DNA of 64,000 nucleotides from a bacterium 1XD21-70 (GTDB lineage: Bacteria; Bacillota; Clostridia; Lachnospirales; Lachnospiraceae). The notes under the pieces were generated by a model. It searched no databases. It saw nothing but the letters and a program-made list of their open reading frames with translations, and had not been told where the DNA came from. The position numbers and the translations under genes were made by a program. The stretch is taken from the NCBI GenBank assembly GCA_003669055.1, contig RAYB01000001.1:62001-126000 (forward strand). The letters are read 5' to 3'. Below are positions 1-64,000 of the stretch, piece after piece (the stretch's first letter is position 1; each line of letters starts with the position of its first letter).

Positions 1-241
1 CCACCTGCCGTATCACCCCCGGAACCTCCCGCGGATCCTCCAGGTAAAAACTGACCTTCGCCGTCCCGTCATCCGGCGGCAATTCCGGCAGGATGTCAAT
101 AAACATCCCCTTCGTGTCTTCCTCCGAGAGCGGGATATTGTCTTCAATCTCGATCCCCTCAATCCCGATCTCGCCGAGCATGCTGCTAATCAGATCCACT
201 GCCGCTGTCGTGGTATTCAAGGTAAACTTTGTCCATTTCAT
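1..241 (-). CDS. prmA: Ribosomal protein L11 methyltransferase PrmA, N-terminal part (cut by window edge)
   Basis: Only the first 80 codons are inside the window. The protein starts MKWTKFTLNTTTAAVDLISS and continues with the acidic 'GIEGIEIEDN' and 'LPELPPDDGTAKVSFYL' stretches typical of the N-terminal substrate-binding domain of PrmA, which trimethylates ribosomal protein L11; the SAM-binding domain lies outside. The ATG at 241 follows a good ribosome binding site (AAGGAGA, 7 bases upstream) and its own sigma-A-like promoter. The identification rests on family resemblance of this N-terminal domain alone. Confidence 0.8.
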   Translation of the reverse strand, partial: MKWTKFTLNTTTAAVDLISSMLGEIGIEGIEIEDNIPLSEEDTKGMFIDILPELPPDDGTAKVSFYLEDPREVPGVIRQV

Positions 242-280
242 GAGAGTTCTCCTTAATAAGGCCTTTTTATAGCAGATGTT

Positions 281-309
281 ATCATAACATATAATTTACG
301 CCTTTACAA
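281..309 (-). promoter_or_regulatory. Sigma-A-type promoter for prmA
   Basis: On the minus strand TTGTAA (309-304) and TATGAT (286-281) are separated by exactly 17 bases, about 40 bases before the prmA start codon. Confidence 0.6.
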
Positions 310-330
310 CCATTTCCAAAGGCATGGCCT

Positions 331-1347
331 TCAATTTGCCTCCCCGAATACCGCCTGGTGGATCCCCTCGGAGATTGTAAAGCCAAGATGCCCTACCATC
401 TCATCAATATTTGGCGGCGTCACGTAAAGACTCCCGAATTCCGGCTCCAAAAGTTCCCGGATCAGGTCATATTGCTCATCCGGCGACATCCCCTGCATAA
501 ATTCCCCCATCCCTTTTGTCGCCATGTTCGAGGCCAGGGTCTCAATCATCGTGTTCACCGTATCATGGACAATCGCTGCCGCCCCTACTACCGTCGGCAC
601 CCCGATTGCCAGCACCGGCACTCCCAGGCTTTCCTTCGTCAGGCTATGGCGGTGGTTGCCCACGCCGGATCCCGGATGGATCCCGGTGTCTGTCAGCTGG
701 ATCGTCGTGCCCAGCCTGCGGATGCTCCTGGCCGCCAGCGCATCGATTGCAATCAGCAGGTCCGGTGAGGTTTCGCCGATAATCCCCTTTAAGATCTCCG
801 CCGTTTCCATCCCTGTCTGTGCCATGACCCCCGGGACAATGCCGCTGATCACAGGCAGGCCGCGCTCCCGGCAAAACCCTTCCCCATACTGCTGCTCCAA
901 ATGGCGCGTCACCTGCAAATTCCCGACTGCCTTCGGCCCTAAGGCATCCGGCGTCACCGAAGGGTTGCCCAGCCCAACCACCAAAACCTTCCAGTCCCGC
1001 GTTTCCTGTTTCCTGTCCCCGGGCGCCATGCTCGCAATCAGCTTCCGGATATGTTTTGCCAATTCCTTTGCCACCTCTTCATGGTAATCCTCATCCTTTT
1101 TTGCCAGCTGGTCCGCTTCCAGCGTCAGGTATGTCCCCTGCGGCTTTCCCATCGCGGCGGCGCCTTTCTCATCCAGGATCCTTACTTCCGTCAGTTTGAC
1201 CTGGCTTTCCTCCTCCTGCCACTCCCGCAGCGAAACCCCGGATATCTCCCCGCCGTCCCCCGGGAAACTTTCCCGTTCCTCCAACGCCAGGTCTGTCCGC
1301 ACCTCAAAATCAGGTTTTTCTTTCTCAATCACATAATCTACTGCCAT
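331..1347 (-). CDS. gpr: Germination protease GPR (spore protease)
   Basis: 338-aa aspartic-type protease (peptidase family A25) that degrades the small acid-soluble DNA-binding proteins during spore germination. It shows the family's hallmark 'FEVRTDLALE' near the N-terminus, where the zymogen is processed, and the two conserved acidic blocks 'VGLGNPSVTPDALGP' and 'LLIAIDALAAR', followed by 'GIHPGSGVGNHR' and 'IGVPTVV'. The start is placed at the ATG at 1347, which has AAAGGAG 7 bases upstream; the open frame extends 16 codons further but without a ribosome binding site. It is encoded next to prmA and divergently from rpsT. Its presence indicates an endospore former. Confidence 0.96.
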   Translation of the reverse strand: MAVDYVIEKEKPDFEVRTDLALEERESFPGDGGEISGVSLREWQEEESQVKLTEVRILDEKGAAAMGKPQGTYLTLEADQLAKKDEDYHEEVAKELAKHIRKLIASMAPGDRKQETRDWKVLVVGLGNPSVTPDALGPKAVGNLQVTRHLEQQYGEGFCRERGLPVISGIVPGVMAQTGMETAEILKGIIGETSPDLLIAIDALAARSIRRLGTTIQLTDTGIHPGSGVGNHRHSLTKESLGVPVLAIGVPTVVGAAAIVHDTVNTMIETLASNMATKGMGEFMQGMSPDEQYDLIRELLEPEFGSLYVTPPNIDEMVGHLGFTISEGIHQAVFGEAN

Positions 1348-1447
1348 CTTTTCTCTCCTTTTGTTATTGGGCTCCCTTTCCCTGCCGCGGCCCAAAGGCG
1401 CCCGGCATGCTATTCACTATTTTTCGCAAAATCCTCCAAATTATGTA

Positions 1448-1476
1448 TTGACATTTTTACCCGGATTGGCTAGAAT
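1448..1476 (+). promoter_or_regulatory. Strong sigma-A promoter for rpsT
   Basis: TTGACA (1448-1453), 17-base spacer, TAGAAT (1471-1476): one mismatch to the full consensus, about 90 bases before the rpsT start. Confidence 0.85.
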
Positions 1477-1564
1477 AAAACAGTATGTTTACATTGAACT
1501 GTCCGTGTCCAGACTTTGATGCAAACCAGCGATTAATAACCATAAAATATCGGAGGTGAACAGA

Positions 1565-1828
1565 TTGGCAAACATTAAATCTGCAAAAAAGAGAATCTTA
1601 GTTAACGAGACTAAGGCTGCAAGAAATAAGGCGATTCGTTCAAGGGTAAAGACTGCCTGCAAGAAAGTGACTGCCGCCGTGGCTGCCGGTGACAAAGCTG
1701 CTGCTCAGGCTTGCCTGACTGCTGCAATTTCCGAGATCGATAAGGCCTGTACCAAGGGCGTGTACCACAAGAACACTGCTTCCAGAAAGGTATCCCGCCT
1801 ATCCAAAGCTGTGAACACGATCGCATAA
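1565..1828 (+). CDS. rpsT: 30S ribosomal protein S20
   Basis: 87-aa basic protein that binds 16S rRNA early in 30S assembly. The sequence 'ANIKSAKKRI' at the start, 'RNKAIRSRVKT' in the middle and 'GVYHKNTASRKVSRLSKAVN' at the end are classic S20. The start is a TTG at 1565 (giving M-A-N-I-K), 6 bases after a perfect GGAGGTG. An in-frame GTG at 1556 is part of that ribosome binding site and is not the start. It is monocistronic, with a near-consensus promoter upstream and an intrinsic terminator downstream. A TTG start may tune expression, because S20 is known in other bacteria to be translationally autoregulated. Confidence 0.97.
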   Translation: MANIKSAKKRILVNETKAARNKAIRSRVKTACKKVTAAVAAGDKAAAQACLTAAISEIDKACTKGVYHKNTASRKVSRLSKAVNTIA

Positions 1829-1844
1829 TCAGATAAAAAAGCAA

Positions 1845-1883
1845 AATCCCCTTCCGGAAGGTGTGCCGGAGGGGGATTTTTTT
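1845..1883 (+). terminator. Intrinsic terminator of rpsT
   Basis: The inverted repeat AATCCCCTTCCGG / CCGGAGGGGGATT with an 8-base loop is followed by a run of seven T. Confidence 0.92.
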
Positions 1884-2009
1884 GTCTCTTTTTTTGCCCC
1901 TGTTTATTATTTCCAGGAGGATTCGCTTAATCTGCCGTATACCATGACCAGTTATGGATAATATACATTACTGGATAATGCTGGTTTAATTAAGGCAGAG
2001 GTGAATCAA

Positions 2010-2288
2010 ATGATTATATACGACCGACTCTGGGAAACTATGAAAACAAAAGGCATCAGCCAGTACCGCCTGATTAAATATTACGGCTTCAGTGCCGGGC
2101 AGATCGGACGGCTGAAAAAGAACTCTTATGTATCCACCCATACCCTTGATGTGCTTTGCACCATCCTAAACTGCCCGATCGAAGATATCATAGAGTTCCG
2201 GCTGGACACTTCGATCCCTCCGGATCGTGAAACGGATCTTTCCTCCTGTGCCGAAGCATCCGCAAAAAACAACAGGCAAAAAAAATGA
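2010..2288 (+). CDS. Small XRE/Cro-type helix-turn-helix regulator
   Basis: 92-aa protein beginning MIIYDRLWETMKTKGISQ. Residues 4-63 fit a short Cro/C1-type HTH domain: helix 'LWETMKTKG', turn-helix 'SQYRLIKYYGFSAGQIGRLKKN', then 'TLDVLCTILNCPIEDIIEF', the usual tail of the domain. The last 25 residues are polar and probably disordered. The ATG at 2010 was preferred to an in-frame GTG at 2001 because the GTG overlaps the ribosome binding site (CAGAGGTG). It stands alone between rpsT and the convergent holA, so its target cannot be deduced from context. The 180 bases before it hold the rpsT terminator and no clear promoter. Confidence 0.82.
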   Translation: MIIYDRLWETMKTKGISQYRLIKYYGFSAGQIGRLKKNSYVSTHTLDVLCTILNCPIEDIIEFRLDTSIPPDRETDLSSCAEASAKNNRQKK

Positions 2289-2300
2289 CGGATATTCCGA

Positions 2301-2345
2301 AAATGCAGCCCAAAACCGTTCTTAAGGTTTGGGCTGCATTTTTCT
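2301..2345. terminator. Bidirectional terminator between the HTH gene and holA
   Basis: A 16-base arm AATGCAGCCCAAAACC pairs with AGGTTTGGGCTGCATT around a short loop. T-rich on the + side (TTTTTCTT) and, on the minus strand, followed by TTTTC. It lies exactly between two convergent stop codons. Confidence 0.9.
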
Positions 2346-3316
2346 TAGTACTCTTTGGTAAGCAAAAGTTCCACGGCCAGCCGGTCTGAAAGCCGCCCCG
2401 TCTTCACAGCCTCTTCCATCTCCACACACAGGCTGACATAAGAAAGGATCTCCTCCCGGGAAAACTGCCTGGCCTGCGGCATGGCCTTTCCCACCACAAA
2501 CGGCTGCATTTTCAGCTTGGAGGCGATCTCCCCCCGGGCCATCCCCTTTTCCATCAGTTCCTTTACCTGCAGCAGCTGGTTGAACTGCCTGGCAATCAGG
2601 AACAAAATCCTCATAGGGGGTTCTTTTAAAGCCAGCAAGTCCTCATACAGGTCCAAGGCTTTCTTGGCCTGCCTGTTTACAATGGCCGCAACCATCTCGA
2701 ATATCCTGTTGCTGACACGCACCGTGCATATAAGTTCCACGTCCTCATTTGTGACCACATCCCGCCCCATGGTATAGCATATGAGTTTTTCCAGTTCCCT
2801 CTGGATATGCTCCATGTCATCGCCTGCCATGTTCAAAAACAGATCCATGGTAGTGTTGGTAATCTTCTTCCCTTCCCTGGCCAGGATAGCCCCTGCCCAA
2901 CGTGCCAGATGGGCGCTGTCCTGCCTTGCCATCTCGGCCGCATAGCCCATGCTTTTAACCTTTTTGTAGAGTTTCCCCCGCTTATCCACCTCCGACTCCA
3001 CGAACAGCAGGCACGTCGTCTGCGGCATCACAGAAAGATACTTCAGCAAAACCTCCTGGGCACTTTTAAAAAAACCGCTGTCCTCCACCAGGATAAGCCT
3101 TTTCTCCGCAAAAAACGGCATGGTATCCGCCATGCGGATCAATTCGTCCACATCCAGGCCTTTTCCCTCAAACCGGGAAAAATTCATGGCGTCTTCCCCG
3201 GCAATGGCTTCCCGCAGCCGGTTCTTATAGCTGTTTTTTAGGAAAGCCTCCTCCCCGAAAAGCAGGTATACCGGCTTAAAGCTATGTCCTTTAATATCCT
3301 CATTCAGTGTCTGCAT
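2345..3316 (-). CDS. holA: DNA polymerase III subunit delta
   Basis: 323-aa clamp-loader subunit that opens the beta sliding clamp. The N-terminal 'KPVYLLFGEEAFLKN' corresponds to the degenerate P-loop of HolA, followed by 'LILVEDSGFF', 'LLFVESEVDKRGKLYKKVK', and the C-terminal helical part 'FLIARQFNQLLQVKELMEKG' and 'RLAVELLLTKEY'. Length matches the family. It lies 57 bases after the BI-1 gene, and the two probably share a promoter; comEC is immediately upstream of those, an arrangement (comEC near holA) common in Firmicutes. Confidence 0.95.
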   Translation of the reverse strand: MQTLNEDIKGHSFKPVYLLFGEEAFLKNSYKNRLREAIAGEDAMNFSRFEGKGLDVDELIRMADTMPFFAEKRLILVEDSGFFKSAQEVLLKYLSVMPQTTCLLFVESEVDKRGKLYKKVKSMGYAAEMARQDSAHLARWAGAILAREGKKITNTTMDLFLNMAGDDMEHIQRELEKLICYTMGRDVVTNEDVELICTVRVSNRIFEMVAAIVNRQAKKALDLYEDLLALKEPPMRILFLIARQFNQLLQVKELMEKGMARGEIASKLKMQPFVVGKAMPQARQFSREEILSYVSLCVEMEEAVKTGRLSDRLAVELLLTKEY

Positions 3317-3373
3317 CTGCCCCTCCAGCCATCCCCAGGATGGAAAATGCGTCCCTTCCGGAACGCATTCTTA

Positions 3374-4087
3374 TCATTTCTTTCTGCCAAGAACCCGCAG
3401 CAAATAGATAAAGAGATTGATGAAATCCAGGTATAACTGCAAGGCCGCGAATACGGAGGCCTTCCTCGCCATCTGCGGGTCATGGGAATATGCCTGATGG
3501 TACGCCTTGATTTTCTGGGTATCATATGCCGTAAACAGCAGGAAGATAAAAATACCAGCCGTACATGCCAGGATCTCAAAACGTTCTAAGTTGATGAATA
3601 GGCCGGCCAGCCAGAACAGCAGCAAAAATACCAGGCCGCCTGTCAGGAAATTGCGCAGATTGCTCAAATCTGCCCTGGTGGTATATCCGATTAAGGCCAT
3701 AATCCCGAAAAACAGCGCCGTTGCCCCAAACACAAACACCAGGCTGGGGAACGCATAGATCAGGAAAAACACCGAGAAAACCACCCCGTTTAGCACGGCA
3801 TAAGTAAAGAACAAGGCTCTCGCCGTCCCCACTGAGACTTTATTGATCTGCGATGACATATAAATCACTACCGCCAATTCTGCAATGCCAAGCACAAAAA
3901 CCGCAGAGGGGATCGCAAACACATACCATACCAGCCCGGTCAGGTACAACCCCATGGCAACCATGAATGTCACCAATAGCCCCATTGCCATCCACCCAAA
4001 GGTTTTGGCCGTATAGCGGTTCAGCGGCTCATATTCCTCGGCCGCGCTATACACCCCATTGTATTGATTCAAATCCCGATAATCCAT
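3374..4087 (-). CDS. Bax inhibitor-1 / YccA family membrane protein
   Basis: 237-aa integral membrane protein with seven hydrophobic segments, beginning MDYRDLNQYNGVYSAAEEYE and followed by 'LNRYTAKTFGWMAMGLLVTF', the N-terminal signature of bacterial BI-1 proteins. It ends with 'ALQLYLDFINLFIYLLRVLGRKK', the characteristic C-terminal membrane helix and basic tail. Family members act as pH-sensitive calcium leak channels or modulators of membrane proteases; which applies here is unknown. The start at 4087 has AAAGGAG 6 bases upstream; a longer frame to 4138 lacks one. Confidence 0.93.
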   Translation of the reverse strand: MDYRDLNQYNGVYSAAEEYEPLNRYTAKTFGWMAMGLLVTFMVAMGLYLTGLVWYVFAIPSAVFVLGIAELAVVIYMSSQINKVSVGTARALFFTYAVLNGVVFSVFFLIYAFPSLVFVFGATALFFGIMALIGYTTRADLSNLRNFLTGGLVFLLLFWLAGLFINLERFEILACTAGIFIFLLFTAYDTQKIKAYHQAYSHDPQMARKASVFAALQLYLDFINLFIYLLRVLGRKK

Positions 4088-4128
4088 AAAAACTCCTTTC
4101 TGCAAAGACAATTCGCAACTATGGATTG

Positions 4129-4157
4129 ATTTTACCACACTTTCCTGGATTTGAAAA
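4129..4157 (-). promoter_or_regulatory. Possible promoter for the BI-1 gene and holA
   Basis: On the minus strand TTTTCA (4157-4152), 17 bases, TAAAAT (4134-4129), about 40 bases before the BI-1 start and just after the comEC stop. Confidence 0.45.
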
Positions 4158-4166
4158 TGGATATTC

Positions 4167-6617
4167 TTAATTTTTTCCGGCCCACAAACTCCACCACACC
4201 CGTTCCCCGTCCGTCCTGACGCTAACCGCCCCGCTTTTCCCCGTTTCCATCACCTGTACCCGCCTTTCTGACAAATTCTTTAGCACCTCCTCCCCCGGAT
4301 GCCCATAGCGGTTCCCTTCCCCATATGAGATCACTGCCCACACCGGCCTGACCTCATCCAGCCATTCTTTGCCTGTCGAATAGCGGGAGCCGTGGTGTGC
4401 CACCTTCAGCACCTGGATCCCTGCCAGTTCTGTCTCCGCGGCCCCTCCTGCGCCCTCCCGCTCCTGCCTCAAAAGGGATGCTTCCCCCTCCCCTGTCATA
4501 TCCCCTGTCAGAAGCATATGGAAATCCCCGTAATCTACACGGAGCACCAGGGAATGCCCATTGCGGTCTTCGGCTGCCCGCATCCCTGCTTCCCTGCCCT
4601 CCGCGCCCGGATACAGGCAGCGGATCCTTAGCCTGCCAAACGAAATCTTGTCGCCCCTCCCCATCCAGGATACCTCTGTTCCCTTCCTTTTTGCCAGCCC
4701 CTCCAGCCTGGCATAAACCTCATCGCCTTTCCCGGCTGCCGGAAGCACCAAATGCCGCACCGCGACCTCCCCCTCTTCCATCAGGTACAGCAGCCCGCTG
4801 ATATGATCCTGGTCCCCGTGGCTGACCACCGCGTAATCCACTGCCGAAATCCCTTTGCTCTTTAAAAAGGGTTCCAGGCGGTTTTCCCCCAGGCGTTTCT
4901 GGTCCGTGCTCCCGCCGTCAACCAGCACCGTCCTATCCTGTGTGCGGATGCAAATCCCGTCCCCCTGCCCCACATCCAAAAAAGTCACCTCCATCCCTTT
5001 GAGGGGGAAAGGAAGCAGCAGCAGGGCTGACACTGCCGCAGCCGCTGCCGCCCTGCGCCGCCGGCCTTGTTTCACAAGGCAGAAAGCCGCCGCCTGCGCC
5101 CCGAAGCCGGCCATCATCTGGTATGGGGTTGGCTGGCCCAATATCAGGCAGCTTCCCGGCAGGCATTCCCACAGCCTGCAAAGGCATTCATACAGCTTTA
5201 ACACCACATGCCCGCCCCCGGCGGCAAACCTCCCTGCCTCCAGGCTAAAACTCCCCAGCACGATTCCCGCCGTGCCGGAGGCAACCACAATCCCCATCAG
5301 CGGAACCACCAGCAGGTTAAGAAAAATCCCATAGAGGGGAAATTGGAAAAAATGGCGCAAGACAACCGGCAGGGTTACCAGCTGCATACTTCCGCTGGCC
5401 GCCAAGGACTGCCAAACCGCCGAACCCATCCCCTTATGCGGCTCATAAGCCTTCTTTCCATACAGTTCTGCGCTGATTCCGATTCCTGCCACTGCGCCAA
5501 AAGAAAGCTGCATCCCCGATTGGCAGAGACGGTAAGGGTTATCCCACAAAAGAAGCACCGCAGATAGCCCCAATGCAGACAAAAGGTCATAGCTGCGCCC
5601 TAAGTAAGAGGCCAAAAAACCGCAGGACGCCATGATAAAAGCCCGCACCACCGAAGGCGATGCCCCCGTCATCACGGCATAGGCAGCCAAAAACAGGCAC
5701 CCCGCGATCCCGGCCTTCCCATACCCTGTGCCTAATTTGCGCAAAGTGCCGTAGGCCGCTGCACTTACCAGCGACAGATGCAGGCCGCTGATAGCCAGCA
5801 AATGGGCAATCCCGCTTTTTTGGTACAGTTTCCGGATCCCGCTGTCCAACCGGCCTTTTTCCCCTAAGATCGCCGCCTGGAAAATACCGGCATCCTCCGG
5901 GTCTGCAACCTGCCCCAATATCTGCCTGGCATAGCCCGAGCACAGATACAGAAACTCCCCTGCCCTGCTATAGCTTGAGCCTGTTTCTTTCCAGGCAACC
6001 GCAAACATCCGGTAATTCAGCTTCTGGGTGCGGTAATAAGATCTGTAATCAAATTCTCCCGGATTTTTAGGCGCATCAAACCTGTTTACCTCCCCTTCCG
6101 CCTGGATCCTGCTCCCTATCTTAGGACGCCCCTTTCCGCACTCTAAATAAACCTGGAGCCTTTCCAGCCTTTTCCCGCTTCCGGCCTCTTCGCCTTCTGC
6201 CCTTTTGCTGCGCGGGGTGCAGGCACAGTCCTGCAAAAGCAGTATCCGGTATTCCCCGCTTTCTTTGACGGAAATAACCGTTCCCCAAACCCTTTGCTGT
6301 GTCTTGTCCAGATCCATCTGCTGCTCCCGGATGTGCCATTCCAGTGCCAGGCCTCCGCGCCAGAAGCCCGCAAGCAAAAAGCCGGCCGCCAGCAATGCCC
6401 ACACGGATGCTTTTCTTTTTCCCATCCCCCGCCTTATGGGACATGGCTGCCTGTCTTTTTGGGGCTTTTCTTTCCGTCCCATAAAAAAACACGGCAACAG
6501 CACCAGCAAAAAAGCCAGCGCCATTGCCATAACCATCTTCACTGCCAAAAACCCAAACAACCCTAACGCCTCTCCAAGCACAAATCCTGCCGTCAATATC
6601 AGCAGTGGCCGTTTGAT
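4167..6617 (-). CDS. comEC: DNA internalization channel ComEC/Rec2, with an apparently non-canonical start
   Basis: About 816 aa. ComEC forms the inner-membrane channel that imports single-stranded DNA in natural transformation. Domain order: N-terminal membrane helices and OB-like domain (roughly 1-210), polytopic competence domain starting near 'AAILGEKGRLDSGIRKLYQKSGIAHLLAISGLHLS', then a C-terminal metallo-beta-lactamase-like domain with 'LDVGQGDGICIRT', 'SHGDQDHISG', 'LLTGDM' and 'VAHHGS'. All expected motifs are intact. The expected N-terminus (x-K-R-P-L-L-I-L) begins at an ATC codon at 6617, 7 bases after a perfect GGAGG; there is no ATG, GTG or TTG at that place. The first conventional in-frame start, a TTG at 6596, is 28 bases from the ribosome binding site. 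The gene begins right after the GerMN lipoprotein stop. Confidence 0.93.
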   Translation of the reverse strand: MKRPLLILTAGFVLGEALGLFGFLAVKMVMAMALAFLLVLLPCFFMGRKEKPQKDRQPCPIRRGMGKRKASVWALLAAGFLLAGFWRGGLALEWHIREQQMDLDKTQQRVWGTVISVKESGEYRILLLQDCACTPRSKRAEGEEAGSGKRLERLQVYLECGKGRPKIGSRIQAEGEVNRFDAPKNPGEFDYRSYYRTQKLNYRMFAVAWKETGSSYSRAGEFLYLCSGYARQILGQVADPEDAGIFQAAILGEKGRLDSGIRKLYQKSGIAHLLAISGLHLSLVSAAAYGTLRKLGTGYGKAGIAGCLFLAAYAVMTGASPSVVRAFIMASCGFLASYLGRSYDLLSALGLSAVLLLWDNPYRLCQSGMQLSFGAVAGIGISAELYGKKAYEPHKGMGSAVWQSLAASGSMQLVTLPVVLRHFFQFPLYGIFLNLLVVPLMGIVVASGTAGIVLGSFSLEAGRFAAGGGHVVLKLYECLCRLWECLPGSCLILGQPTPYQMMAGFGAQAAAFCLVKQGRRRRAAAAAAVSALLLLPFPLKGMEVTFLDVGQGDGICIRTQDRTVLVDGGSTDQKRLGENRLEPFLKSKGISAVDYAVVSHGDQDHISGLLYLMEEGEVAVRHLVLPAAGKGDEVYARLEGLAKRKGTEVSWMGRGDKISFGRLRIRCLYPGAEGREAGMRAAEDRNGHSLVLRVDYGDFHMLLTGDMTGEGEASLLRQEREGAGGAAETELAGIQVLKVAHHGSRYSTGKEWLDEVRPVWAVISYGEGNRYGHPGEEVLKNLSERRVQVMETGKSGAVSVRTDGERVWWSLWAGKN

Positions 6618-6619
6618 CT

Positions 6620-7585
6620 TTATTCCTCCTCCATCCGTTCCAGTGGTTTTAACTCAATCTGCCCTCTCTCCTCCCCAATATAGTCCAGGTTCCTCTCAAA
6701 CAAAGCATTCAATTCAATCGAATCGCGAAATTTCATGTTCTGCGCCCCGTTAATGCTGATCTGCACACGGTTAACAGAAGAAAGTTCTGACAATGAATTG
6801 ACAATCGAGAAAATGGGGATATAATCCTTCACTTCCAGTGAATTATTTAAAAATCCGGCATCAAAATTCAAGTAGCACACATTTTCGTTCGTGGAAACGT
6901 TCAAAAGCTTGGTTCCTGGATCCAGGGTGGGTTCCAGGCCTGGCTGCCTTGGCCCGCTTAAGAGTTCTTCCAATATCACCTTTTCCACAGATGTATTGAT
7001 GTTATGGACCACCTCCCGCTTCTCGGCAAACAGCTGCTCCCCGGCCGGATCCGTAAAATACAGTGTAAGTTCTGTCCGCTCGTAGGCATTGACATCGCTG
7101 ATGCTGTCCACAAAATCCGAAGCCGACAGCATCCCCGCAGGCATACCGCTCTTATCCATCAAAAGCTGGTCACCGGAATAAATCGAGATATAATCAATGC
7201 CGGGAACCTGTGTCAGGGTACGCACCAGCGCTGCCCGGCAGAGGATCTCCCGCCCGGCAGGCATGGCGGCATAGCCACTGTCAAAATACAGGTATAGCAC
7301 CATATCCTCCTGCTTGTATCCCTGGTATACCACTTTATTTGACAGTGCTGCCTGGGAGTCTAAATCTGCCGGTACTTTCATGAAGCGATCCATCAGTTCC
7401 TGGATCAGGAGGTCTGCATCCACAGTCCTTGTCCGGTACTCCTGCGGCGCTAAGCGGGTCGCAGAAGAATTCAGGTAATAAACCTGGTATAATACTTCGC
7501 CCTCCTCTAGCGGCACCTCCCCCCTCGCACAGCCTGCAAGCAGAAAAACCGTAAGCAGAACCAGCCATATCCTTAACCGTCTCAT
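6620..7585 (-). CDS. GerMN-domain lipoprotein (GerM/LpqB-like)
   Basis: 321-aa secreted lipoprotein. The signal peptide MRRLRIWLVLLTVFLLAGC ends in a lipobox (LLAGC), so Cys19 should be lipidated. The mature part carries two GerMN-type repeats, one near residues 45-165 ('VVYQGYKQEDMVLYLYFDSGY') and one near 175-310 ('ILEELLSGPRQPGLEPTLDPGTKLLNV...CYLNFDAGF'). GerMN domains occur in the Bacillus germination protein GerM and in actinobacterial LpqB, which partners the MtrB kinase. Here the gene directly follows a sensor kinase gene, which suggests an accessory lipoprotein for that sensor. The start at 7585 has GGAGG 7 bases upstream; an upstream ATG at 7654 would give a non-signal N-terminus. 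Confidence 0.88.
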   Translation of the reverse strand: MRRLRIWLVLLTVFLLAGCARGEVPLEEGEVLYQVYYLNSSATRLAPQEYRTRTVDADLLIQELMDRFMKVPADLDSQAALSNKVVYQGYKQEDMVLYLYFDSGYAAMPAGREILCRAALVRTLTQVPGIDYISIYSGDQLLMDKSGMPAGMLSASDFVDSISDVNAYERTELTLYFTDPAGEQLFAEKREVVHNINTSVEKVILEELLSGPRQPGLEPTLDPGTKLLNVSTNENVCYLNFDAGFLNNSLEVKDYIPIFSIVNSLSELSSVNRVQISINGAQNMKFRDSIELNALFERNLDYIGEERGQIELKPLERMEEE

Positions 7586-7650
7586 TTTGTATCCTCCACC
7601 TGCCGCATCCCCGCCTGTAGCAGGCCCCGAATGCGGCAGTCCATCTCTTC

Positions 7651-9105
7651 TCACGCAATATAATTCAGGGGGATCCGCACGGTAAACGTGCTGCCCTCCC
7701 CCTCCCTGCTGGTAAGGCGGATCGCCCCCTTATGCATCAGGATCACCCGTCTAGTAATGGCAAGCCCCAGCCCGCTGCCCCCGGTCTGCCTGGAACGGGC
7801 TTTATCCACACGGTAAAACCGTTCAAAGATCCGGTCCTGTTCTTCCTCCGGTATCCCGATTCCGGAATCCGCCACCTTGATGTAAAAGAATTTGTGGTCT
7901 GCATCCACAGTCACCCGCACCCATCCCTCCGGGGAATTATACTTGATAGCATTTTCCACCAGGTTGCTGATGGCAAGGGAAAGCTTTGTCTCATCCACGT
8001 CTGCCTCCACCCCGCGGATGCTTTCCAGGATCAGTTCCACCTTCCGCTTATTGGCAATCGGGCGCAGGCGTTTTAAAATCTGCTTGACCAGCACTACAAT
8101 ATCTACCTGGGAAAGGTTGATCTCCGCTTCGGATTTGTCCATCTTCACCAGGGAAAGCAAGTCATCGATAATCTTGTTCTCCCGGTCAATCTCATCGGAT
8201 ATGTCCTCCATAAACTCCCGGTACAATTCTACCGGAGCCTCCCCCATCCCCATCAGGGAATCTGCCAGCACCCGGATGGAGGTGATCGGCGTCTTCAGTT
8301 CATGGGAAACATTGGACACAAACTCCTGGCGGGACTGGTCAACCTCCTTTAACTTTGAAATCGTGCTCCCTACAGTCTGGGCGATCTCCTTCGTCTCCCG
8401 GTAACCGTCTGTGCTGATATCGGTATCTAACGCCCCTGCTGCTACCTGGTTCAGCTTCCGCTGCAATTCCTTAAACGGCTGCAGAAGCACCGTCACCGCA
8501 ACCATGGCGGCCAACATCAGAATCACGGCTACCAGCAGCTGCAAAAACAGCATTTTGTCGGCAACCACATCCATCAGCGATAAAATCTCTTCCGTAGATG
8601 CCGTGATCACCAATACCCCCTCAATCCCCTTTACCGGCGTATTATCATAGATCGGAACCGTCTGGGCAAAGTAATGCCGCTCTTTATTATACCGGCTGCT
8701 GCTTTCCCCCTGAAAGCAGCGGATTACCTCTTCTGCAACCAAAAACCTCCGTTCAGCAATATGAAACGTGTCCTGGACTATCCTAAAATCGCGGTTTACC
8801 ACCACAATCCTTCCATTATACACATCTGCCATGGCTTGGATCTCGCTGTCCACCGTCCCGTCCCTGGCTTCTCCCTTAAGGTACCCTGTCCTGGTCATCT
8901 TACTGCTCAAAATCTGGCATTGGTTCTGAACCTCTATCATCCGGAAGTCCGTCTGGCTCTGGCGCAGCGAACTGATCAGGATCTGGGTGCACAAAACCAT
9001 AGGCACCATCCCAAATAATACCAGCAGCACCGCCACCGGCACCTTTAAGCTGACCGAAAGACCCGGGGTGCAGAATATCTGCCATCGTTTCCTTCCATTC
9101 TCCAT
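7651..9105 (-). CDS. Membrane sensor histidine kinase (HAMP-HisKA-HATPase)
   Basis: 484 aa. TM helix near residues 22-43, an extracytoplasmic sensing domain of about 140 residues, a second TM helix near 186-208, HAMP linker, DHp domain with the phospho-acceptor His268 in 'SNVSHELKTPITSIR', and an ATPase domain with N-box 'NLVENAIKYNSPEG', G1 'DSGIGIP', F-box 'FERFYRVDKARSR' and G2 'GGSGLGLAI'. All catalytic motifs are intact. The ATG at 9105 is chosen among GTG/ATG/ATG because it has the best spacing to GGAG. The downstream neighbour is a GerMN lipoprotein and the upstream one DegV; no response regulator gene lies nearby, so its partner is encoded elsewhere. The architecture resembles WalK/PhoR/MtrB-type kinases. 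Confidence 0.93.
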   Translation of the reverse strand: MENGRKRWQIFCTPGLSVSLKVPVAVLLVLFGMVPMVLCTQILISSLRQSQTDFRMIEVQNQCQILSSKMTRTGYLKGEARDGTVDSEIQAMADVYNGRIVVVNRDFRIVQDTFHIAERRFLVAEEVIRCFQGESSSRYNKERHYFAQTVPIYDNTPVKGIEGVLVITASTEEILSLMDVVADKMLFLQLLVAVILMLAAMVAVTVLLQPFKELQRKLNQVAAGALDTDISTDGYRETKEIAQTVGSTISKLKEVDQSRQEFVSNVSHELKTPITSIRVLADSLMGMGEAPVELYREFMEDISDEIDRENKIIDDLLSLVKMDKSEAEINLSQVDIVVLVKQILKRLRPIANKRKVELILESIRGVEADVDETKLSLAISNLVENAIKYNSPEGWVRVTVDADHKFFYIKVADSGIGIPEEEQDRIFERFYRVDKARSRQTGGSGLGLAITRRVILMHKGAIRLTSREGEGSTFTVRIPLNYIA

Positions 9106-9126
9106 CATCACTCCTGCTGCCCTAAC

Positions 9127-10014
9127 CTAACATCCACGCCTTTTTATCTCTTCGGAAAGGCACCGGGTCACTGCCACTGCAAGCGCACCTGGCCCGATAT
9201 GGCAGGCCACGCTTAAGGACAAGGGATCCGCGATAATTTTCCCTGTCTTGGGGTACAATCCTTTCAGTTCGTCAGCAAACTCCCGGGCCGCTTCATAATT
9301 GCAGGTATGCGCCACCGCGATCCAGGTATGTTTTGCTTCCGGGTCATCAAAACGGTTTTTAAGATCCTGGGCGATTGCCGACAGCATAATCGTCTTGGCC
9401 TGTTTCATCGTCCGCGCCTTAGAAAATGCATCCAGCTTTTCTCCCTGGATCTGCAAAACCGGCTTTATCCGCAAAAGTGTCCCCAGCGCTGCCGCAGCCG
9501 GTGTGACACGCCCTCCTCTTTTTAGATATTTCAAGGTATCAATTGTAATATAGATACTGGATTCTGTACTGCTCCTCTCCAGTTCCTCCCCTATTTCCCC
9601 TGCATCCATTCCAAGTGCTGCCATCTCCATCGCATCCATCACCGCTTGGCGCTGTGTGATGGAAATCCTCCGGTTGTTCACCACCCGCACCTTACCGCCG
9701 TAATCCTCTGCCAGCATAACAGCCGTCTGGCAGGAACTGCTCAGCCCGCTGGACATAGGGATATGGACAATCCCATCATATTCTTTTAAAATCTGGTCCC
9801 ATAAATTCATTACAGTCTCCGGGGAGGGTTGGGAGGTTGATATCTTTGCATCCTCCTTCAGGCGCCCATAAAATTCTTCCTGAGTCAGGCTGATGTCTTC
9901 CTCATAAGTCTCCCCGTCAATCATAAATGGCATCGGTATCACAAAAATCCCCAGTTTTTCCCCTTCTGCCTGGGTAATGCCGCTGTTGCTGTCCGTCACC
10001 ACTGCTATTTTCAT
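9127..10014 (-). CDS. DegV family fatty-acid-binding protein
   Basis: 295 aa. Proteins of the DegV/FakB family bind a fatty acid and, with the kinase FakA, present it for phosphorylation. Recognised from 'MKIAVVTDSNSGIT' at the N-terminus, the 'ISTSQPSPE' loop that contacts the carboxylate, 'IPMSSGLSSS', 'YLKRGGRV', 'LRIKPVLQIQGE' and the C-terminal 'CHIGPGALAVAV'. Length is normal. It sits 23 bases after the ABC transporter and 21 bases before the kinase, so the three are likely co-transcribed. Its lipid ligand cannot be told from sequence. Confidence 0.94.
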   Translation of the reverse strand: MKIAVVTDSNSGITQAEGEKLGIFVIPMPFMIDGETYEEDISLTQEEFYGRLKEDAKISTSQPSPETVMNLWDQILKEYDGIVHIPMSSGLSSSCQTAVMLAEDYGGKVRVVNNRRISITQRQAVMDAMEMAALGMDAGEIGEELERSSTESSIYITIDTLKYLKRGGRVTPAAAALGTLLRIKPVLQIQGEKLDAFSKARTMKQAKTIMLSAIAQDLKNRFDDPEAKHTWIAVAHTCNYEAAREFADELKGLYPKTGKIIADPLSLSVACHIGPGALAVAVTRCLSEEIKRRGC

Positions 10015-10037
10015 ATCACTGTCCCATTCCTTTCCGT

Positions 10038-11828
10038 TTATTCCCGCAAACCATGGCCAATTGCCACGCTATTCCCCATGTCCTGCCCCTGTTCCTGCGC
10101 CGATTGGTAAAGCTGGTAATAGATCCCCTGCTTTTCTAAAAGTTCCTTATGGCTGCCCTCTTCCTGGATCTTCCCTTCCGACAGCACCAGGATCCGGTCT
10201 GCATTCTGAATCGTAGTCAGCCGGTGGGCAATCGTCAGCGTCGTCCTTCCTTCCGCTAAACGTTCTAAGGATTGGGACACCAGATGCTCGCTCTCATTAT
10301 CCAGCGCCGAGGTGGCCTCATCCAAAATCAAAATGGCCGGGTTTTTCAAAAAAACACGGGCAATGCTGATCCGCTGTTTCTGTCCCCCAGACAGCTTCAC
10401 ACCGCGTTCCCCCACATAGGTGCCATACCCATCCTTTAATGCCTGGATAAATTCATGGGCTCCTGCCATCTGTGCCGCCCGGACCACGTCTTCCTTTGAA
10501 GCCTCCGGGTTTCCATAGGCAATATTCTCATACACCGTGCCGGAAAACAGATAGACATCCTGCTGCACAATCCCGATATTCGTCCGCAGGCTCTGCAGTG
10601 TAATCCCCTTTAACTCCTGTCCGTCAATCAATACCGACCCGTCTGTAGTATCATAGAAGCGGGGGATCAGATTACACAATGTTGTTTTCCCTCCGCCGGA
10701 AGGCCCCACCAGCGCGATCCTTTCCCCTGGCCTTATCGTAAGGTTGATATTTTCCAATACGGAATTATGGTCATCCGGATACTCAAAACTCACATGGTCA
10801 AAACAGATTGCCCCTTTTACCTCCGCAAGAGGTTTCGCCCCCGGCTCATCTAAGATCTCCACTTTGGAATCCATGATCTCCACAAAACGTTCGATACCGG
10901 TCATCCCTCTCTGGAACTGCTCTGCAAATTCAATAATCCGGCGGATCGTCGTCAGCAGGGTGGTAACATACAGGGTATAGGCCACCAAATCCCCTGGCTC
11001 AATCAGCCCCTTGACCATAAATATCCCCCCGGCCACAATCACAACCACATACATCAGCCCGTCAAACATCCGTATCGTGTCCTGGAATGCCGCCATATAC
11101 AGATAGCTTTCCCGCTTGATGGCCAAAAATGCCTGGTTATCCTGGCGGAATTTCTCAATCTCAATGTTCTGGTTGGCAAAAGCCCGCACTACGCGGTTGC
11201 CGAGCAGATTGTCTTCAATGCGGGCATTCAGTTCTCCGATCTGCTGCCTCTGTTTCCGGAAGGCCTGCTTTACCTTCAAATTAAAATAGGTGCAGGAAAA
11301 CACCATAACCGGAATCACAAGGAAAATAATCACCGTCAATGCCACGTTGATCCCTGACAGCACTGCAAAGGATATCACTGCCTTCAAAAAGGCGATAAAA
11401 AACTCTTCCGGGCAGTGATGGGCAAACTCGGTCACGTCAAACAGGTCGCTGGTTATCCGGGACATAATCTGCCCGACCTTTGTATTGTTAAAATAGCTGT
11501 CCGACAGCTTTTGCAGATGCTCAAATGCATCTTGCCTCATATCTGTCTCGATTCGTGTGCCCATCACATGCCCCGTATAGGCCATATAGAAAGCCGCAAG
11601 GCCGTCTACCACCCGCAAGGCAAAGTAGATCCCTCCCATCCGGAGGATCAATCCCGTACTAAGGGATGCCAGATCCCGCATCCCCTGGTTTGTAATATAG
11701 CGGAGCAGCATCGGAAAGACCAGTTCACATACCGTAGTCAGCGATGCGCAGAACAAGTCAAACACCATCGTCTTCCAATACCGCTTATAATAGGGCAAAA
11801 ACCGCTTTAAAAGCGTTGATGTCTTCAT
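10038..11828 (-). CDS. ABC exporter, fused membrane and ATPase domains (MsbA/BmrA-like half transporter)
   Basis: 596 aa. The N-terminal ~320 residues form the six-helix exporter domain ('KRFLPYYKRYWKTMVFDLFCASLTTV...'); the nucleotide-binding domain has Walker A 'GPSGGGKTTL', Q-loop 'IGIVQQDVYLF', signature 'LSGGQKQR', Walker B 'ILILDEATSALD' and H-loop 'IAHRLTT'. All are intact, so it should work as a homodimer, because no second half transporter is adjacent. Substrate (lipid, drug or peptide) is not deducible. The ATG at 11828 follows GGGAGG with 7-base spacing; the frame is open eight codons further upstream without a better signal. It is the first gene of the leftward run. Confidence 0.93.
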   Translation of the reverse strand: MKTSTLLKRFLPYYKRYWKTMVFDLFCASLTTVCELVFPMLLRYITNQGMRDLASLSTGLILRMGGIYFALRVVDGLAAFYMAYTGHVMGTRIETDMRQDAFEHLQKLSDSYFNNTKVGQIMSRITSDLFDVTEFAHHCPEEFFIAFLKAVISFAVLSGINVALTVIIFLVIPVMVFSCTYFNLKVKQAFRKQRQQIGELNARIEDNLLGNRVVRAFANQNIEIEKFRQDNQAFLAIKRESYLYMAAFQDTIRMFDGLMYVVVIVAGGIFMVKGLIEPGDLVAYTLYVTTLLTTIRRIIEFAEQFQRGMTGIERFVEIMDSKVEILDEPGAKPLAEVKGAICFDHVSFEYPDDHNSVLENINLTIRPGERIALVGPSGGGKTTLCNLIPRFYDTTDGSVLIDGQELKGITLQSLRTNIGIVQQDVYLFSGTVYENIAYGNPEASKEDVVRAAQMAGAHEFIQALKDGYGTYVGERGVKLSGGQKQRISIARVFLKNPAILILDEATSALDNESEHLVSQSLERLAEGRTTLTIAHRLTTIQNADRILVLSEGKIQEEGSHKELLEKQGIYYQLYQSAQEQGQDMGNSVAIGHGLRE

Positions 11829-11929
11829 ATATATCCTCCCTTTGTCCCTCATTTGGGGAACATCCTGGCTTTGCTTTTCTATTCTAAACTATTTTAACTG
11901 GAAAGGGAAGCAATATTTTGCAAATTTGC

Positions 11930-11958
11930 TGGACGGATGGGAGGCAGGGGATTATAAT
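11930..11958 (+). promoter_or_regulatory. Promoter for the zinc-ribbon/NERD pair
   Basis: TGGACG (11930-11935), 17 bases, TATAAT (11953-11958). The -10 is perfect; the -35 matches 4 of 6. It lies 70 bases before the start at 12030. Confidence 0.6.
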
Positions 11959-12029
11959 GGACAGATGGGGTGGCTGTCCGGGTTATCTGGACGGTTACCG
12001 GATAAGTAAAATATAAGGAGGATTTTGGA

Positions 12030-12731
12030 ATGCCTTATTGTCCGAAATGTGATATGGAATTCATTGATGGCATTACCGTATGCAGTGACTGCCATGGCCC
12101 CTTGGCAGAATCCCGGGAGGCTGCCGAGGCCATGAAAAAAAAGGAGCAGGAAGAAACCTTCATGCGGCTGCAGGAAGAATACGAATATCAGAAACAATCC
12201 ATCGAAGAATTAAAACAAGCCTATGAGGAGGAAGAAAAAGCTAAGCCTAACCGTGTACCGGAATTCACCCGCGCTTATGTCAGCAAAGCCCAAAAATATG
12301 ATGACCTCAAGTCTTCTGCCTCTGCTTTTTTCCTTGTGGGAGGGCTCCTCACAGCTTTTTCTGTCCTCTCTTGGACCAATATGGTCCGTTTGCCCTTTGG
12401 CCTGGTGGGACAGGTGTCCCTCACAGCCCTCGGCCTCATCTTCCTGGCCATTGCCGCCAAAACCTCCATGGATGCCCAGGCCGTCAGCGGGCAGATTAGC
12501 GAGGAGGAGGCTAAGACCCAGCAGATCGTCAGCTGGTTTACCGGCCAGTATACCGGAAAACAGCTTGACGGGCAGCTTCTTGCAGACTATGGAGAACTCG
12601 CGCCCGAGGAACAGAGCCTGAAGCGTTTTGACTTAATCCAGGATATCCTCATCACCAACCATGACTTAAATGACCCGTCTTACGTGGACAAGCTGGCGGA
12701 AGACATCTATGGGACATTATACCAGGATTGA
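12030..12731 (+). CDS. Zinc-ribbon, coiled-coil, two-TM membrane protein of unknown function
   Basis: 233 aa. Residues 1-24 form a short zinc ribbon (CPKC ... CSDC). Residues 30-70 are a highly charged predicted coiled coil, then two hydrophobic helices near 98-117 ('SASAFFLVGGLLTAFSVLSW') and 124-145 ('FGLVGQVSLTALGLIFLAIA'), and a soluble acidic C-terminus. I do not recognise a named family beyond zinc-ribbon membrane proteins common in Clostridia. Start is supported by AAGGAGG. The NERD-domain gene follows after 21 bases, so the two probably act together at the membrane. Confidence 0.75.
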   Translation: MPYCPKCDMEFIDGITVCSDCHGPLAESREAAEAMKKKEQEETFMRLQEEYEYQKQSIEELKQAYEEEEKAKPNRVPEFTRAYVSKAQKYDDLKSSASAFFLVGGLLTAFSVLSWTNMVRLPFGLVGQVSLTALGLIFLAIAAKTSMDAQAVSGQISEEEAKTQQIVSWFTGQYTGKQLDGQLLADYGELAPEEQSLKRFDLIQDILITNHDLNDPSYVDKLAEDIYGTLYQD

Positions 12732-12752
12732 TTCCGGAAAGGAGCAAACTAT

Positions 12753-13487
12753 ATGGCAGACCATTCTTCACAGCAGTTTCTATTCGTAGGCTTCCTCTTG
12801 TTTTTCCTGATCGTCCTGATCCCGGTTCTCCAAAAACGGACCGGCAAGGATATCACCCACATGCTGTTTGGGATCCGCAGCCGGAAAGATCCGGCTTCCC
12901 AAAACGTGGCAGCCAAATCAGCCCGGGAGCCCCGCGTCCGCAACGGCACCAAAAGCGAACTGACTTCATTTGTCGCCCAGCTGCTGCGCTTTACTTCCAA
13001 AAACGGTATGCGCCTTGTTGCCCCCGGCACAATCACCCATGGCGGGAAAACCGCACGCCTCACGGCGCTGGTTGTCGCCCCAGGAGGAATTGTCGGGGTA
13101 TACTGCCTCGGCTTTGGCGGAACCATCGCCCCTGCAAACCGCAAGGAACCCGCCGGGAAATCCCTTGCCTGGCGCCAGCATATCAACGGGGAGGACAAGT
13201 CGTTTGACAACCCCTTAAAGGCCTGCCAGGAACAGGCCGAACTGATCCGCCTGGCCATGGATGAGGCCGGCATTCAGGCCGAACTGAATGTGGTGACAGT
13301 ATTTACCAATCCCCACGCCACCCTGGAGTCCACCCCGTCTTTTGTGTACAGCCCCAAAAGCTTTATCCAATATTTAAAAGAAAACGGAGAGTTGAAAACC
13401 GGCAGCCTTGATATCCATCAGGCAGCCCTGAAATTAGCCGAACTGGCTGGTATCCATAGCAATAAGAAAGGGAAGAAGAATCCGTAA
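12753..13487 (+). CDS. NERD-like domain membrane protein
   Basis: 244 aa with one N-terminal membrane anchor (residues 9-28, 'FLFVGFLLFFLIVLIPVLQ'). Residues ~70-190 resemble the NERD (nuclease-related) fold: 'GKSELTSFVAQLL'-like opening helix, 'ARLTALVVAPGGIVGVYCLGFGGTI' beta-strand region, conserved W after it, and 'NPLKACQEQAELIRL' helix. In typical NERD proteins the strand after 'GI' carries an E-x-K nuclease motif; here it reads VYCLGFGG, so catalytic residues seem lost. Assignment is by pattern and moderate. It is coupled to the zinc-ribbon gene and ends in a terminator shared with gpmI. Confidence 0.65.
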   Translation: MADHSSQQFLFVGFLLFFLIVLIPVLQKRTGKDITHMLFGIRSRKDPASQNVAAKSAREPRVRNGTKSELTSFVAQLLRFTSKNGMRLVAPGTITHGGKTARLTALVVAPGGIVGVYCLGFGGTIAPANRKEPAGKSLAWRQHINGEDKSFDNPLKACQEQAELIRLAMDEAGIQAELNVVTVFTNPHATLESTPSFVYSPKSFIQYLKENGELKTGSLDIHQAALKLAELAGIHSNKKGKKNP

Positions 13488-13508
13488 GCAGGCAATGCCC
13501 GCTTACGG
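13482..13508. terminator. Terminator hairpin between convergent NERD gene and gpmI
   Basis: CCGTAAGC / GCTTACGG with an 11-base loop, overlapping the NERD stop codon and followed on both strands by AT-rich sequence. Confidence 0.65.
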
Positions 13509-13522
13509 ATATTTATATTTGG

Positions 13523-15064
13523 TTATTTCACCAGCAATGATTTCCCGGTCATCTCCTTCGGCTGCTCTAAGCCCATCAGTTCAATAAGCGTCGGGGCAAT
13601 ATCTGCCAGGCATCCGCCTTCCCTCAGCTTGTACTCCGAACCGGCATTTACCAAAATAAACGGCACCGGATTCGTCGTATGTGCAGTAAACGGCTCCCCG
13701 GTCTCATAGTCGATCAGCTGCTCGGCATTCCCATGGTCTGCACAGATGAACATCACTCCTCCCGTCTCGCGGATGGCTTCCACCGTCCTGCCTACACAAT
13801 GGTCTACCGCCTCAATCGCCTGGATCGCAGCCGCCTCTACCCCGGTATGCCCCACCATATCCGGATTGGCAAAGTTAATAATCACCACATCATACTCACC
13901 GGAACGGATCACCTCCACCAGTTTATCGCACACCGCCGGTGCACTCATCTCCGGTTTCAGGTCATAAGTGGCAACTTCCTTGGGGGAAGGGATCAAAAAC
14001 CGGTCTTCCCCTTCATTTGGTTCCTCAATCCCTCCATTGAAGAAAAATGTCACATGGGCATATTTCTCCGTCTCGGCGATCCTCGCCTGCTTCTTGCCAT
14101 GGGCGGCTAAGAACTCACCAAAGGTATTGGTAATGCTCTCCTTCTCGAAAGCTACCAGCTTATTGCCGATGGTCTCATCATAGTCGGTAAAGCAGACATA
14201 TGTGGTTTTCACACGTTCTCCCCGGTCAAACCCGCTAAACACGTCATCACAGAAAACATGCGTAAGTTCCCGGGCACGGTCCGGGCGGAAATTGTAGAAA
14301 ATAACCGAGTCATTCTCCTGGATTGCCGCCACCGGGACACCGTTTTCTGTAATCACGGTCGGCATCATGAATTCATCCGTCTTCCCCTCATCATAGGAAG
14401 CCTGAATCGCACCGGTAGCGCTTTCGTTCTTTGGCCCCTCGCTCTTTGTCAGGGCATCATAAGCAATTTTCACGCGGTCCCAGTTCTTATCCCGGTCCAT
14501 GGCATAGTAACGCCCCGCCACGGTGGCCACCTTGCCGACTCCTAGTTCCTTCATCTTTCCTTCCAGTTCCGCTACATAATCACGCCCTGAAGCCGGCGGG
14601 GTATCCCGCCCATCCAAAAAGCAATGTACATATACTTTCTTTAGGCCATTCCTCTTCGCCAGTTCCAGCAAGCCATAGATGTGAGTATTATGGCTGTGTA
14701 CCCCGCCATCTGACACCAGGCCATACATATGCAGTGCGGAATCATGCTTTTTACAATTCTCTACTGCTGCCATAAATGCCTTATTCTCAAAGAAATCCCC
14801 GTCCTGGATCGACTTGGTAATGCGGGTCAGTTCCTGGTACACGATCCTGCCGGCTCCCATATTCAGATGCCCCACCTCGGAGTTGCCCATCTGCCCGTCG
14901 GGAAGCCCTACGGCCAGCCCGCTGGCCTGCCCTTTCACAAACGGGCACTGGCTCATCAGCTGATCCATCACTGGCGTCTTTCCCTCACATACCGCATTCG
15001 CCTCGCACTTATCGTTGAGGCCGTATCCATCAAGAATCATCAATACCACTGGTTTCTTGCTCAT
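13523..15064 (-). CDS. gpmI: 2,3-bisphosphoglycerate-independent phosphoglycerate mutase
   Basis: 513-aa glycolytic enzyme that interconverts 3- and 2-phosphoglycerate using two Mn2+ ions. It begins MSKKPVVLMILDGYGLND, with the metal-binding Asp in 'LDGYG', then the phospho-acceptor Ser in 'GNSEVGHLNMGAGR', 'FLDGRDTPP', 'GRYYAMDRD', 'FRPDRARE' and 'CADHGNAE'. All active-site motifs are present and length is typical. The start at 15064 has AAAGGAG; the frame continues upstream without one. It has its own promoter, separate from the GTPase gene that ends 90 bases upstream. Confidence 0.97.
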   Translation of the reverse strand: MSKKPVVLMILDGYGLNDKCEANAVCEGKTPVMDQLMSQCPFVKGQASGLAVGLPDGQMGNSEVGHLNMGAGRIVYQELTRITKSIQDGDFFENKAFMAAVENCKKHDSALHMYGLVSDGGVHSHNTHIYGLLELAKRNGLKKVYVHCFLDGRDTPPASGRDYVAELEGKMKELGVGKVATVAGRYYAMDRDKNWDRVKIAYDALTKSEGPKNESATGAIQASYDEGKTDEFMMPTVITENGVPVAAIQENDSVIFYNFRPDRARELTHVFCDDVFSGFDRGERVKTTYVCFTDYDETIGNKLVAFEKESITNTFGEFLAAHGKKQARIAETEKYAHVTFFFNGGIEEPNEGEDRFLIPSPKEVATYDLKPEMSAPAVCDKLVEVIRSGEYDVVIINFANPDMVGHTGVEAAAIQAIEAVDHCVGRTVEAIRETGGVMFICADHGNAEQLIDYETGEPFTAHTTNPVPFILVNAGSEYKLREGGCLADIAPTLIELMGLEQPKEMTGKSLLVK

Positions 15065-15122
15065 GTGAAATCTCCTTTTATTTAACGACCGGTTTGCCGG
15101 TCCTTTCCCGTACACGGTTTTC

Positions 15123-15157
15123 GTGTCCATTGTACTTTATTTTGGACACTTTTTCAA
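15123..15157 (-). promoter_or_regulatory. gpmI promoter with an inverted repeat around the -10
   Basis: On the minus strand TTGAAA (15157-15152), 17 bases, TACAAT (15134-15129). The arms GTGTCC (15123-15128) and GGACAC (15144-15149) flank the -10 region, which could be an operator. The -35 overlaps the 3' end of the GTPase gene. Confidence 0.65.
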
Positions 15158-17901
15158 GATTTCGCAGAAAAGTTTCTCTCCAAACGCAGCATTTCCAGCT
15201 GCTCTGCCAACTCCTTACCGGCATTTTGAAAAAAAGGAACCTTCCCTCCACGGGGCAGCTTTTCCTGTTCCTCACGGATCAGCTGCTTTGTCCGCTCCAC
15301 ATCCTCTTTCAAATCCCTGGCAGACATCAGCATGCAGCCTGCCCCGCGGATGATCAGCTGTTCTAAGCCGTCCGAGGTGGCTACTTTCACCCGTGCATTT
15401 TTCCCCATCCGGTATGCAAATTTCTCGATATATTGGTCGGCTGTTTCCGCCTCCTTCGTATAGACCACATGTATATTATGGTAATCTGCCGCATGCCCCA
15501 CATTCCCGGCCACCTTATAGGCATCAAACACCACAATCAGGATACATTGGCAAAACGCCTGGTAATTGCACAAAATATCCATCAGCTGATGCCGCGCCCC
15601 ATCAATCGTCGTGCTGGCCAGTTCCCGCAGTTCCTCCCAGGCATAGATAATATTATAGCCGTCAACCAACAGATATTCTTCTCCTGGTTCCTGCACTTTC
15701 CCTTCCTTGCCCTTGCCCGCCCCCCGCCCTTGAAGCTGTTGCGGCTCTTCCGGCTGCATGCGGCTGGCATCCTCTTTCCCCTTGTCTTTTCCGTATATTA
15801 CCTGGCGGGATCCGCCCGCAATATCCTTCCTCCGTTTCGGCTCCCCGTAGGTACGGGCAAAAATTTCCTCCAGTTCCTTGTCTTCTGCCCCGAAACCGCT
15901 CCCTCCCTTTCCGCCTCCGCCGGAGCCTTTCACACCCCTTTCTTCTTTTTGCCTGCCCTGCCTGTCCTCTTCCTCTGCTGCCAAGGCCAGCCCTTCCAGA
16001 TGCATATAATCCTTCACCTGGTTCCAGGGCACCACAAACCCTGCACCGTGGGAGCAAAATACGGAACCCGTCGGGTTATCTAAGTCTGCTTCCGGGTCAT
16101 ATCCGGCCTTGGCCACAACCTCCTCCTCATTATGGCAGGGTTCATAGCCTTTCAGGTTACATGCCAGGCGCCCCTGCCCACGGGTATAACGGACGACCTC
16201 CTGCTGGTAATCCCTCATCTCCGATACCGGCACGCTTCCTGTAAGCACCGCCATGTCCCCTTCCGGCTGCGGCGGCTCAAATGTCCCTTTCATCCGTTCC
16301 AAATCAGACATGGCCCGCCCGACATTAGCCACCGGTACCTCCAGGCGGAATGCATAGTATGGTTCCAGAAGACGGCAGCCTGCCTCCCTAAGCCCCTGCC
16401 TCACCGCCCGGTAGGTGGCCTGCCTAAAATCCCCTCCTTCTGTATGTTTGGCATGGGCACGCCCGCAAAGCAAGGTGATCTTTACATCCGTAAGTTCCGC
16501 GCCGGTCAATACCCCCCGGTGAAGCTTTTCTTCCAGGTGGGTCATGACCAGGCGCTGCCAGTTCCGGTCCAGCACATCCTCGCTGCAGCTGCTGGCAAGC
16601 TGTACCCCACTGCCTAATTCTGCCGGCTCCAGCAGAAGATGCACCTCTGCATAGTGGCGGAGCGGCTCAAAATGCCCCACACCCTCTACTGCCCTTAAAA
16701 CCGTTTCCTTATAAACAATGTTCCCGCTCCCGAATTCCACCTCCACCCCGAAGCGTTCCCGGATCTGGTTTTTTATAATATCGATCTGCACTTCCCCCAT
16801 CACCTGGGCATGGATCTCCTGCAACGCTTCATTCCAGGCAATGTGCAGCTGGGGCTCCTCTTCCTCCAGCTGCCTTAAGCAGCCAAGCATTTTCACAATG
16901 TCACAGCCGTCCGGCAGCTGGATCCGGTAATTCAGCACCGGCTCTAACACCGGCAGCCCGGATTCTTTCTCTCCTCCAATCCCCTGTCCTGGGTAAGTGG
17001 ACATCGGCCCCGTCACCGCACATACCATACCAGGAAATGCCTCCTTTACCGCCTCGAACCTGGCTCCGGAGTATACCCGGATCTGGTTCACCTTCTCCGG
17101 CTCTTTTCCGGCCAGGGATTCTTTTACCTTTAAAGACCCGCCGGTTATCTTCATATGGGTCAGGCGGTTCCCCTGCTCGTCCCGGGATACCTTAAAAACC
17201 TTTGCCCCGAACTCCCCGGGCATTTCTTGTTCCTCCATCCAGTCCTTTAGGCCGGCCAGGAAATTCTCCACCCCATCCCCTTTCAGTGCCGAACCGAAAT
17301 AACAGGGAAATACCTTCCTTTCCCTGACCAGACGCCGGATTTCCCGCCTTTTTAGGATTCCCTGTTCCAGGTAAGCCTCCAAAAGCCCCTCCTCGCACAT
17401 GGCAAGGTTCTCCCACAATTCCTCGGACGCGCTCCCGAAATCCAGGCAGTTTTCATCCAGGCTATGCTGCAATTCTGACAATATCCCCTCCCGGTCCGTA
17501 CCTTCCTGATCCATCTTATTGACAAACACAAAGCTGGGGATCCGATATCTCTTTAACAGGCGCCACAAGGTTTTTGTATGCCCCTGTACCCCGTCTGCCC
17601 CGCTGACCACCAAAACCGCATAGTCCAGCACCTGTAATGCCCTCTCCATCTCCGCCGAGAAGTCCACATGCCCCGGGGTATCCAAGAGGGTCACCGAGAA
17701 ATCCCCCAGCATAAACACCGCCTGCTTGGAAAAAATGGTAATCCCTCTCGAACGTTCCATCTCATAGGTATCAAGGTATGTGTTCCCAAAATCGACACGC
17801 CCCGGTTCACGGATCTTTCCTGTCAGGTATAGGATCCGTTCCGACAGGGTCGTTTTCCCGGCATCCACATGTGCCAATATCCCGATTACTGTTCTTTTCA
17901 T
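15154..17901 (-). CDS. TetM/EF-G-like translational GTPase fused to a YacP/Rae1-like NYN domain
   Basis: 915 aa. Residues 1-640 are a TetM/TetO/EF-G-type GTPase: G1 'AHVDAGKTTL' (10-19), G2 'RGITI' (52-56), G3 'DTPGH' (74-78), G4 'NKMD' (128-131), G5 'SALKG', then the EF-G-like domains II-V. Residues ~640-740 are a Gly/Lys/Glu-rich linker with 'EEIFARTYG'. Residues ~741-875 are a NYN/PIN-like nuclease domain with 'LLVDGYNIIYAW', 'VFDAYK', 'TKEAETADQYIEK' and 'VATSDGLEQL', the conserved acidic set of YacP. In Bacillus, YacP/Rae1 is a ribosome A-site mRNA endonuclease. The start at 17901 gives the conserved MKRTVIGILAHVDAGKT; an ATG at 17943 is possible. It overlaps the 3' end of the giant surface gene by 95 bases. 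Tetracycline resistance should not be assumed. Confidence 0.92.
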   Translation of the reverse strand: MKRTVIGILAHVDAGKTTLSERILYLTGKIREPGRVDFGNTYLDTYEMERSRGITIFSKQAVFMLGDFSVTLLDTPGHVDFSAEMERALQVLDYAVLVVSGADGVQGHTKTLWRLLKRYRIPSFVFVNKMDQEGTDREGILSELQHSLDENCLDFGSASEELWENLAMCEEGLLEAYLEQGILKRREIRRLVRERKVFPCYFGSALKGDGVENFLAGLKDWMEEQEMPGEFGAKVFKVSRDEQGNRLTHMKITGGSLKVKESLAGKEPEKVNQIRVYSGARFEAVKEAFPGMVCAVTGPMSTYPGQGIGGEKESGLPVLEPVLNYRIQLPDGCDIVKMLGCLRQLEEEEPQLHIAWNEALQEIHAQVMGEVQIDIIKNQIRERFGVEVEFGSGNIVYKETVLRAVEGVGHFEPLRHYAEVHLLLEPAELGSGVQLASSCSEDVLDRNWQRLVMTHLEEKLHRGVLTGAELTDVKITLLCGRAHAKHTEGGDFRQATYRAVRQGLREAGCRLLEPYYAFRLEVPVANVGRAMSDLERMKGTFEPPQPEGDMAVLTGSVPVSEMRDYQQEVVRYTRGQGRLACNLKGYEPCHNEEEVVAKAGYDPEADLDNPTGSVFCSHGAGFVVPWNQVKDYMHLEGLALAAEEEDRQGRQKEERGVKGSGGGGKGGSGFGAEDKELEEIFARTYGEPKRRKDIAGGSRQVIYGKDKGKEDASRMQPEEPQQLQGRGAGKGKEGKVQEPGEEYLLVDGYNIIYAWEELRELASTTIDGARHQLMDILCNYQAFCQCILIVVFDAYKVAGNVGHAADYHNIHVVYTKEAETADQYIEKFAYRMGKNARVKVATSDGLEQLIIRGAGCMLMSARDLKEDVERTKQLIREEQEKLPRGGKVPFFQNAGKELAEQLEMLRLERNFSAKS

Positions 17902-20900
17902 CCTGCTTTTCTTTCTTTGCTTTTTTTCTTGTTTGAATCCCATTTATTATAGCGAATCTTCTCTGTTTTGTCATCCGAATTGCAAAAAATGCAAAAGCAG
18001 CCCCCAAAAAAGACAGGAAAAATAAGCATGCATACAGCCGTCCCCGTGTCCGGTCCCCGGCCAATGCCAGGTTAAGTACCCTTCCTCTCAGCTGATCCGA
18101 TAAGTTCCCAGCGCCCTTTGGCACACCCGAATCGTAAACCGCCGTAATGCGCCCTGGTTTTTTAGGCGCTTCCTGCTTTGGCGGCAGGGGATGGGGGGAA
18201 TCCCCCTTTGTCCCGCCGGGATTGGCCGGCGTTTCTTTATCCTCGTCCTTCCTATTTTCTAGTACCAGCGTCAGCTGCCGGGCTTCCTTTGGCACCTGAA
18301 ATTCCAGTTCTGGTGCCTTTTGGTACCCTTCTGGCGCCCATTGTTCCTGTAGGAAATATTTCTCTCCTGCTTCCAGCTTGCCGCTGACCTCATGGCTCTC
18401 TTTTCCGGAAACCCATTGTTCCGCCACCCTTCCTTTGGCATCCCGGATCTGCAGCAAGGCACCTTCCAATGGCTCCCCCGAAGAGGCATCTGTTTTTAGA
18501 ACCGTAATCCTGGTCTTTTTGTTCCTTATCTCAATATGATCCTCCCTTCCATCCTCGCTCATACAGAATGGGACATCCTCCGTATAAGCATATCCCGGAG
18601 CCGGTTTGACCTCATGCAGCAGGTAATTTTCCCCTGCCCGCAGCTGCCCGAAAACCTTGGTTGGTTCCGTTCCTGATACAAAAACCAGTTCCTCCCCCTT
18701 CTTGAACAGATCTCCGTCCTCTATGGCTGCCACCGGTACCCGGTTCTGGTCCAGTATTTGTAAAACCGCGCCTTCAACCGGGGCTTTGCTGCCATCGCCA
18801 GACATTTTATGCACCAAAAGTTTCGTATCCCCATCCTTCATGATTACCTGTTGGAAGGCTCCGTTTTGCAGTACGGTAAACCAAACGGCATCTGCCCGGG
18901 TATATCCCTCGCAGGGCTGCTCCTCCTCCCATTGGTAAGTCTCACCTGGCTTTAATACCCCTTCCAGGACATAAGGCTCTTCTTCTGATATCCAAAAGGC
19001 CAATTCCTTACCGTTTCCGTCTTTCAGGCTCATATGGCATCCGGACAGGTTTCTTTTGCCGCTCATATCCGTCTTGGCAAGACTAACCTTCGTCTTTTTG
19101 TCTGCCGCCACCACACAGCTGATGGATTCTTCTCCATGGAAACCAAACTGCATCCGGCTGCTCTCCAGACACGTTTTGTCCGAATAAATGGTATATTCTG
19201 TCAGCAAATTGTTTTCACCTTCGTTGAGGCGCCCCGGCTCAGGGTAAACCGTTGTTTCCTGGAGTTCCTCACTGGCCAGGAATGATGCAAATTCCGCTCC
19301 CTCCCTGTCTTTTAACACAATCCGCACCTTCTCTGCCTCACGGCCAGGGATATGGCAGAACCCATCATCCCCAAAATAAAGCGCTTCTGTCCTCCTGCCC
19401 GTTATATCCGAAGAACCGTCGCTATAGTATGTCTTCTCCGTTATGGTATAAACCCGGCCGTCTTCCCACCCATTTTTTCTGGCAAGCATATAGCCATCCC
19501 TGCTCCCGGTCCAGGATTTCAGCCACGTTCCCATCTGGTCTGACAGTTCGTACCTGACCCGAACCGGATAACGTCCTCTCACGGTCACTGACCGGATCCG
19601 GATGTCATCCGGATAGGAAGTTTCCTCGTTTGTGTGGAAGGTAACCATATGGAGGCGGCTGCTGATCCCTGCTAACATCCTTCCGTCCTTTGACATGGTA
19701 AGGATCAGCGGCTCCATCTGGTTATATCCCTCCGGTGCCAGTAATTCCTTCAAAAGATAACTCCTCCCGGCAACCAAGCCTTCGATCGTGTGCCTCTTCT
19801 GCCCGGTCACCCAGGTCTCGTAAGGTGATTCTGCATCATATAAAATCCGGCCGTTTTCATCCCTTCCGGTTATCTCGTATAATGCCAGCTTTGCACCGGT
19901 TAAAAAGTGCCCCTTCTCCCCTCCCATGGCATCAAAATCTTGTTTTCCGATAGAAACTCTTGTCCTGCTGTCTGTCACGGTAATCTGTTTTTCGGCCTTC
20001 TCCCCCGGTCCATAGGGGGATTTACCCTTTCCCGTTTCAAACTCCCAGGTAAATATCCTTGTATTTACCGCATATCCGTCCGGGGGCAGCACCTCCCTCA
20101 GACTGTACTCATACGGTTCAATCCTGCCGTCTTCCGTCACATTGCCTACCGGTAAATGATCCACCCGGGCAATTCCGCCGTCATCGCTGACGGTTTTTAT
20201 CAGCACAGGGGTTCTCCTGTCCGATTTTTTGTATGCTTTTAATTCATACACTGCCCCTTCCAGCAATTTTCCGCCGGTGTCAGTCTTTTTCACCTCCAGT
20301 CTCCCTTCTGCCGGACGGTTATATGCCCGCACCACCCTGATTTCTTCCTGCTTTTGGTATTCTATCTTCACCGGTTCCATTGTGGTATAGTAATCGGGGC
20401 ATTTTTGTTCTATTAGCCAATAAACACCGTCTTCCAATCCCTGGATTTCATGAGGCTTTCTGTCTCCTGCCGCATAGCCGGGCAAAATCTTTCCGTTTAC
20501 ATAATCCGCGTCTGTGTACACGTCATCACTGCCGCTGACCCATGTTTCTTCCAAATAGGCTTGATCCGGAAGGAAACTCCCATCCTCTGCTGCATGGTAC
20601 AACTCCATACAAGCGCCGGCAAACTCGCCCGGCACGCCCTCTGCTTCTTTAGAAATATATAATTTTCCTCTCTGGTTCTCCACGCCGAACCGTTGGACAT
20701 CCCTGGTATCCGACACTTCAACCACCCGGTCTAAGGCTTTTGCATATCCTTTCGGAGGGGTTGCCTCCCTCAGCACATACCTGCTCCCGGCCGGCAAATA
20801 ATCAATCCGGCGGACTCCGTCTAAGGTTGTATAAGAACATGCATATGCATTAATCCAGGGAAGCTTCCGGTAATCAAACTGGTATTCAAATGAGTTTCCG

Positions 20901-23900
20901 CCTGACACAATAATACGGATTTCCCTTCCGTCCTCCATGCCAAACATCAAAACCGCCGATGTGGGATGGCAGGTCTTTTCTCCGCCGCTCACAGACGCAT
21001 CCAGGGAACTGGATTCTATGTATCTTGCCGTGTGATGCGTGCCCCCCTGCTCCCATTGTATTGTTGTGCCTTCCTCTGTCCCAAAATCCTGGTACATTGC
21101 CTCAAAAGCCTCAATAAAATCATAAAACTCCTCCTTGGAACTGCTGACCCAACAATCCACCACCTGATCCGGGCTGCAGAGCAGTTCTTCATCTTTACCC
21201 GTTTGATATTTGCCTGTCTTATTTTTGTCTAATTCATATAACAAAAACTTTGCACCGCCAAGAGGGATTTTCTCCCTGCCTTCCCGGACATATTTTTCAA
21301 TTTCTACCTTTGTGTGGTCATTATACAGAAAAAATGTCTGTACCTCAGGCACCGTGCCAACCTCTACCTCTTTCGGTTCACTAGTGACAAATCCCGGAGG
21401 CGTTGCAATCTCCTCCAAAAGATAGGTTCCCGCCGGGATTCCCTCCACATAGATAGGAACCGTCCCGGTAACCCATTCTGCCTTCACCTTCTGCAGATTT
21501 CCTGCCCGGCTGTCCGTCGGCTCATATTCGAGCGGCACATCTTCTGTTTTCTCCAGATAATATCCGCCCGGCGATTCCGGGCTATACACCTTTTTCGCCT
21601 TAAACAAAGCAACCTTGGCTCCCGGAACCAGGCCTCTGCCATAGCTTCCGCCCTTTTCTGTCAGCTTTCCCCGATCCCACGACGTACCATCCTCCCTTTG
21701 TTCCAGAATACGGAACTCATGGCTTTCTGTACCGTCGATCTTGGCAATTTCTATTTTGGTTGTCTTATCTACCATAGACACATAATGCATGTCCGTGCTT
21801 TCCCTGATGATAATTCCCACCGGCATTCCTTTTAAATATCCGTCAGGGCTCTCTAATTCTTCCATAATATAATTTCCGGCCGGCAGGCGTTTCAGGATAT
21901 CCGGCTGCCCGCCGCTTTCCTCAAAATTAAAAGGATCGTTTGGCGTCCGGTCAGAACTTATCCAGCTATTCTCCAATATATACCCTTCCCCCTGGCGGTG
22001 ATAAAGTATTTTTTGGCTATCCAATAGCTGTCCGGCGCCGTTTATGCGGTACGCATTGCCGTTATATTTTTCCAGGTTGTCAGAGTTTTGATAGCGCACA
22101 AAGTCACCGTTGCGGTCATAGATCTCTGTTCCCTTATCATACCTCCCCTTACTTTTCTGATAATATACAGGCAACCCAAAGCTGTCGTAAACAGGGTTTT
22201 GTTTTCCGGCAAAGCTTCCATTATTGTCATCAGCCAGCACTTCGCCGTTTAAATTCTGCCCTTGCCTGTTTGTAGTTAATGTCGTCTCCCTATGGCTTTC
22301 CTCACTCCCCTCTGCTTCCCAGGTTCCTGTAATAAATCCGGATTCAATATGGCGGTAAGACGGACGGTTCTTTTCCGGGATCTCCCTGCCGGAATGATTG
22401 GTCACTGACAGCACCCTTTCCTCCCCGTAGCCGTTCCGGTTTTCGCCGACCGTAGCCGGCCGGGAAGTTGTGACCTTATCGCGGGCAACCGTATTGCCGT
22501 ATTCATCCTTGTGAATTTGTACTGTCCAGGCCATCACCCTGCCGCCGGTATCCCCCGGCACCGGGACATAAGCCATTCCTGTATTCGGATCTATCCGGCA
22601 ATCCCGGTTCCCGTCCCGGTCCAGATGATAGATCCGTGTTTTGCTGTCCACCATTAGCCGTTTGTCCGGGGCGGAATATGCAAGTTTTGTGAAATCCCCT
22701 CCCACAAACTCTAAAAATGGCCGTGCCGCCTGAAACGCAAATAAAGAATGCTCCGTGTCCGAACGTTCAAAATTTGCTTTTTCTGACTCTGCCTGCCCCA
22801 CGGGCACCTTATTATGGTTTCGGTCATACCCCATAACCAGAGTGCGCCCGTCAATCTTTTCCTTTACCGTTACTTCGAGGTTTCCCAGGTCATAGTACAA
22901 AATATCCTGTTCTTTTCCCCCCTTCTTTTGTTTCACATACATCCGGGTTACATTGTTGGCCAAATTCCGGATAACCATAAGCCCTTTGTACGCATGATCC
23001 TGTGTGTCACCGGAGGGTTCAAGCACCACTGACTCAAACAGAGCCATCCTGGCTCCTGCCACATAAGGATTTTCATCGCCTGCTGTCCCTAACGTCCGTG
23101 TCACATATCCATATCCGGCAAATACTTCACCATCAAAAGCAATTTCAACTTGTTCTCCTGCTTTTTTTCTTGCTGCAAGGTATTCCAGCGTTCCTTTTCT
23201 CCAGGCATACCCCAAATACTGCCCGTTTTTGTATGCATAAATATAATCCGGATTATTTCCGATATCCACCAGCCTGCCATCCACCCTTCCGCTTACCTTG
23301 TAGGTGACAGTCTTATCTTTGGTCGTGTTTGCCGTGCGGAAGCTTGCCTCTTTTTTCTTTTCTACGGTCAGTTTTATGGGTGGATTTTCTACATAAACCC
23401 GTGCTGCCGCCTTCACGCTTTGCGTCTGGGTTACTGCCAAAGTATCTTTGGAGGAGCCCTCCTCGTAAACCGCAGCTGCCACCCGCCTGTCCCTGTCCCC
23501 TTCTTTATAGTAGGTCACTTTATCAGAGTAAATCTCAAGCGCAACAGGCCGGCTCCTCACATAGCCGGAAGGCGGCTTCTCCTCGCAGATTACATATGCC
23601 CCTGCCTCCAATGGCTGCGAGATCTCCAGATATCCTGCTGTCTGCTGCTGCCGAACCAGGGCATGTCCGTAATTCTCTTCTCTCATCAGCCCATCCAAAA
23701 TTGTAGAATAGGATGCCCATACCCCTGTCTGCCGGTTCAGGCCGTCCTCCTGCATAATCCTTCCGCTTTCTTCACACATTGGTGTCCCCGCCGAAACCAC
23801 CCCGGTATAAAGATTGCCAGGCCCACGATCCTTCCCGAACATCCGGTCCAACAAGGACATTTTCCTGGCCATCGGACGGATATCCGCTGCTCCCATGGAC

Positions 23901-26900
23901 TCTAAAAACCCCAAAGTCCCGCAAACAGCAGTGTCCTTTTCATAGAAACATACCCTCCCGCTCCCATCCTCCGAATCCTCACGTTTTGCGGCATAAACAG
24001 CAAACAACGCACTGTCGTGCAAAATATTCTCATGTGTCTCACTATCCAGCTTTTCCAGCCTCAGCCTGACCCTATAGCCCTGGTTGTTAAAATCAGCCTT
24101 GCCACAGCCTTCCGGCTCTGTCACGCTCCATGGAACCAGCATGGAAGCATACTTCCCGCCATAGGCTGCCTGTACGCCTTGCATTGCCATACTGCCTGCC
24201 ACCCCTCCTTTTTCCGAAACCGAACTATACCGGTACCTGCCGGCAATCTCCCCATGCCCCGGCAGCCCTTCCGACAGGTAATAATCCACTCTGCTTTCCG
24301 TCCTCTCGTCCTGTTCGTTATAATAGTTTTTATATGGCCGGTATTCACTCTGTGTCAGGGCAAAATAATCCCCTGTCCCGGCTGCCGATGGCACCCCGTT
24401 GGCAATCAGCCCTATATCCATCCCATATTTATATATCTCAAAATCCCCATGATGGTTGTGTGCCAGGATCTTATGGTTCTCCTGGTTGAAACGGATCTTA
24501 TACCGGCGCTCCGTCTCCTCCTGGGACAGGGAAGGATTGTAGTTATAATAAGTACTCCATATTCCGGAGGCTCCAGGGGAGTTTGCGTTGTCATAAACTG
24601 ATGGCAGCACCACCTCTTTTGGTTCGTCTGTCCGATAATGCTTGTTCCTAAAGTCGTTCCTGTTTTTTCCGTATTCCATACCGGCATATTGCGGCTGTTG
24701 TTCCACTATCACATAGGTTCCATATGGCAAATAAGAAGAGATTCCATAATAAAGCCCGGTTCCCCCGTCTTCCTCCAAAAAATCCGCCGAAACGGTCGTC
24801 CGGTCGTTATCATTTCCGCCGTCTGCCCCATCCCAGCAAACCGCATATATCTCATCCAGGTCATAGGCAAAAAACGGTTTCAGGTAGTTTTCCGCCTTTT
24901 GGACTGCCTCCCACAAGGCCTGGTCATAGATTTCGTCCGGATAAGATACTGCTCCGGCTCCCGCCTCCTGTTCTTTTCCGTCTCCCCCTGCCGGCCGTAT
25001 CAGTTTTTTTACTTCATCCTCCAAATACCAGTCAATGGCAAACTGGCGTACCTGGTCAGATACCCTTGCATTGCCAAGTGTCTCTTCCCTCCGGTTTCCC
25101 TCATTGCCGATAGGGCGCCAGCTGGTGTAGGAAGGTGCTGCATCATCCCACTTGTCATGGTTGGCAACAGCAATTGCATCAAAGAACTTCCGGTAATTAT
25201 AGCTTTTTATCTTCTGGACTTTGCCTCCGTCCTCCGCTACTTTTTCAGTCCGCTCTAAAATTGCCGTATATCCATGATTCGCTTCCTTTTTGATTTCATC
25301 TCCCTCATAACCATAAAGAAGCCCGTTGGCTCTCACGGCATCCCGGGAATCTGCATAGAGAGGGCTTGTGCTATGCAACACCTTTGTATAGATCTTGCGC
25401 ACCAGTTCCGGAAATCTCCTGTTTTCTTCCGTCACTTCCCCTGCCTTCTGTTCCTGTCCCCGCCGGTCCTGCCACACTACGCTCCCGTCTTCTGCCCGGT
25501 AAAGCCTCTCCAGATTGGATTTTAAATATGCCCGGAAACGGAAATTCCCCATGCGCCCGTCTTCAATACGTTTTTGCACTTTGATTTTTTGTACAACCGC
25601 ACGTTCGAGAACCTGCAGCGGCGCCTTTCCGGTACCTGCATCCTCATAGATTATATCCTGTCCCGGATATGCAAGCATCACCGGCTGGATGTAGCTGCCT
25701 GAAAGATTCAAAGATGGGGCAGCCGTAACGGAAGGGCTTCCCCCTTCCCCCGCAAAGCGGTTGCCATAGCGAACCGTCATCAGGATCTCTCCCCCTTCCG
25801 GAATCTTGTCCGGAGATAGGTAAATCTTCCAGGTTCCTGCCTGCCCGTCATACCGTGCCTCTGCCCTCTCATAAAAAACGGTCTCTACTGTCTGATACCC
25901 CGACCGTTCCACATCACGCACATCCTCTTTCTGATAGATGCTGCCGTCCTGCGCCCGTAAAAACTCCCCTTCCCCATAAACCCAATAAGTTCTTATCTCC
26001 TGTGCACTCACATATGGCCATTCCGAAAGTTCTCCGTAACCGTCCATCCCCTGTATATCCGGCTTCTCATTAGGCACACGTACCCAACGGTACCTGCTGC
26101 CCCCTGCCTCATAGTCCTCCCCTGAGAGTCCGGTCAGCGGATATTTCCGGTACAAGTGTCCAAGTCCATTCTCCGGGTTATCAAGAGGGTATCTCACATA
26201 AAAGCTTTGATCCGGGGCGCTGAATACCACATCCTGCACTACCCCTTCTTTCAAAAAGGAATACCGCAAAACGGCATAATCCTCACCATTACGGCTGATT
26301 ATCTGTTCCAGAGATGCCGCATTGAAAGCAGGGCAATCCTCCCTTTCCAGAAAATCATATATCCGCTGTGCCCACAGCATACTGTCTTCCCCTAATTCGA
26401 TCAAAAAATATGGCGAATCCTTTCCTGGCAATTCCATCCCGATCTCTGCTAATGCCTCATTGCACTCTTTTAGGAAAACTTCTGGTTCCACGCTTTCTAT
26501 GCCTGTCAGTTCCGGAACAAATTGTTGGTTAAATGTCGGGATTGTACCTTTATTCCCTGTCCGGAAAACCTTGTCCGGAGACAGGAATGCCTCCTCCACA
26601 TTTTGAACCGTAACGCTGTCCCCACATGGAAGTTCTATGATATCCCCCTTTTTGGCCTCTACACTTTCGCCCTCAATAATAACCTGTGTTCCGAAAACCG
26701 CCTCCACCGGCTCGCAATAAGTCTCCATCTCCTTCCACTGCCGGTACACCTCTTTCCTTCCCGTTTTTGTCAGCCAAAAGGAAGGGTCGGAAAGCGGATC
26801 AATATTTTTTGCATAAAGATCCACGCCAAAGCTTGTTCCTCTTGCCAAAAGATGCACTTCCGTTACCATTTCCTCTTTCCCGCTATCCTCAATAAAACGC

Positions 26901-29900
26901 ACATTCCCTTCCGCCTTCTCCACCAGGACAGTGCCAACCGCCTTTTCTTCTCCTCCCGCTATCCAGCTGCTGCGGTTAGAGACATCAGCCTCAATACCAT
27001 AAACAGAAAGTTCGTATCCCTCCGACCGTGTTAGTTCCTGGACATAATACGGCCCTAAAAGCAGCGGCCTTCCAATCCAGCAGTTCCCGTTGGCAGACTG
27101 ATTGTCCGATATGGGATAATGCCACCGCCCTCTGTCATTCCCGTACGGATTGCTGCTGTATTTCTGGTCTTTTCTTGTGTACTCATTCTCCGGCCCCAAA
27201 AAACCTCCTGCAACCATCTTTCCCAGCTGATAATCATATTTTGTTCCTGGAGCCTCTGTTATTGCCATAAAGGATGCATCACCGTTTTTATCTGTTGCAG
27301 CAACTGCCACCAGGTTCCCCTTTTGAAAAACCACCCCTGTCTTCCCGTCCGGATGAACCAAATCCCCGGCAGCAAACAATCCATAGACCGCACCTTCTAA
27401 GGTTCCGTCCCCCTGTGTATCCCCGTATGGATCATATCCGGCATCCGCCCCCTTTGTTAAAAGCAGATCCCGCTTATTGATATGGATCTCCCCTTCTGTA
27501 CGGTAGTCATATAATCTGAATGTCCATCCCGCACCTCCCAAGCCGGTATAGTCCGGGTCTGCCAAAGCGATAACCGCCAGGCCGGAAGGCCTAAACCCTG
27601 CCTGGTTGCGGATAGGGTAGGAATTCTTAAAACGGTTCTCGCCTTTATCCGAACCGCTCTCCGAATTTTCGGGCAGCCATTTTTCAGCAATACGGACGAT
27701 TCCAGGAAGGATGCAAGCTTTTCTCCCATTGGATGGGCTGGCTTCATCATATTCCTCCCAATCCTCATCGTCATCCAGGATCCATATGTCATCCAGGCTG
27801 ATTTCTTCTGTGATCTCATCTGCGTTGCTGTCACTTGCAACCACAGCAGCCTTTCCTATGCCTTCCTCCCTTCCTGCTGTTTTTTCTGCCTTTTTTCCCT
27901 CCTCTTTCTTTTCTGTCCCTTCCTCTGTTTCTGCTTCTTTTGCTGTTTCTGTACTATCTTCCCTTTTTGTGCCCTCCGGCGTTTCTCTTTCCCCCGTCTT
28001 TTCTGTTTTTTCTGTTTTTTCTGTCTCCTCTGTCTCCTCCGCCTTCTCTGCCTTTTCCTCCTCTGCCTCTTCTTCCTCCCCCGTCCTGTCTTCCCGCTCC
28101 GTGTTCTCTTTTTCTGTTAATTGTTTTTCCGCATCCTCTTCACCTGCCCCCTTCTTTGGCCATAAACTCACCTTGTCCGCCATTTTCACTGTTCTGCTTA
28201 CTAACTCATCCTCTGCCAACGCATCACTGAAATCCTCTATTTCCTCCGCTTCCTGCCAAGCGTCCTTTCCGGGGACGTCTTGTGCCAGGGTATAATACTG
28301 GCTGGAATGCACAGTCACGGTTTCTATCGGAATTGTGTCTGCATGAATCCCGTCAAATACATTTTCAAACGGCTCATGGATATGTTCCTGGTTGTGAAGG
28401 ATATATCCAGGCCTGGCTGCCAGTTCCCTGGCCGAATAATCATAGGTCAGGGATACAAATTCTTCATAATGCCGGTTACGGTCTGACAAAAGTTCCTGTG
28501 ACCCGCCAGAAAGGGAATGGAAAAAACCTCCCGCCAAAACTAATTCCTCACAGATGCGGATCTGTCTTTCATATTCTTCCGCCTCATCTTCATCCTCCGG
28601 ATCCGGCTCAGGGTGCCCGCCGCAATACCCCTTGGTATAAGAATAATATTTAATATCCCGATGGGCACGGACCCCGGAAGGCTGCAGCTGGCCTGCCCCC
28701 GGGGAATCGGCTCCCACCAGCCATCCATCTTTATCTGTCACCTCCTGATCCTTTGTGCAGGGGTCGGGATCCCCGTTGTCTTTATAAGGGCTGTCCCACC
28801 CCTGCCACCGCAAAAACTGGCTTCCCCCATCATTGTCCCAATTGTCATCCTCCAACACGCTTCCTGCCAGCTGCCTGTCATCGAAAGCTTCCAGGATATC
28901 AAACCAAGCATTTTCCAATGGCTTTCCTGTTTCTGCATCCATCTTCTTAAGGTTCACCACGTAGTCCGCCTGCCAGCGTTCCGTATGTTTGTATCTCGCC
29001 ACTGAAGAATTCCCCCATTCCGGGTACCCTGACGGTTCTCCTGTCTTAGGGCTTCCCACCGAAATCCGGAACCCGTCTTCCAAATTGGCCAGCAGGTTTC
29101 CCTGTGCAAATGTCAAACTCCAACGCCCTCCTATTTTCACTGGCATATGGAATTCCCGCACGCTCTCCTTACCGATCCTTTTTCGGATAATGCCATTAGA
29201 ATTTTCTAAGTTAATCTCGGCAATCCCCTTCTCCTCTTCTACCTGCCCGCTCGGGGAGTAAAAATCGATGGCGCCCTCGCTCATTTTGTAATTCCAGTCT
29301 CCATGCATAACAATCGAAGCAGATGCAAAAAATTTCTCAGTCTCTGCATTTAAAGGATATCTGGCATGGTACATACTGTCCCCCTCTAATGCTACTGCAG
29401 GACGAAATAAGTATCCGGTATCCGAACATTCCTCACAATCGGCTGCCAGCCTGGCTGTGTTCCAAACAGCGCTAAAGAATGCTTCCATATCTTCCATCAT
29501 CTCGTCATATACCTGCGTACTCCCCAATCCCGAAGGGTTGTACCTGTTGGCAATCTGTGTTGCATGCCGGCGGTACATCTCCCAATCATGGACAAAATCC
29601 CCAGTGAATTTCGCTTCCTCGGACAGGGTACAAAAACTTTGCCCCAAATAATAATCTGATGTCCCGATCACCGGATCGGAATTGACCGTCCCCTGATATG
29701 ACCTGTAATTTGCAGCATAAGCCATGATCAGGAAATTCAACCGCTGGCAATATTCGCTTGCTGTATTGCTTTTGATAAAGGAAGGGAGATTCTGCAACGT
29801 GTAGGGTTCCCTTTTGATATACCAGACCGCACTGGTTTCCATTGTGGTATTCGGATTTTCCGCCAGTTCCCTGCCATGGGAAATGCAGTACATGTTCCGG

Positions 29901-30208
29901 TATTCATATTCTTTCCACCGGCCGCTCGGACTGACGCTGGTCTGCTGTTTATATACTACAATTCCCGGCACCGGATATGTGCGTGTCATATGCCCGATAA
30001 AATCGGTACGCACCAAATCTGTCCCGTCCTGTGCTGCCAGCCGATCCCACAATTTCACCAGTTCCTCATCATAGGTAATTTCCCCGCCCCCAAAGGATAC
30101 TGCCCCGTAAGCCTTTTTGGATGGCGGAAAATATGGCAGAACTGCCAGCAGCAGCACAACAGCTGCCAACACTCCTGCATACCTTTGCCGCATCATTCTC
30201 CCGTTCAT
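17807..30208 (-). CDS. Giant Cna-B/SpaA-repeat surface protein (4133 aa)
   Basis: Signal peptide at residues ~8-35 ('YAGVLAAVVLLLAVLPYF'), then a thioester-domain-like region (Cys108 in 'MYCISHGREL'; 'METSAVWY' where TQxAIW would be expected), then many Cna-B/SpaA-type beta-sandwich modules. At least ten carry the pattern K-x-D-x-x-x-G-x-x-L-x-G-A ... E-x-x-x-P-x-G-Y, for example 'KKTDTGGKLLEGAVYELK', 'LKTDASSGEPLEGALLQI', 'LKELLAPEGYNQ', 'LHEVKPAPGYAY'; such modules usually form internal isopeptide bonds. A Glu/Lys/Thr-rich stretch lies near residues 700-800. The C-terminus has a membrane helix ('LYACLFFLSFLGAAFAFFAIR') and a basic tail; no LPxTG motif or nearby sortase is seen. Last gene of the surface operon; its final 31 codons overlap the GTPase gene in another frame. 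Likely an adhesin or wall-spanning stalk; ligand unknown. Confidence 0.9.
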   Translation of the reverse strand: MNGRMMRQRYAGVLAAVVLLLAVLPYFPPSKKAYGAVSFGGGEITYDEELVKLWDRLAAQDGTDLVRTDFIGHMTRTYPVPGIVVYKQQTSVSPSGRWKEYEYRNMYCISHGRELAENPNTTMETSAVWYIKREPYTLQNLPSFIKSNTASEYCQRLNFLIMAYAANYRSYQGTVNSDPVIGTSDYYLGQSFCTLSEEAKFTGDFVHDWEMYRRHATQIANRYNPSGLGSTQVYDEMMEDMEAFFSAVWNTARLAADCEECSDTGYLFRPAVALEGDSMYHARYPLNAETEKFFASASIVMHGDWNYKMSEGAIDFYSPSGQVEEEKGIAEINLENSNGIIRKRIGKESVREFHMPVKIGGRWSLTFAQGNLLANLEDGFRISVGSPKTGEPSGYPEWGNSSVARYKHTERWQADYVVNLKKMDAETGKPLENAWFDILEAFDDRQLAGSVLEDDNWDNDGGSQFLRWQGWDSPYKDNGDPDPCTKDQEVTDKDGWLVGADSPGAGQLQPSGVRAHRDIKYYSYTKGYCGGHPEPDPEDEDEAEEYERQIRICEELVLAGGFFHSLSGGSQELLSDRNRHYEEFVSLTYDYSARELAARPGYILHNQEHIHEPFENVFDGIHADTIPIETVTVHSSQYYTLAQDVPGKDAWQEAEEIEDFSDALAEDELVSRTVKMADKVSLWPKKGAGEEDAEKQLTEKENTEREDRTGEEEEAEEEKAEKAEETEETEKTEKTEKTGERETPEGTKREDSTETAKEAETEEGTEKKEEGKKAEKTAGREEGIGKAAVVASDSNADEITEEISLDDIWILDDDEDWEEYDEASPSNGRKACILPGIVRIAEKWLPENSESGSDKGENRFKNSYPIRNQAGFRPSGLAVIALADPDYTGLGGAGWTFRLYDYRTEGEIHINKRDLLLTKGADAGYDPYGDTQGDGTLEGAVYGLFAAGDLVHPDGKTGVVFQKGNLVAVAATDKNGDASFMAITEAPGTKYDYQLGKMVAGGFLGPENEYTRKDQKYSSNPYGNDRGRWHYPISDNQSANGNCWIGRPLLLGPYYVQELTRSEGYELSVYGIEADVSNRSSWIAGGEEKAVGTVLVEKAEGNVRFIEDSGKEEMVTEVHLLARGTSFGVDLYAKNIDPLSDPSFWLTKTGRKEVYRQWKEMETYCEPVEAVFGTQVIIEGESVEAKKGDIIELPCGDSVTVQNVEEAFLSPDKVFRTGNKGTIPTFNQQFVPELTGIESVEPEVFLKECNEALAEIGMELPGKDSPYFLIELGEDSMLWAQRIYDFLEREDCPAFNAASLEQIISRNGEDYAVLRYSFLKEGVVQDVVFSAPDQSFYVRYPLDNPENGLGHLYRKYPLTGLSGEDYEAGGSRYRWVRVPNEKPDIQGMDGYGELSEWPYVSAQEIRTYWVYGEGEFLRAQDGSIYQKEDVRDVERSGYQTVETVFYERAEARYDGQAGTWKIYLSPDKIPEGGEILMTVRYGNRFAGEGGSPSVTAAPSLNLSGSYIQPVMLAYPGQDIIYEDAGTGKAPLQVLERAVVQKIKVQKRIEDGRMGNFRFRAYLKSNLERLYRAEDGSVVWQDRRGQEQKAGEVTEENRRFPELVRKIYTKVLHSTSPLYADSRDAVRANGLLYGYEGDEIKKEANHGYTAILERTEKVAEDGGKVQKIKSYNYRKFFDAIAVANHDKWDDAAPSYTSWRPIGNEGNRREETLGNARVSDQVRQFAIDWYLEDEVKKLIRPAGGDGKEQEAGAGAVSYPDEIYDQALWEAVQKAENYLKPFFAYDLDEIYAVCWDGADGGNDNDRTTVSADFLEEDGGTGLYYGISSYLPYGTYVIVEQQPQYAGMEYGKNRNDFRNKHYRTDEPKEVVLPSVYDNANSPGASGIWSTYYNYNPSLSQEETERRYKIRFNQENHKILAHNHHGDFEIYKYGMDIGLIANGVPSAAGTGDYFALTQSEYRPYKNYYNEQDERTESRVDYYLSEGLPGHGEIAGRYRYSSVSEKGGVAGSMAMQGVQAAYGGKYASMLVPWSVTEPEGCGKADFNNQGYRVRLRLEKLDSETHENILHDSALFAVYAAKREDSEDGSGRVCFYEKDTAVCGTLGFLESMGAADIRPMARKMSLLDRMFGKDRGPGNLYTGVVSAGTPMCEESGRIMQEDGLNRQTGVWASYSTILDGLMREENYGHALVRQQQTAGYLEISQPLEAGAYVICEEKPPSGYVRSRPVALEIYSDKVTYYKEGDRDRRVAAAVYEEGSSKDTLAVTQTQSVKAAARVYVENPPIKLTVEKKKEASFRTANTTKDKTVTYKVSGRVDGRLVDIGNNPDYIYAYKNGQYLGYAWRKGTLEYLAARKKAGEQVEIAFDGEVFAGYGYVTRTLGTAGDENPYVAGARMALFESVVLEPSGDTQDHAYKGLMVIRNLANNVTRMYVKQKKGGKEQDILYYDLGNLEVTVKEKIDGRTLVMGYDRNHNKVPVGQAESEKANFERSDTEHSLFAFQAARPFLEFVGGDFTKLAYSAPDKRLMVDSKTRIYHLDRDGNRDCRIDPNTGMAYVPVPGDTGGRVMAWTVQIHKDEYGNTVARDKVTTSRPATVGENRNGYGEERVLSVTNHSGREIPEKNRPSYRHIESGFITGTWEAEGSEESHRETTLTTNRQGQNLNGEVLADDNNGSFAGKQNPVYDSFGLPVYYQKSKGRYDKGTEIYDRNGDFVRYQNSDNLEKYNGNAYRINGAGQLLDSQKILYHRQGEGYILENSWISSDRTPNDPFNFEESGGQPDILKRLPAGNYIMEELESPDGYLKGMPVGIIIRESTDMHYVSMVDKTTKIEIAKIDGTESHEFRILEQREDGTSWDRGKLTEKGGSYGRGLVPGAKVALFKAKKVYSPESPGGYYLEKTEDVPLEYEPTDSRAGNLQKVKAEWVTGTVPIYVEGIPAGTYLLEEIATPPGFVTSEPKEVEVGTVPEVQTFFLYNDHTKVEIEKYVREGREKIPLGGAKFLLYELDKNKTGKYQTGKDEELLCSPDQVVDCWVSSSKEEFYDFIEAFEAMYQDFGTEEGTTIQWEQGGTHHTARYIESSSLDASVSGGEKTCHPTSAVLMFGMEDGREIRIIVSGGNSFEYQFDYRKLPWINAYACSYTTLDGVRRIDYLPAGSRYVLREATPPKGYAKALDRVVEVSDTRDVQRFGVENQRGKLYISKEAEGVPGEFAGACMELYHAAEDGSFLPDQAYLEETWVSGSDDVYTDADYVNGKILPGYAAGDRKPHEIQGLEDGVYWLIEQKCPDYYTTMEPVKIEYQKQEEIRVVRAYNRPAEGRLEVKKTDTGGKLLEGAVYELKAYKKSDRRTPVLIKTVSDDGGIARVDHLPVGNVTEDGRIEPYEYSLREVLPPDGYAVNTRIFTWEFETGKGKSPYGPGEKAEKQITVTDSRTRVSIGKQDFDAMGGEKGHFLTGAKLALYEITGRDENGRILYDAESPYETWVTGQKRHTIEGLVAGRSYLLKELLAPEGYNQMEPLILTMSKDGRMLAGISSRLHMVTFHTNEETSYPDDIRIRSVTVRGRYPVRVRYELSDQMGTWLKSWTGSRDGYMLARKNGWEDGRVYTITEKTYYSDGSSDITGRRTEALYFGDDGFCHIPGREAEKVRIVLKDREGAEFASFLASEELQETTVYPEPGRLNEGENNLLTEYTIYSDKTCLESSRMQFGFHGEESISCVVAADKKTKVSLAKTDMSGKRNLSGCHMSLKDGNGKELAFWISEEEPYVLEGVLKPGETYQWEEEQPCEGYTRADAVWFTVLQNGAFQQVIMKDGDTKLLVHKMSGDGSKAPVEGAVLQILDQNRVPVAAIEDGDLFKKGEELVFVSGTEPTKVFGQLRAGENYLLHEVKPAPGYAYTEDVPFCMSEDGREDHIEIRNKKTRITVLKTDASSGEPLEGALLQIRDAKGRVAEQWVSGKESHEVSGKLEAGEKYFLQEQWAPEGYQKAPELEFQVPKEARQLTLVLENRKDEDKETPANPGGTKGDSPHPLPPKQEAPKKPGRITAVYDSGVPKGAGNLSDQLRGRVLNLALAGDRTRGRLYACLFFLSFLGAAFAFFAIRMTKQRRFAIINGIQTRKKAKKEKQDEKNSNRDIGTCGCRENDPVGTDPIPDRKDP
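27995..28040 (-). repeat. Short in-frame tandem repeat (Glu-Lys-Thr units)
   Basis: Nine-base units reading GAAAAAACA and variants on the minus strand encode the repeated E-K-T/E-E-T in the charged linker of the giant surface protein. Units of nine keep the frame, so copy changes would lengthen or shorten the linker. Confidence 0.6.
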
Positions 30209-30231
30209 CCTTTTCTCTCCCTGTATGCTTT

Positions 30232-33200
30232 TTATCTCGCCTTTAGCCTTCCATCCATCACCCAGCGTCCTTTTTCATCTGTCAGGTATCCGTCCGGTGC
30301 CGCTTTGCCTTTCAGCAGTGCCCCTCTTGTGCCATCCGATTTTTCGTTAAAATAATAACAATATTCTTTTCCATCCTCATCCATGATCCATCTCCATCCG
30401 GTTACCATCCGCCCCTGTGTGCCATCCGGCAATGGGTTCAAATAGTAAATATTGCCATCCACATCATGGTACCACCCGGATACCATATATCCATTCCTGT
30501 CAAAGCGGAACCAGTCAAACGCCTGCTGCCCCGATATGGTATCCGCGTAAGGGTTCACCACAGCCGCCCATTCATTGGCATATGCCCGGATGCCATCCGA
30601 AAAAGCCCATCTTCCCGCTTTATCTGCCGTCCAGGTTCCTGATATGGCATAACCCGGCAATTCCTGGCCGGGCTGCGCGCCTTTTGGCACTTCCCCTCCC
30701 ATGATCACGGCTGACTGCACCGTGCTGATCCCCGGGCCTGATGCTGCACTGCTCCCGCCGCCGGAACTTCCCCCGCCGCCGGAACTTCCCCCGCCTCCGG
30801 AACTTCCCCCGCCATTTCCATAAACCATATTGGCATTAGCTCCAAAAACTAAATGGACAGTACATTGTGCACTATGCCCCTTGTCCCTGGTTTTCGCAGT
30901 AATCACCACATCCTTTTTGGCCTGGTAAGGATATGTCTTTAACGCCTCCCGAATCCAGGCAGCGTCATCATGGACCGTAATCACGCCTCCTGCAACTGTT
31001 ACTGCATCCGGATCTGAAGAATCCCAAAGCACAGTCTCGTCATATGGCTGATATTCTTCCTTGCCTTCTAGTTGCGGCAGTACAAAAGCCTTCAAAGTAT
31101 CCCGCATCCCAAAGCCGCTTTGGTTCTTTAGTTCTGAACCAATCCTTCCCTGATAATCACAAGACAGCTGATAAGTCAATGCCTTTTTTGACAGGGTTAG
31201 CGCTTCTGGATGAATCACCGTCTCATCCTCTGTCCGGAACCGGATAGTAACCAGGCATTCCGAAAACACATGCCCATTCGTCTGATCCTCACTGGCTGCC
31301 GTTATCTTCTCCGAATATTCCCCGGTACCATTCTGCTTGCCGTAGGGTGATGTTTTTTTCTTTTCCTTGTCCCCTGAAATAATATTCTGGATCCATGCCG
31401 GGTTCTTATCTCCTGCCATATCATAATTTACCGAAACCCGGCAATCCTGTGTATGGTTTCCCGATGGTTCCAGCGACAAAATTTTTCCGCCCTCGTCCGC
31501 ATTCCACGATACATTTTTAAAAAATGGACGGACCGGGCTTAAGGTCGCTGTCAAGGTTACCGGTTCGGAAACGGTAATGGTTTCCTGTGGATCCAACCGA
31601 TTCCCGGTAAGCCTGCGGGTAACCGTAAAATCCAAAAAGCTGCGGTTTAAATCCATCCCTTCCACCCGGAGGGTGGTGTTATCTATAATCTGAAAACTCA
31701 CGCTCACCCGGCAGTTGGCATATACCGCCCGGTTGTCCGCCGAGGTCTTCGGATCTGTCGCTGCCGTTACCACTGCATGGCTCGTATAGATAGTATTGTT
31801 AATTTTTTCCCGGTATTGGTTATCGGCCTGTGCCTGTATTTCCCGGTTTATAATTCCCTGGACAAAATTAGAAGAAAGATTGGGCATGATAACCGCATCC
31901 CGCTGCGTATATCCTGCCTCTGACAGATTAGTAAGCAGATTTGTATCATCTACCGACCACTTCATGGTACGGTTAGCCGTCCATCCTGAACCATTGTGCT
32001 CCCCATGGATCGTAACCGGCTGCACCTGGACAGAAGTATCCGGTTTTTCATCAATATAACGGGCAATCAACGCCCCCTCCTGGTTTGTGACCTCCGTGAC
32101 CAAATTCGGATGTTTCCGGTCCCCGCTTCTCGTCTGGACTATATGGATAGTGGTCTTTGCCGGATCCAACGTCAGGCGGGTCGTAACTTTTATGTATTCC
32201 ACATTCAGTTCTGTGTCACATTCCGGCATGATAAAACTGTAGCTGCCACCATTCTTATAGTCCATCTCCACACTTCTGCCGGACTCATCCAGATAAACCG
32301 GCGGCTTCACGCCTCCCCCGGCATGAGGATCCACTGCCATCTGATAACGGTTCTCCTCCTTATTTTTAGGCGCTGTTGCCACGGTTACCACTGCCCCCGG
32401 CACCACTGCCGCTGCATGTTCCTTATCGATTGTCCGGTAATAGGAATTGTTTGTCGCAGGTATCGCAGTCAGTTCTGCCACATCCGTGTCATACGTCCCG
32501 TTGTCATTCCTCGTATCAATCCTCGGAACAGATACCAGATATCCCCTTACCGGAGCCCCCATATAACCAGGGGCAAAATGATCCGGCCGAAAGGAAATCC
32601 CCTCTGCATAGCCTGACGACGTAAATTCCTTTTCCAGCTTCCGGGTCACAAAATAGCGCACAGCATCTTCCAATTCTTCATAAAAATACCGTTCCCCGCT
32701 GTCCGTCTCTGTCCTCCCTGCTACAATCTTGTACTTTCTCTCATTGTCCGTCCAGTAGCCGATATGGGCATCCCCGGCAAAAGTGTTGTCTCCGTCAATC
32801 GTGCTTCCCACAACGTTTTTGGCCTTCGCCGCATCATTCGTAAAGAGATAACTGAAATTACTGTTTTTCTCAGTCCCATAGGTAAACCGGTCACGCGATT
32901 GCCTGGTTCCCACAAAGGTCCCCTCCCTGGATGCAGTCCCATTGTTGGTAGCTGATATCCGGCCCGCCATCCGGGCAAGTATCACATTGCCGCTGCGGTA
33001 TTCGCCCACGATGCCCCCGGCAGCCCGGCTTCCGTTCCCGCCAACCGTTCCGTTCACATAAGAATTAAATACATCTGCCTGGCTGATCCTGCCCGCAATT
33101 CCTCCCACATATCCCTTTCCCCGGATCCGGTTTGCATCCCCATTCTGTGTAGTTACCGTATTGTCTATCAGCCATGCATTCTGCACATTGCCGGCAATTC

Positions 33201-34503
33201 CTCCTACATAGCTTGCCCTGCCTTCGGAATTCAGCACAATACCCTCTGCTCGGCAGTTCTCTACTGTAGCACGGTTGTCAGATCCTGTTACTTTCCCGGC
33301 AATCCCGCCGGCATCTCCTTTTGCGCTGACATACCCGGAAACCGCCACATTATAGATCACGGCATCTCCTGAAACAGCGCCTGCCAGGACAGCAATATTT
33401 TCTTCTCCTACCAAATCTTCTGCTTCTACCGTCAGATTCTTTACCTCCCCGCCGTCAATCAAGCCAAACAAGCCGATATTTGTCAGTTCTAAGGACGGGT
33501 TGACCGCACGCAGGCCCGATATGGTATTTCCTCTGCCGTCAAAATGCCCGCGGAAAGGATGCCGGATCTCCCCTCCTAACTCCGCCTTATTCTGATACCA
33601 TCCGATCGGGTTCCAGTTTCCTTTGTTTATTTCAAGATCCTCAAGACGGATATCCTGGGTCAGTTCAAAATATTCCCCGGCAAAATCCTCCCCGGCGGCC
33701 ACTGCCTCCGATAATCCCATCAAACGGGACAAGCTGTCAATCTGGTAGGGGGCACTTCTTGTCCCATCTCCCGGAAAATCCATGCGGGCATTCCACTCCT
33801 CCCAGAGATCCCCTGTACTGGAAGAAAACTCCGTAACCGCTTCCTCACATGGCAATGCGTTTGACATAGTAGCCGGAAGCAGCATATCTTCTCCTGGTAT
33901 TTCCTCTGTCAGTTCACCTTCGTTTATATCTTCCTCATTTTCTTCTTCCCTGCCGCCGTTTGCCCCCTTTTCATCCCTTACCGCCGTTTCGCTGCTATCT
34001 CCTGGCTCCGTTCCACTTCCATTCCCTGACTCAGCTTCGCTACCATCCCCTGGCTCCGCCTCGCTCTCATCTCCTGATAAAACCTCATCACCCTCCTCTA
34101 TATTAATACTGCCCTCATCCTTCTCCTCTGCCTCGCCCTGATTTTCCAGTTCCAGTTCATTTTCATCCTCTGTATTTGCCCCTTTTCCATCCTGTTCTTC
34201 TTCCTCGCCTTGTCCTCCCATCTCTGCTTCGCTTCCATCCTCTTTCCCTTCCTCATCTTTTCCTTCCTCCTCTTCCCTGCTTCTGTCTCCTGTTCCTGCC
34301 TCCCTCTGCTTTCCCGTTTCGGCTCCTCCATTTCCATCCCCTGTTCCCTTTTCCGGATCCTCCAAAAAACAAAAATATTCATCTGCTGGCGGATCTGCCG
34401 TTTCCGCCATTACAGGCATAGTTCCCACTGTCTGAAAAACCAATATCACAGCTAAAATACCGGCCAGTCCTTTCTGCTGTCTCTTATAAAACCTCAGCCT
34501 CAT
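30232..34503 (-). CDS. Secreted GLUG-repeat protein with C-terminal cell-wall-binding repeats (1423 aa)
   Basis: Signal peptide MRLRFYKRQQKGLAGILAVI... to ~'VMAETA'; then ~170 residues of acidic low-complexity sequence (EAEPGDGSEAESGNGS-type units). From ~residue 240 there are GLUG-like repeats ('GGIAGKVTGSDNRATVENCRAEG', 'YVGGIAGNVQNAWLIDN', 'YVGGIAGRISQADVFNSYVNG'), as in IgA1-protease-type adhesins. Then Ig-like modules follow, then a (GGGSSG)n linker and a C-terminal block of aromatic-glycine cell-wall-binding repeats ('GYMVSGWYHDVDGNIYYLNPLPDGTQGRMVTGWRWI'). The start codon ATG at 34503 follows GAGGAGG and overlaps the upstream gene by 20 bases, implying translational coupling. Probably non-covalently bound to the wall. 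Confidence 0.9.
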   Translation of the reverse strand: MRLRFYKRQQKGLAGILAVILVFQTVGTMPVMAETADPPADEYFCFLEDPEKGTGDGNGGAETGKQREAGTGDRSREEEEGKDEEGKEDGSEAEMGGQGEEEEQDGKGANTEDENELELENQGEAEEKDEGSINIEEGDEVLSGDESEAEPGDGSEAESGNGSGTEPGDSSETAVRDEKGANGGREEENEEDINEGELTEEIPGEDMLLPATMSNALPCEEAVTEFSSSTGDLWEEWNARMDFPGDGTRSAPYQIDSLSRLMGLSEAVAAGEDFAGEYFELTQDIRLEDLEINKGNWNPIGWYQNKAELGGEIRHPFRGHFDGRGNTISGLRAVNPSLELTNIGLFGLIDGGEVKNLTVEAEDLVGEENIAVLAGAVSGDAVIYNVAVSGYVSAKGDAGGIAGKVTGSDNRATVENCRAEGIVLNSEGRASYVGGIAGNVQNAWLIDNTVTTQNGDANRIRGKGYVGGIAGRISQADVFNSYVNGTVGGNGSRAAGGIVGEYRSGNVILARMAGRISATNNGTASREGTFVGTRQSRDRFTYGTEKNSNFSYLFTNDAAKAKNVVGSTIDGDNTFAGDAHIGYWTDNERKYKIVAGRTETDSGERYFYEELEDAVRYFVTRKLEKEFTSSGYAEGISFRPDHFAPGYMGAPVRGYLVSVPRIDTRNDNGTYDTDVAELTAIPATNNSYYRTIDKEHAAAVVPGAVVTVATAPKNKEENRYQMAVDPHAGGGVKPPVYLDESGRSVEMDYKNGGSYSFIMPECDTELNVEYIKVTTRLTLDPAKTTIHIVQTRSGDRKHPNLVTEVTNQEGALIARYIDEKPDTSVQVQPVTIHGEHNGSGWTANRTMKWSVDDTNLLTNLSEAGYTQRDAVIMPNLSSNFVQGIINREIQAQADNQYREKINNTIYTSHAVVTAATDPKTSADNRAVYANCRVSVSFQIIDNTTLRVEGMDLNRSFLDFTVTRRLTGNRLDPQETITVSEPVTLTATLSPVRPFFKNVSWNADEGGKILSLEPSGNHTQDCRVSVNYDMAGDKNPAWIQNIISGDKEKKKTSPYGKQNGTGEYSEKITAASEDQTNGHVFSECLVTIRFRTEDETVIHPEALTLSKKALTYQLSCDYQGRIGSELKNQSGFGMRDTLKAFVLPQLEGKEEYQPYDETVLWDSSDPDAVTVAGGVITVHDDAAWIREALKTYPYQAKKDVVITAKTRDKGHSAQCTVHLVFGANANMVYGNGGGSSGGGGSSGGGGSSGGGSSAASGPGISTVQSAVIMGGEVPKGAQPGQELPGYAISGTWTADKAGRWAFSDGIRAYANEWAAVVNPYADTISGQQAFDWFRFDRNGYMVSGWYHDVDGNIYYLNPLPDGTQGRMVTGWRWIMDEDGKEYCYYFNEKSDGTRGALLKGKAAPDGYLTDEKGRWVMDGRLKAR
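30754..30813 (-). repeat. 18-bp tandem repeat encoding a Gly/Ser linker
   Basis: Three near-identical copies of an 18-base unit (GGGGGAAGTTCCGGCGGC on the minus strand) encode GGGSSG units between the Ig-like and wall-binding parts of the 1423-aa protein. Confidence 0.8.
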
Positions 34504-36553
34504 AATCTTCCTCCTCTCTGTAAAGTTCCTCCAAAGCTTCCTGCGGCATCACAAATGCCGGCCTTACCCCGACTGCACATTTTGCACCTTCCTCCGGGCT
34601 GATTGCCACCGGGCTGATCTTCCCATTGGCCAAATCCACCGTATAAACAAACCCTGTATCATAGCCATGCGCTGTCCCCATAGGATTCTGCAACCAATAT
34701 CCCTTTGAAAAAGGCCCGCACTCTTCGACATCCCACAGATAATTACGGTATTTTAACGCCTCCTCCACGGACAAAATAAACAGCTTCCCCGTCAGCCTTT
34801 GGCTTCCAATCGGGCTTCCTTTTAGGTCAGAATCATTAAACTGCCCATACATTCCCTCTCCCGTGCTTCCTGTATAAGCCATAGAAATTCCGATATCCAC
34901 TGTCTTTGCCTGGGCAAAATTCCCCTCCGCTTCCTGCAGCCATGCCCGGATAGCAGAATATTTATAATCATTTCCCTCGCCAAAAACTGCAATAGGCCCC
35001 GGGCAAAATTCATATCCATAGCTTCCGTCTTCCAGCTGCCCGTAAGAATACGAAGAACCAAAATCAGCCGGGATCACAAAATCGCACAAAAACAGCGCCC
35101 CCTGGCAGTGATTCCCTGCCCTGTCCGAATAATTCTGGTCAATGCACCGGAAACAGTACTGTTCCCCGCCAAGTTCTGCCGTCAGCACGTCCTCCAGATC
35201 CCAGTGAAGCTTTTCCCAGCTAACCTCTTTGTCTTCCGGTTCCCTCTCCTCTTCCCTTTTTACGGCAAACCGGACAACCGTATAGGTATCTTCGCCAATG
35301 CAGAAACTATCCGCTACCAGCCTGGAATATACAATTTCCTCTCCGAATGTCTTTTTAAGAATCATTCCGTCCGGCTCTAAGTTCTTTCCAATCAAATATA
35401 TCTCATACTCTTTTCCCGTTTCCATCTGCCCTGCTATGCTCAGCAGCCTCTCCTCTGCTTCCCCCTGCCCGGACACAAGGATCCTTCTGTCCGGAACCTG
35501 GGATGCATCCTCTCCCGTAACTAAGGAATCTTGGATTTTTGCGGTCTCTAGCCAGTCCCTAAGCTGCTTCCTCTCTTCCTGGTCCTTCCCCTCTGTCTCT
35601 GGCATCTGGCCGACGTAGCGGTATTCCACATAATATATCTGATCCCCCGGCCCGTAAACTTCCCATGTAAGAGGCGGTTCCTGCACAGATTCCCATATAC
35701 GGTTTTCTGAGTCCACAAGCCGTTCCCTAAAATTCACAGCCAGGCTTTCCCCGTCCCTGATGCTTCCCTGCCGGGATTCCCCTAACAAGATTTGATGTGT
35801 TTCTTCATCTACAAAATGCACATACCAATCCACCATCCATACATTGGATGGATCTGGAACTGGCTTAGGAAGTTCCTGGCCTATAGCACTGTCATTTCCT
35901 TGGCTCATTCCGCCTTCACCAAGGTCAGTTCTGCCGGCATTGCTGTTTTCACTCCCCTGCCCATCTCCTGTGCTGCTTTTCTTTCCTCCGTTCCCACTGC
36001 TTCCCCCTCCCCTTTTGCTGCTTCTTCCTCCGCCTCCACTGCCTCCGCTTCCCCCTCCCAGGGATACCGTTTCCCGGCCTCCATAAGCTGTCTTTTCACT
36101 GCTTATAATCCCCTTCCCCGGGATTTCCACCACCTCCCCTTTCTCATCTGCCCAGGCTCCGCTCTCGTCCACCCAATACCCGTCCGGCGTCCTTCCCCCG
36201 GCATACATCGCCCCCAAAGGATGTCCGTCCTCACTTTTTTCCGCCAAAAAATAGCACCGGCCGTCAATCCACTGCCAGCCTGTCATCATCTTCCCAAATG
36301 CCCCGTCTGCCAGAGGATTCAAAAAATACCACCGGCCCTTATCCTGTTTCCATCCGGATTCCAGGATGCCGGAATGCCCCAGATAATACCATCCGTCTGC
36401 ATCATATACCCAGGTATTCTCAAGCCAGGCGCCATCACGTTCGTATTTCCATAACGGCCCGTCCTGCTGCCAGCCCGCATACGCAGGTTCCGGCCGTGCA
36501 GACAATGCAAAAACCAGCAGCACTGCCATCTCCTTTATGAAATTTTTCTTCAT
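34484..36553 (-). CDS. Secreted protein with N-terminal cell-wall-binding repeats and a DUF6273-like C-terminus (689 aa)
   Basis: Signal peptide MKKNFIKEMAVLLVFALSAR...AYA (residues 1-26). Residues ~27-140 are cell-wall-binding repeats ('GWKQDKGRWYFLNPLADGAFGKMMTGWQWIDGRCYFL'), like those at the C-terminus of the next gene's product. Then follow a Gly/Ser/Lys-rich linker, a beta-rich module ('VHFVDEETHQILLGESRQG', MucBP-like), and a C-terminal ~250 residues resembling DUF6273 ('WLQEAEGNFAQAKTVDIG', 'SVEEALKY', 'KCAVGVRPAFV'). The start at 36553 was chosen because it gives a signal peptide and has AAAGGG just upstream; an open frame to 36625 does not. First gene of the surface operon. Function unknown; wall association is inferred. 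Confidence 0.87.
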   Translation of the reverse strand: MKKNFIKEMAVLLVFALSARPEPAYAGWQQDGPLWKYERDGAWLENTWVYDADGWYYLGHSGILESGWKQDKGRWYFLNPLADGAFGKMMTGWQWIDGRCYFLAEKSEDGHPLGAMYAGGRTPDGYWVDESGAWADEKGEVVEIPGKGIISSEKTAYGGRETVSLGGGSGGSGGGGRSSKRGGGSSGNGGKKSSTGDGQGSENSNAGRTDLGEGGMSQGNDSAIGQELPKPVPDPSNVWMVDWYVHFVDEETHQILLGESRQGSIRDGESLAVNFRERLVDSENRIWESVQEPPLTWEVYGPGDQIYYVEYRYVGQMPETEGKDQEERKQLRDWLETAKIQDSLVTGEDASQVPDRRILVSGQGEAEERLLSIAGQMETGKEYEIYLIGKNLEPDGMILKKTFGEEIVYSRLVADSFCIGEDTYTVVRFAVKREEEREPEDKEVSWEKLHWDLEDVLTAELGGEQYCFRCIDQNYSDRAGNHCQGALFLCDFVIPADFGSSYSYGQLEDGSYGYEFCPGPIAVFGEGNDYKYSAIRAWLQEAEGNFAQAKTVDIGISMAYTGSTGEGMYGQFNDSDLKGSPIGSQRLTGKLFILSVEEALKYRNYLWDVEECGPFSKGYWLQNPMGTAHGYDTGFVYTVDLANGKISPVAISPEEGAKCAVGVRPAFVMPQEALEELYREEEDYEAEVL

Positions 36554-36868
36554 CTTTCCCTTTCTGCCGTGCAACGGCCATATTTCATGCCAACCCGAAG
36601 CAATGCTCCCTTTCATTTCCAACACTATAAAACAGGAATTTTTGAGGAACTCTCAACCGATAACGCCGGATCCCAGAATTGGATCCCGAAATTTCCATAC
36701 AAAAATAAGAGTATCGTTCAGACCATAAAACCACCTCCCCTACGTTCTGAATTCTGTCCTGAAATAATCCGGCCGACCAGCCGCACACCTCCAAGGAAGT
36801 GCCTGATAAGCAACTCAAAGCTGCCTTTTTAGAACATTGCAGAATGAATGTCTGCGATAAGTATATTT
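36554..36868 (-). other. Long 5' leader of the surface-protein operon
   Basis: About 310 bases lie between the predicted transcription start and the first gene. The leader contains a strong ribosome binding site (GGGGAGG) followed by a two-codon frame ATG-GTC-TGA near 36724, and a GGATCC-AATTCTG-GGATCC repeat near 36671-36690. I see no pattern of a known riboswitch or T-box, and no convincing gene. Confidence 0.4.
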
Positions 36869-36897
36869 AGCATAACACAATTTAACGGATTTGGCAA
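36869..36897 (-). promoter_or_regulatory. Promoter of the surface-protein operon
   Basis: On the minus strand TTGCCA (36897-36892), 17 bases, TATGCT (36874-36869). It is the best match in the gap between galE and the operon. Confidence 0.6.
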
Positions 36898-36910
36898 GCA
36901 TTATCTGTAG

Positions 36911-36935
36911 CCGAAATTTGCCGAAATTTGCCGGA
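36911..36935 (-). promoter_or_regulatory. Direct repeats upstream of the surface-operon -35
   Basis: GCCGAAATTT occurs twice in tandem and is followed by a third partial copy (GCCGGA). On the minus strand this is CGGCAAATTT spaced by one helical turn, about 14-38 bases upstream of the -35, the position expected for an activator site. Confidence 0.45.
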
Positions 36936-36952
36936 CATATTGGGAAAAAAAG

Positions 36953-36992
36953 CAAGGGCAAAAAGGCCATAAAACGGCCTTTTTGCCCTGCT
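36953..36992 (-). terminator. Intrinsic terminator of galE
   Basis: GCAGGGCAAAAAGGCC and GGCCTTTTTGCCCTTGC pair with a 7-base loop; on the minus strand a run of seven T follows. Confidence 0.93.
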
Positions 36993-36996
36993 TTTT

Positions 36997-38019
36997 TTAT
37001 TCCTCATAGCCATTAGGGTTATTTTTCTGCCATCTCCAGGAATCCTCACACATTTCCCGGATGCCATATTTTGCCTTCCAGCCAAGTTCCCTTTCCGCCT
37101 TCGCCGGGTCTGCATAGCAGGACGGGATGTCACCGGCACGGCGATCCTTGAATACATAATTAATCTTTAAGTCGTTGGCCTCCTCAAAGGCATTGATCAC
37201 ATCCAGCACACTATATCCGGTACCGGTGCCCAGATTGTAGATCCAGACGCCGCCCTTCTCGCCGGCCATCTTATCCAGCGCCTTCACATGGCCGTCAGCC
37301 AGGTCAACCACATGGATATAGTCACGGACACAGGTGCCGTCAGGCGTATTGTAATCGTTGCCGAATACCCCTAAGCACACCAGCTTGCCGACTGCCACCT
37401 GGGTGATATAGGGCAGCAGGTTGTTGGGGATGCCTTTGGGGTTCTCGCCGATCCTGCCGGTTTTGTGGGCGCCGATCGGGTTGAAGTAACGCAGCAGCAT
37501 AACCTTCCATTCCGGATCCGCGGTATGCAAATCGGTAAGGATCTGCTCGAGCATCCCTTTGGTGCGCCCGTAAGGATTGGTAATCTCTCCCTTGGGGCAC
37601 TCCTCGGTGATCGGAATAAAAGCCGGATCGCCATATACGGTAGCAGAGGAACTGAACACGATACTCTTCACCCCGTGATTTCTCATGGAATCGCAAAGGA
37701 TCAGGGTTCCGGTAATATTGTTATGGTAATATTCCAGCGGCTTGTACACAGACTCCCCTACTGCCTTTAAGCCCGCAAAATGGATCACGCCGTCAATCTT
37801 TTCATTATCAAACACCCGGTCCAGCGCCGGTTTGTCAAGCAGATCCACCTCATAGAAGGTCACCTTCTTTCCAGTGATCTCCTCCACCCTCTTTAGGGAT
37901 TCCTTGCAGGAATTGCAAAGGTTGTCCACCACAACCACATCATAGCCTGCATTCAGAAGTTCCACGCAGGTATGGCTGCCAATGTAACCGGCTCCTCCCG
38001 TAACTAAAATCGTCGCCAT
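36997..38019 (-). CDS. galE: UDP-glucose 4-epimerase
   Basis: 340-aa short-chain dehydrogenase that interconverts UDP-glucose and UDP-galactose, supplying galactose for surface glycans or feeding galactose into glycolysis. NAD-binding 'TGGAGYIGSHT' (7-17), 'VVVDNL' (29-34), the Ser in 'VFSSSATVYG' (121-130) and the catalytic Tyr150-x-x-x-Lys154 in 'YGRTKGMLEQ', then 'RYFNPIGAH' and 'CVRDYIHVVDLADGH'. Complete and of normal length. It has its own promoter and terminator, so it is a single-gene unit between the surface operon and an AT-rich insertion-like pair. Confidence 0.97.
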   Translation of the reverse strand: MATILVTGGAGYIGSHTCVELLNAGYDVVVVDNLCNSCKESLKRVEEITGKKVTFYEVDLLDKPALDRVFDNEKIDGVIHFAGLKAVGESVYKPLEYYHNNITGTLILCDSMRNHGVKSIVFSSSATVYGDPAFIPITEECPKGEITNPYGRTKGMLEQILTDLHTADPEWKVMLLRYFNPIGAHKTGRIGENPKGIPNNLLPYITQVAVGKLVCLGVFGNDYNTPDGTCVRDYIHVVDLADGHVKALDKMAGEKGGVWIYNLGTGTGYSVLDVINAFEEANDLKINYVFKDRRAGDIPSCYADPAKAERELGWKAKYGIREMCEDSWRWQKNNPNGYEE

Positions 38020-38073
38020 GTCTCATTCCTCCTTTTCCTATGGCTCCTTTTTAACTCCCAAAGCCTTTCTTTT

Positions 38074-38102
38074 ATTATAAACGCAACCCCTTGATAAAAC
38101 AA
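38074..38102 (-). promoter_or_regulatory. galE promoter
   Basis: TTGTTT (38102-38097), 17 bases, TATAAT (38079-38074) on the minus strand, 55 bases before the start. The rest of the 310-base gap to the divergent sigma-factor gene shows a small GAGGC-GCCTC hairpin near 38189 and no clear rightward promoter. Confidence 0.65.
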
Positions 38103-38330
38103 TGATAAATTTATTTCATTTCCTATACTTTTGTTAACTGGCAGTATCCTCCGTCTTGCCGTCCTGCCGACTGCCCAAAACCAATGCCTGAGGCGTGTGC
38201 CTCCCCCCTTGTCTGCTGAGACCGGTATTAGAAATAGGCAGCAAAATTTTTTTAAAAAAGTACAAATTAAAGTTCTTTTCTGTCACAATGGCACAGAGGC
38301 ATTGTCTAATTAATCAGGAGGTAAAAATCT

Positions 38331-39182
38331 ATGAAGGAAAAAATGAATGAAGAATTACAGGTTTTGGTTGATAAAGCCACAGCAGGGGACAAAGACGCCC
38401 TTGAAACACTTATTGCAAGTGTGCAGGATATTGTATTCAATTTATCCCTGCGGATGCTTGGCACATTTGCAGATGCACAAGACGCAACGCAGGATATTTT
38501 ATTGAAAGTGATTACCCATCTTTCTTCTTTTAGAGGTGAGAGTTCATTTTCGACATGGGTCTTTTGTATTGCCGCTAATCATCTGAAAAATTACAAAAAA
38601 CATATGTTCGCCCACTATCCGTTGAGTTTTGAATACTATGGGAATGACATACAAAACGGAAAAGTAGAGGATGTGCCGGATTTAACACAAAATGTAGAAA
38701 AAGATATATTGGCGGAAGAACTGAAAATGTCCTGTACCAATGTAATGCTTCAATGCCTTGATACGGAAAGCAGATGCATTTTCATATTGGGTACAATGTT
38801 TAAAATTGACAGCCGGATTGCGGGCGATATCCTGAAAATAACCCCGGAAGCGTATCGGCAGCGCCTTTCCCGCATACGCAAAAAAATGGCAGGCTTTTTA
38901 GGCGAGTATTGCGGAGAATACGGCAACGGCAGATGCAAATGCAGAGAAAGAGTAAATTATGCAATCCAAAACCACAGGATAAACCCCTTGCAGCTGGATT
39001 ATATGGCAGCTACCGAAATCCCCGTCCAGACCATGATAGACGTGAAAAATGCCATGGAAGATATTGACGATCTATCACAAGATTTTTCGTTTTGCAAACC
39101 ATATCAGTCCCCCGAACGTATGAGGCATCTGTTACAGGAATTTTTAGATTCCACACAGCTTTCCATTATCCAGAAATCGTAA
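38331..39182 (+). CDS. ECF-type RNA polymerase sigma factor
   Basis: 283 aa. Sigma region 2 at about residues 10-80 ('DALETLIASVQDIVFNLSLRMLGTFADAQDATQDILLKVITHLSSFRGESSFSTWV') and region 4 at about 130-190 ('SRIAGDILKITPEAYRQRLSRIRKKM'). The sequence then continues with a Cys-rich segment ('CGEYGNGRCKCRERV') and ~80 more residues unlike a minimal ECF factor. No anti-sigma factor gene is adjacent; the Cys-rich extension may serve a sensing or self-control role (inference). The start has AGGAGGT. Base composition is clearly more AT-rich than galE or the cyclase pair, suggesting transfer. The DUF2461 gene follows after 15 bases. Confidence 0.87.
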   Translation: MKEKMNEELQVLVDKATAGDKDALETLIASVQDIVFNLSLRMLGTFADAQDATQDILLKVITHLSSFRGESSFSTWVFCIAANHLKNYKKHMFAHYPLSFEYYGNDIQNGKVEDVPDLTQNVEKDILAEELKMSCTNVMLQCLDTESRCIFILGTMFKIDSRIAGDILKITPEAYRQRLSRIRKKMAGFLGEYCGEYGNGRCKCRERVNYAIQNHRINPLQLDYMAATEIPVQTMIDVKNAMEDIDDLSQDFSFCKPYQSPERMRHLLQEFLDSTQLSIIQKS

Positions 39183-39197
39183 AGGAGATGATTGGTT

Positions 39198-39881
39198 ATG
39201 AATACACAAGTTATTGTTGACTACTTATCTGCATTGAGTATGAATAACAACCGTGAATGGTATCATGCAAACAAGGAGGATTATAAAAAGGCGAATGCTG
39301 AATTTGAGAAATTATTGCAGGCATTGATATTTGAAATCAGTAAGTTTGACAGCAGCATTTTACATAGCAATCCGAAAGACCTTACGTTTAAGATTGTAAG
39401 GGATACCCGGTTTAGCCATGACAAATCGCCATATAACCCTGCGTTCCGTGCCCATATCTCCCCGAAAGGAAAACTGCCCGTCCCTGTCGGCTACTATCTT
39501 ATGATAAAGCCGGGTAACCAATCCTTTTTGGGCGGCGGGCTGTTTGCAGATATGTTTAAGGACGCAACAACTATGATACGGGATTATATTGCCCTAAACG
39601 GTGAAGAATGGGAAAAGATTATCCGTCATCCGGATTTTGAAAAATATTTTGCCGTACAGGGAACGGCATTAAAAAGGGTTCCTGCGGGATATGAGAAAGA
39701 ACACCCTCAGGCAGAATACCTGAAATTTAAGAGTTGGTATCTGGAATACCCGCTAAAGGACGAAGAAGTGAAAAATGCAGAAATACTTCTTGTAAAAGCA
39801 GCAGAACTTTTCCAGATTATGAAACCTTTTAACGACTATTTAAACAAGGCACTTGTTGGCTTTCAAATGCCTGCAAGATAA
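39198..39881 (+). CDS. DUF2461 domain protein
   Basis: 227 aa covering the whole DUF2461 (TIGR02453) domain: 'YLSALSMNNNREWYHANKEDYKKANAEFEKLL', 'FKIVRDTRFSHDKSPYNPAFRAHISPKGK', 'GYYLMIKPGNQSFLGGGLF' and 'LKRVPAGYEKEHPQAEYLKFKSWYL'. The family's function is unknown. Start at ATG 39198 with AAAGGAG; an in-frame TTG at 39192 is less likely. Co-transcribed with the sigma factor. The following 200 bases hold no gene, only the promoter of the cyclase pair. Confidence 0.9.
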   Translation: MNTQVIVDYLSALSMNNNREWYHANKEDYKKANAEFEKLLQALIFEISKFDSSILHSNPKDLTFKIVRDTRFSHDKSPYNPAFRAHISPKGKLPVPVGYYLMIKPGNQSFLGGGLFADMFKDATTMIRDYIALNGEEWEKIIRHPDFEKYFAVQGTALKRVPAGYEKEHPQAEYLKFKSWYLEYPLKDEEVKNAEILLVKAAELFQIMKPFNDYLNKALVGFQMPAR

Positions 39882-40005
39882 AAAAGGTTCCGTTGGGAGC
39901 TGCCAAAACAACTATAAAACCATACCCAAACACCAAATAACCGCTGCTGCATAGAACAACATGTTTTTTTGCGCCCATTTTGGCATTTTCAAAAGACAAA
40001 AGCAC

Positions 40006-40035
40006 TTGACCCTTTCCGCCCGGATAAGCTATAAT
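40006..40035 (+). promoter_or_regulatory. Promoter of the cyclase/reductase pair
   Basis: TTGACC (40006-40011), 18 bases, TATAAT (40030-40035), about 50 bases before the start codon. Confidence 0.8.
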
Positions 40036-40084
40036 AAATTTACCAAATTTATATCTACAACACCATTCAGGAGGTAATAATTTT

Positions 40085-40771
40085 ATGAGCGTATACCAGT
40101 TAGGCAATTTAAGAGTCGTCGATCTGACCAAAATCCTGGATCCGAAGACCGAGACACGCCGCTGCGGCCTGACCCGCTTTAACACCGGCGGCCCGATTCC
40201 GGATTTCCACACCATTATGGATCTGACCAGCCATTTGGGAACCCACTGTGAATGCCCCTACCACCATGACGATAACTGGCCCAGCGTAGCCGACCTGCCC
40301 CTGACCACTTTCCTGGGCAGAGCCATCTATGTGGACTTTAAGGACACGGTTGCCCCGCGCACCCACATTACCGCAGCAGACCTTGACCGCGCCACCGCAG
40401 GCAAGATCAAAGAGGGCGATATCGTGATCATTGATTCTTCTTACAAGATCCCGCCGTTTACCCCCAAAACAAACACGGAGGAGGACAAGCGGCTGTTAGT
40501 CAGCGAAGAGAGTGCTGTCTGGTTCCGCGACCACAAGGTAAAATGTGTCGGTTTTGGCGACGGAGTCTCCATCGAAAGCTGCAATGACGATGTGAAGCCC
40601 TTCCATGATGTCCTGATGGCTGAGAATATCGTATTTTTGGAAGTGCTGCAGAACCTGGAAGAACTGAATACAGATGTATTCTTCATGTCCTACAGCCCGC
40701 TTCCTATCAAAGGGCTGGATTCCTGCCCCATCCGCGCTTATGCCATCGAAGGCCTGGCTGAATTTTCATAA
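40085..40771 (+). CDS. Cyclase family protein (kynurenine formamidase-like fold)
   Basis: 228 aa, a metal-dependent hydrolase of the cyclase/kynurenine-formamidase superfamily. The metal-binding motif appears as 'HLGTHCECPYH' (50-60), with Glu56 where most members have Asp. Other landmarks are 'VVDLTKILDP', 'DIVIIDSSY' and 'VKCVGFGDGVSIE'. The substrate is not deducible; family members hydrolyse formamides or lactam-like rings. Start supported by AGGAGGT. The reductase gene follows 38 bases downstream, so both probably act in one small-molecule pathway. Confidence 0.88.
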   Translation: MSVYQLGNLRVVDLTKILDPKTETRRCGLTRFNTGGPIPDFHTIMDLTSHLGTHCECPYHHDDNWPSVADLPLTTFLGRAIYVDFKDTVAPRTHITAADLDRATAGKIKEGDIVIIDSSYKIPPFTPKTNTEEDKRLLVSEESAVWFRDHKVKCVGFGDGVSIESCNDDVKPFHDVLMAENIVFLEVLQNLEELNTDVFFMSYSPLPIKGLDSCPIRAYAIEGLAEFS

Positions 40772-40809
40772 GCGCCGCTTTTCATCACAACCGGAAAGGA
40801 AATGACACT

Positions 40810-41724
40810 ATGAGAATCGCAGTGATTGGCGCAGGGGCTATGGGATCCATCTATGGTGGACATCTCTCCCTGCACAACGACGTCTACCTGGTAGACACAA
40901 ACCAGGCTGTCGTGGACCATATCAACCAGAACGGGCTGACCCTACAGGAGGACGGCGCTGATACCGTCTACCATCCGGCTGCTGTTACCTCCACCGAAGG
41001 TGTAGCGCCTGTTGACCTGGTGATCCTGTTTGTAAAATCCCTGTTCTCCAAAGCTGCCTTAAGCAGCAACAAGGGGATCATCGGCCCGGATACTTATCTG
41101 ATGACCTTGCAAAATGGCTCCGGCCATGAGGACATCTTAGGAGAATTTGTTCCGGAAAACCGCATCATCATCGGCACCACCGAAGACAATGGCGCCGTCT
41201 TAGGCATCGGCCATGTGCGCCGCGGCGGTTCCGGAAAGACCAATATCGGCATGCTGGCCGAAGATACCGGCTGCTTCCTTCCCAAATTGAAGGAATGCCT
41301 TGATTCCTGCGGGTTCCAGGGGCACATCCACGAGAATATCCGCCAGCTGATCTGGAATAAACTGTTTACCAATGTTTCCCTCAGTGCCGTTACCGGCGTC
41401 CTGCAGGTTCCCATGGGCTTCATCGCCGGCAATGAACACGCTTGGGCAATCACCTGCCGGCTGATACAGGAAGCGGTAGCCGTGGCACACGGGCTTGGTC
41501 TCACGGCAGATGAGGCGGAGATTACCGAAAAGGTCCGCCAGACCTCCATAAGTTCTCCGGAGGGTATTACCTCTATCTGTGCCGACCTGCGCGACGGCCG
41601 CCGGACTGAGGTCAACACCATCAGCGGTTCCGTGGTGCGTGCATCAAAAAAATGCGGTGTACCTGCCCCTACCCATGAGATGATCGTAGAACTGGTCCAT
41701 GCCATGGAAGAACGAAAATCCTGA
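40810..41724 (+). CDS. Ketopantoate reductase (ApbA/PanE) family oxidoreductase
   Basis: 304 aa NADPH-dependent 2-oxoacid reductase. N-terminal Rossmann motif 'IAVIGAGAMGSIYGGHL' (GxGxxG at 7-12), 'VKSLFSKAAL', 'TLQNGSGHEDIL' and the C-terminal domain with 'IWNKLFTNVSLSAVTGVL' carrying the catalytic Lys, and 'DGRRTEVNTISGSVV'. The family includes PanE of the pantothenate pathway, but the pairing with a cyclase-family hydrolase and absence of other pan genes makes a different 2-oxoacid possible. It ends in an intrinsic terminator. Confidence 0.9.
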   Translation: MRIAVIGAGAMGSIYGGHLSLHNDVYLVDTNQAVVDHINQNGLTLQEDGADTVYHPAAVTSTEGVAPVDLVILFVKSLFSKAALSSNKGIIGPDTYLMTLQNGSGHEDILGEFVPENRIIIGTTEDNGAVLGIGHVRRGGSGKTNIGMLAEDTGCFLPKLKECLDSCGFQGHIHENIRQLIWNKLFTNVSLSAVTGVLQVPMGFIAGNEHAWAITCRLIQEAVAVAHGLGLTADEAEITEKVRQTSISSPEGITSICADLRDGRRTEVNTISGSVVRASKKCGVPAPTHEMIVELVHAMEERKS

Positions 41725-41734
41725 CACACCCAAG

Positions 41735-41769
41735 ACAGCTGCAGCAATTCTATTGCCGCAGCTGTTTTT
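41735..41769 (+). terminator. Terminator after the reductase gene
   Basis: ACAGCTGC / GCAGCTGT arms around a 15-base loop, followed by TTTTT. Confidence 0.85.
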
Positions 41770-41933
41770 CGGCATACCCTCTTTTCCGTCCGGCCTCTCT
41801 CAGACTCCTGCCGTCTCCCATCAATATTTTCCCTTATTTTTACAACTGCTATTTCCTTTTTTCCAATCACGCCGATATAATATTTATAGATTTCACAGTT
41901 TTCTCACAATTTTGATAAAAAGGAGGATGCGTC

Positions 41934-42653
41934 GTGAAAGTCACAGACAAAAGCTGGTCAAGCGATGCCAGCCGCACCATATACGAGCCTGCCGTCACGA
42001 GGGAAAACAATAAAGACACCAAAAAAGCCGCCGCCAGCCAGGCAAAAGATCCTGATATGGATCTTCTGAGCGAATCTTTGAAGGCGCTCTCCAAACCTGC
42101 CTCCAAAGAAAATAACAGCAACTTCAAGATGAAATCCAAAACAGACGATTCGGTAGGCCAGCTTGCCTCTATGTTAGCAAGGGCAGAAACCCGCATCGAC
42201 GTCCAGCAGGTTGCTTCCCGGGCGATACGCGCACTGGCCAACCTCAAGATGGCCGCCTTCTCCAGCGAAGGCAGCGAAGCAAAAAAAATCGCCCGGATGA
42301 TAAAACGCATGGAAAAGCTGATGAAGCGGATCCAAAAAAAGCTTCAGCACCTGTCCAAGGAAGAACAGCTGGAGAACCAGAAGAAAAAAGCCGAGAAAAA
42401 TATGGAGGAGCAGAAGGTAGAACAGATCAAGGAAGAGTTAAATACCAGGCGCAAAAAACGGCGCAAGGATGAGCGCAATTATGCCAACAAAGAACTTGCC
42501 GAAGATGCAAAGACTGCCTCACAAGAACTTGTTTCCAGCATGTCCGGCGCACTTTCCCCTTCTTCGTCCCCGTCCGTTTCCGTCCCTGATATGTCCGGGT
42601 TTTCCGGGGATGCCGGTATTGCTGACAGTGTTTCCATCGATATATCGGTATAA
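41934..42653 (+). CDS. Coiled-coil protein of unknown function
   Basis: 239 aa, not recognised. No signal peptide or membrane helix. The first 80 residues are polar. Residues ~110-195 are a strongly basic predicted coiled coil ('IARMIKRMEKLMKRIQKKLQHLSKEEQLENQKKKAEK'). The tail is Ser/Pro/Gly-rich. The start is a GTG at 41934 with AAGGAGG 8 bases upstream. It has a possible -10 (TATAAT, 41876-41881) with a weak -35 and a strong terminator, so it is a single-gene unit. The composition would suit a structural or nucleic-acid-associated role, but nothing more specific can be said. Confidence 0.75.
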   Translation: MKVTDKSWSSDASRTIYEPAVTRENNKDTKKAAASQAKDPDMDLLSESLKALSKPASKENNSNFKMKSKTDDSVGQLASMLARAETRIDVQQVASRAIRALANLKMAAFSSEGSEAKKIARMIKRMEKLMKRIQKKLQHLSKEEQLENQKKKAEKNMEEQKVEQIKEELNTRRKKRRKDERNYANKELAEDAKTASQELVSSMSGALSPSSSPSVSVPDMSGFSGDAGIADSVSIDISV

Positions 42654-42681
42654 AAAGGGGCTGTTATCCCAGCCCCTTTTT
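42653..42681. terminator. Bidirectional terminator
   Basis: AAAAGGGGCTG / CAGCCCCTTTTT around a 6-base loop, between the convergent coiled-coil gene and YhcH-family gene; T-run on both strands. Confidence 0.92.
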
Positions 42682-42746
42682 GTGTGCCTGCATGAACCGC
42701 TTCCCGGCCGCTTCCTGCCTCCTGAGCCGGGCTCTCCACCTGGCCT

Positions 42747-43199
42747 TTACACTGCAACCTTTACCACAACCTTCTTCACCGGCTCCGGCCCGGCCGCCTG
42801 GCACCTTGGCTTATGGGCATCCTCCGGCGCCACCACAATCAGATCCCCCTCTTCTAAGAGTACACTCCCGGAAAATTCAGGCTCCTCATAAAAAACCAGG
42901 TCATTTTCTTCTATCCGTTCCTTCACGGCCAACCCCTCCCGCTTGCAGAAACCGAACTGTTCTTTCCCGGATACCACATACTGGATATCAAAAAATTTCT
43001 CATGGGTCTCAAAAGAGCCTTCCTCCGGCCGAATCGTCGTATACTCCTGGATATTGGCCACTACTGTATCTCCCATAATGGGATAGCTTCCCACAGGCAG
43101 CGCCGCGATATCGGTCTCCTCCAGCCACTTGTATGCAGCCAAAAACTTCTCTTCCAGATAATTGTACTTCTTTGCAATCCCAATGTTTGAGAAAAACAT
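42747..43199 (-). CDS. YhcH/YjgK/YiaL family protein, copy 1
   Basis: 150 aa cupin-like protein of the DUF386 family, members of which include YhcH of the sialic acid operon and sugar anomerases. Seen: 'IQEYTTIRPEEGSFETHEKFFDIQYVVSGKEQFGF' with the conserved E-x-H and D-x-Q-Y residues, 'NDLVFYEEPEFSGSVLLEEGDLIVVAPEDAHKPRC' and 'KKVVVKVAV'. Start at 43199 has AAGGAGG; the frame upstream lacks a signal. It is divergent from a second copy 294 bases away, next to the sugar catabolic cluster. Confidence 0.93.
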   Translation of the reverse strand: MFFSNIGIAKKYNYLEEKFLAAYKWLEETDIAALPVGSYPIMGDTVVANIQEYTTIRPEEGSFETHEKFFDIQYVVSGKEQFGFCKREGLAVKERIEENDLVFYEEPEFSGSVLLEEGDLIVVAPEDAHKPRCQAAGPEPVKKVVVKVAV

Positions 43200-43278
43200 C
43201 CCTGCATCCTCCTTCTTCCTTGTAAGGCCGCCTGCGCGGCCAATGCCCCATTTCTTAAGTTTACCCTCACCAGATGAG

Positions 43279-43307
43279 AGTATATATACAAAATAGCATA
43301 ACAGCAA
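43279..43307 (-). promoter_or_regulatory. Promoter of YhcH-family copy 1
   Basis: TTGCTG (43307-43302), 17 bases, TATACT (43284-43279) on the minus strand. Confidence 0.55.
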
Positions 43308-43371
43308 TTTGTTTGCAACCGTTTTTTTGTTATATTTCTATCAAAATATCTGGCCTCCTCGATCCTAGCCA

Positions 43372-43400
43372 TTGATTTTTTTCCGATTCATTGCTACAAT
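43372..43400 (+). promoter_or_regulatory. Promoter of YhcH-family copy 2
   Basis: TTGATT (43372-43377), 17 bases, TACAAT (43395-43400). A second TTGCTACAAT-like unit directly abuts it, making a 9-base direct repeat over the -10. Confidence 0.5.
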
Positions 43401-43492
43401 TGCTACAATAGAAAAAATCTCACCATACCCTCCAGGGACAAGAGGCAAGCCTTGCTGTCTGCGGAGGATATATTCAGCAAAGGAGAATGCAC

Positions 43493-43999
43493 ATGATTTA
43501 CGGAAACATACAAAATGCCATGGTTTGCCAGCAGATCGCCACGCTTCCAGGGGCTCTTCAAAGTGCCGTCCGCTTTTTGAAGGATACCGACCTTACCGCC
43601 CATGAGCCGGGGAAATTTGACATTGAACTGGACGGGGTTTCCATGGTTCTGCAGGTTTTGGATCTCACCACCTCACCCAGGGACACCTTGCGCCCGGAAA
43701 TCCACCGCAAATATATCGATGTCCAGTACCTCGCCTCCGGGGGGCCGGAACAGGCCGGGTATTACAGCGACGACGGCAGCAGCCAGGTGGACGAGGATCT
43801 CCTAGATACCCCCCGCGACATATTATTCTATCACAATAACCCTTCTGCCCCGGAGGGAACCATCGAGATGGCGGTGGGAACCTATGCCATCTACTTCCCA
43901 TGGGATGTCCACATTCCGGCCATCCAGTCCGGCAGCACCCCTGCCCCGATCCGCAAAATCGTGCTGAAAGTGCCAATGGATGCCGTCCTGCCGGGGTAA
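43493..43999 (+). CDS. YhcH/YjgK/YiaL family protein, copy 2
   Basis: 168 aa, same family as the divergent gene but only distantly similar to it. Conserved core 'LTTSPRDTLRPEIHRKYIDVQYLASG' (E-x-H and D-V-Q-Y), 'DILFYHNNPSAPEGTIEMAVGTYAIYFPWDVHIPA' with the final His, and 'IRKIVLKVPM'. The ATG at 43493 is preferred over the one at 43487 because AAAGGAG is then 7 bases away. Homologues open or anomerise sugars such as N-acetylneuraminate. It ends at a terminator shared with the cluster on the opposite strand. Confidence 0.92.
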   Translation: MIYGNIQNAMVCQQIATLPGALQSAVRFLKDTDLTAHEPGKFDIELDGVSMVLQVLDLTTSPRDTLRPEIHRKYIDVQYLASGGPEQAGYYSDDGSSQVDEDLLDTPRDILFYHNNPSAPEGTIEMAVGTYAIYFPWDVHIPAIQSGSTPAPIRKIVLKVPMDAVLPG

Positions 44000-44018
44000 C
44001 ACACAGCCACGTAACTGT

Positions 44019-44063
44019 ATAAAAGCAGCAGCAAAAACCCTGCGGTTTCTGCTGCCGCTTTTA
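44019..44063. terminator. Bidirectional terminator at the end of the sugar cluster
   Basis: ATAAAAGCAGCAGCAAAAACC pairs imperfectly with GGTTTCTGCTGCCGCTTTTAT across a CTGC loop between convergent genes. Confidence 0.85.
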
Positions 44064-44137
44064 TGGCATACCATGTGTCCCTCCTCTGCTCCCGGCGGGC
44101 AAGGGGCACGCATCTCCCCTTACCTATCAAAGGCAGG

Positions 44138-45412
44138 TCACAGTCCTATCCTCTTTGCGCTGGCAATCAGGTAATGCCGTGCATTTGCCGAGGTCATCTG
44201 CCGTGCCCTTCCAAGCAGCGCCTGTTTTTTCAGTTCCCTGCAGGATATCTGGCTCTCACTGCCATCTGCCGTTTCTTCTTCCTCTGTCAGTTCCAAAAGC
44301 TGCAATGCCATCTGGTATTCCTCCCGGGCCAGGCACGACTGTATCTTTTCCACCAGCTTTTCCTGGCCAATCAGTTCCCGCACAACAGCATGGTACTCCT
44401 TATCGCTTACCGGCATCAGGCTGGCCGCATTTCCGTCAAACCAGCCCACATACCCGGTGTAAATGCTCTTTACCGACCACTCCACGGTTCCGTAGTATTC
44501 TCCCAAGAATTCCTTATCCCGGTACTTTTCGGGAAGCTTCACCTGCTTTGCAGCCTCATTCATGCCCATGCCCTTATTCAGGCACTCCAGGGTCTCCAAA
44601 AGTACATATTCTATGGCATCCCGGAATGTTTTTATCTGCTCCTGCACCAAATCCTTCCCCAGCAGAGGCTTGGTATGCCCCGGCAGAAGCGCCTCTGCCC
44701 CATAGGAAAGGATTTCATCCAGCGCATCCACCCACGCGGCAATGTCCCGGTACTGGGTGCCGCGGATGGCATACAAATTGGGCCAGCAGCCGTAATAATT
44801 GTCGCCGGTGCAGATGACCCTATCCTCCTTTAGCCAGACAAAAATCTGGTCATCCGTCTCTCCCGGCGCACTGACCAGCTTCATCCTCACGCCGTCAATT
44901 ACACGTTCCACCTCCTTCTCCTGGCAGAGGGTAGTGGGAGGGATCGGGTCGTAACCGCCCTTCCCTGCTGCTTTCCCTTCACGGATGCCAAGCCCCTGGC
45001 TGACTAACTCTTCCTCCGTCAAATCATAGCCGAACTGGAAGGCGCCCCTCTGGTTCAGGACATCATTCAGGCGGTCATAATATCTGAGAACCGGCTTTTG
45101 GGGAACAAAGGCAATGACCTCCTCCACCGTATCCCTAAAAACTCCTGCCCCGCCCCGGTGGTCGGGATGCCCGTGGGTATAGATGATGGTACGCACCGGT
45201 TTGTCTGTCAGGCCTGCCAGTTCCGCTTTCAGGTCTGCCGCATAGCCCGGGCTGTCCAGGGCGTCAATCAAGATAACCGAAGTATTCCCGATAATGGCAA
45301 CGGCATTGCTATGCCCATACCCCAGGAAGTGGTAGATACGGCTGTTAACCCTGGTCAAAGTTTTCTGATGATTCGCCTCGGCAAAATCCTTTAATCTCTG
45401 CTCTCCTGTCAT
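44138..45412 (-). CDS. Metallo-beta-lactamase-fold hydrolase, alkyl-sulfatase-like
   Basis: 424 aa. The zinc-binding motif 'THGHPDHRGG' is complete, followed by 'APGETDDQIFVWL', 'CTGDNYYGCWPNLYAIRGT' and 'LLPGHTKPLLG'. The segment after the MBL domain ('WSVKSIYTGYVGWFDGNAASLMPV') matches the dimerisation domain of SdsA/BDS1-type alkyl and aryl sulfatases. The true substrate in a sugar cluster could be a sulfated sugar or another ester (inference). The start at 45412 has AAGGAAGG; the frame upstream has no signal peptide or ribosome binding site. It is the last gene of the leftward catabolic run, 61 bases after the SIS gene. Confidence 0.87.
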   Translation of the reverse strand: MTGEQRLKDFAEANHQKTLTRVNSRIYHFLGYGHSNAVAIIGNTSVILIDALDSPGYAADLKAELAGLTDKPVRTIIYTHGHPDHRGGAGVFRDTVEEVIAFVPQKPVLRYYDRLNDVLNQRGAFQFGYDLTEEELVSQGLGIREGKAAGKGGYDPIPPTTLCQEKEVERVIDGVRMKLVSAPGETDDQIFVWLKEDRVICTGDNYYGCWPNLYAIRGTQYRDIAAWVDALDEILSYGAEALLPGHTKPLLGKDLVQEQIKTFRDAIEYVLLETLECLNKGMGMNEAAKQVKLPEKYRDKEFLGEYYGTVEWSVKSIYTGYVGWFDGNAASLMPVSDKEYHAVVRELIGQEKLVEKIQSCLAREEYQMALQLLELTEEEETADGSESQISCRELKKQALLGRARQMTSANARHYLIASAKRIGL

Positions 45413-45473
45413 AATGTTCACCTTCCTTAGCATTGATATGTACTCTCGGAATCTCTCCTGCCCTGCCCCTCTT

Positions 45474-46235
45474 CTACAGGCTCCGTATCCTTCCCTTAAA
45501 ACGGGACAGGAACTGGTTGTTCCACTCATCCCCGCCCGGGCAGTTTCCGCTTCTCCAAACCGGAGGATTCACCCCCTCATTGACCAGCATATTGACTGCC
45601 TCCACCACAATGCAATTCATCACATAAGCATTGGCATAGGTACTTAATGCTCCGATTTTCTGCTCAAATCCTTCAATCTCCAGTGTGGCATCCCCCAGCT
45701 TCACCTTACAGTCCACCGCGCAATCCACGATATCATGGAGATTCTTCTTGGAAGGATGCCGCGCCACATGATCCTTTGGGCAGGCCATGGCATGCTCACG
45801 GGAACTGACGCCGATCACCTTTGCCCCCCGTTCCTTGGCCGTAAGGGCTGCGTCAATGGTTGCCGAGTTAATGCCATAGGCATTCACAATCCACAAAAGA
45901 TCACCCTCCCCAATCCCGCAGTCCTCAATAATAATCCTTCCATACCCCGGCAAGCGCTCTGCCTGCATGGACTTCAAAGCCCCGTTGCTCAACATGGTAT
46001 CCTGGTTCAGGATCGCATCAATATGCATCAGTCCCCCTGCACGGAAAAACACTTCCATGGCTGCTAAGTTGGAGTGTCCGCCCGGCCCGAACACATATAC
46101 CTTCTTATCCTCCTTGACCTGGCCGGCAACCATGCGGGCTGCTTTTAAGATCTGCCCCCGTTCCGTTGCCCGGATCTCCTCCATAATTTTCACGATTTCC
46201 TCAAAATAGCAATCTGTCAAACGTCCCTCTTTCAT
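45474..46235 (-). CDS. SIS-domain sugar isomerase family protein (UPF0309-like)
   Basis: 253 aa. The SIS fold binds phosphosugars; this family shows 'KKVYVFGPGGHSNLAAMEVFFRAGGL', 'GDLLWIVNAYGINSATIDAALTAKERGAKVIGVSSREHA' and 'HDIVDCAVDCKVKLGDA'. It belongs with the UPF0309 proteins often found beside N-acylglucosamine and aminosugar genes. Start supported by AAGGAGG. It follows the ceramidase-like gene by 25 bases. The exact reaction, an isomerase or a phosphosugar-sensing role, is not deducible. Confidence 0.88.
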   Translation of the reverse strand: MKEGRLTDCYFEEIVKIMEEIRATERGQILKAARMVAGQVKEDKKVYVFGPGGHSNLAAMEVFFRAGGLMHIDAILNQDTMLSNGALKSMQAERLPGYGRIIIEDCGIGEGDLLWIVNAYGINSATIDAALTAKERGAKVIGVSSREHAMACPKDHVARHPSKKNLHDIVDCAVDCKVKLGDATLEIEGFEQKIGALSTYANAYVMNCIVVEAVNMLVNEGVNPPVWRSGNCPGGDEWNNQFLSRFKGRIRSL

Positions 46236-46260
46236 CCCTGTTCCTCCTTAAATAATCGGT

Positions 46261-47499
46261 TCACCCTCGTATTGCCTTCTCAACCAGTCCCTGTGTCCCC
46301 ACCGGATACGTCCCGGCCAGGCCAAAATACGTGGCAGACCCCTCCGGCTCATATCCGCCCTCACGGATCTGTTCATCCGTACACAGGTATCCGATCATCC
46401 CATTCGTATACCCGCTGCAGATACTTCCCGGGCAAAGTTCCCTGGCCGTCCGGGCATAATGCATCGCCATCTCGGCATTGAAAAAATAGCAGCGCTGCCC
46501 TCCCAGGTTCCACTCCGAAACCTCTAAAATCTCACCATCCAAAATCCCTTTTTCCAGAACCTTCCCCGCCCACTGGCGGATCTCCTGCCGCTCATCTTGC
46601 TGCAGCCCCTCTAAGTATTCTCTGTCCCAGTTCCGTTCAAGCCTCAAAAACACCTGCCTTTGCCCAAGAGCCATCTCTGTTCCCAGGCTCTCTTCCCCTG
46701 ACGCCACTGCCAGCTTTACCTTTCCATAGACAGCAGCAGCAAATGTCTCCACATCCTCCGGCGTCCCGGCCCGAAAATCGTCCCCCAGCACACAATTCGG
46801 CCGCAGGTCTGCCGTACAGCCCTGGAAAAACACTGCCATGCTGCCGGGATTCTCCCGGTCTGACATCTCCAGCAGATACCCCGGATAATCCGGGTGCAGT
46901 TCATTATCCTTGGATAGGTTCGCATGGCAGGGATAATGAATGATCCTCCCCTTCAGCCTCCCATCCGTCCTGTAGCAGCTGATTACTGTCAGATTCCTGT
47001 CCGGCTCCACCTCATAATTGGGCATCATGCGAATCCCCTCCCCGGCCATCACCCGCCGGTACACGTTTACCCCGCATTGTCCAAAAGAGCGTGCCATCCT
47101 CACTTCTTCCCTATCTGCCCCTGCCTTCTCCACAGCCTCCAGAATCCTCGCCTCCAGGAAAGATACATATTCCTGGTCTGCTGTCTCCAGAAGGGGGATT
47201 GCCGTGTCCCCTGTCCCCGGACCCGAATGATTGTGGGATGCCACAAACAGTACCTGCTCCCGGGAAATGCCTTGTTTCTGTTCTAAGCTGAGTCTCATAC
47301 GTTCCACGAACCTGCTGTTCCACCACAGCAAATCCCCGTAAATCACGGTTGTCCGCTCCCCGCCTGAACAAAAATCCATCACCCGGACAAAAATATCCTT
47401 CCGCACACAGCCATAGCAGCTGTCCCGAAAGGCAAACCCGCTCAGCCGCAGCGGCCTCGCCGGTGTGATACATACCTTTGATGTCCCCAGTTCAATCAT
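46261..47499 (-). CDS. Neutral/alkaline ceramidase N-terminal-domain-like hydrolase
   Basis: 412 aa, without a signal peptide, so probably cytoplasmic. It starts 'MIELGTSKVCITPARPLRLSGF', has the metal-binding 'VASHNHSGPGTG' (His89, His91), 'IHYPCHANLSKDNELHPDYPG' and 'FFQGCTADLRPN', the set seen in the neutral ceramidase N-terminal domain family. Bacterial members in sugar clusters are generally uncharacterised, so hydrolysis of ceramide itself is unlikely here; an N-acyl sugar is a reasonable alternative (inference). The ATG at 47499 overlaps the upstream TGA stop by four bases (ATGA), indicating translational coupling. Confidence 0.85.
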   Translation of the reverse strand: MIELGTSKVCITPARPLRLSGFAFRDSCYGCVRKDIFVRVMDFCSGGERTTVIYGDLLWWNSRFVERMRLSLEQKQGISREQVLFVASHNHSGPGTGDTAIPLLETADQEYVSFLEARILEAVEKAGADREEVRMARSFGQCGVNVYRRVMAGEGIRMMPNYEVEPDRNLTVISCYRTDGRLKGRIIHYPCHANLSKDNELHPDYPGYLLEMSDRENPGSMAVFFQGCTADLRPNCVLGDDFRAGTPEDVETFAAAVYGKVKLAVASGEESLGTEMALGQRQVFLRLERNWDREYLEGLQQDERQEIRQWAGKVLEKGILDGEILEVSEWNLGGQRCYFFNAEMAMHYARTARELCPGSICSGYTNGMIGYLCTDEQIREGGYEPEGSATYFGLAGTYPVGTQGLVEKAIRG

Positions 47500-48737
47500 A
47501 AGCACAGCTCCTCAAGCTTAATCAAATTCCTCATGATATGGAACGGATCCTTCACCGGCAGGGCCACCAGTTTCTCCTCCGGTGTGCCGTCCCTCTTGCG
47601 GATCTGGATCCACTCCCCTTCCCGGATATCCGGAAATGTGGTAAATACATAAGTAAAACTCTTCTCATAGTATTCCAGGAACTTCTCGTCCCCCGTCACC
47701 TCATACAGCTTGGGAAACAGATACAAAATCTCTGAATGGGGCCACCAAAGCTTCATATCCCAGGTCTCCTCAATCAGCTTCTCATAGGCGCCGCCCAGGG
47801 AAATCCCCTTTGGCCGCCCTCCCTCCACATCGACAAAACGCAAAAGCCCCCCGTACTCCGGATCCCAGCCTGCTTCAAAAGTTGTCCTGGCAATCTCGCA
47901 GATTCTCGGCAGGTATTCCTCAAGCCCCCCGAACTCCTCTAAAAATTCAATCCAGAACCAGGCATCCTCCAGGGTATGCCCTGGGTTCAAATGGCGGTCC
48001 AGCAGATATTTCCCTGCCCTCTCCTCTGTGCTCTTGTGTTCCCGGATATGTCCTTTCCCGTCATACAAGCCATCCAGAACCAGTTCCAGCTTGCCCCTCC
48101 CATAGGCAATCTCCTCTGCTACATCCATTCCCAGGCTCTGCTTCATTTTGATAAACTCATACATGGTATTGACCAGTATCATAGGAATCCCGTGAATCTG
48201 GTACCCGTCAGGAATCGGATAGGGCTCTGTCAGGAAATCCCCTGCCTCTATCCTTTTCACAATACTTTTCTGCAAAGCCTCCACATTCCCATATCCGTCC
48301 CGGTATTCCATTGTCCTCACATACTGGGACATCCCAATCAGCGCAAAGCAGTCTGCATAAATACTGGCATCCCATCTCCCGGTACAGGCATCCACCTTCT
48401 TCCTTCCGTCCCTGGCCAGCACATAACAGCAGACAGAGTCCCCATAGATGGAATGCTGATTCAGAAAATCCCAGGTTCCCTCCATCCACTTTTCCAGCAA
48501 TTCCCGGGAAATTGCCCCAAAGCAGCCCCTCTTTTTTAACTCATGGAGTTTTCCCAGGATCCACAGCCAACGCCCCTGAGACCAGGTGAATTTATCCTCC
48601 CCCAAAAGCTGTCCGCCGCTGTTGCTGATACAATTGAGAATCCCGCCATATTCCTCATCCACATACTTTGACCAATAAGGGATAAAATCGTACTGCAATA
48701 AATCCTCATAAAACACGCGCATATTTCTTTTATTCAT
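47496..48737 (-). CDS. N-acylglucosamine 2-epimerase (AGE) family enzyme
   Basis: 413 aa (alpha/alpha)6-barrel epimerase. Recognised from 'FIPYWSKYVDEEYGGILNCIS', 'KFTWSQGRWLWILGKL', 'HLNPGHTLEDAWFWIEFLEEFGG', 'GWDPEYGGLLRFVD' and 'WDMKLWWPHSEILYLF', with the conserved His residues of this family. AGE-family enzymes convert N-acetylglucosamine to N-acetylmannosamine or isomerise free sugars. The ribosome binding site is poor (GGTGGCAGG close to the ATG), so translation may depend on the symporter gene 94 bases upstream. Confidence 0.92.
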   Translation of the reverse strand: MNKRNMRVFYEDLLQYDFIPYWSKYVDEEYGGILNCISNSGGQLLGEDKFTWSQGRWLWILGKLHELKKRGCFGAISRELLEKWMEGTWDFLNQHSIYGDSVCCYVLARDGRKKVDACTGRWDASIYADCFALIGMSQYVRTMEYRDGYGNVEALQKSIVKRIEAGDFLTEPYPIPDGYQIHGIPMILVNTMYEFIKMKQSLGMDVAEEIAYGRGKLELVLDGLYDGKGHIREHKSTEERAGKYLLDRHLNPGHTLEDAWFWIEFLEEFGGLEEYLPRICEIARTTFEAGWDPEYGGLLRFVDVEGGRPKGISLGGAYEKLIEETWDMKLWWPHSEILYLFPKLYEVTGDEKFLEYYEKSFTYVFTTFPDIREGEWIQIRKRDGTPEEKLVALPVKDPFHIMRNLIKLEELCL

Positions 48738-48831
48738 CCTGCCACCCCGGCGGGCTGCCGGATAGCAGCCCCCGCCTTCCTATTCCCGGCTGCCCCCTGG
48801 CAGCCTGTTAATTGTTGTCCCTCAGGCACCT

Positions 48832-50334
48832 TCAGTCCTGCCCTAAGCGTACCATCAACTCCTCGATCTCCTTGGGAACCGCCTTTTTTGCCACATATTG
48901 ATTATACAGCCCCACTCCGTAAAATACCACAAATGTCACGATAGTCGGTGCAATCGTCCCGAAATCCGGCGGAATCGTCACTAACCCTGCCTTCGTCAGC
49001 ACAAACACACCAAAACCTGCCAGGGTCGCGCCAATAGCCGCCTTCCCGTCGCAATGCTTGAACATGGGGAACAGCCCCAGCAAAAGCGGCACTGCAGTCG
49101 GCCCTAAAAGGGCAGAGAACCAGGAGAGGATCAGGCCGGTCACTCCGCCGAACCGCTCGTTCAAAAGCCCCACAACCACAGTCACTGCCATGAACATAAT
49201 CGTGGTCAGCCTGGCGTAAAACAATTCCTTTTTCTCCTCTTTTAACACATCCTGCTTGAATATCGGGATAATATCACGGGTCAGCACTGCTGATATGGTA
49301 TTGCAGTCCGAGGTACACATGGACAAGGTGTTGGCATACATTGCTGCCAGAGAAAGCCCGATCATGCCATGGGGCAAAAACATCATGCTGATGGTCGCAT
49401 ACAGGGTATTGGAAGCCTCACCCTGGGTAAGCCCCGGAACCGTCAGCGGCCCCAGCCACATAGGAGTAAACACGATCAGCGGCCATATCAAATACAATGC
49501 TGCACTTAAGAATGCCGAACGCTTTGCCTCCTTGGCATCCTTTACTGAAATAAAGCGGGTTGCCAAAGACCAGGTCCCTCCATTGTAGCTTAAAAATACG
49601 GTGACAAAATAGAATAATGTCCAAAGCGCCGAGCCCTGGCCCTGGGTCTGGTCAAACACTGTAATATTCCCTGCCGGAAGAGCCTGGAATGCCTGGAATA
49701 GGTTCATCCCCAGCTGGGTGCTGATATATCCCATAGTTCCAAAAAACAGAATAAGGCCAGCCAAAGTCTGTACCACCCACTGGGCAAAATCCGTCCACAA
49801 ATCTGCAATCAGGCCGCCTACTGACATATAGAACAATGCCACAATTGCGGAAGACAGAATGCCGATCCACAGAGGAAGCCCGGTAAAACCGGTTACCAGG
49901 ATACCGATGGACGCCCATTTGGCACCCACATCCAAAAGCTTAGAGAAAATGCCGGAGATCGCCACGATCACCTGTGCTGCCGTACTGTAGCGCATCCGCA
50001 GATACTCCGTGGGCGACTGAATCCCCAGTGCATGGCGCAGCCTGGGCCACCGGGGAGCCAGCACCACCGCACCCACAGAAACAGCCAAGGCGATATTCAC
50101 TGCCCACCAAAAATAGATCGCTGTTCCCAGGGCATACGCGATTCCGGCATAACCCACAAACACAACTCCCGAGTACCCTGTTACATGATGGGAGATTCCG
50201 GACAGCCACCAGGGAATCTTTCCACCTCCTATATAGAAATCCTCCGCTGTCTTTACATTATTCTTTGAATAAAAGCCGATCCCCACCATTACCAGCAAAA
50301 ACAGCACAATCACTCCATAATCTAACCAATTCAT
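48832..50334 (-). CDS. Sodium:solute symporter (SSS family)
   Basis: 500 aa, about 13 membrane helices. N-terminus 'LDYGVIVLFLLVMVGIGFYSKNNVKTAEDFYIGGGKIPWWLSGISHHVTGYSG' is typical of the SSS family, and 'VLAPRWPRLRHALGIQSPTEYLRMRY' is the conserved loop. The family includes sialic acid (SiaT/NanT-like), sugar and amino acid transporters; the neighbouring YhcH, AGE and NagB genes point to an amino sugar or sialic-acid-like substrate (inference). Start supported by AGGAGG. Confidence 0.94.
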   Translation of the reverse strand: MNWLDYGVIVLFLLVMVGIGFYSKNNVKTAEDFYIGGGKIPWWLSGISHHVTGYSGVVFVGYAGIAYALGTAIYFWWAVNIALAVSVGAVVLAPRWPRLRHALGIQSPTEYLRMRYSTAAQVIVAISGIFSKLLDVGAKWASIGILVTGFTGLPLWIGILSSAIVALFYMSVGGLIADLWTDFAQWVVQTLAGLILFFGTMGYISTQLGMNLFQAFQALPAGNITVFDQTQGQGSALWTLFYFVTVFLSYNGGTWSLATRFISVKDAKEAKRSAFLSAALYLIWPLIVFTPMWLGPLTVPGLTQGEASNTLYATISMMFLPHGMIGLSLAAMYANTLSMCTSDCNTISAVLTRDIIPIFKQDVLKEEKKELFYARLTTIMFMAVTVVVGLLNERFGGVTGLILSWFSALLGPTAVPLLLGLFPMFKHCDGKAAIGATLAGFGVFVLTKAGLVTIPPDFGTIAPTIVTFVVFYGVGLYNQYVAKKAVPKEIEELMVRLGQD

Positions 50335-50365
50335 CTATTTACCTCCTGTAATATCAATCGTTCCC

Positions 50366-51154
50366 TCAAAGCCGTGCAATCCTCTGCCGGATATAAAATT
50401 CCTCCAGCTGCCTGCTCTTTGCCTTTTCCTCCCGAGGCTCTCCCGCAAATATCTTATCCCATTTTTCAATATATTCCACGATCTCCTCACGAGAATAATA
50501 CTGTCTCAAAGCCTTATCCAACTGATAATCCAAACGCGATACTTGTCCGTTCCAAACCAACAAATAGCAAATTACTGCCAGAGCAATCAACACTGGCCCA
50601 AAAAAGCTGGCATATCCGGCCAAAAATCCCAGTTTTGCCTTCCATTCCCAAACAAAATACCCCTCTGCCAGGCAGGCGGCTGCCAGCACCGGAGTCACCA
50701 GCCCCAGAGAGGCCCTGGCCTGAGCCGCCCGGCGATAACGCAAAATCTCCCGCATCACGGCAATCTGCACCAGGCTTTCCCCCTGCTCCTGCAAAAGTTT
50801 CGGGCTGATTACAATCTTAAAATCTTCTCCCGGCCGCCCAAAAAGCGGCGACAGGATTTCAATACTGCGCTGTAAAAAATCATAGCGGTCCAACTCCGGG
50901 CACAGATAGGTTTTCACGTTGAACCTTTCCGGCAGTTTTAACCCATATGCCTCCAGTTCCCCATACTCCCGCTCCGGGCGCGGCAGATACCAGAACTTTT
51001 TGACAATCCAGAATACGGCGGCGCATCCGGCCACCAAAATCAGTGCCCTTTGCCACATCATACCTGCCAGCTTTAAGGACATTCCAGTGAGCCCCAGAAG
51101 AAAAGGAATCGTCCCTGCCAGATAATACCAGTTGATTGTGTGCAGCTTTTTCAT
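50366..51154 (-). CDS. Membrane protein of unknown function, possibly a degenerate M48/M56-like protein
   Basis: 262 aa. Two N-terminal hydrophobic segments (residues ~10-50), a soluble middle part, two more helices (~150-200) and a charged tail. Residues ~130-150 read 'LVQIAVMREILRYRRAAQ', followed by hydrophobic helices, which resembles the place of the HExxH helix in M48/M56 membrane proteases but with the zinc ligands replaced by Arg. That likeness is only by eye. Start supported by AGGAGG. It is the first gene behind the LacI-type operator and the gene just before the symporter, so it may modulate transport or sense the substrate. Confidence 0.75.
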   Translation of the reverse strand: MKKLHTINWYYLAGTIPFLLGLTGMSLKLAGMMWQRALILVAGCAAVFWIVKKFWYLPRPEREYGELEAYGLKLPERFNVKTYLCPELDRYDFLQRSIEILSPLFGRPGEDFKIVISPKLLQEQGESLVQIAVMREILRYRRAAQARASLGLVTPVLAAACLAEGYFVWEWKAKLGFLAGYASFFGPVLIALAVICYLLVWNGQVSRLDYQLDKALRQYYSREEIVEYIEKWDKIFAGEPREEKAKSRQLEEFYIRQRIARL

Positions 51155-51195
51155 GCTCCGCCTCCTCCTTAGAAAAATTTTCCTGCAAATTACTT

Positions 51196-51214
51196 TTTAT
51201 AGAAAACGTTTTCT
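51196..51214 (-). promoter_or_regulatory. LacI-type operator at the promoter of the symporter-side operon
   Basis: AGAAAACGTTTTCT (51201-51214) is a perfect 14-base palindrome abutting a -10-like TATAAA (51201-51196 on the minus strand). It closely matches the palindrome at the LacI gene's own promoter, so it is the likely binding site of that repressor. Confidence 0.72.
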
Positions 51215-51282
51215 GTTTCAAAAATTCCTGTTTTCTGCCCGTCGTTTCTTCCCTGCAGCCTTTCCCGCCTTCTGCAAAGGAT

Positions 51283-52038
51283 TCATTCCCAATAGCAATC
51301 CTGGTCAATATACATATGTACATTGTCCGTCTCTCTCAGAATACTGGCCGGGCAGGTTTCTCTCACTTCACCGGTAAGCGCTTCCCTCACCGCCTTCTGT
51401 TTTTTCTTTGTGGGCACAATGCAGAATATCTCCCTGGCGCTGACTAACTTGGGAACCGTCACCGTCAATGCCTTCTTCGGCACCTCTTCCAAGCTTAAGA
51501 AACAGCCGTCATGAACCTGCTGCATCCGGCAGACCTCATCTAGTTCCACCACTTTCACTGTCTTTGCATCGTGGAAATCCGCCACATCCGGATCATTAAA
51601 AGCAATATGCCCATTCTCCCCGATTCCCATAAAAGTAATGTCAATAGCAATCCTTTCCAGGATAGATGCATACCGCTCTGCCTCCTGCCCGCTCTCATTT
51701 GCACCGTTGATCAGATACACATTTTTAAAGGGCACACAATCAAACACGGCCTGGGAAAGAAACCGGTTAAAAGAAGATGGATGCCCAATTCCAAGCCCTA
51801 CATACTCGTCCATGTGGTATCCGTTCACCCTGCTCCAGTCGATCCCTCCTTCCTGAATCAATGCTTCCAGAAACTCATTCTGTGACGGAGCCGCTGCAAA
51901 GACACAATGAATCTCGTCTTGTTCCTTCAGCATCCGCCGCATACACTCTGCTGCCTCTTTCGCTGCCGCCTTCCCCATCTCCCCGCGGGTGCCATACACC
52001 TTGAGATTTACCTTGCCAAAATCCAATTCTCTTTCCAT
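51283..52038 (-). CDS. Glucosamine-6-phosphate deaminase-like (NagB family) protein
   Basis: 251 aa. NagB converts glucosamine-6-phosphate to fructose-6-phosphate and ammonia. Seen: 'VFAAAPSQNEFLEALI', 'VNGYHMDEYVGLG', 'HPSSFNRFL' and 'DITFMGIGENGHIAFNDP' with the catalytic His, then 'VPKLVSAREIFCIVPTKKKQKAV'. The motif 'FNDP' has Asp where most NagB proteins have Glu, so a related substrate is possible. The ATG directly abuts the stop of the LacI gene (TAAATG), so both are one transcript. Ribosome binding site AAGGAG. Confidence 0.88.
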   Translation of the reverse strand: MERELDFGKVNLKVYGTRGEMGKAAAKEAAECMRRMLKEQDEIHCVFAAAPSQNEFLEALIQEGGIDWSRVNGYHMDEYVGLGIGHPSSFNRFLSQAVFDCVPFKNVYLINGANESGQEAERYASILERIAIDITFMGIGENGHIAFNDPDVADFHDAKTVKVVELDEVCRMQQVHDGCFLSLEEVPKKALTVTVPKLVSAREIFCIVPTKKKQKAVREALTGEVRETCPASILRETDNVHMYIDQDCYWE

Positions 52039-53115
52039 TTAGTGATTTCTCCTTATTTTATCATGTTTCCTCCTTACCGAGTCCCGTTCGACCAGCACCG
52101 GTTCCAGCATCAGCCGTCTCTTCATCCCGCTGCCTTGTTCCATGCTTTCAAAAAGCATCTCTGCTGCCAGTTCCCCTGTCCGGTACGCGGACTGGGATAT
52201 GGTAGTGAGAGCCGGCACAATCATCTCCCCGAATTCCACATCGTCAAAGCCTAGTACCGAAATGTCCACTGGCACATGAACCCCGCTGGTCTCCAGCTTC
52301 TTGATAATCCCGATTGCCATCATATCATTAATGGCAAATACGGCCTCTGGCAGGTATGGCCTCTCTAGGATCTTCTCTCCTAATTCCTGCCCGCACCGGT
52401 AATCCTTCATGGCGCTGGCTCCGCTCTCCCTGCCCGTATGATGTACCACCAGCTGGTCCTCACCAAAACTGCAGCCTCTCAGTTCCATCCCTGCCTGAAA
52501 CCCTTCCAAAAGCTTCTTGCGGGAAGGCCGGTCAACTGTCCCTGTAGCAAAAACGATCTCCCTATGCCCGGCTCCGATCAGATACTCCGCCGCCAGCCTC
52601 CCCCCGGAATAAAAATCAAAATCAATGGAAGACACTTTAGGGTCTTCATGGGGTTGGTCAAACAAGACACAAGGAACCCCTGCCTCCTCCAGCCTTTTTT
52701 GCATGCCTTCCTCCCATCCCACTAGGGAAAGCAGAGCCCCGGCCGCCTGGTAATGGATCAACATATCAATATAATGCTTCTCCATATCCCAGTCGCTGTG
52801 AGAAGAATACAGGATCGGCACATACCCTTGGTCCATACAGACCTTCTGTACGGCAGCAAACAGCTGATTATAAAACGGATTGGAAATCGACGGCACCACC
52901 ACTCCGATCTGCTTATTCCTGCCCCCTCTAAGCAGCTGCCCGAATACATTCGGCCGGTAATCCAATTTCCGTGCTGCTGCCAAAATCGCGCTTTTCAGTT
53001 CTTCTTTCACCGGATAGTCCGAACCGCTAAGCACCCGGGACGCCGTCGCAATCGACACATGCGCCATCTCTGCCACATCTTTAATGGTAGCTTTCTTTTT
53101 CTTGCCCCCTGCCAT
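52039..53115 (-). CDS. LacI-family transcriptional repressor
   Basis: 358 aa. HTH and hinge at the N-terminus, 'ATIKDVAEMAHVSIATASRVLSGSDYPVKEEL', then a periplasmic-binding-like effector domain ('IGVVVPSISNPFYNQLFAAVQKV', 'DQPHEDPKVSSIDFDFYSGGRLAAEYLIGAGH', 'PEAVFAINDMMAIGIIKKL', 'VLGFDDVEFGEMIVPALTTI'). The ATG at 53115 is chosen for its AGGG ribosome binding site; an ATG at 53127 lacks one and lies close to the operator. Probably autoregulated and a repressor of the sugar cluster; inducer likely a cluster sugar or sugar phosphate. Confidence 0.95.
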   Translation of the reverse strand: MAGGKKKKATIKDVAEMAHVSIATASRVLSGSDYPVKEELKSAILAAARKLDYRPNVFGQLLRGGRNKQIGVVVPSISNPFYNQLFAAVQKVCMDQGYVPILYSSHSDWDMEKHYIDMLIHYQAAGALLSLVGWEEGMQKRLEEAGVPCVLFDQPHEDPKVSSIDFDFYSGGRLAAEYLIGAGHREIVFATGTVDRPSRKKLLEGFQAGMELRGCSFGEDQLVVHHTGRESGASAMKDYRCGQELGEKILERPYLPEAVFAINDMMAIGIIKKLETSGVHVPVDISVLGFDDVEFGEMIVPALTTISQSAYRTGELAAEMLFESMEQGSGMKRRLMLEPVLVERDSVRRKHDKIRRNH

Positions 53116-53128
53116 ACCTGCCCTCATT

Positions 53129-53144
53129 TAGAAATCGTTTTCTA
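53129..53144 (-). promoter_or_regulatory. LacI-type operator at the regulator's own promoter
   Basis: TAGAAATCGTTTTCTA is a 16-base palindrome with one mismatched pair, immediately downstream of the -10. It shares GAAA-CGTTTTCT with the site at 51201-51214. Confidence 0.75.
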
Positions 53145-53145
53145 T

Positions 53146-53174
53146 AGCATATCATACAACTATACTCTTGTCAA
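53146..53174 (-). promoter_or_regulatory. Promoter of the lacI-nagB transcript
   Basis: TTGACA (53174-53169), 17 bases, TATGCT (53151-53146) on the minus strand. Confidence 0.85.
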
Positions 53175-53340
53175 TCCACTATTATTAGTTATTTTATCTA
53201 TTGTCTTTTCTTGCCATCTTTATTTTTCTGGTTATTTTTTGTAAAATTTCACATATTATATGGCTTTATTTGTAGTTTTATACATTACATCCTTACATTT
53301 TTGCATGTTCTACGCACAAAACTCTCTTTTCTGTAACCAT

Positions 53341-54447
53341 CTAATTTCCTTGCTTTCCCCTCAATATTGCTTTGAACTCCGCTTCATCCACCGGAAGCCC
53401 CAGCTTTTTCCCCTGCCAGGAGGAAAGATAAGCGCCGTTCGTCATAATTACTGTCTTCAAGCCTTCATACCCGTCCGCAACCAATGGAGCCCCTGTCAGC
53501 AGGTGATCCGCAAAATTCGACAGCAGCTTCTGGTACCCTCTCTCATTGGGTTCCACCGGAATTTCCCTGCTGTGGTGCCCTAGTGTTCCATAGATCTCTT
53601 GGTTCACTCTGGCAAATTCATCCGTCGGCATCACATTCTCATCCAGAATCACCCGGCTGGTATCCTCAACAGCCAACCTGCCCTTTGTCCCCCATACTTC
53701 CAGGCGGTTTACCCCAGGGTTCTCGCCGCTGGACGTGATAAAGGTTCCATGGATCCCATTCCGATAAAAAAATTGGATATCCGCATTGTCATCCACATCA
53801 AAATCATTGAATTTCCCATAATCCAGCGTGGCCAGCACCGCATCCGGCATGCCGAAGAGCCACTGCCAGATATCAAGGTAATGCTGGCTCTGGTTAATCA
53901 GAAGCCCCCCGCCTTCCCCTTCCCAGGAACTCCTCCACGGTGCAGAGCCATGATAAGCCGGTGTCCGGTACCAGGTATTGCAGATCCAGGCCACCCGGGA
54001 AATTTTCCCTAAAGCCCCCTGATCCAAAAGTTCCTTTGCCTTTTGGAAAGCCGGAGTCATACGGATATTAAAAATCATGCCAAAACTTACCTTCCCCTCC
54101 TTAGCTGCCTGCACCAGCGTCCTCACGTCCCCGGCACATACCCCGGCTGGCTTGTCCACCAAGATATGTTTTCCTGCCCTTACCATCTTAAGCCCGATCT
54201 CCACATGGCTGGTATGCGGGGTCACAATCACCGCTGCATCAAACTCTTCCCCATGTGCCAGTGCATCCTCCACATCCTGGTAAACGGAAACCCCCGGATA
54301 TTCCTTCCCTAAAATCTCCTGCCCCGGCTTGTTGCGGCAGCACACCCCGGCCAGGCACATCCCTTCTATCTCCCCGCCATATATCATCTGTGCATATTGG
54401 CGGCCCATACCCCCAAAACCAATTACAGCAGCCCTTACCTGTTCCAT
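53341..54447 (-). CDS. Gfo/Idh/MocA family oxidoreductase
   Basis: 368 aa NAD(P)-dependent sugar dehydrogenase. N-terminal Rossmann motif 'AAVIGFGGMGRQYAQMI', the conserved 'KHILVDKPAGVCAGD' (E/D-K-P motif, here DKP), and the C-terminal domain with 'GGLLINQSQHYLDIWQWLFG' carrying the catalytic-region His. Family members oxidise or epimerise hexoses, inositols or amino sugars. Start at 54447 has AAAGGGG 6 bases away, better than the ATG at 54453. It is separated from the lacI gene by a 166-base AT-rich gap without a terminator that I could see, and has no visible operator of the LacI type. Confidence 0.93.
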   Translation of the reverse strand: MEQVRAAVIGFGGMGRQYAQMIYGGEIEGMCLAGVCCRNKPGQEILGKEYPGVSVYQDVEDALAHGEEFDAAVIVTPHTSHVEIGLKMVRAGKHILVDKPAGVCAGDVRTLVQAAKEGKVSFGMIFNIRMTPAFQKAKELLDQGALGKISRVAWICNTWYRTPAYHGSAPWRSSWEGEGGGLLINQSQHYLDIWQWLFGMPDAVLATLDYGKFNDFDVDDNADIQFFYRNGIHGTFITSSGENPGVNRLEVWGTKGRLAVEDTSRVILDENVMPTDEFARVNQEIYGTLGHHSREIPVEPNERGYQKLLSNFADHLLTGAPLVADGYEGLKTVIMTNGAYLSSWQGKKLGLPVDEAEFKAILRGKQGN

Positions 54448-54630
54448 ATACATCCCCTTTCCGCCCCTATACGGGGCATGGTGTCCTTATTGATTCATTA
54501 TATTGGGAAAATAGGGGGATAGCAAGGGAATTTTCCTTCCTTTAATGTCTCCATCAAAAATAGGACAGGAACCAGCCCAGCTGATCCTATCCCATCTTGC
54601 GGCATGCTTTGCCTCTCCTGTCTCTAGTTA

Positions 54631-54650
54631 GGGGTAAAAATTTCTACCCC
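54631..54650 (-). terminator. Possible terminator hairpin after the HNH gene
   Basis: GGGGTA / TACCCC with an 8-base loop overlaps the HNH stop codon; on the minus strand no T-run follows, so it is weak. Confidence 0.35.
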
Positions 54651-55534
54651 AGCTTCACAATTTCTGTCCTCTCCTCATTAGGATATATGTATAAATCCAT
54701 AATGTCCTGCTCTTTATAATAATACAGAACCCCGCAAACATTCCCTGTCTTTAGCCACGTTTTTTTCTTTTCTCTTTTTACAATGGGTCCTCTTTTTTCC
54801 GTACCCGCATAATCAGTAACTCGAATTTCACAATCATATATATTCCCGCAATATTCCACACGCACATCTAAATCATCATCAGCAAAAAGAAGTTCGTATT
54901 TTATATCTCTTTCTTTCAGCTTTTCCAATACCCTATATACATCCTCTCCTGCTTTAGATGTTCCACACCGAAACTCATCACTTCTTTCATCTATTAAAGT
55001 TCCATTTTCCAGATATGCTTCAATTTTCCGATCAATTCCAGAAGGCTGAAAATCGGAAGACTTATCTAACAATTGATAGATTTCCCTTCTGATTTCCTCA
55101 TTCTGCGCCTGTGTTTGTCGCATTTTACGGTAAAAGCGTGAGTTTAATTTTAAGTCGTCAATGAACTGTTGCCCCTGTGGCGTGACTCCATACAGTTTGT
55201 AATGATTCTCCGCCCCCAGTCTACGTATATGGGGATGTTGTCCTCCATAGATGTCATCCTTACACGGATCCAAAATTATTTCTATATTCTGATCGCTTTT
55301 TGTGCCATTACATTTACAGCAGGAATAAACCATGTTACCATAGCTGTCCAGATTCCAAGCCACATCTGACTGCCTGGATACAAAATGGTCTTTCTCAAAT
55401 AGCCCTTCCCCTATCACATTATCTCTTTCTTTCATTCCACAATATGCACACTCAAATTGAAAGTCATTCCTGAGATACATTTTACATTTTTCAGAATTAT
55501 AGGTAACCCAATGCCTTTTTCGTATATAAACCAT
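54644..55534 (-). CDS. HNH endonuclease, last gene of the methyltransferase/kinase/receiver operon
   Basis: 296 aa. HNH/beta-beta-alpha-metal nuclease domain at residues ~25-85: zinc knuckle Cys29-x-x-Cys32 ('CAYCG'), the Asp49-His50 pair ('EKDHFVSRQ'), Asn67 in 'YGNMVYSCCKCNGTKSD', and a second knuckle Cys72/Cys73-x(1-2)-Cys75. All ligands and catalytic positions expected for an HNH nuclease are present. Residues ~95-296 are an additional domain I do not recognise, possibly for DNA recognition or for docking the receiver. The ATG directly abuts the stop of the receiver gene (TGAATG). Presumed effector or restriction nuclease of the system. Confidence 0.88.
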   Translation of the reverse strand: MVYIRKRHWVTYNSEKCKMYLRNDFQFECAYCGMKERDNVIGEGLFEKDHFVSRQSDVAWNLDSYGNMVYSCCKCNGTKSDQNIEIILDPCKDDIYGGQHPHIRRLGAENHYKLYGVTPQGQQFIDDLKLNSRFYRKMRQTQAQNEEIRREIYQLLDKSSDFQPSGIDRKIEAYLENGTLIDERSDEFRCGTSKAGEDVYRVLEKLKERDIKYELLFADDDLDVRVEYCGNIYDCEIRVTDYAGTEKRGPIVKREKKKTWLKTGNVCGVLYYYKEQDIMDLYIYPNEERTEIVKLG

Positions 55535-56032
55535 TCAGTTTTCCTTTTTTGTAGCTTTACTTATTTGCTGCAGTAAAGAATTCAGTTCTTCGTTCTTTTC
55601 CTTCATAAAGGACAATGTATTATTCTCTTTCCGTAAAGCACACGCACGCCTTATTTTGGCAATCAGTTCATTCATCTTTTTCGTATCTTTCAGTTCTGCC
55701 TTATTTAACTGATAATCATATTCTCCCAGTTCATCCTTATAATCGTCCAGAGGATAATTCGTCAACAAGACCGCATAAATATTGCTATCATGGCTGCGAA
55801 TCTCCCGCAATACCTCGATTCCCTTGTAATTAACCGAAGCCTTCTCCAATTCATGGTCTATCAATAAAAAGTCCACATCATTTTCAACCACAAAATCATA
55901 AAATTTGTTCAATGTCTGAGGATACGCATCAATTCCTATCAATTTAATTCCAGGAGACAAGCTGAATCGTCCCTGCATCAAAGTGACATTTTTCGGTTCA
56001 TCCTCAATATACAATCCTGTCAAAGTCTGCAT
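55535..56032 (-). CDS. Stand-alone response-regulator receiver domain with C-terminal coiled coil
   Basis: 165 aa. All key receiver residues are visible: acidic pocket Glu10-Asp11-Glu12 ('YIEDEP'), phospho-acceptor Asp59 ('FLLIDHEL'), Thr91 ('VLLTNYP') and Lys111 ('YQLNKAEL'). The fold has a somewhat long beta3-alpha3 insertion ('EKASVNYKGIE'). Residues ~125-165 form a charged coiled coil; there is no DNA-binding output domain. It should therefore act through protein contact, most simply with the HNH nuclease. Start ATG overlaps the kinase stop by one base (TAATG). Likely phosphorylated by the upstream kinase-like protein. Confidence 0.88.
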   Translation of the reverse strand: MQTLTGLYIEDEPKNVTLMQGRFSLSPGIKLIGIDAYPQTLNKFYDFVVENDVDFLLIDHELEKASVNYKGIEVLREIRSHDSNIYAVLLTNYPLDDYKDELGEYDYQLNKAELKDTKKMNELIAKIRRACALRKENNTLSFMKEKNEELNSLLQQISKATKKEN

Positions 56033-58461
56033 TAAGCGTCCTCCTTCATAAAATGAACAACTAATTTCGCTCCGCCAAGGTCTTTTGATTCTTCTGCATG
56101 TACTTTTCCACCATAGCTTGTCACAATATCTTTTACAATATTCAGCCCCAACCCGATTCCATCTTCCTTTGTAGTGATAAATGGCTTAAATATTTCTTCT
56201 CGCATATTTTCCGGCACCCCAGGCCCGCTATCTTCAAAATAGAGATAAATATCTTCACCCTTTTGTTCAAATATAATCTGTATCTTCTTTTTCTGCCTGG
56301 CCTTCACCTGCTCAAAGGCATTGGTAATCATATTGATAATAATAGATTCCAAATCAATCTGACGCATTGTAAGACATATATCTGCCTCTGCTTTTAGCTG
56401 TAAATCCACATGAAATGCCTCTAACATACCCTGATACAATCTGCAGATATCCCTCAGAACTTCGCCAAAATCCAAATCAGCATGGGGACTTCTCTTTTTC
56501 TTTCTCAGGAACTCCACAATCATCGAACTATATCCTGAAATTCTGGTAAAATCCGACTTAATATTATCCGTTATTTCACCAAAAAACGGGTTTTCAATCA
56601 TTGGTGCAATCTCCGCATAAAAAGACAATGTGTTATCGATTCTAGATATGATATCCTGGGTCTCATGTCCGAAATTCCCTGTCAAAATGCCAAGCGTTGC
56701 CAGGTTTTTATACATAGACAGTTCGGTTTCCTGCATTTCCACATATTTTTCATAAGCATTCTCTATTTTTTCGTACTGCTCCTCTGCCTCCTTCTGCCTC
56801 TTATCTTCTTCAGACTTCCACTCTTTCAATGAACTTGCTACTGTCTCATAAGACGCACCGCTTTTTAATAACTGCAGCGTATCCTCATATCGTTTTTCCT
56901 GAACATGTTTCAGTTTCTCTGCGGTTTGTTTTTGCTTCTGCCTCTGCTCTTTTTGCTTTTCCAGTTCGGATTTTATCTTTTCGTACTCTTCTAACCTTAT
57001 CTTGCTAATAACTTCTATACAGGTAAGAACAAATTTTTTCAAATCCTCATATGCTTCGTTCTCAATAATCCCTTCCCGGTTCGTTGCATCAATCAGCAGC
57101 GGATTCTTCTCATCTGATATTTTAATCACACCAATGGTCTGATTATTGCCAACGCGGTACCCATGTGTATCACTAACCTTTGACTTATCTAAGCCCAGCC
57201 AGTCATTATCTACATCCCCATATGGCTTTACCCGGAAATTATCCCGATATATTTTTATTCCGCAATATATATTCAATATTCCGATTGCCAACCGGTAATT
57301 ATATGTCTCATTCGTCATATGAACGGAATCCCGCAGAAAATAGTACAATTCAAAAGTAATATCTCCGCAGAGCAGGGGCATTTCGTATTCCATATGCTTT
57401 TCTTCATTTTTACCTGTTATATCCGCATATATAATTTCAGATTTTTTTCCATTTTCATAGATTCTGGCCGTAACCTTAGCATATCTTAAATCTAAAATAG
57501 AATTCACACTGATTTCTTCCGGAATTTTGAACTGATCTGCTATCAGTTCAATATGAAAGGGATCCTTTTCGATAAATTCCGGCGCTATAAGTAATCGGAG
57601 TTCTTTCTGGAGTTTCTCAATATCTTTTTGCCTCCAGTTATCTCTCAAGCCATCCAGTACCATAATCAAACCTGTATGCACAGCCGCCTTTTCTCTGCCT
57701 TCCATTGCATACATTTCTTTTAAAATATTGTATGTCTCCTCGTATTTCCGATTTCCAATCTGCTCTAAAGGGTTGTCAATATTTTCCAGTTTCAGTTCTA
57801 CTTCTTCCTGCTTCTTTACAATCGGAAGAATCTGCTCCTCGAATAAGTCCAAAAAGGCCGATTCATATGCGACTTCGTAATCACTGATAATCCTTCCAAC
57901 CTTTTCCCTCACACTTTCCTGCTCTATTCTTTCATTTGCTTCCAGCTTCAGGGACAAATAATATTCTAATTGATTCGCTATATATTTTGCTGCTGAAACA
58001 TCATTCTTATTCCGTAAAATCTGAATTCTCTGTTGTAATCCGGCAACTGATATTTCTTCATAAAGATTCCAATTTAAGAAAACTTTAAATGCCTTTTCCT
58101 CTGTATAAGAGTAAATCACTGCACGTTCTGCCAATCGCTCTACAGAAAATCGTCCGATTCCTTTTTTTCCTGCCTTTTTTCTTCCTTTGGGCGTATAGGG
58201 AAAACTCAATTTATTGCTTGTCCCGATTACCATCCATCGATTTTCAAACTCATCCTCTGTCATGCCGCAGCCTGTATCTGCCACAATAATGCGGCTATAG
58301 GGTGTATTCGCATTTTCGATCAAGATCCGTACACTTGGCGCATCTGCATCATAGGCATTCTTAACCAACTCTACCAGAGCTGTAACAAAATCAGTGACCA
58401 GTTCACGTCCCAGCTGCCCAATATGTCTTGAATTTGTTTTAAACTGCAAATTTTTCGCCAT
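56032..58461 (-). CDS. Dual-GHKL ATPase: N-terminal Hsp90/MORC-like and C-terminal histidine-kinase-like domains
   Basis: 809 aa, soluble, no membrane helix. N-terminal GHKL ATPase: 'ALVELVKNAYDAD' (Glu31, Asn35, Asp39), 'VADTGCGM' (Asp62) and 'KKGIGRFSVERLAERA' (~99-115), as in Hsp90/MutL/MORC proteins. A mainly helical middle region follows, with a long coiled coil at ~490-590. Then comes a DHp-like helix 'ILTGNFGHETQDIISRIDNTLSFY' with candidate phospho-acceptor His599, and a second GHKL domain: N-box 'NMITNAFEQVK' (~710-720), G1 'EDSGPGVPENMREEIFKPF' (~744), G2 'GIGLGLNIVKDIV' (~768). ATG 58461 has GGTGAGG upstream; GTG 58476 (GTGA overlap with the methyltransferase stop) is an alternative. 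Proposed sensor/kinase driving the receiver. Confidence 0.9.
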   Translation of the reverse strand: MAKNLQFKTNSRHIGQLGRELVTDFVTALVELVKNAYDADAPSVRILIENANTPYSRIIVADTGCGMTEDEFENRWMVIGTSNKLSFPYTPKGRKKAGKKGIGRFSVERLAERAVIYSYTEEKAFKVFLNWNLYEEISVAGLQQRIQILRNKNDVSAAKYIANQLEYYLSLKLEANERIEQESVREKVGRIISDYEVAYESAFLDLFEEQILPIVKKQEEVELKLENIDNPLEQIGNRKYEETYNILKEMYAMEGREKAAVHTGLIMVLDGLRDNWRQKDIEKLQKELRLLIAPEFIEKDPFHIELIADQFKIPEEISVNSILDLRYAKVTARIYENGKKSEIIYADITGKNEEKHMEYEMPLLCGDITFELYYFLRDSVHMTNETYNYRLAIGILNIYCGIKIYRDNFRVKPYGDVDNDWLGLDKSKVSDTHGYRVGNNQTIGVIKISDEKNPLLIDATNREGIIENEAYEDLKKFVLTCIEVISKIRLEEYEKIKSELEKQKEQRQKQKQTAEKLKHVQEKRYEDTLQLLKSGASYETVASSLKEWKSEEDKRQKEAEEQYEKIENAYEKYVEMQETELSMYKNLATLGILTGNFGHETQDIISRIDNTLSFYAEIAPMIENPFFGEITDNIKSDFTRISGYSSMIVEFLRKKKRSPHADLDFGEVLRDICRLYQGMLEAFHVDLQLKAEADICLTMRQIDLESIIINMITNAFEQVKARQKKKIQIIFEQKGEDIYLYFEDSGPGVPENMREEIFKPFITTKEDGIGLGLNIVKDIVTSYGGKVHAEESKDLGGAKLVVHFMKEDA

Positions 58462-58472
58462 ATTACAGTACC

Positions 58473-59906
58473 TCACCTAAATTTATATTGCTTGATATCA
58501 TTAACAGAAATCCTATATGAGGTCTCTGTTGTTGGCGTTCCTACTTGTTTTACATATTGATAAAATTTCGTACTCTGCAGGATTCTTTCTGCATCTTCTA
58601 AAGTATAACATGAATCTTCTTTCTGTGTTATAAAATACCCTGCATAAGGAACCGCACTTTCATCCCCCCAATATACCCTGGCCTGTTTTGTTATTACCAT
58701 GGGAAGAACTAATTTTTCTCTCCACAACTCCTTAAGCGCCTGAGATCTCCCGTATTCAAACCATTGTGCATTTTGGTCGCTTTTTCTGTCCTTTAATTTT
58801 TTTTCAAATTGCCTCATATACTGATAGGCATATGGATACAAACGTTCAAACTCTTGTTCCCTATATTTGCAAATGTTCTTTCCTTCCCTATTGTAAGGAA
58901 AGATTATGTATTGTTTCTCTGCGGATTTCTTCTTTTCACTTTTTGTGCTAACTGCTTTCAAGCATATCCCTTTTTCCACTTTCCATTTTTCCACATAAAA
59001 AAAGTATTCGTCTTCTTTTATCGGCCTAATCAAAAATGCTTCATTTAGCAATGTAGCCACACTGTTATGGACATTAAAATACTTACCAAACTGCTCTACA
59101 CCATCAGCCTTCTCCTGAAAAACCCATTTTTGATTATTCCCGCATAGCTGGCTTTTTCGTATTCTTCTTTTTAAGCCTGTTTCATTTTCTTCATACAGTA
59201 TTTTATCGTTGTAGTTTCCCCTTTCGTAAAGCAAAAAAGCAACGGAACAGGTAATGCCCGGGAACACTTTTTGTCCGCTAAAATCAACCACTCCTGTCAT
59301 CCCACCAACAATAAAATTTCGTAATTCTCTGGCATATCGATTCCGAAAAATACTAAAAGGAATCAGATAAATCATCTTTCCATCAGATTTTAATGCATTT
59401 ATACTTGCTTCTATAAAAGCATAGCAATAATCGAATCTTCCTTTTTTGCAAACATCATAATGTTCCCTAAGATATAGTCTGTCTTCTTCCGTCATATCAT
59501 GATATGTGATATAGGGAGGGTTTCCTACAATAAATGATGCTTTAATTTCACCTCCATTATATGTCAGAAAGTCCTCGTTCCGTATATTCCACAACACATT
59601 CCTTATTCCATGGGAACTGCATGTTTTGTCAAGCTGCTCAATACATTTCTCCCTTTGTTCCCGGTCAACTTCAAATCCCATGATATTTTGAGACAGGCTT
59701 TCTGCAATATATTCGTTAGACAAGCCTTGTGCTTTAGCATCTTTAATATATCGATTAACAATCGGTACCAATATGTTTCCTTGACCACACGAATTTTCCA
59801 GAACAGTTTTACCTACCAGATTTTTTACATATCCTATTCGATCCAACATATCTTCCACATATTTGTCAGGGGTGAAAATCTGATCATTCCTATTCTTTTT
59901 CGCCAT
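58473..59906 (-). CDS. N6-adenine DNA methyltransferase (TaqI/Eco57I-like gamma class)
   Basis: 477 aa. 'IFTPDKYVEDML' (10-21) is the motif X region; motif I is 'ENSCGQGNI' (37-45), motif IV 'NPPYIT' (129-134), and motif VI-VIII sequence 'DGKMIYLIPFSIFRNRYARELR' follows. The C-terminal ~230 residues are a putative target recognition domain ending 'TSYRISVNDIKQYKF', a pattern also seen in TaqI-type enzymes. It should methylate adenine in a specific DNA site. It is the first gene of the four-gene operon and has an SD-like signal before ATG 59906. Most likely it protects the host from the operon's nuclease. Confidence 0.94.
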   Translation of the reverse strand: MAKKNRNDQIFTPDKYVEDMLDRIGYVKNLVGKTVLENSCGQGNILVPIVNRYIKDAKAQGLSNEYIAESLSQNIMGFEVDREQREKCIEQLDKTCSSHGIRNVLWNIRNEDFLTYNGGEIKASFIVGNPPYITYHDMTEEDRLYLREHYDVCKKGRFDYCYAFIEASINALKSDGKMIYLIPFSIFRNRYARELRNFIVGGMTGVVDFSGQKVFPGITCSVAFLLYERGNYNDKILYEENETGLKRRIRKSQLCGNNQKWVFQEKADGVEQFGKYFNVHNSVATLLNEAFLIRPIKEDEYFFYVEKWKVEKGICLKAVSTKSEKKKSAEKQYIIFPYNREGKNICKYREQEFERLYPYAYQYMRQFEKKLKDRKSDQNAQWFEYGRSQALKELWREKLVLPMVITKQARVYWGDESAVPYAGYFITQKEDSCYTLEDAERILQSTKFYQYVKQVGTPTTETSYRISVNDIKQYKFR

Positions 59907-60029
59907 GAATTAAACAGCCTTTCTACATACTTCAACGTAAATCATCCCTGCTCTATCACATTTATTGTATAAATGCTTTCATTGAGGCCTATTACATGTC
60001 AATACATTTTTCTGAACATTGACTTTTTT

Positions 60030-60058
60030 ATTATATGCAATTTATACATAAAAAGCAA
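60030..60058 (-). promoter_or_regulatory. Promoter of the methyltransferase-kinase-receiver-HNH operon
   Basis: TTGCTT (60058-60053), 17 bases, TATAAT (60035-60030) on the minus strand. It leaves a leader of ~120 bases. The -35 is poor, suggesting weak or activated expression. Confidence 0.5.
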
Positions 60059-60160
60059 TACAGACTTCCTCTCCTAATAAAAATGGGGCAAAACCCATCT
60101 AGCCACATATGCTTTGACGAATTTTTCCCCAATTCCACGACACTCCTCACGTTCTTACAT

Positions 60161-60265
60161 CTACCCCTCCTCGAACCTCTCCCTCAGCTTCCCCAGGGCT
60201 TTCTTCTCGATCCGGCTCACATACTCTCCTGTCAAGTTTGTATGTCCAAAAATGAAACCGTTCAT
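60161..60265 (-). pseudogene. 3' fragment of a sigma-K-type sporulation sigma factor gene (fragment A)
   Basis: A 34-codon open frame whose last 21 codons (60226-60161) read 'EYVSRIEKKALGKLRERFEE', the C-terminal end of sigma region 4.2 in clostridial SigK proteins. The preceding 13 codons ('MNGFIFGHTNLTG') do not match a sigma factor, so the junction just before the Tyr looks like an insertion or deletion scar. Minus strand, between the methyltransferase operon promoter and Uma2. Not expected to be functional. Confidence 0.65.
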
Positions 60266-60294
60266 CAATTCCCATGATCATTTTCTTCTTTCAC

Positions 60295-60323
60295 TTGTGG
60301 CTGGTCTGCTGATATGCTATAAT
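60295..60323 (+). promoter_or_regulatory. Extended -10 promoter for the Uma2 gene
   Basis: TTGTGG (60295-60300), 17 bases, TGC-TATAAT (TATAAT at 60318-60323), about 100 bases before the start codon. Confidence 0.7.
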
Positions 60324-60424
60324 CATCAGAGACTGGTTCATGTGTTATGCGCTTAATTACCAGCCAGAAGATATGAATCCGTAATATATAACCGCATACA
60401 ATAACCAGAAAGGACGTGTATCAT

Positions 60425-60991
60425 ATGCCACCAGCAATACAACCGCAATCAGAAACAATCACTCTGGACGAGTACGAGGCCCTGCCAGAAGATACCAGAG
60501 CAGAAGTTTTTAACGGACAAATTTATTATATGGCCAGCCCTTCACAAATCCACCAAGCAATCCTCACAGAGCTGCTTGTTTCTATCCGCAATTATCTCCA
60601 TAAGAAAGACGGTAGATGTCAGGTATTCCCTGCTCCGTTTGACGTAAAACTCTCTGATCATCCCCTCACCATTGTCCAGCCCGACATCATGATCGTATGT
60701 GATAAAGACAAACTGGATGGGAATCGCTGCAACGGCGCACCCGATTTTATCATTGAGATTGTTTCCCCTGGCAATCCGGCAGATGATTATATCCGCAAAC
60801 TCTACTATTATAAAAATACCGGAGTCCGTGAGTACTGGATCGTAGATCCCCGCCGTAAGATAGTGACAGTCAACTATTTTGAAGGAAATTTGCTGAACAT
60901 TCAGTATTCTTTTGAATCTACAATCAAAATTAATATCTATGATGATTTGTACATCAACTTCTTTGATATCGCTGATTTGCTAAATATTTAG
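60425..60991 (+). CDS. Uma2 family (DUF820) endonuclease-like protein
   Basis: 188 aa, PD-(D/E)xK superfamily. Landmarks: 'ITLDEYEALPEDTRAEVFNGQIYYMASPSQIHQAI', then 'VQPDIMIV' with the catalytic Asp and 'PDFIIEIVSPGNPADDYIRKLYYYKNTGVREYWIVDP' with the E-I-V...K segment, all typical. Members are mostly of unknown function, and abundant copies are linked with mobile DNA. ATG at 60425 preferred over GTG at 60416 for spacing to AAAGGA. It lies alone between two broken sigma-K fragments and has its own promoter. Confidence 0.93.
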   Translation: MPPAIQPQSETITLDEYEALPEDTRAEVFNGQIYYMASPSQIHQAILTELLVSIRNYLHKKDGRCQVFPAPFDVKLSDHPLTIVQPDIMIVCDKDKLDGNRCNGAPDFIIEIVSPGNPADDYIRKLYYYKNTGVREYWIVDPRRKIVTVNYFEGNLLNIQYSFESTIKINIYDDLYINFFDIADLLNI

Positions 60992-61021
60992 CCCCAAAAA
61001 GGGCTGTCGGGACATTTCTGG

Positions 61022-61079
61022 TATGCTCCCTTCTAGGTAGACAAGTGAAATAAAAATTTGTTACTTAGGAGGAAGCATA
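61022..61079. repeat. 58-bp near-palindrome, insertion-sequence-end-like
   Basis: Outer arms TATGCTCCCTTCTAGGTA (61022) and TACTTAGGAGGAAGCATA (ending 61079) match at 15 of 18 positions. The interior 'GGTAGACAAGTGAAATA' resembles IS3-family ends. No transposase is present, so a solo or head-to-head IS remnant, or a MITE, is likely. Confidence 0.5.
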
Positions 61080-61203
61080 TTATTTCCTTTACCTTATCTT
61101 TCATGGCCTTTCCTCGTCTTTGGGCAGGCTTTACCACCAATATCATATTTAATCCCCCACACTCCAAAGCACTCAATATCTTTATTCTAAAAAGACAAAA
61201 AAC

Positions 61204-61246
61204 AGAGATAATGTGTATCAATTATCTTTCGATCCACATTATCTCT
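61204..61246. repeat. 12-bp perfect inverted repeat hairpin
   Basis: AGAGATAATGTG (61204-61215) and CACATTATCTCT (61235-61246) with a 19-base loop, just after the end of fragment B. It could terminate fragment B transcription on the minus strand, though the loop is long and no clean T-run follows. Confidence 0.6.
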
Positions 61247-61262
61247 CTTATATAATTTCAGC

Positions 61263-61697
61263 CTACCCCAAACACTCCATCCCCTGCCGCAGCTTTAAAA
61301 GCGCCTTCTTCTCAATCCTCGACACATAAGACCGGGAAATCCCCAACGCCGCCGCAATTTCCCGCTGCGTCCGGGGCTGTTTTCCAAACAGCCCGTACCG
61401 CATGCCAATCACATCCTTCTCCTGTTCCTTCAGGCAGGACTGGTATGCTTCATAGAGTTCCTGGATATCCTGGTTCAGGATCAGGTCTTCGAGCACCTCC
61501 TTGTTCTCCATCTCAATCACATCCACCAGGCTGACGGCTTCCCCGTCCTTGTCTACCCCGATGGGTTCATACAGAGATACCTCTTTGCTATACTTCTTGC
61601 TTGCCCGAAGAAGCATTAGGATCTCATTTGCTATCCTATCACTAACACCTCTTTCCCGGCAGGCCGGGCAGCCCCAAACGGTTGCCGCTCCCAGCAA
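61263..61697 (-). pseudogene. 5'-truncated sigma-K-like sporulation sigma factor (fragment B)
   Basis: The frame runs 144 codons. Homology to clostridial SigK starts near 'SDRIANEILMLLRASKKYSKEVSLYEPIGVDKDGE' (about 61643) and runs through regions 3-4 to 'GISRSYVSRIEKKALLKLRQ'. Region 2, needed for core binding and -10 recognition, is absent; the 18 codons before the homology do not match. The only upstream start is a TTG without a good ribosome binding site. A complete N-terminal half is not in the window, so this is either a decayed copy or the 3' half of a gene split by an element as in the Bacillus/C. difficile skin arrangement. Confidence 0.72.
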
Positions 61698-61715
61698 GCA
61701 AAGGTTCCTTTTTTG

Positions 61716-62060
61716 TTACACAAAGTCTTCCCGCATGGGCGCAAAAATGTCAACCAGGATCCCGTCCTCCAGGCAGACACATCCATGTTCCACGCCATCT
61801 TGTTTCAGCAGGGTGTCTCCCGCCGTCACCGTATGCACCTCACCGTCAATCGTAAACTCAAATGCCCCCGATGCCACATACGTAATCTGGGTGTGGGGAT
61901 GGCTGTGCATGGAGCCGATGCTCCCTTTTGTAAACCGGTTCTCCACACACATTACCTCGCTGCAATAGGCAAGAACCCTGCGTTCTACCCCCGGGGACGG
62001 CTGCTGTCCCTTTGTCTCCCTGTGAAATACCCACCGCTGGTCTTTTTTCGGATAATCCAT
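61716..62060 (-). CDS. Small cupin-domain protein
   Basis: 114-aa single cupin barrel. Metal-binding motif 1 'GSIGSMHSHPHTQITYVASGAFEF' (H-x-H ... E-like positions) and motif 2 'LLKQDGVEHGCVCLEDGILVDIF' are clear. Function is not deducible. The start is at 62060, after AAGGAGG. It follows tRNA-Ser and precedes fragment B. Confidence 0.9.
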   Translation of the reverse strand: MDYPKKDQRWVFHRETKGQQPSPGVERRVLAYCSEVMCVENRFTKGSIGSMHSHPHTQITYVASGAFEFTIDGEVHTVTAGDTLLKQDGVEHGCVCLEDGILVDIFAPMREDFV

Positions 62061-62154
62061 ATCTTTTACCTCCTTTTTGTAAGCCCGGCAAGGCCTGAAA
62101 GCCGCTCAGGATTCCACGGCTTTAGAATGTGCTGCCGGATATTGTTTGACCTTA

Positions 62155-62195
62155 GCAAGAAAAGGGAAAGGACTCCTGCCCTTTCCCTTTCTTGC
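62155..62195. terminator. Long hairpin downstream of tRNA-Ser
   Basis: GCAAGAAAAGGGAAAGG and CCTTTCCCTTTCTTGC pair with one bulged A around an 8-base loop. On the minus strand no T-run follows, so this may be a processing or transcript-end structure. Confidence 0.55.
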
Positions 62196-62201
62196 TTTAA
62201 G

Positions 62202-62292
62202 CGGAGACGGTGGGATTCGAACCCACGTACCGGTAATTAGCCGGTAAACGCATTTCGAGTGCGCCGCGTTACGACCACTTCGCTACATCTCC
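62202..62292 (-). tRNA. tRNA-Ser(CGA)
   Basis: Acceptor stem GGAGATG/CGTCTCC (one G-T pair) with discriminator G, D-arm 'AGCGAAGTGGTCGTAACGC', anticodon loop CTCGAAA with anticodon CGA, a long variable arm, and T-arm 'GTGGGTTCGAATCCCAC'. A type-II tRNA of 91 bases; CCA is not encoded. Confidence 0.95.
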
Positions 62293-62309
62293 AGAACACC
62301 AACGACCCC

Positions 62310-62338
62310 ATTATACATGATATTCCCCAAAATGTAAA
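62310..62338 (-). promoter_or_regulatory. tRNA-Ser promoter
   Basis: TTTACA (62338-62333), 17 bases, TATAAT (62315-62310) on the minus strand, 18 bases before the mature tRNA. Confidence 0.8.
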
Positions 62339-62362
62339 TGGGCTGTTGGCATTTTATCCTGT

Positions 62363-63658
62363 TTAATTTGCAAAAAACAACTCCACCCCGTCTGCCAGGC
62401 CGTTCCCCAGCTTATCCAGGGATGCTGCCGAATAGTCGGATGCCTTATCCCCTACTTCGATATCCACGGAGGGCACGGTTGAGTACGAGGTCTGGGTCAG
62501 GTCCATAGCCATTTTCCCGTCTGAAAAAAGCTTCACGCCAACCCCTTTCAGCCCGGCGATCAGGCTGTCCCCCAATGCATGGTGCTCCTTCCAGTGGGAA
62601 GCCACCGGCTCCATGCTGCGGTAAGACGCCACATCCGGCACGCTCATATAAAATGCGCCTTTATCGCTTGAGGTGGAATCATAGTGGATGGCAATATGGC
62701 AGTCTGCCAAGTTGTTGGCCAATACAGTCCGTGCAATGTTATCCAGCTGGACATCATCGGATTCCCGGATCATCAGCACGTCAAATCCCCGTGCCAGCAG
62801 CTTGTCCTTCAGCACTTTTGCCACTGCCAATGTCACCTTCGGCTCCGGCGTGCCGTCGGCAAAAGCCATTCCGCTGCTGATGGCCGTCGCTGTCACTGCA
62901 CCTGCCGCCGTGCTCCCCCCCGTTACCTTCGGCGTGCCGTCGGGATGGCACTGGGTCTTCACGCTGGAACCGCCTTTGGTTCCATGCCCGGCATTGACAC
63001 AGACCACCTTGTTCTTGCGGTTGTTCCCTTCCGCCCGGTACAAGACCGCCTTGCCGGAATTTATTTTAGAAAAGCCTGCATATTTCCACTCCGGGTTTAT
63101 GCCGACCTCCCCGGAGACGGAACTGTCCGTGCTTACCGCAGCGGCTGTCTCCTCTGCCGGCTTTTTCGTGGTAAGGTACTGGGATGAAATATAGCACTCT
63201 TTATCCTGGTAAATAACCCGGCTCCAGGACTCGCTATAGCCGGTGCGCCGAAGTTCTGCCCCCCGGTCCAGCTTCGCGGCCACCTCCGCGTCAGACCTTG
63301 GCGCCGTCCTCACATTAAGGTTCGTGGCATCCACATAAACCACCTCGTCCCTCTCCTCCATTGCCGGAGCCGTCTCCTTGGTGATCTCGGCATTCACGGC
63401 ACTGCGCTGTGCATCCAGCGTCTCAGGCACGCTGGATGCATCCGCTTTATCTGCCTCCTCTGCCCCGCCGCTTCCCGGCTCTTTCTCTGCTTCCTGCACC
63501 CCGGCCAGTTCTATCTTCTCATAATTTTTCATCTGGCAGCCGCAAGCTACTGCCATCACTGCCAGCAGCCCGGCCACCGCCGCCATCTTCTTTTGCAGCC
63601 CTGTCCTCCCGGCCCCTTTTCTGCTGCCTGCCTCCCTGTAGCATAACATCCTCTTCAC
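62363..63658 (-). CDS. Lipoprotein N-acetylmuramoyl-L-alanine amidase with SH3 domain
   Basis: 431 aa. Residues ~20-42 form a lipoprotein signal ('KMAAVAGLLAVMAVACGC', lipidated Cys39 or 41). An SH3b wall-binding domain occupies about residues 108-165 ('VVYVDATNLNVRTAPRSDAEVAAKLDRGAELRRTG'). The amidase_3 domain follows at 215-431, with 'VVCVNAGHGTKGG' (zinc His), 'DCHIAIHYDS' (zinc His) and 'SVDIEVGDKASDY' (catalytic-type Glu). It cleaves the bond between muramic acid and the stem peptide in peptidoglycan. Start is a GTG at 63658 overlapping the mnmA stop (GTGA), with GGAGGG upstream. Confidence 0.9.
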   Translation of the reverse strand: MKRMLCYREAGSRKGAGRTGLQKKMAAVAGLLAVMAVACGCQMKNYEKIELAGVQEAEKEPGSGGAEEADKADASSVPETLDAQRSAVNAEITKETAPAMEERDEVVYVDATNLNVRTAPRSDAEVAAKLDRGAELRRTGYSESWSRVIYQDKECYISSQYLTTKKPAEETAAAVSTDSSVSGEVGINPEWKYAGFSKINSGKAVLYRAEGNNRKNKVVCVNAGHGTKGGSSVKTQCHPDGTPKVTGGSTAAGAVTATAISSGMAFADGTPEPKVTLAVAKVLKDKLLARGFDVLMIRESDDVQLDNIARTVLANNLADCHIAIHYDSTSSDKGAFYMSVPDVASYRSMEPVASHWKEHHALGDSLIAGLKGVGVKLFSDGKMAMDLTQTSYSTVPSVDIEVGDKASDYSAASLDKLGNGLADGVELFFAN

Positions 63659-64000
63659 TGGATTGTCCCTCCTCCAAGCACATAATCATCCTCATAAAAC
63701 ACGACTGCCTGTCCCGGCGTCACCGCCCGCACCGGCTCCAAAAAACGGCATTCTGCCCGGCCGTCTCCCAATTCACGGACGATACAGGGCGCGCCTTTAT
63801 GGCTGTAGCGTATCTTTGCCGCCACCTGCCGTTCCTCCCCGTGGAGGCCGTCGATTGCCATCCAGTTCAGTTTATCACAGATCAGCACATCCGTAAATAC
63901 ATCTTTTGCGTCTCCGACCACCACCTCATTGGTATCCGGGCGGATTTCCACCACAAATACAGGCCGTCCCAAAGAAAGATTCAGCCCCTTCCTCTGCCCG
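63655..64000 (-). CDS. mnmA: tRNA-specific 2-thiouridylase MnmA, C-terminal part (cut by window edge)
   Basis: The frame remains open to the right edge and reads 'GQRKGLNLSLGRPVFVVEI' at its visible start, then 'DVLICDKLNWMAI', 'VAAKIRYSHKGAPC' and 'PVRAVTPGQAVVFYEDDYVLGGGTI', the C-terminal beta-barrel domains of MnmA. The enzyme thiolates U34 in tRNAs for Lys, Glu and Gln. Catalytic residues lie outside. The gene is translationally coupled to the amidase. Confidence 0.93.
   Translation of the reverse strand, partial: GQRKGLNLSLGRPVFVVEIRPDTNEVVVGDAKDVFTDVLICDKLNWMAIDGLHGEERQVAAKIRYSHKGAPCIVRELGDGRAECRFLEPVRAVTPGQAVVFYEDDYVLGGGTIQ

Follow-up and report, generated by a model that had tools for sequence, protein, structure and literature searches.

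A widespread fusion of a Tet/EF-G-like GTPase with a Rae1-type nuclease in Lachnospiraceae and beyond

What might a protein do that carries, at one end, a GTPase resembling elongation factor G (EF-G) and the tetracycline-protection proteins and, at the other, a nuclease of the Rae1/YacP kind? The question is raised by a locus in the window, by which we mean the whole 64,000-nucleotide stretch of DNA analyzed here. A single intact open reading frame (ORF) of 915 codons on its minus strand encodes both halves. In a Pfam profile search, GTP_EFTU, EF-G D2, III, IV, and C, and NYN_YacP each scored over their own cutoffs, NYN_YacP with 164.3 bits against 24.6. The features are as follows, in window coordinates.

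15154..17901, minus strand: complete gene of the fusion, 915 aa and a stop codon (ORF reading and Pfam; unbroken in all 80 kept relatives)
17946..17974, minus strand: possible promoter ATGACA-17-TATAAT within the end of the upstream ORF (11 of 12 sigma-70-type matches)
17236..17889, minus strand: G domain, residues 5-222 (Pfam GTP_EFTU, 4.6e-51)
17005..17211, minus strand: EF-G domain 2, residues 231-299 (Pfam EF-G_D2, 8.3e-08)
16729..16944, minus strand: EF-G domain III, residues 320-391 (Pfam EFG_III, 1.3e-09)
16381..16722, minus strand: EF-G domain IV, residues 394-507 (Pfam EFG_IV, 1.3e-18)
16423..16464, minus strand: domain IV tip loop G-x-x-H-x-K-H-T-x-G-G-D-F-R, residues 480-493 (alignment of 81 fused rows)
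16126..16374, minus strand: EF-G domain V, residues 510-592 (Pfam EFG_C, 5.3e-20)
15997..16125, minus strand: extension after domain V, residues 593-635 (common to fused and unfused relatives)
15682..15996, minus strand: linker, residues 636-740, 105 aa (mostly disordered, with one weak helix, in the model)
15190..15672, minus strand: NYN_YacP (Rae1-type) nuclease, residues 744-904 (Pfam, 3.2e-48)

The original prediction of a GTPase and a nuclease fused in one protein agrees with these domains, and all of the motifs that it had called complete are present (AHVDAGKTT, RGITI, DTPGH, NKMD, and GSAL in the GTPase; DGYN, VFDAYK, ETAD, and TSDG in the nuclease). Among 81 fused rows, 37 of 44 tabulated positions are unvaried, leaving aside a row that a contig end cuts short and that has gaps at two of them. 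These rows do not vary at K16, T55, H78, N128, K129, and D131 (one contig-cut row is gapped at K16), and D747, N750, D793, D822, E826, and D844 are found in 81 of 81. We take the acidic residues D747, D793, D822, E826, and D844 to match the Rae1/YacP active site, with presumed catalytic roles. Three fused relatives (L045, L046, and L065) have DGCN or DSYN for DGYN and keep the Asp and the Asn. The solved structures closest to the nuclease in sequence are those of Rae1 (5mq9, 2.1e-25; 5mq8, 2.7e-25), so that its naming as a Rae1/YacP-like NYN nuclease holds.

An AlphaFold2 model of the fusion, built from 40 of 81 aligned fusions, has a mean pLDDT of 76.8 and a pTM of 0.52; the pLDDT drops under 50 in residues 50-58, 655-676, 683-738, 883-895, and 911-915. 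Two of these stretches, 655-676 and 683-738, lie in the linker, where the one helix spans 673-685; the flexible connector of about 100 residues that had been predicted is therefore present as 105 mostly disordered residues. Across the 54 of 77 relatives in which both ends were matched by pattern, the tether measures 70 to 142 residues. The nuclease modeled by itself, without an alignment, reached a mean pLDDT of 38.4, too low to be informative. An otherwise variable linker contains a conserved stretch at about residues 673-686 (ELExIFxRTYG-like; window 15844-15885, minus strand), which is perhaps a docking motif.

The fusion is real and widespread. A scan of the collection found 163 relatives, of which the best 80 were kept, and in all 80 a single ORF encodes both halves (with L078 truncated at the end of its contig); chance joining is thereby excluded, and a frameshift or assembly artifact was rejected on the same count. 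Trimmed lengths of the fused relatives, the query included, run from 859 to 1004 aa. Selecting the top matches to a fused query makes this a biased sample. Even draws of at most 400 genomes per rank were also searched, with frames listed for part of them. Within the family draw (299 genomes; the nearest relatives bear names that identify the family as Lachnospiraceae), NYN_YacP occurs in 264 genomes, once in 258 and twice in 6, and the GTPase occurs at 1e-95 or better in 257. Both are present in 257 genomes, YacP only in 7, the GTPase only in 0, and neither in 35. There, 147 of 150 listed GTPase places lie in frames of at least 800 aa, and in another 16 genomes YacP lies in a frame of at least that length. 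The fusion is found in such a frame in at least 163 of the 257 GTPase-bearing genomes, the remaining ones having no frame listed or one that is standalone or cut. These results answer the proposal, made with the original prediction, to search for the domain architecture: the fusion is present in every kept relative and very common in the family draw.

At class rank (391 genomes), YacP was found in 249 genomes and the GTPase in 166, with both in 157, YacP only in 92, the GTPase only in 9, and neither in 133. The 147 genomes listed with a frame comprise 126 of at least 800 aa, 16 of 640 to 720 aa (one of which, G630, resembles a split fusion), and 5 others. At phylum rank (398 genomes), the GTPase is present in 30, with 23 in frames of at least 800 aa, 15 of those 23 outside the class; four of these 15 were probed (G681, G739, G772, and G1034) and have YacP in a frame of 877 to 927 aa. 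The Fisher p value for co-occurrence of GTPase and YacP, 2e-31, counts fusions and ignores relatedness, and we give it no weight. Plasmid cargo was rejected as an account of the fusion, since only 2 of 905 matching plasmid records cover at least 80% of the query.

The same domain combination had already been described in 2015. In its available passages, Atkinson 2015 (PMC4342817) reports Tet proteins with an acquired YacP-like NYN RNase domain from ten clostridiales species, an architecture the same as that found here, and suggests that a novel, RNase-based resistance mechanism is possible. It was the sole report of the fusion returned by our literature search, the coverage of which did not extend to Leroy 2017, Condon 2018, and two later articles central to Rae1. 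Those passages hold one observation and the resistance idea; they contain nothing on the tip residues, the probable origin in one event, or the vacant position of yacP, all treated below.

Is the fusion, then, a resistance protein? In the reading put forward in the passages of PMC4342817, it would protect from tetracycline or some other A-site drug, and RNase activity would be part of the resistance. The best sequence matches of the GTPase, and its closest solved structures, are TetO and TetM, which share its five-domain, EF-G-like plan, and 28 of 30 listed plasmid records, most of them unfused, carry a resistance name. The fusion GTPase nevertheless scores far below the curated cutoffs, with 440.8 bits where tet_protect requires 775 and 319.5 bits where the M/W-class profile requires 1100. 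A separate protein of the same genome served as a positive control, with 839.1 and 1243.7 bits, respectively; this 639-aa protein (L002, G000:C37:80019-81860) is of the Tet(M/W) type, stands above the curated cutoff, and has a resistance-type tip. In a GTPase tree of 51 rows (a sample of 22 fused, 20 unfused, 7 resistance type, and 2 EF-G), the split between the resistance proteins and the 42 rows of fused or unfused relatives has support of 100/99.

The tip of domain IV differs as well. Pro509 of TetM, which according to the text seen of PMC8161019 sits in the drug site and contacts C1054, aligns with Lys485 of the fusion. All 22 fused and all 20 clostridial unfused rows have Lys at this position, whereas the 7 resistance-type rows all have Pro there and Tyr or Phe at position 483. 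His483, Lys485, His486, Thr487, Gly489, Gly490, Asp491, Phe492, and Arg493 are identical in all 22 fused and all 20 unfused rows of the tree, and in the larger alignment all 81 fused rows keep H483, K485, H486, T487, and G489-R493. The sub-cutoff scores, the non-Pro tip, and the separate Tet(M/W)-type gene led us to reject a genuine resistance protein, and the view that this is not plain tetracycline resistance is upheld. We consider the wider drug-protection reading quite unlikely too, for the same reasons and because near universality in the family draw is unlike a scattered resistance gene. The table in the available part of PMC7725328, where six predicted protection genes were tried in E. 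coli, gives no resistance value for three, and such relatives therefore need not confer resistance. The tip analysis argues against naming relatives as tetracycline-resistance proteins, which is relevant to resistome surveys; two of the 30 listed plasmid records are fusions, and one of these is named as a resistance protein.

EF-G offers the other comparison. The fusion has its domain set, and the best 50 fold matches listed are EF-G/EF-2 family structures, with TM-scores of 0.32 to 0.53 by query length; its score for the EF-G equivalog TIGR00484, however, is 293.9 bits, below the cutoff of 659.4. In the alignment, His483 falls on the His of the GSYH motif in the EF-G that the same genome encodes (position 585 of 705); the EF-G rows (three rows, two of which are loci of one gene) likewise have His here, at the equivalent of E. 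coli EF-G His583, the role of which is treated in the text seen of PMC8505512, whereas the remaining tip residues differ from EF-G. The fusion GTPase is a member of a sister clade to the tetracycline-protection proteins, with a different and invariant tip. A Tet/EF-G type, as originally predicted, stands, and the label "TetM-type" was too specific.

The extension after domain V further separates the GTPase from TetM and TetO. In the fused rows it has Cys616 and Gly619 in 81 of 81, His618 in 77 of 81, and His634 in 80 of 81, and the Cys616 position is gapped in 7 of 7 resistance-type rows. Cys589, at the end of domain V, is invariant (81/81). Cys589, Cys616, His618, and His634 cluster after domain V (window 15997-16137, minus strand), and a metal site here would be a guess. 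A plasmid of Ligilactobacillus salivarius (L173, 3529-5920) carries an unfused homologue that divergently adjoins rpsN and a putative metal homeostasis gene. It is about 50% identical across residues 1-634 and, with positions set by eye, has Ser and Val at His483 and Lys485 and keeps H-T-x-G-G-D-F-R. An rpsN neighbor of this type was absent from all other loci examined, many of which have short flanks.

The nuclease half is more readily compared with a known enzyme. It has the NYN_YacP domain and the acidic residues of Rae1/YacP of Bacillus subtilis, which attacks mRNA in the ribosomal A site (PMC12320835 and PMC6613710, in the parts seen) and is co-transcribed with yacO/rlmB (PMC6613710, likewise). 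The B. subtilis protein stands alone, whereas here the nuclease is the C-terminal part of a GTPase encoded elsewhere in the genome. Standalone yacP can adjoin rlmB, as at locus L114, where the order is a gene with an RNase III domain, rlmB, yacP, and sigH; the first of these is presumably mrnC. Among 15 fused genomes checked, yacP adjoins the best rlmB match in none; in 9 of these genomes sigH follows downstream within the flank, in one of them (L155) directly after rlmB. As a control of the search, yacP was found next to rlmB in the standalone genome G024 and not in the standalone genomes G059 and G536. The window's genome has one NYN_YacP match, which is the fusion, and one of the 15 fused genomes (G431) has a second match elsewhere. 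Because YacP is single copy in 258 of 264 genomes and absent beside rlmB in 15 of 15, the fusion, so common in the family draw, seems to be the Rae1 of these genomes.

The same evidence bears on rRNA or tRNA maturation, in which the GTPase would bind ribosomes or ribosome precursors, with RNA trimming left to the NYN domain. The available text of PMC4342817 cites an earlier suggestion of a role for this domain in the maturation of rRNA and tRNA, and the gene that can adjoin standalone yacP, rlmB, encodes an rRNA methylase. The fusion, however, is not beside rlmB in any of the 15 genomes checked, and the B. subtilis enzyme is described as an A-site mRNA endonuclease; we regard maturation as very doubtful.

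Unfused GTPase relatives of about 655 aa also exist, and their relation to YacP bears on whether the two halves work together. Fifty standalone-YacP genomes were picked from the listed rows, and 21 match the GTPase at 1e-60: 18 have an unfused GTPase with the KHT tip, G620 has the fusion, and G484 and G576 have only resistance-type proteins. G620 (locus L120) holds both a fusion, in an 883-aa frame, and a standalone YacP, in a 174-aa frame. Four of 40 YacP-lacking genomes probed also match, two with the KHT tip (G326 and G331) and two of the resistance type (G322 and G324). In the window's family, the unfused GTPase was found in 9 of 11 standalone-YacP genomes probed and in 0 of 20 YacP-lacking genomes probed (of 35). 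In the class draw, the 15 listed genomes with a frame of unfused size divide into 8 with YacP and 7 without, and outside the class YacP is present in 4 of 7 genomes with a GTPase match, counted regardless of tip, and at a similar rate, 6 of 13, in genomes without one. A general link between unfused GTPase and YacP was not borne out, since 7 of 15 in the class and 3 of 7 outside it lack YacP. A GTPase found in genomes that lack YacP must have a use apart from the nuclease.

It could follow that the chain performs two separate jobs, with the GTPase acting independently (e.g., in translocation or on idle ribosomes), the nuclease being an ordinary Rae1, and fusion merely equalizing their amounts or holding both near the ribosome. 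The occurrence of the unfused GTPase with and without YacP and the long, mostly disordered linker would suit such an arrangement. It fits less well with the persistence of one fused clade in many families, without variation at either active site, and with the 0 of 257 family-draw genomes that have the GTPase without YacP, although most of these are fusions. We judge two separate jobs to be unlikely.

The trees of both halves are consistent with one fusion event. In the GTPase tree the fused rows form one clade (98/99), which the nearest unfused row (L135 of G202) joins at 95/90. The nuclease tree has 50 rows (a sample of 28 fused and 22 standalone; L045, L046, and L065 were dropped by the motif pattern), and its fused rows also form one clade, at 94/89, although this tree is short and the support is just under the usual mark. 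The fused nuclease clade adjoins three standalone rows of the same family (G059, G202, and G024), and these three genomes also carry the unfused GTPase. The fusion is probably of single ancient origin, and the simplest reading of the trees is one event between partners that were already co-resident in a genome.

The fusion combines two known kinds of protein, for which we predict a joint function. The explanation that we prefer, and to which we give about an even chance of being right, is that Rae1 has been built into a translational GTPase that would deliver the nuclease to ribosomes with a vacant A site. The GTPase in its GTP form would dock at the EF-G site of stalled ribosomes whose A site is vacant, and the H-x-K-H-T tip would probe the decoding center. 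Hydrolysis of GTP would free the GTPase from the ribosome, and the nuclease, on its long tether, would then enter the vacated A site and cut the mRNA there, leaving a product on which tmRNA rescue and mRNA decay could act. Tet proteins and EF-G use the same A-site region (PMC8161019, in the text seen). The tip and the nuclease would have to act in sequence, because both would need the same site, and we estimate that the tether is long enough for a hand-over on one ribosome.

Delivery of the nuclease by the GTPase is favored by the completeness and conservation of both modules, the dichotomy of the tip, the single fused clades, the joint occurrence of the two genes in the family draw, and the lack of yacP at its ordinary place in the fused genomes checked. 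Against it are the deviating tip of the L. salivarius homologue, the unfused GTPases without YacP, the hand-over between the halves that the shared need for the A site forces one to assume, and the lack of a conserved neighbor pointing to ribosome rescue. Flanks of 3.5 kb or more on both sides were available for 53 of the 80 loci; among these 53, every neighboring family is limited to 7 loci or fewer, and an operon partner for the fusion was rejected on this count.

We would extend this explanation only tentatively. In Lachnospiraceae and many other Clostridia, Rae1 may possibly be a GTP-gated quality-control machine, in which a distinct kind of translational GTPase, with an EF-G-like tip His, inspects the decoding center and one mRNA cut is licensed only after GTP hydrolysis; where unfused GTPases and free Rae1 occur together, the former might recruit the latter in trans. 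The choice of ribosomes by Rae1-type nucleases is a question that this natural GTPase fusion makes testable in one polypeptide.

The start of the gene bears on the reading frame given above, as an alternative in-frame ATG at 17943 would give a longer reading. The promoter-like sequence at 17974-17946 would place the transcript start below 17943, favoring the originally annotated start at 17901; this preference is only suggestive, and the scan of the region gave 3 promoter-like sites against a shuffle mean of 2.3. Upstream lies an ORF of 4133 aa with SpaA prealbumin-fold repeats (Pfam; window 17807-30208, minus strand), the end of which overlaps the start of the fusion gene by 95 bases. The downstream gene (window 13523-15130, minus strand) encodes a cofactor-independent phosphoglycerate mutase (Pfam), and its pairing with the fusion gene is seen in 3 genomes, that of the window included.
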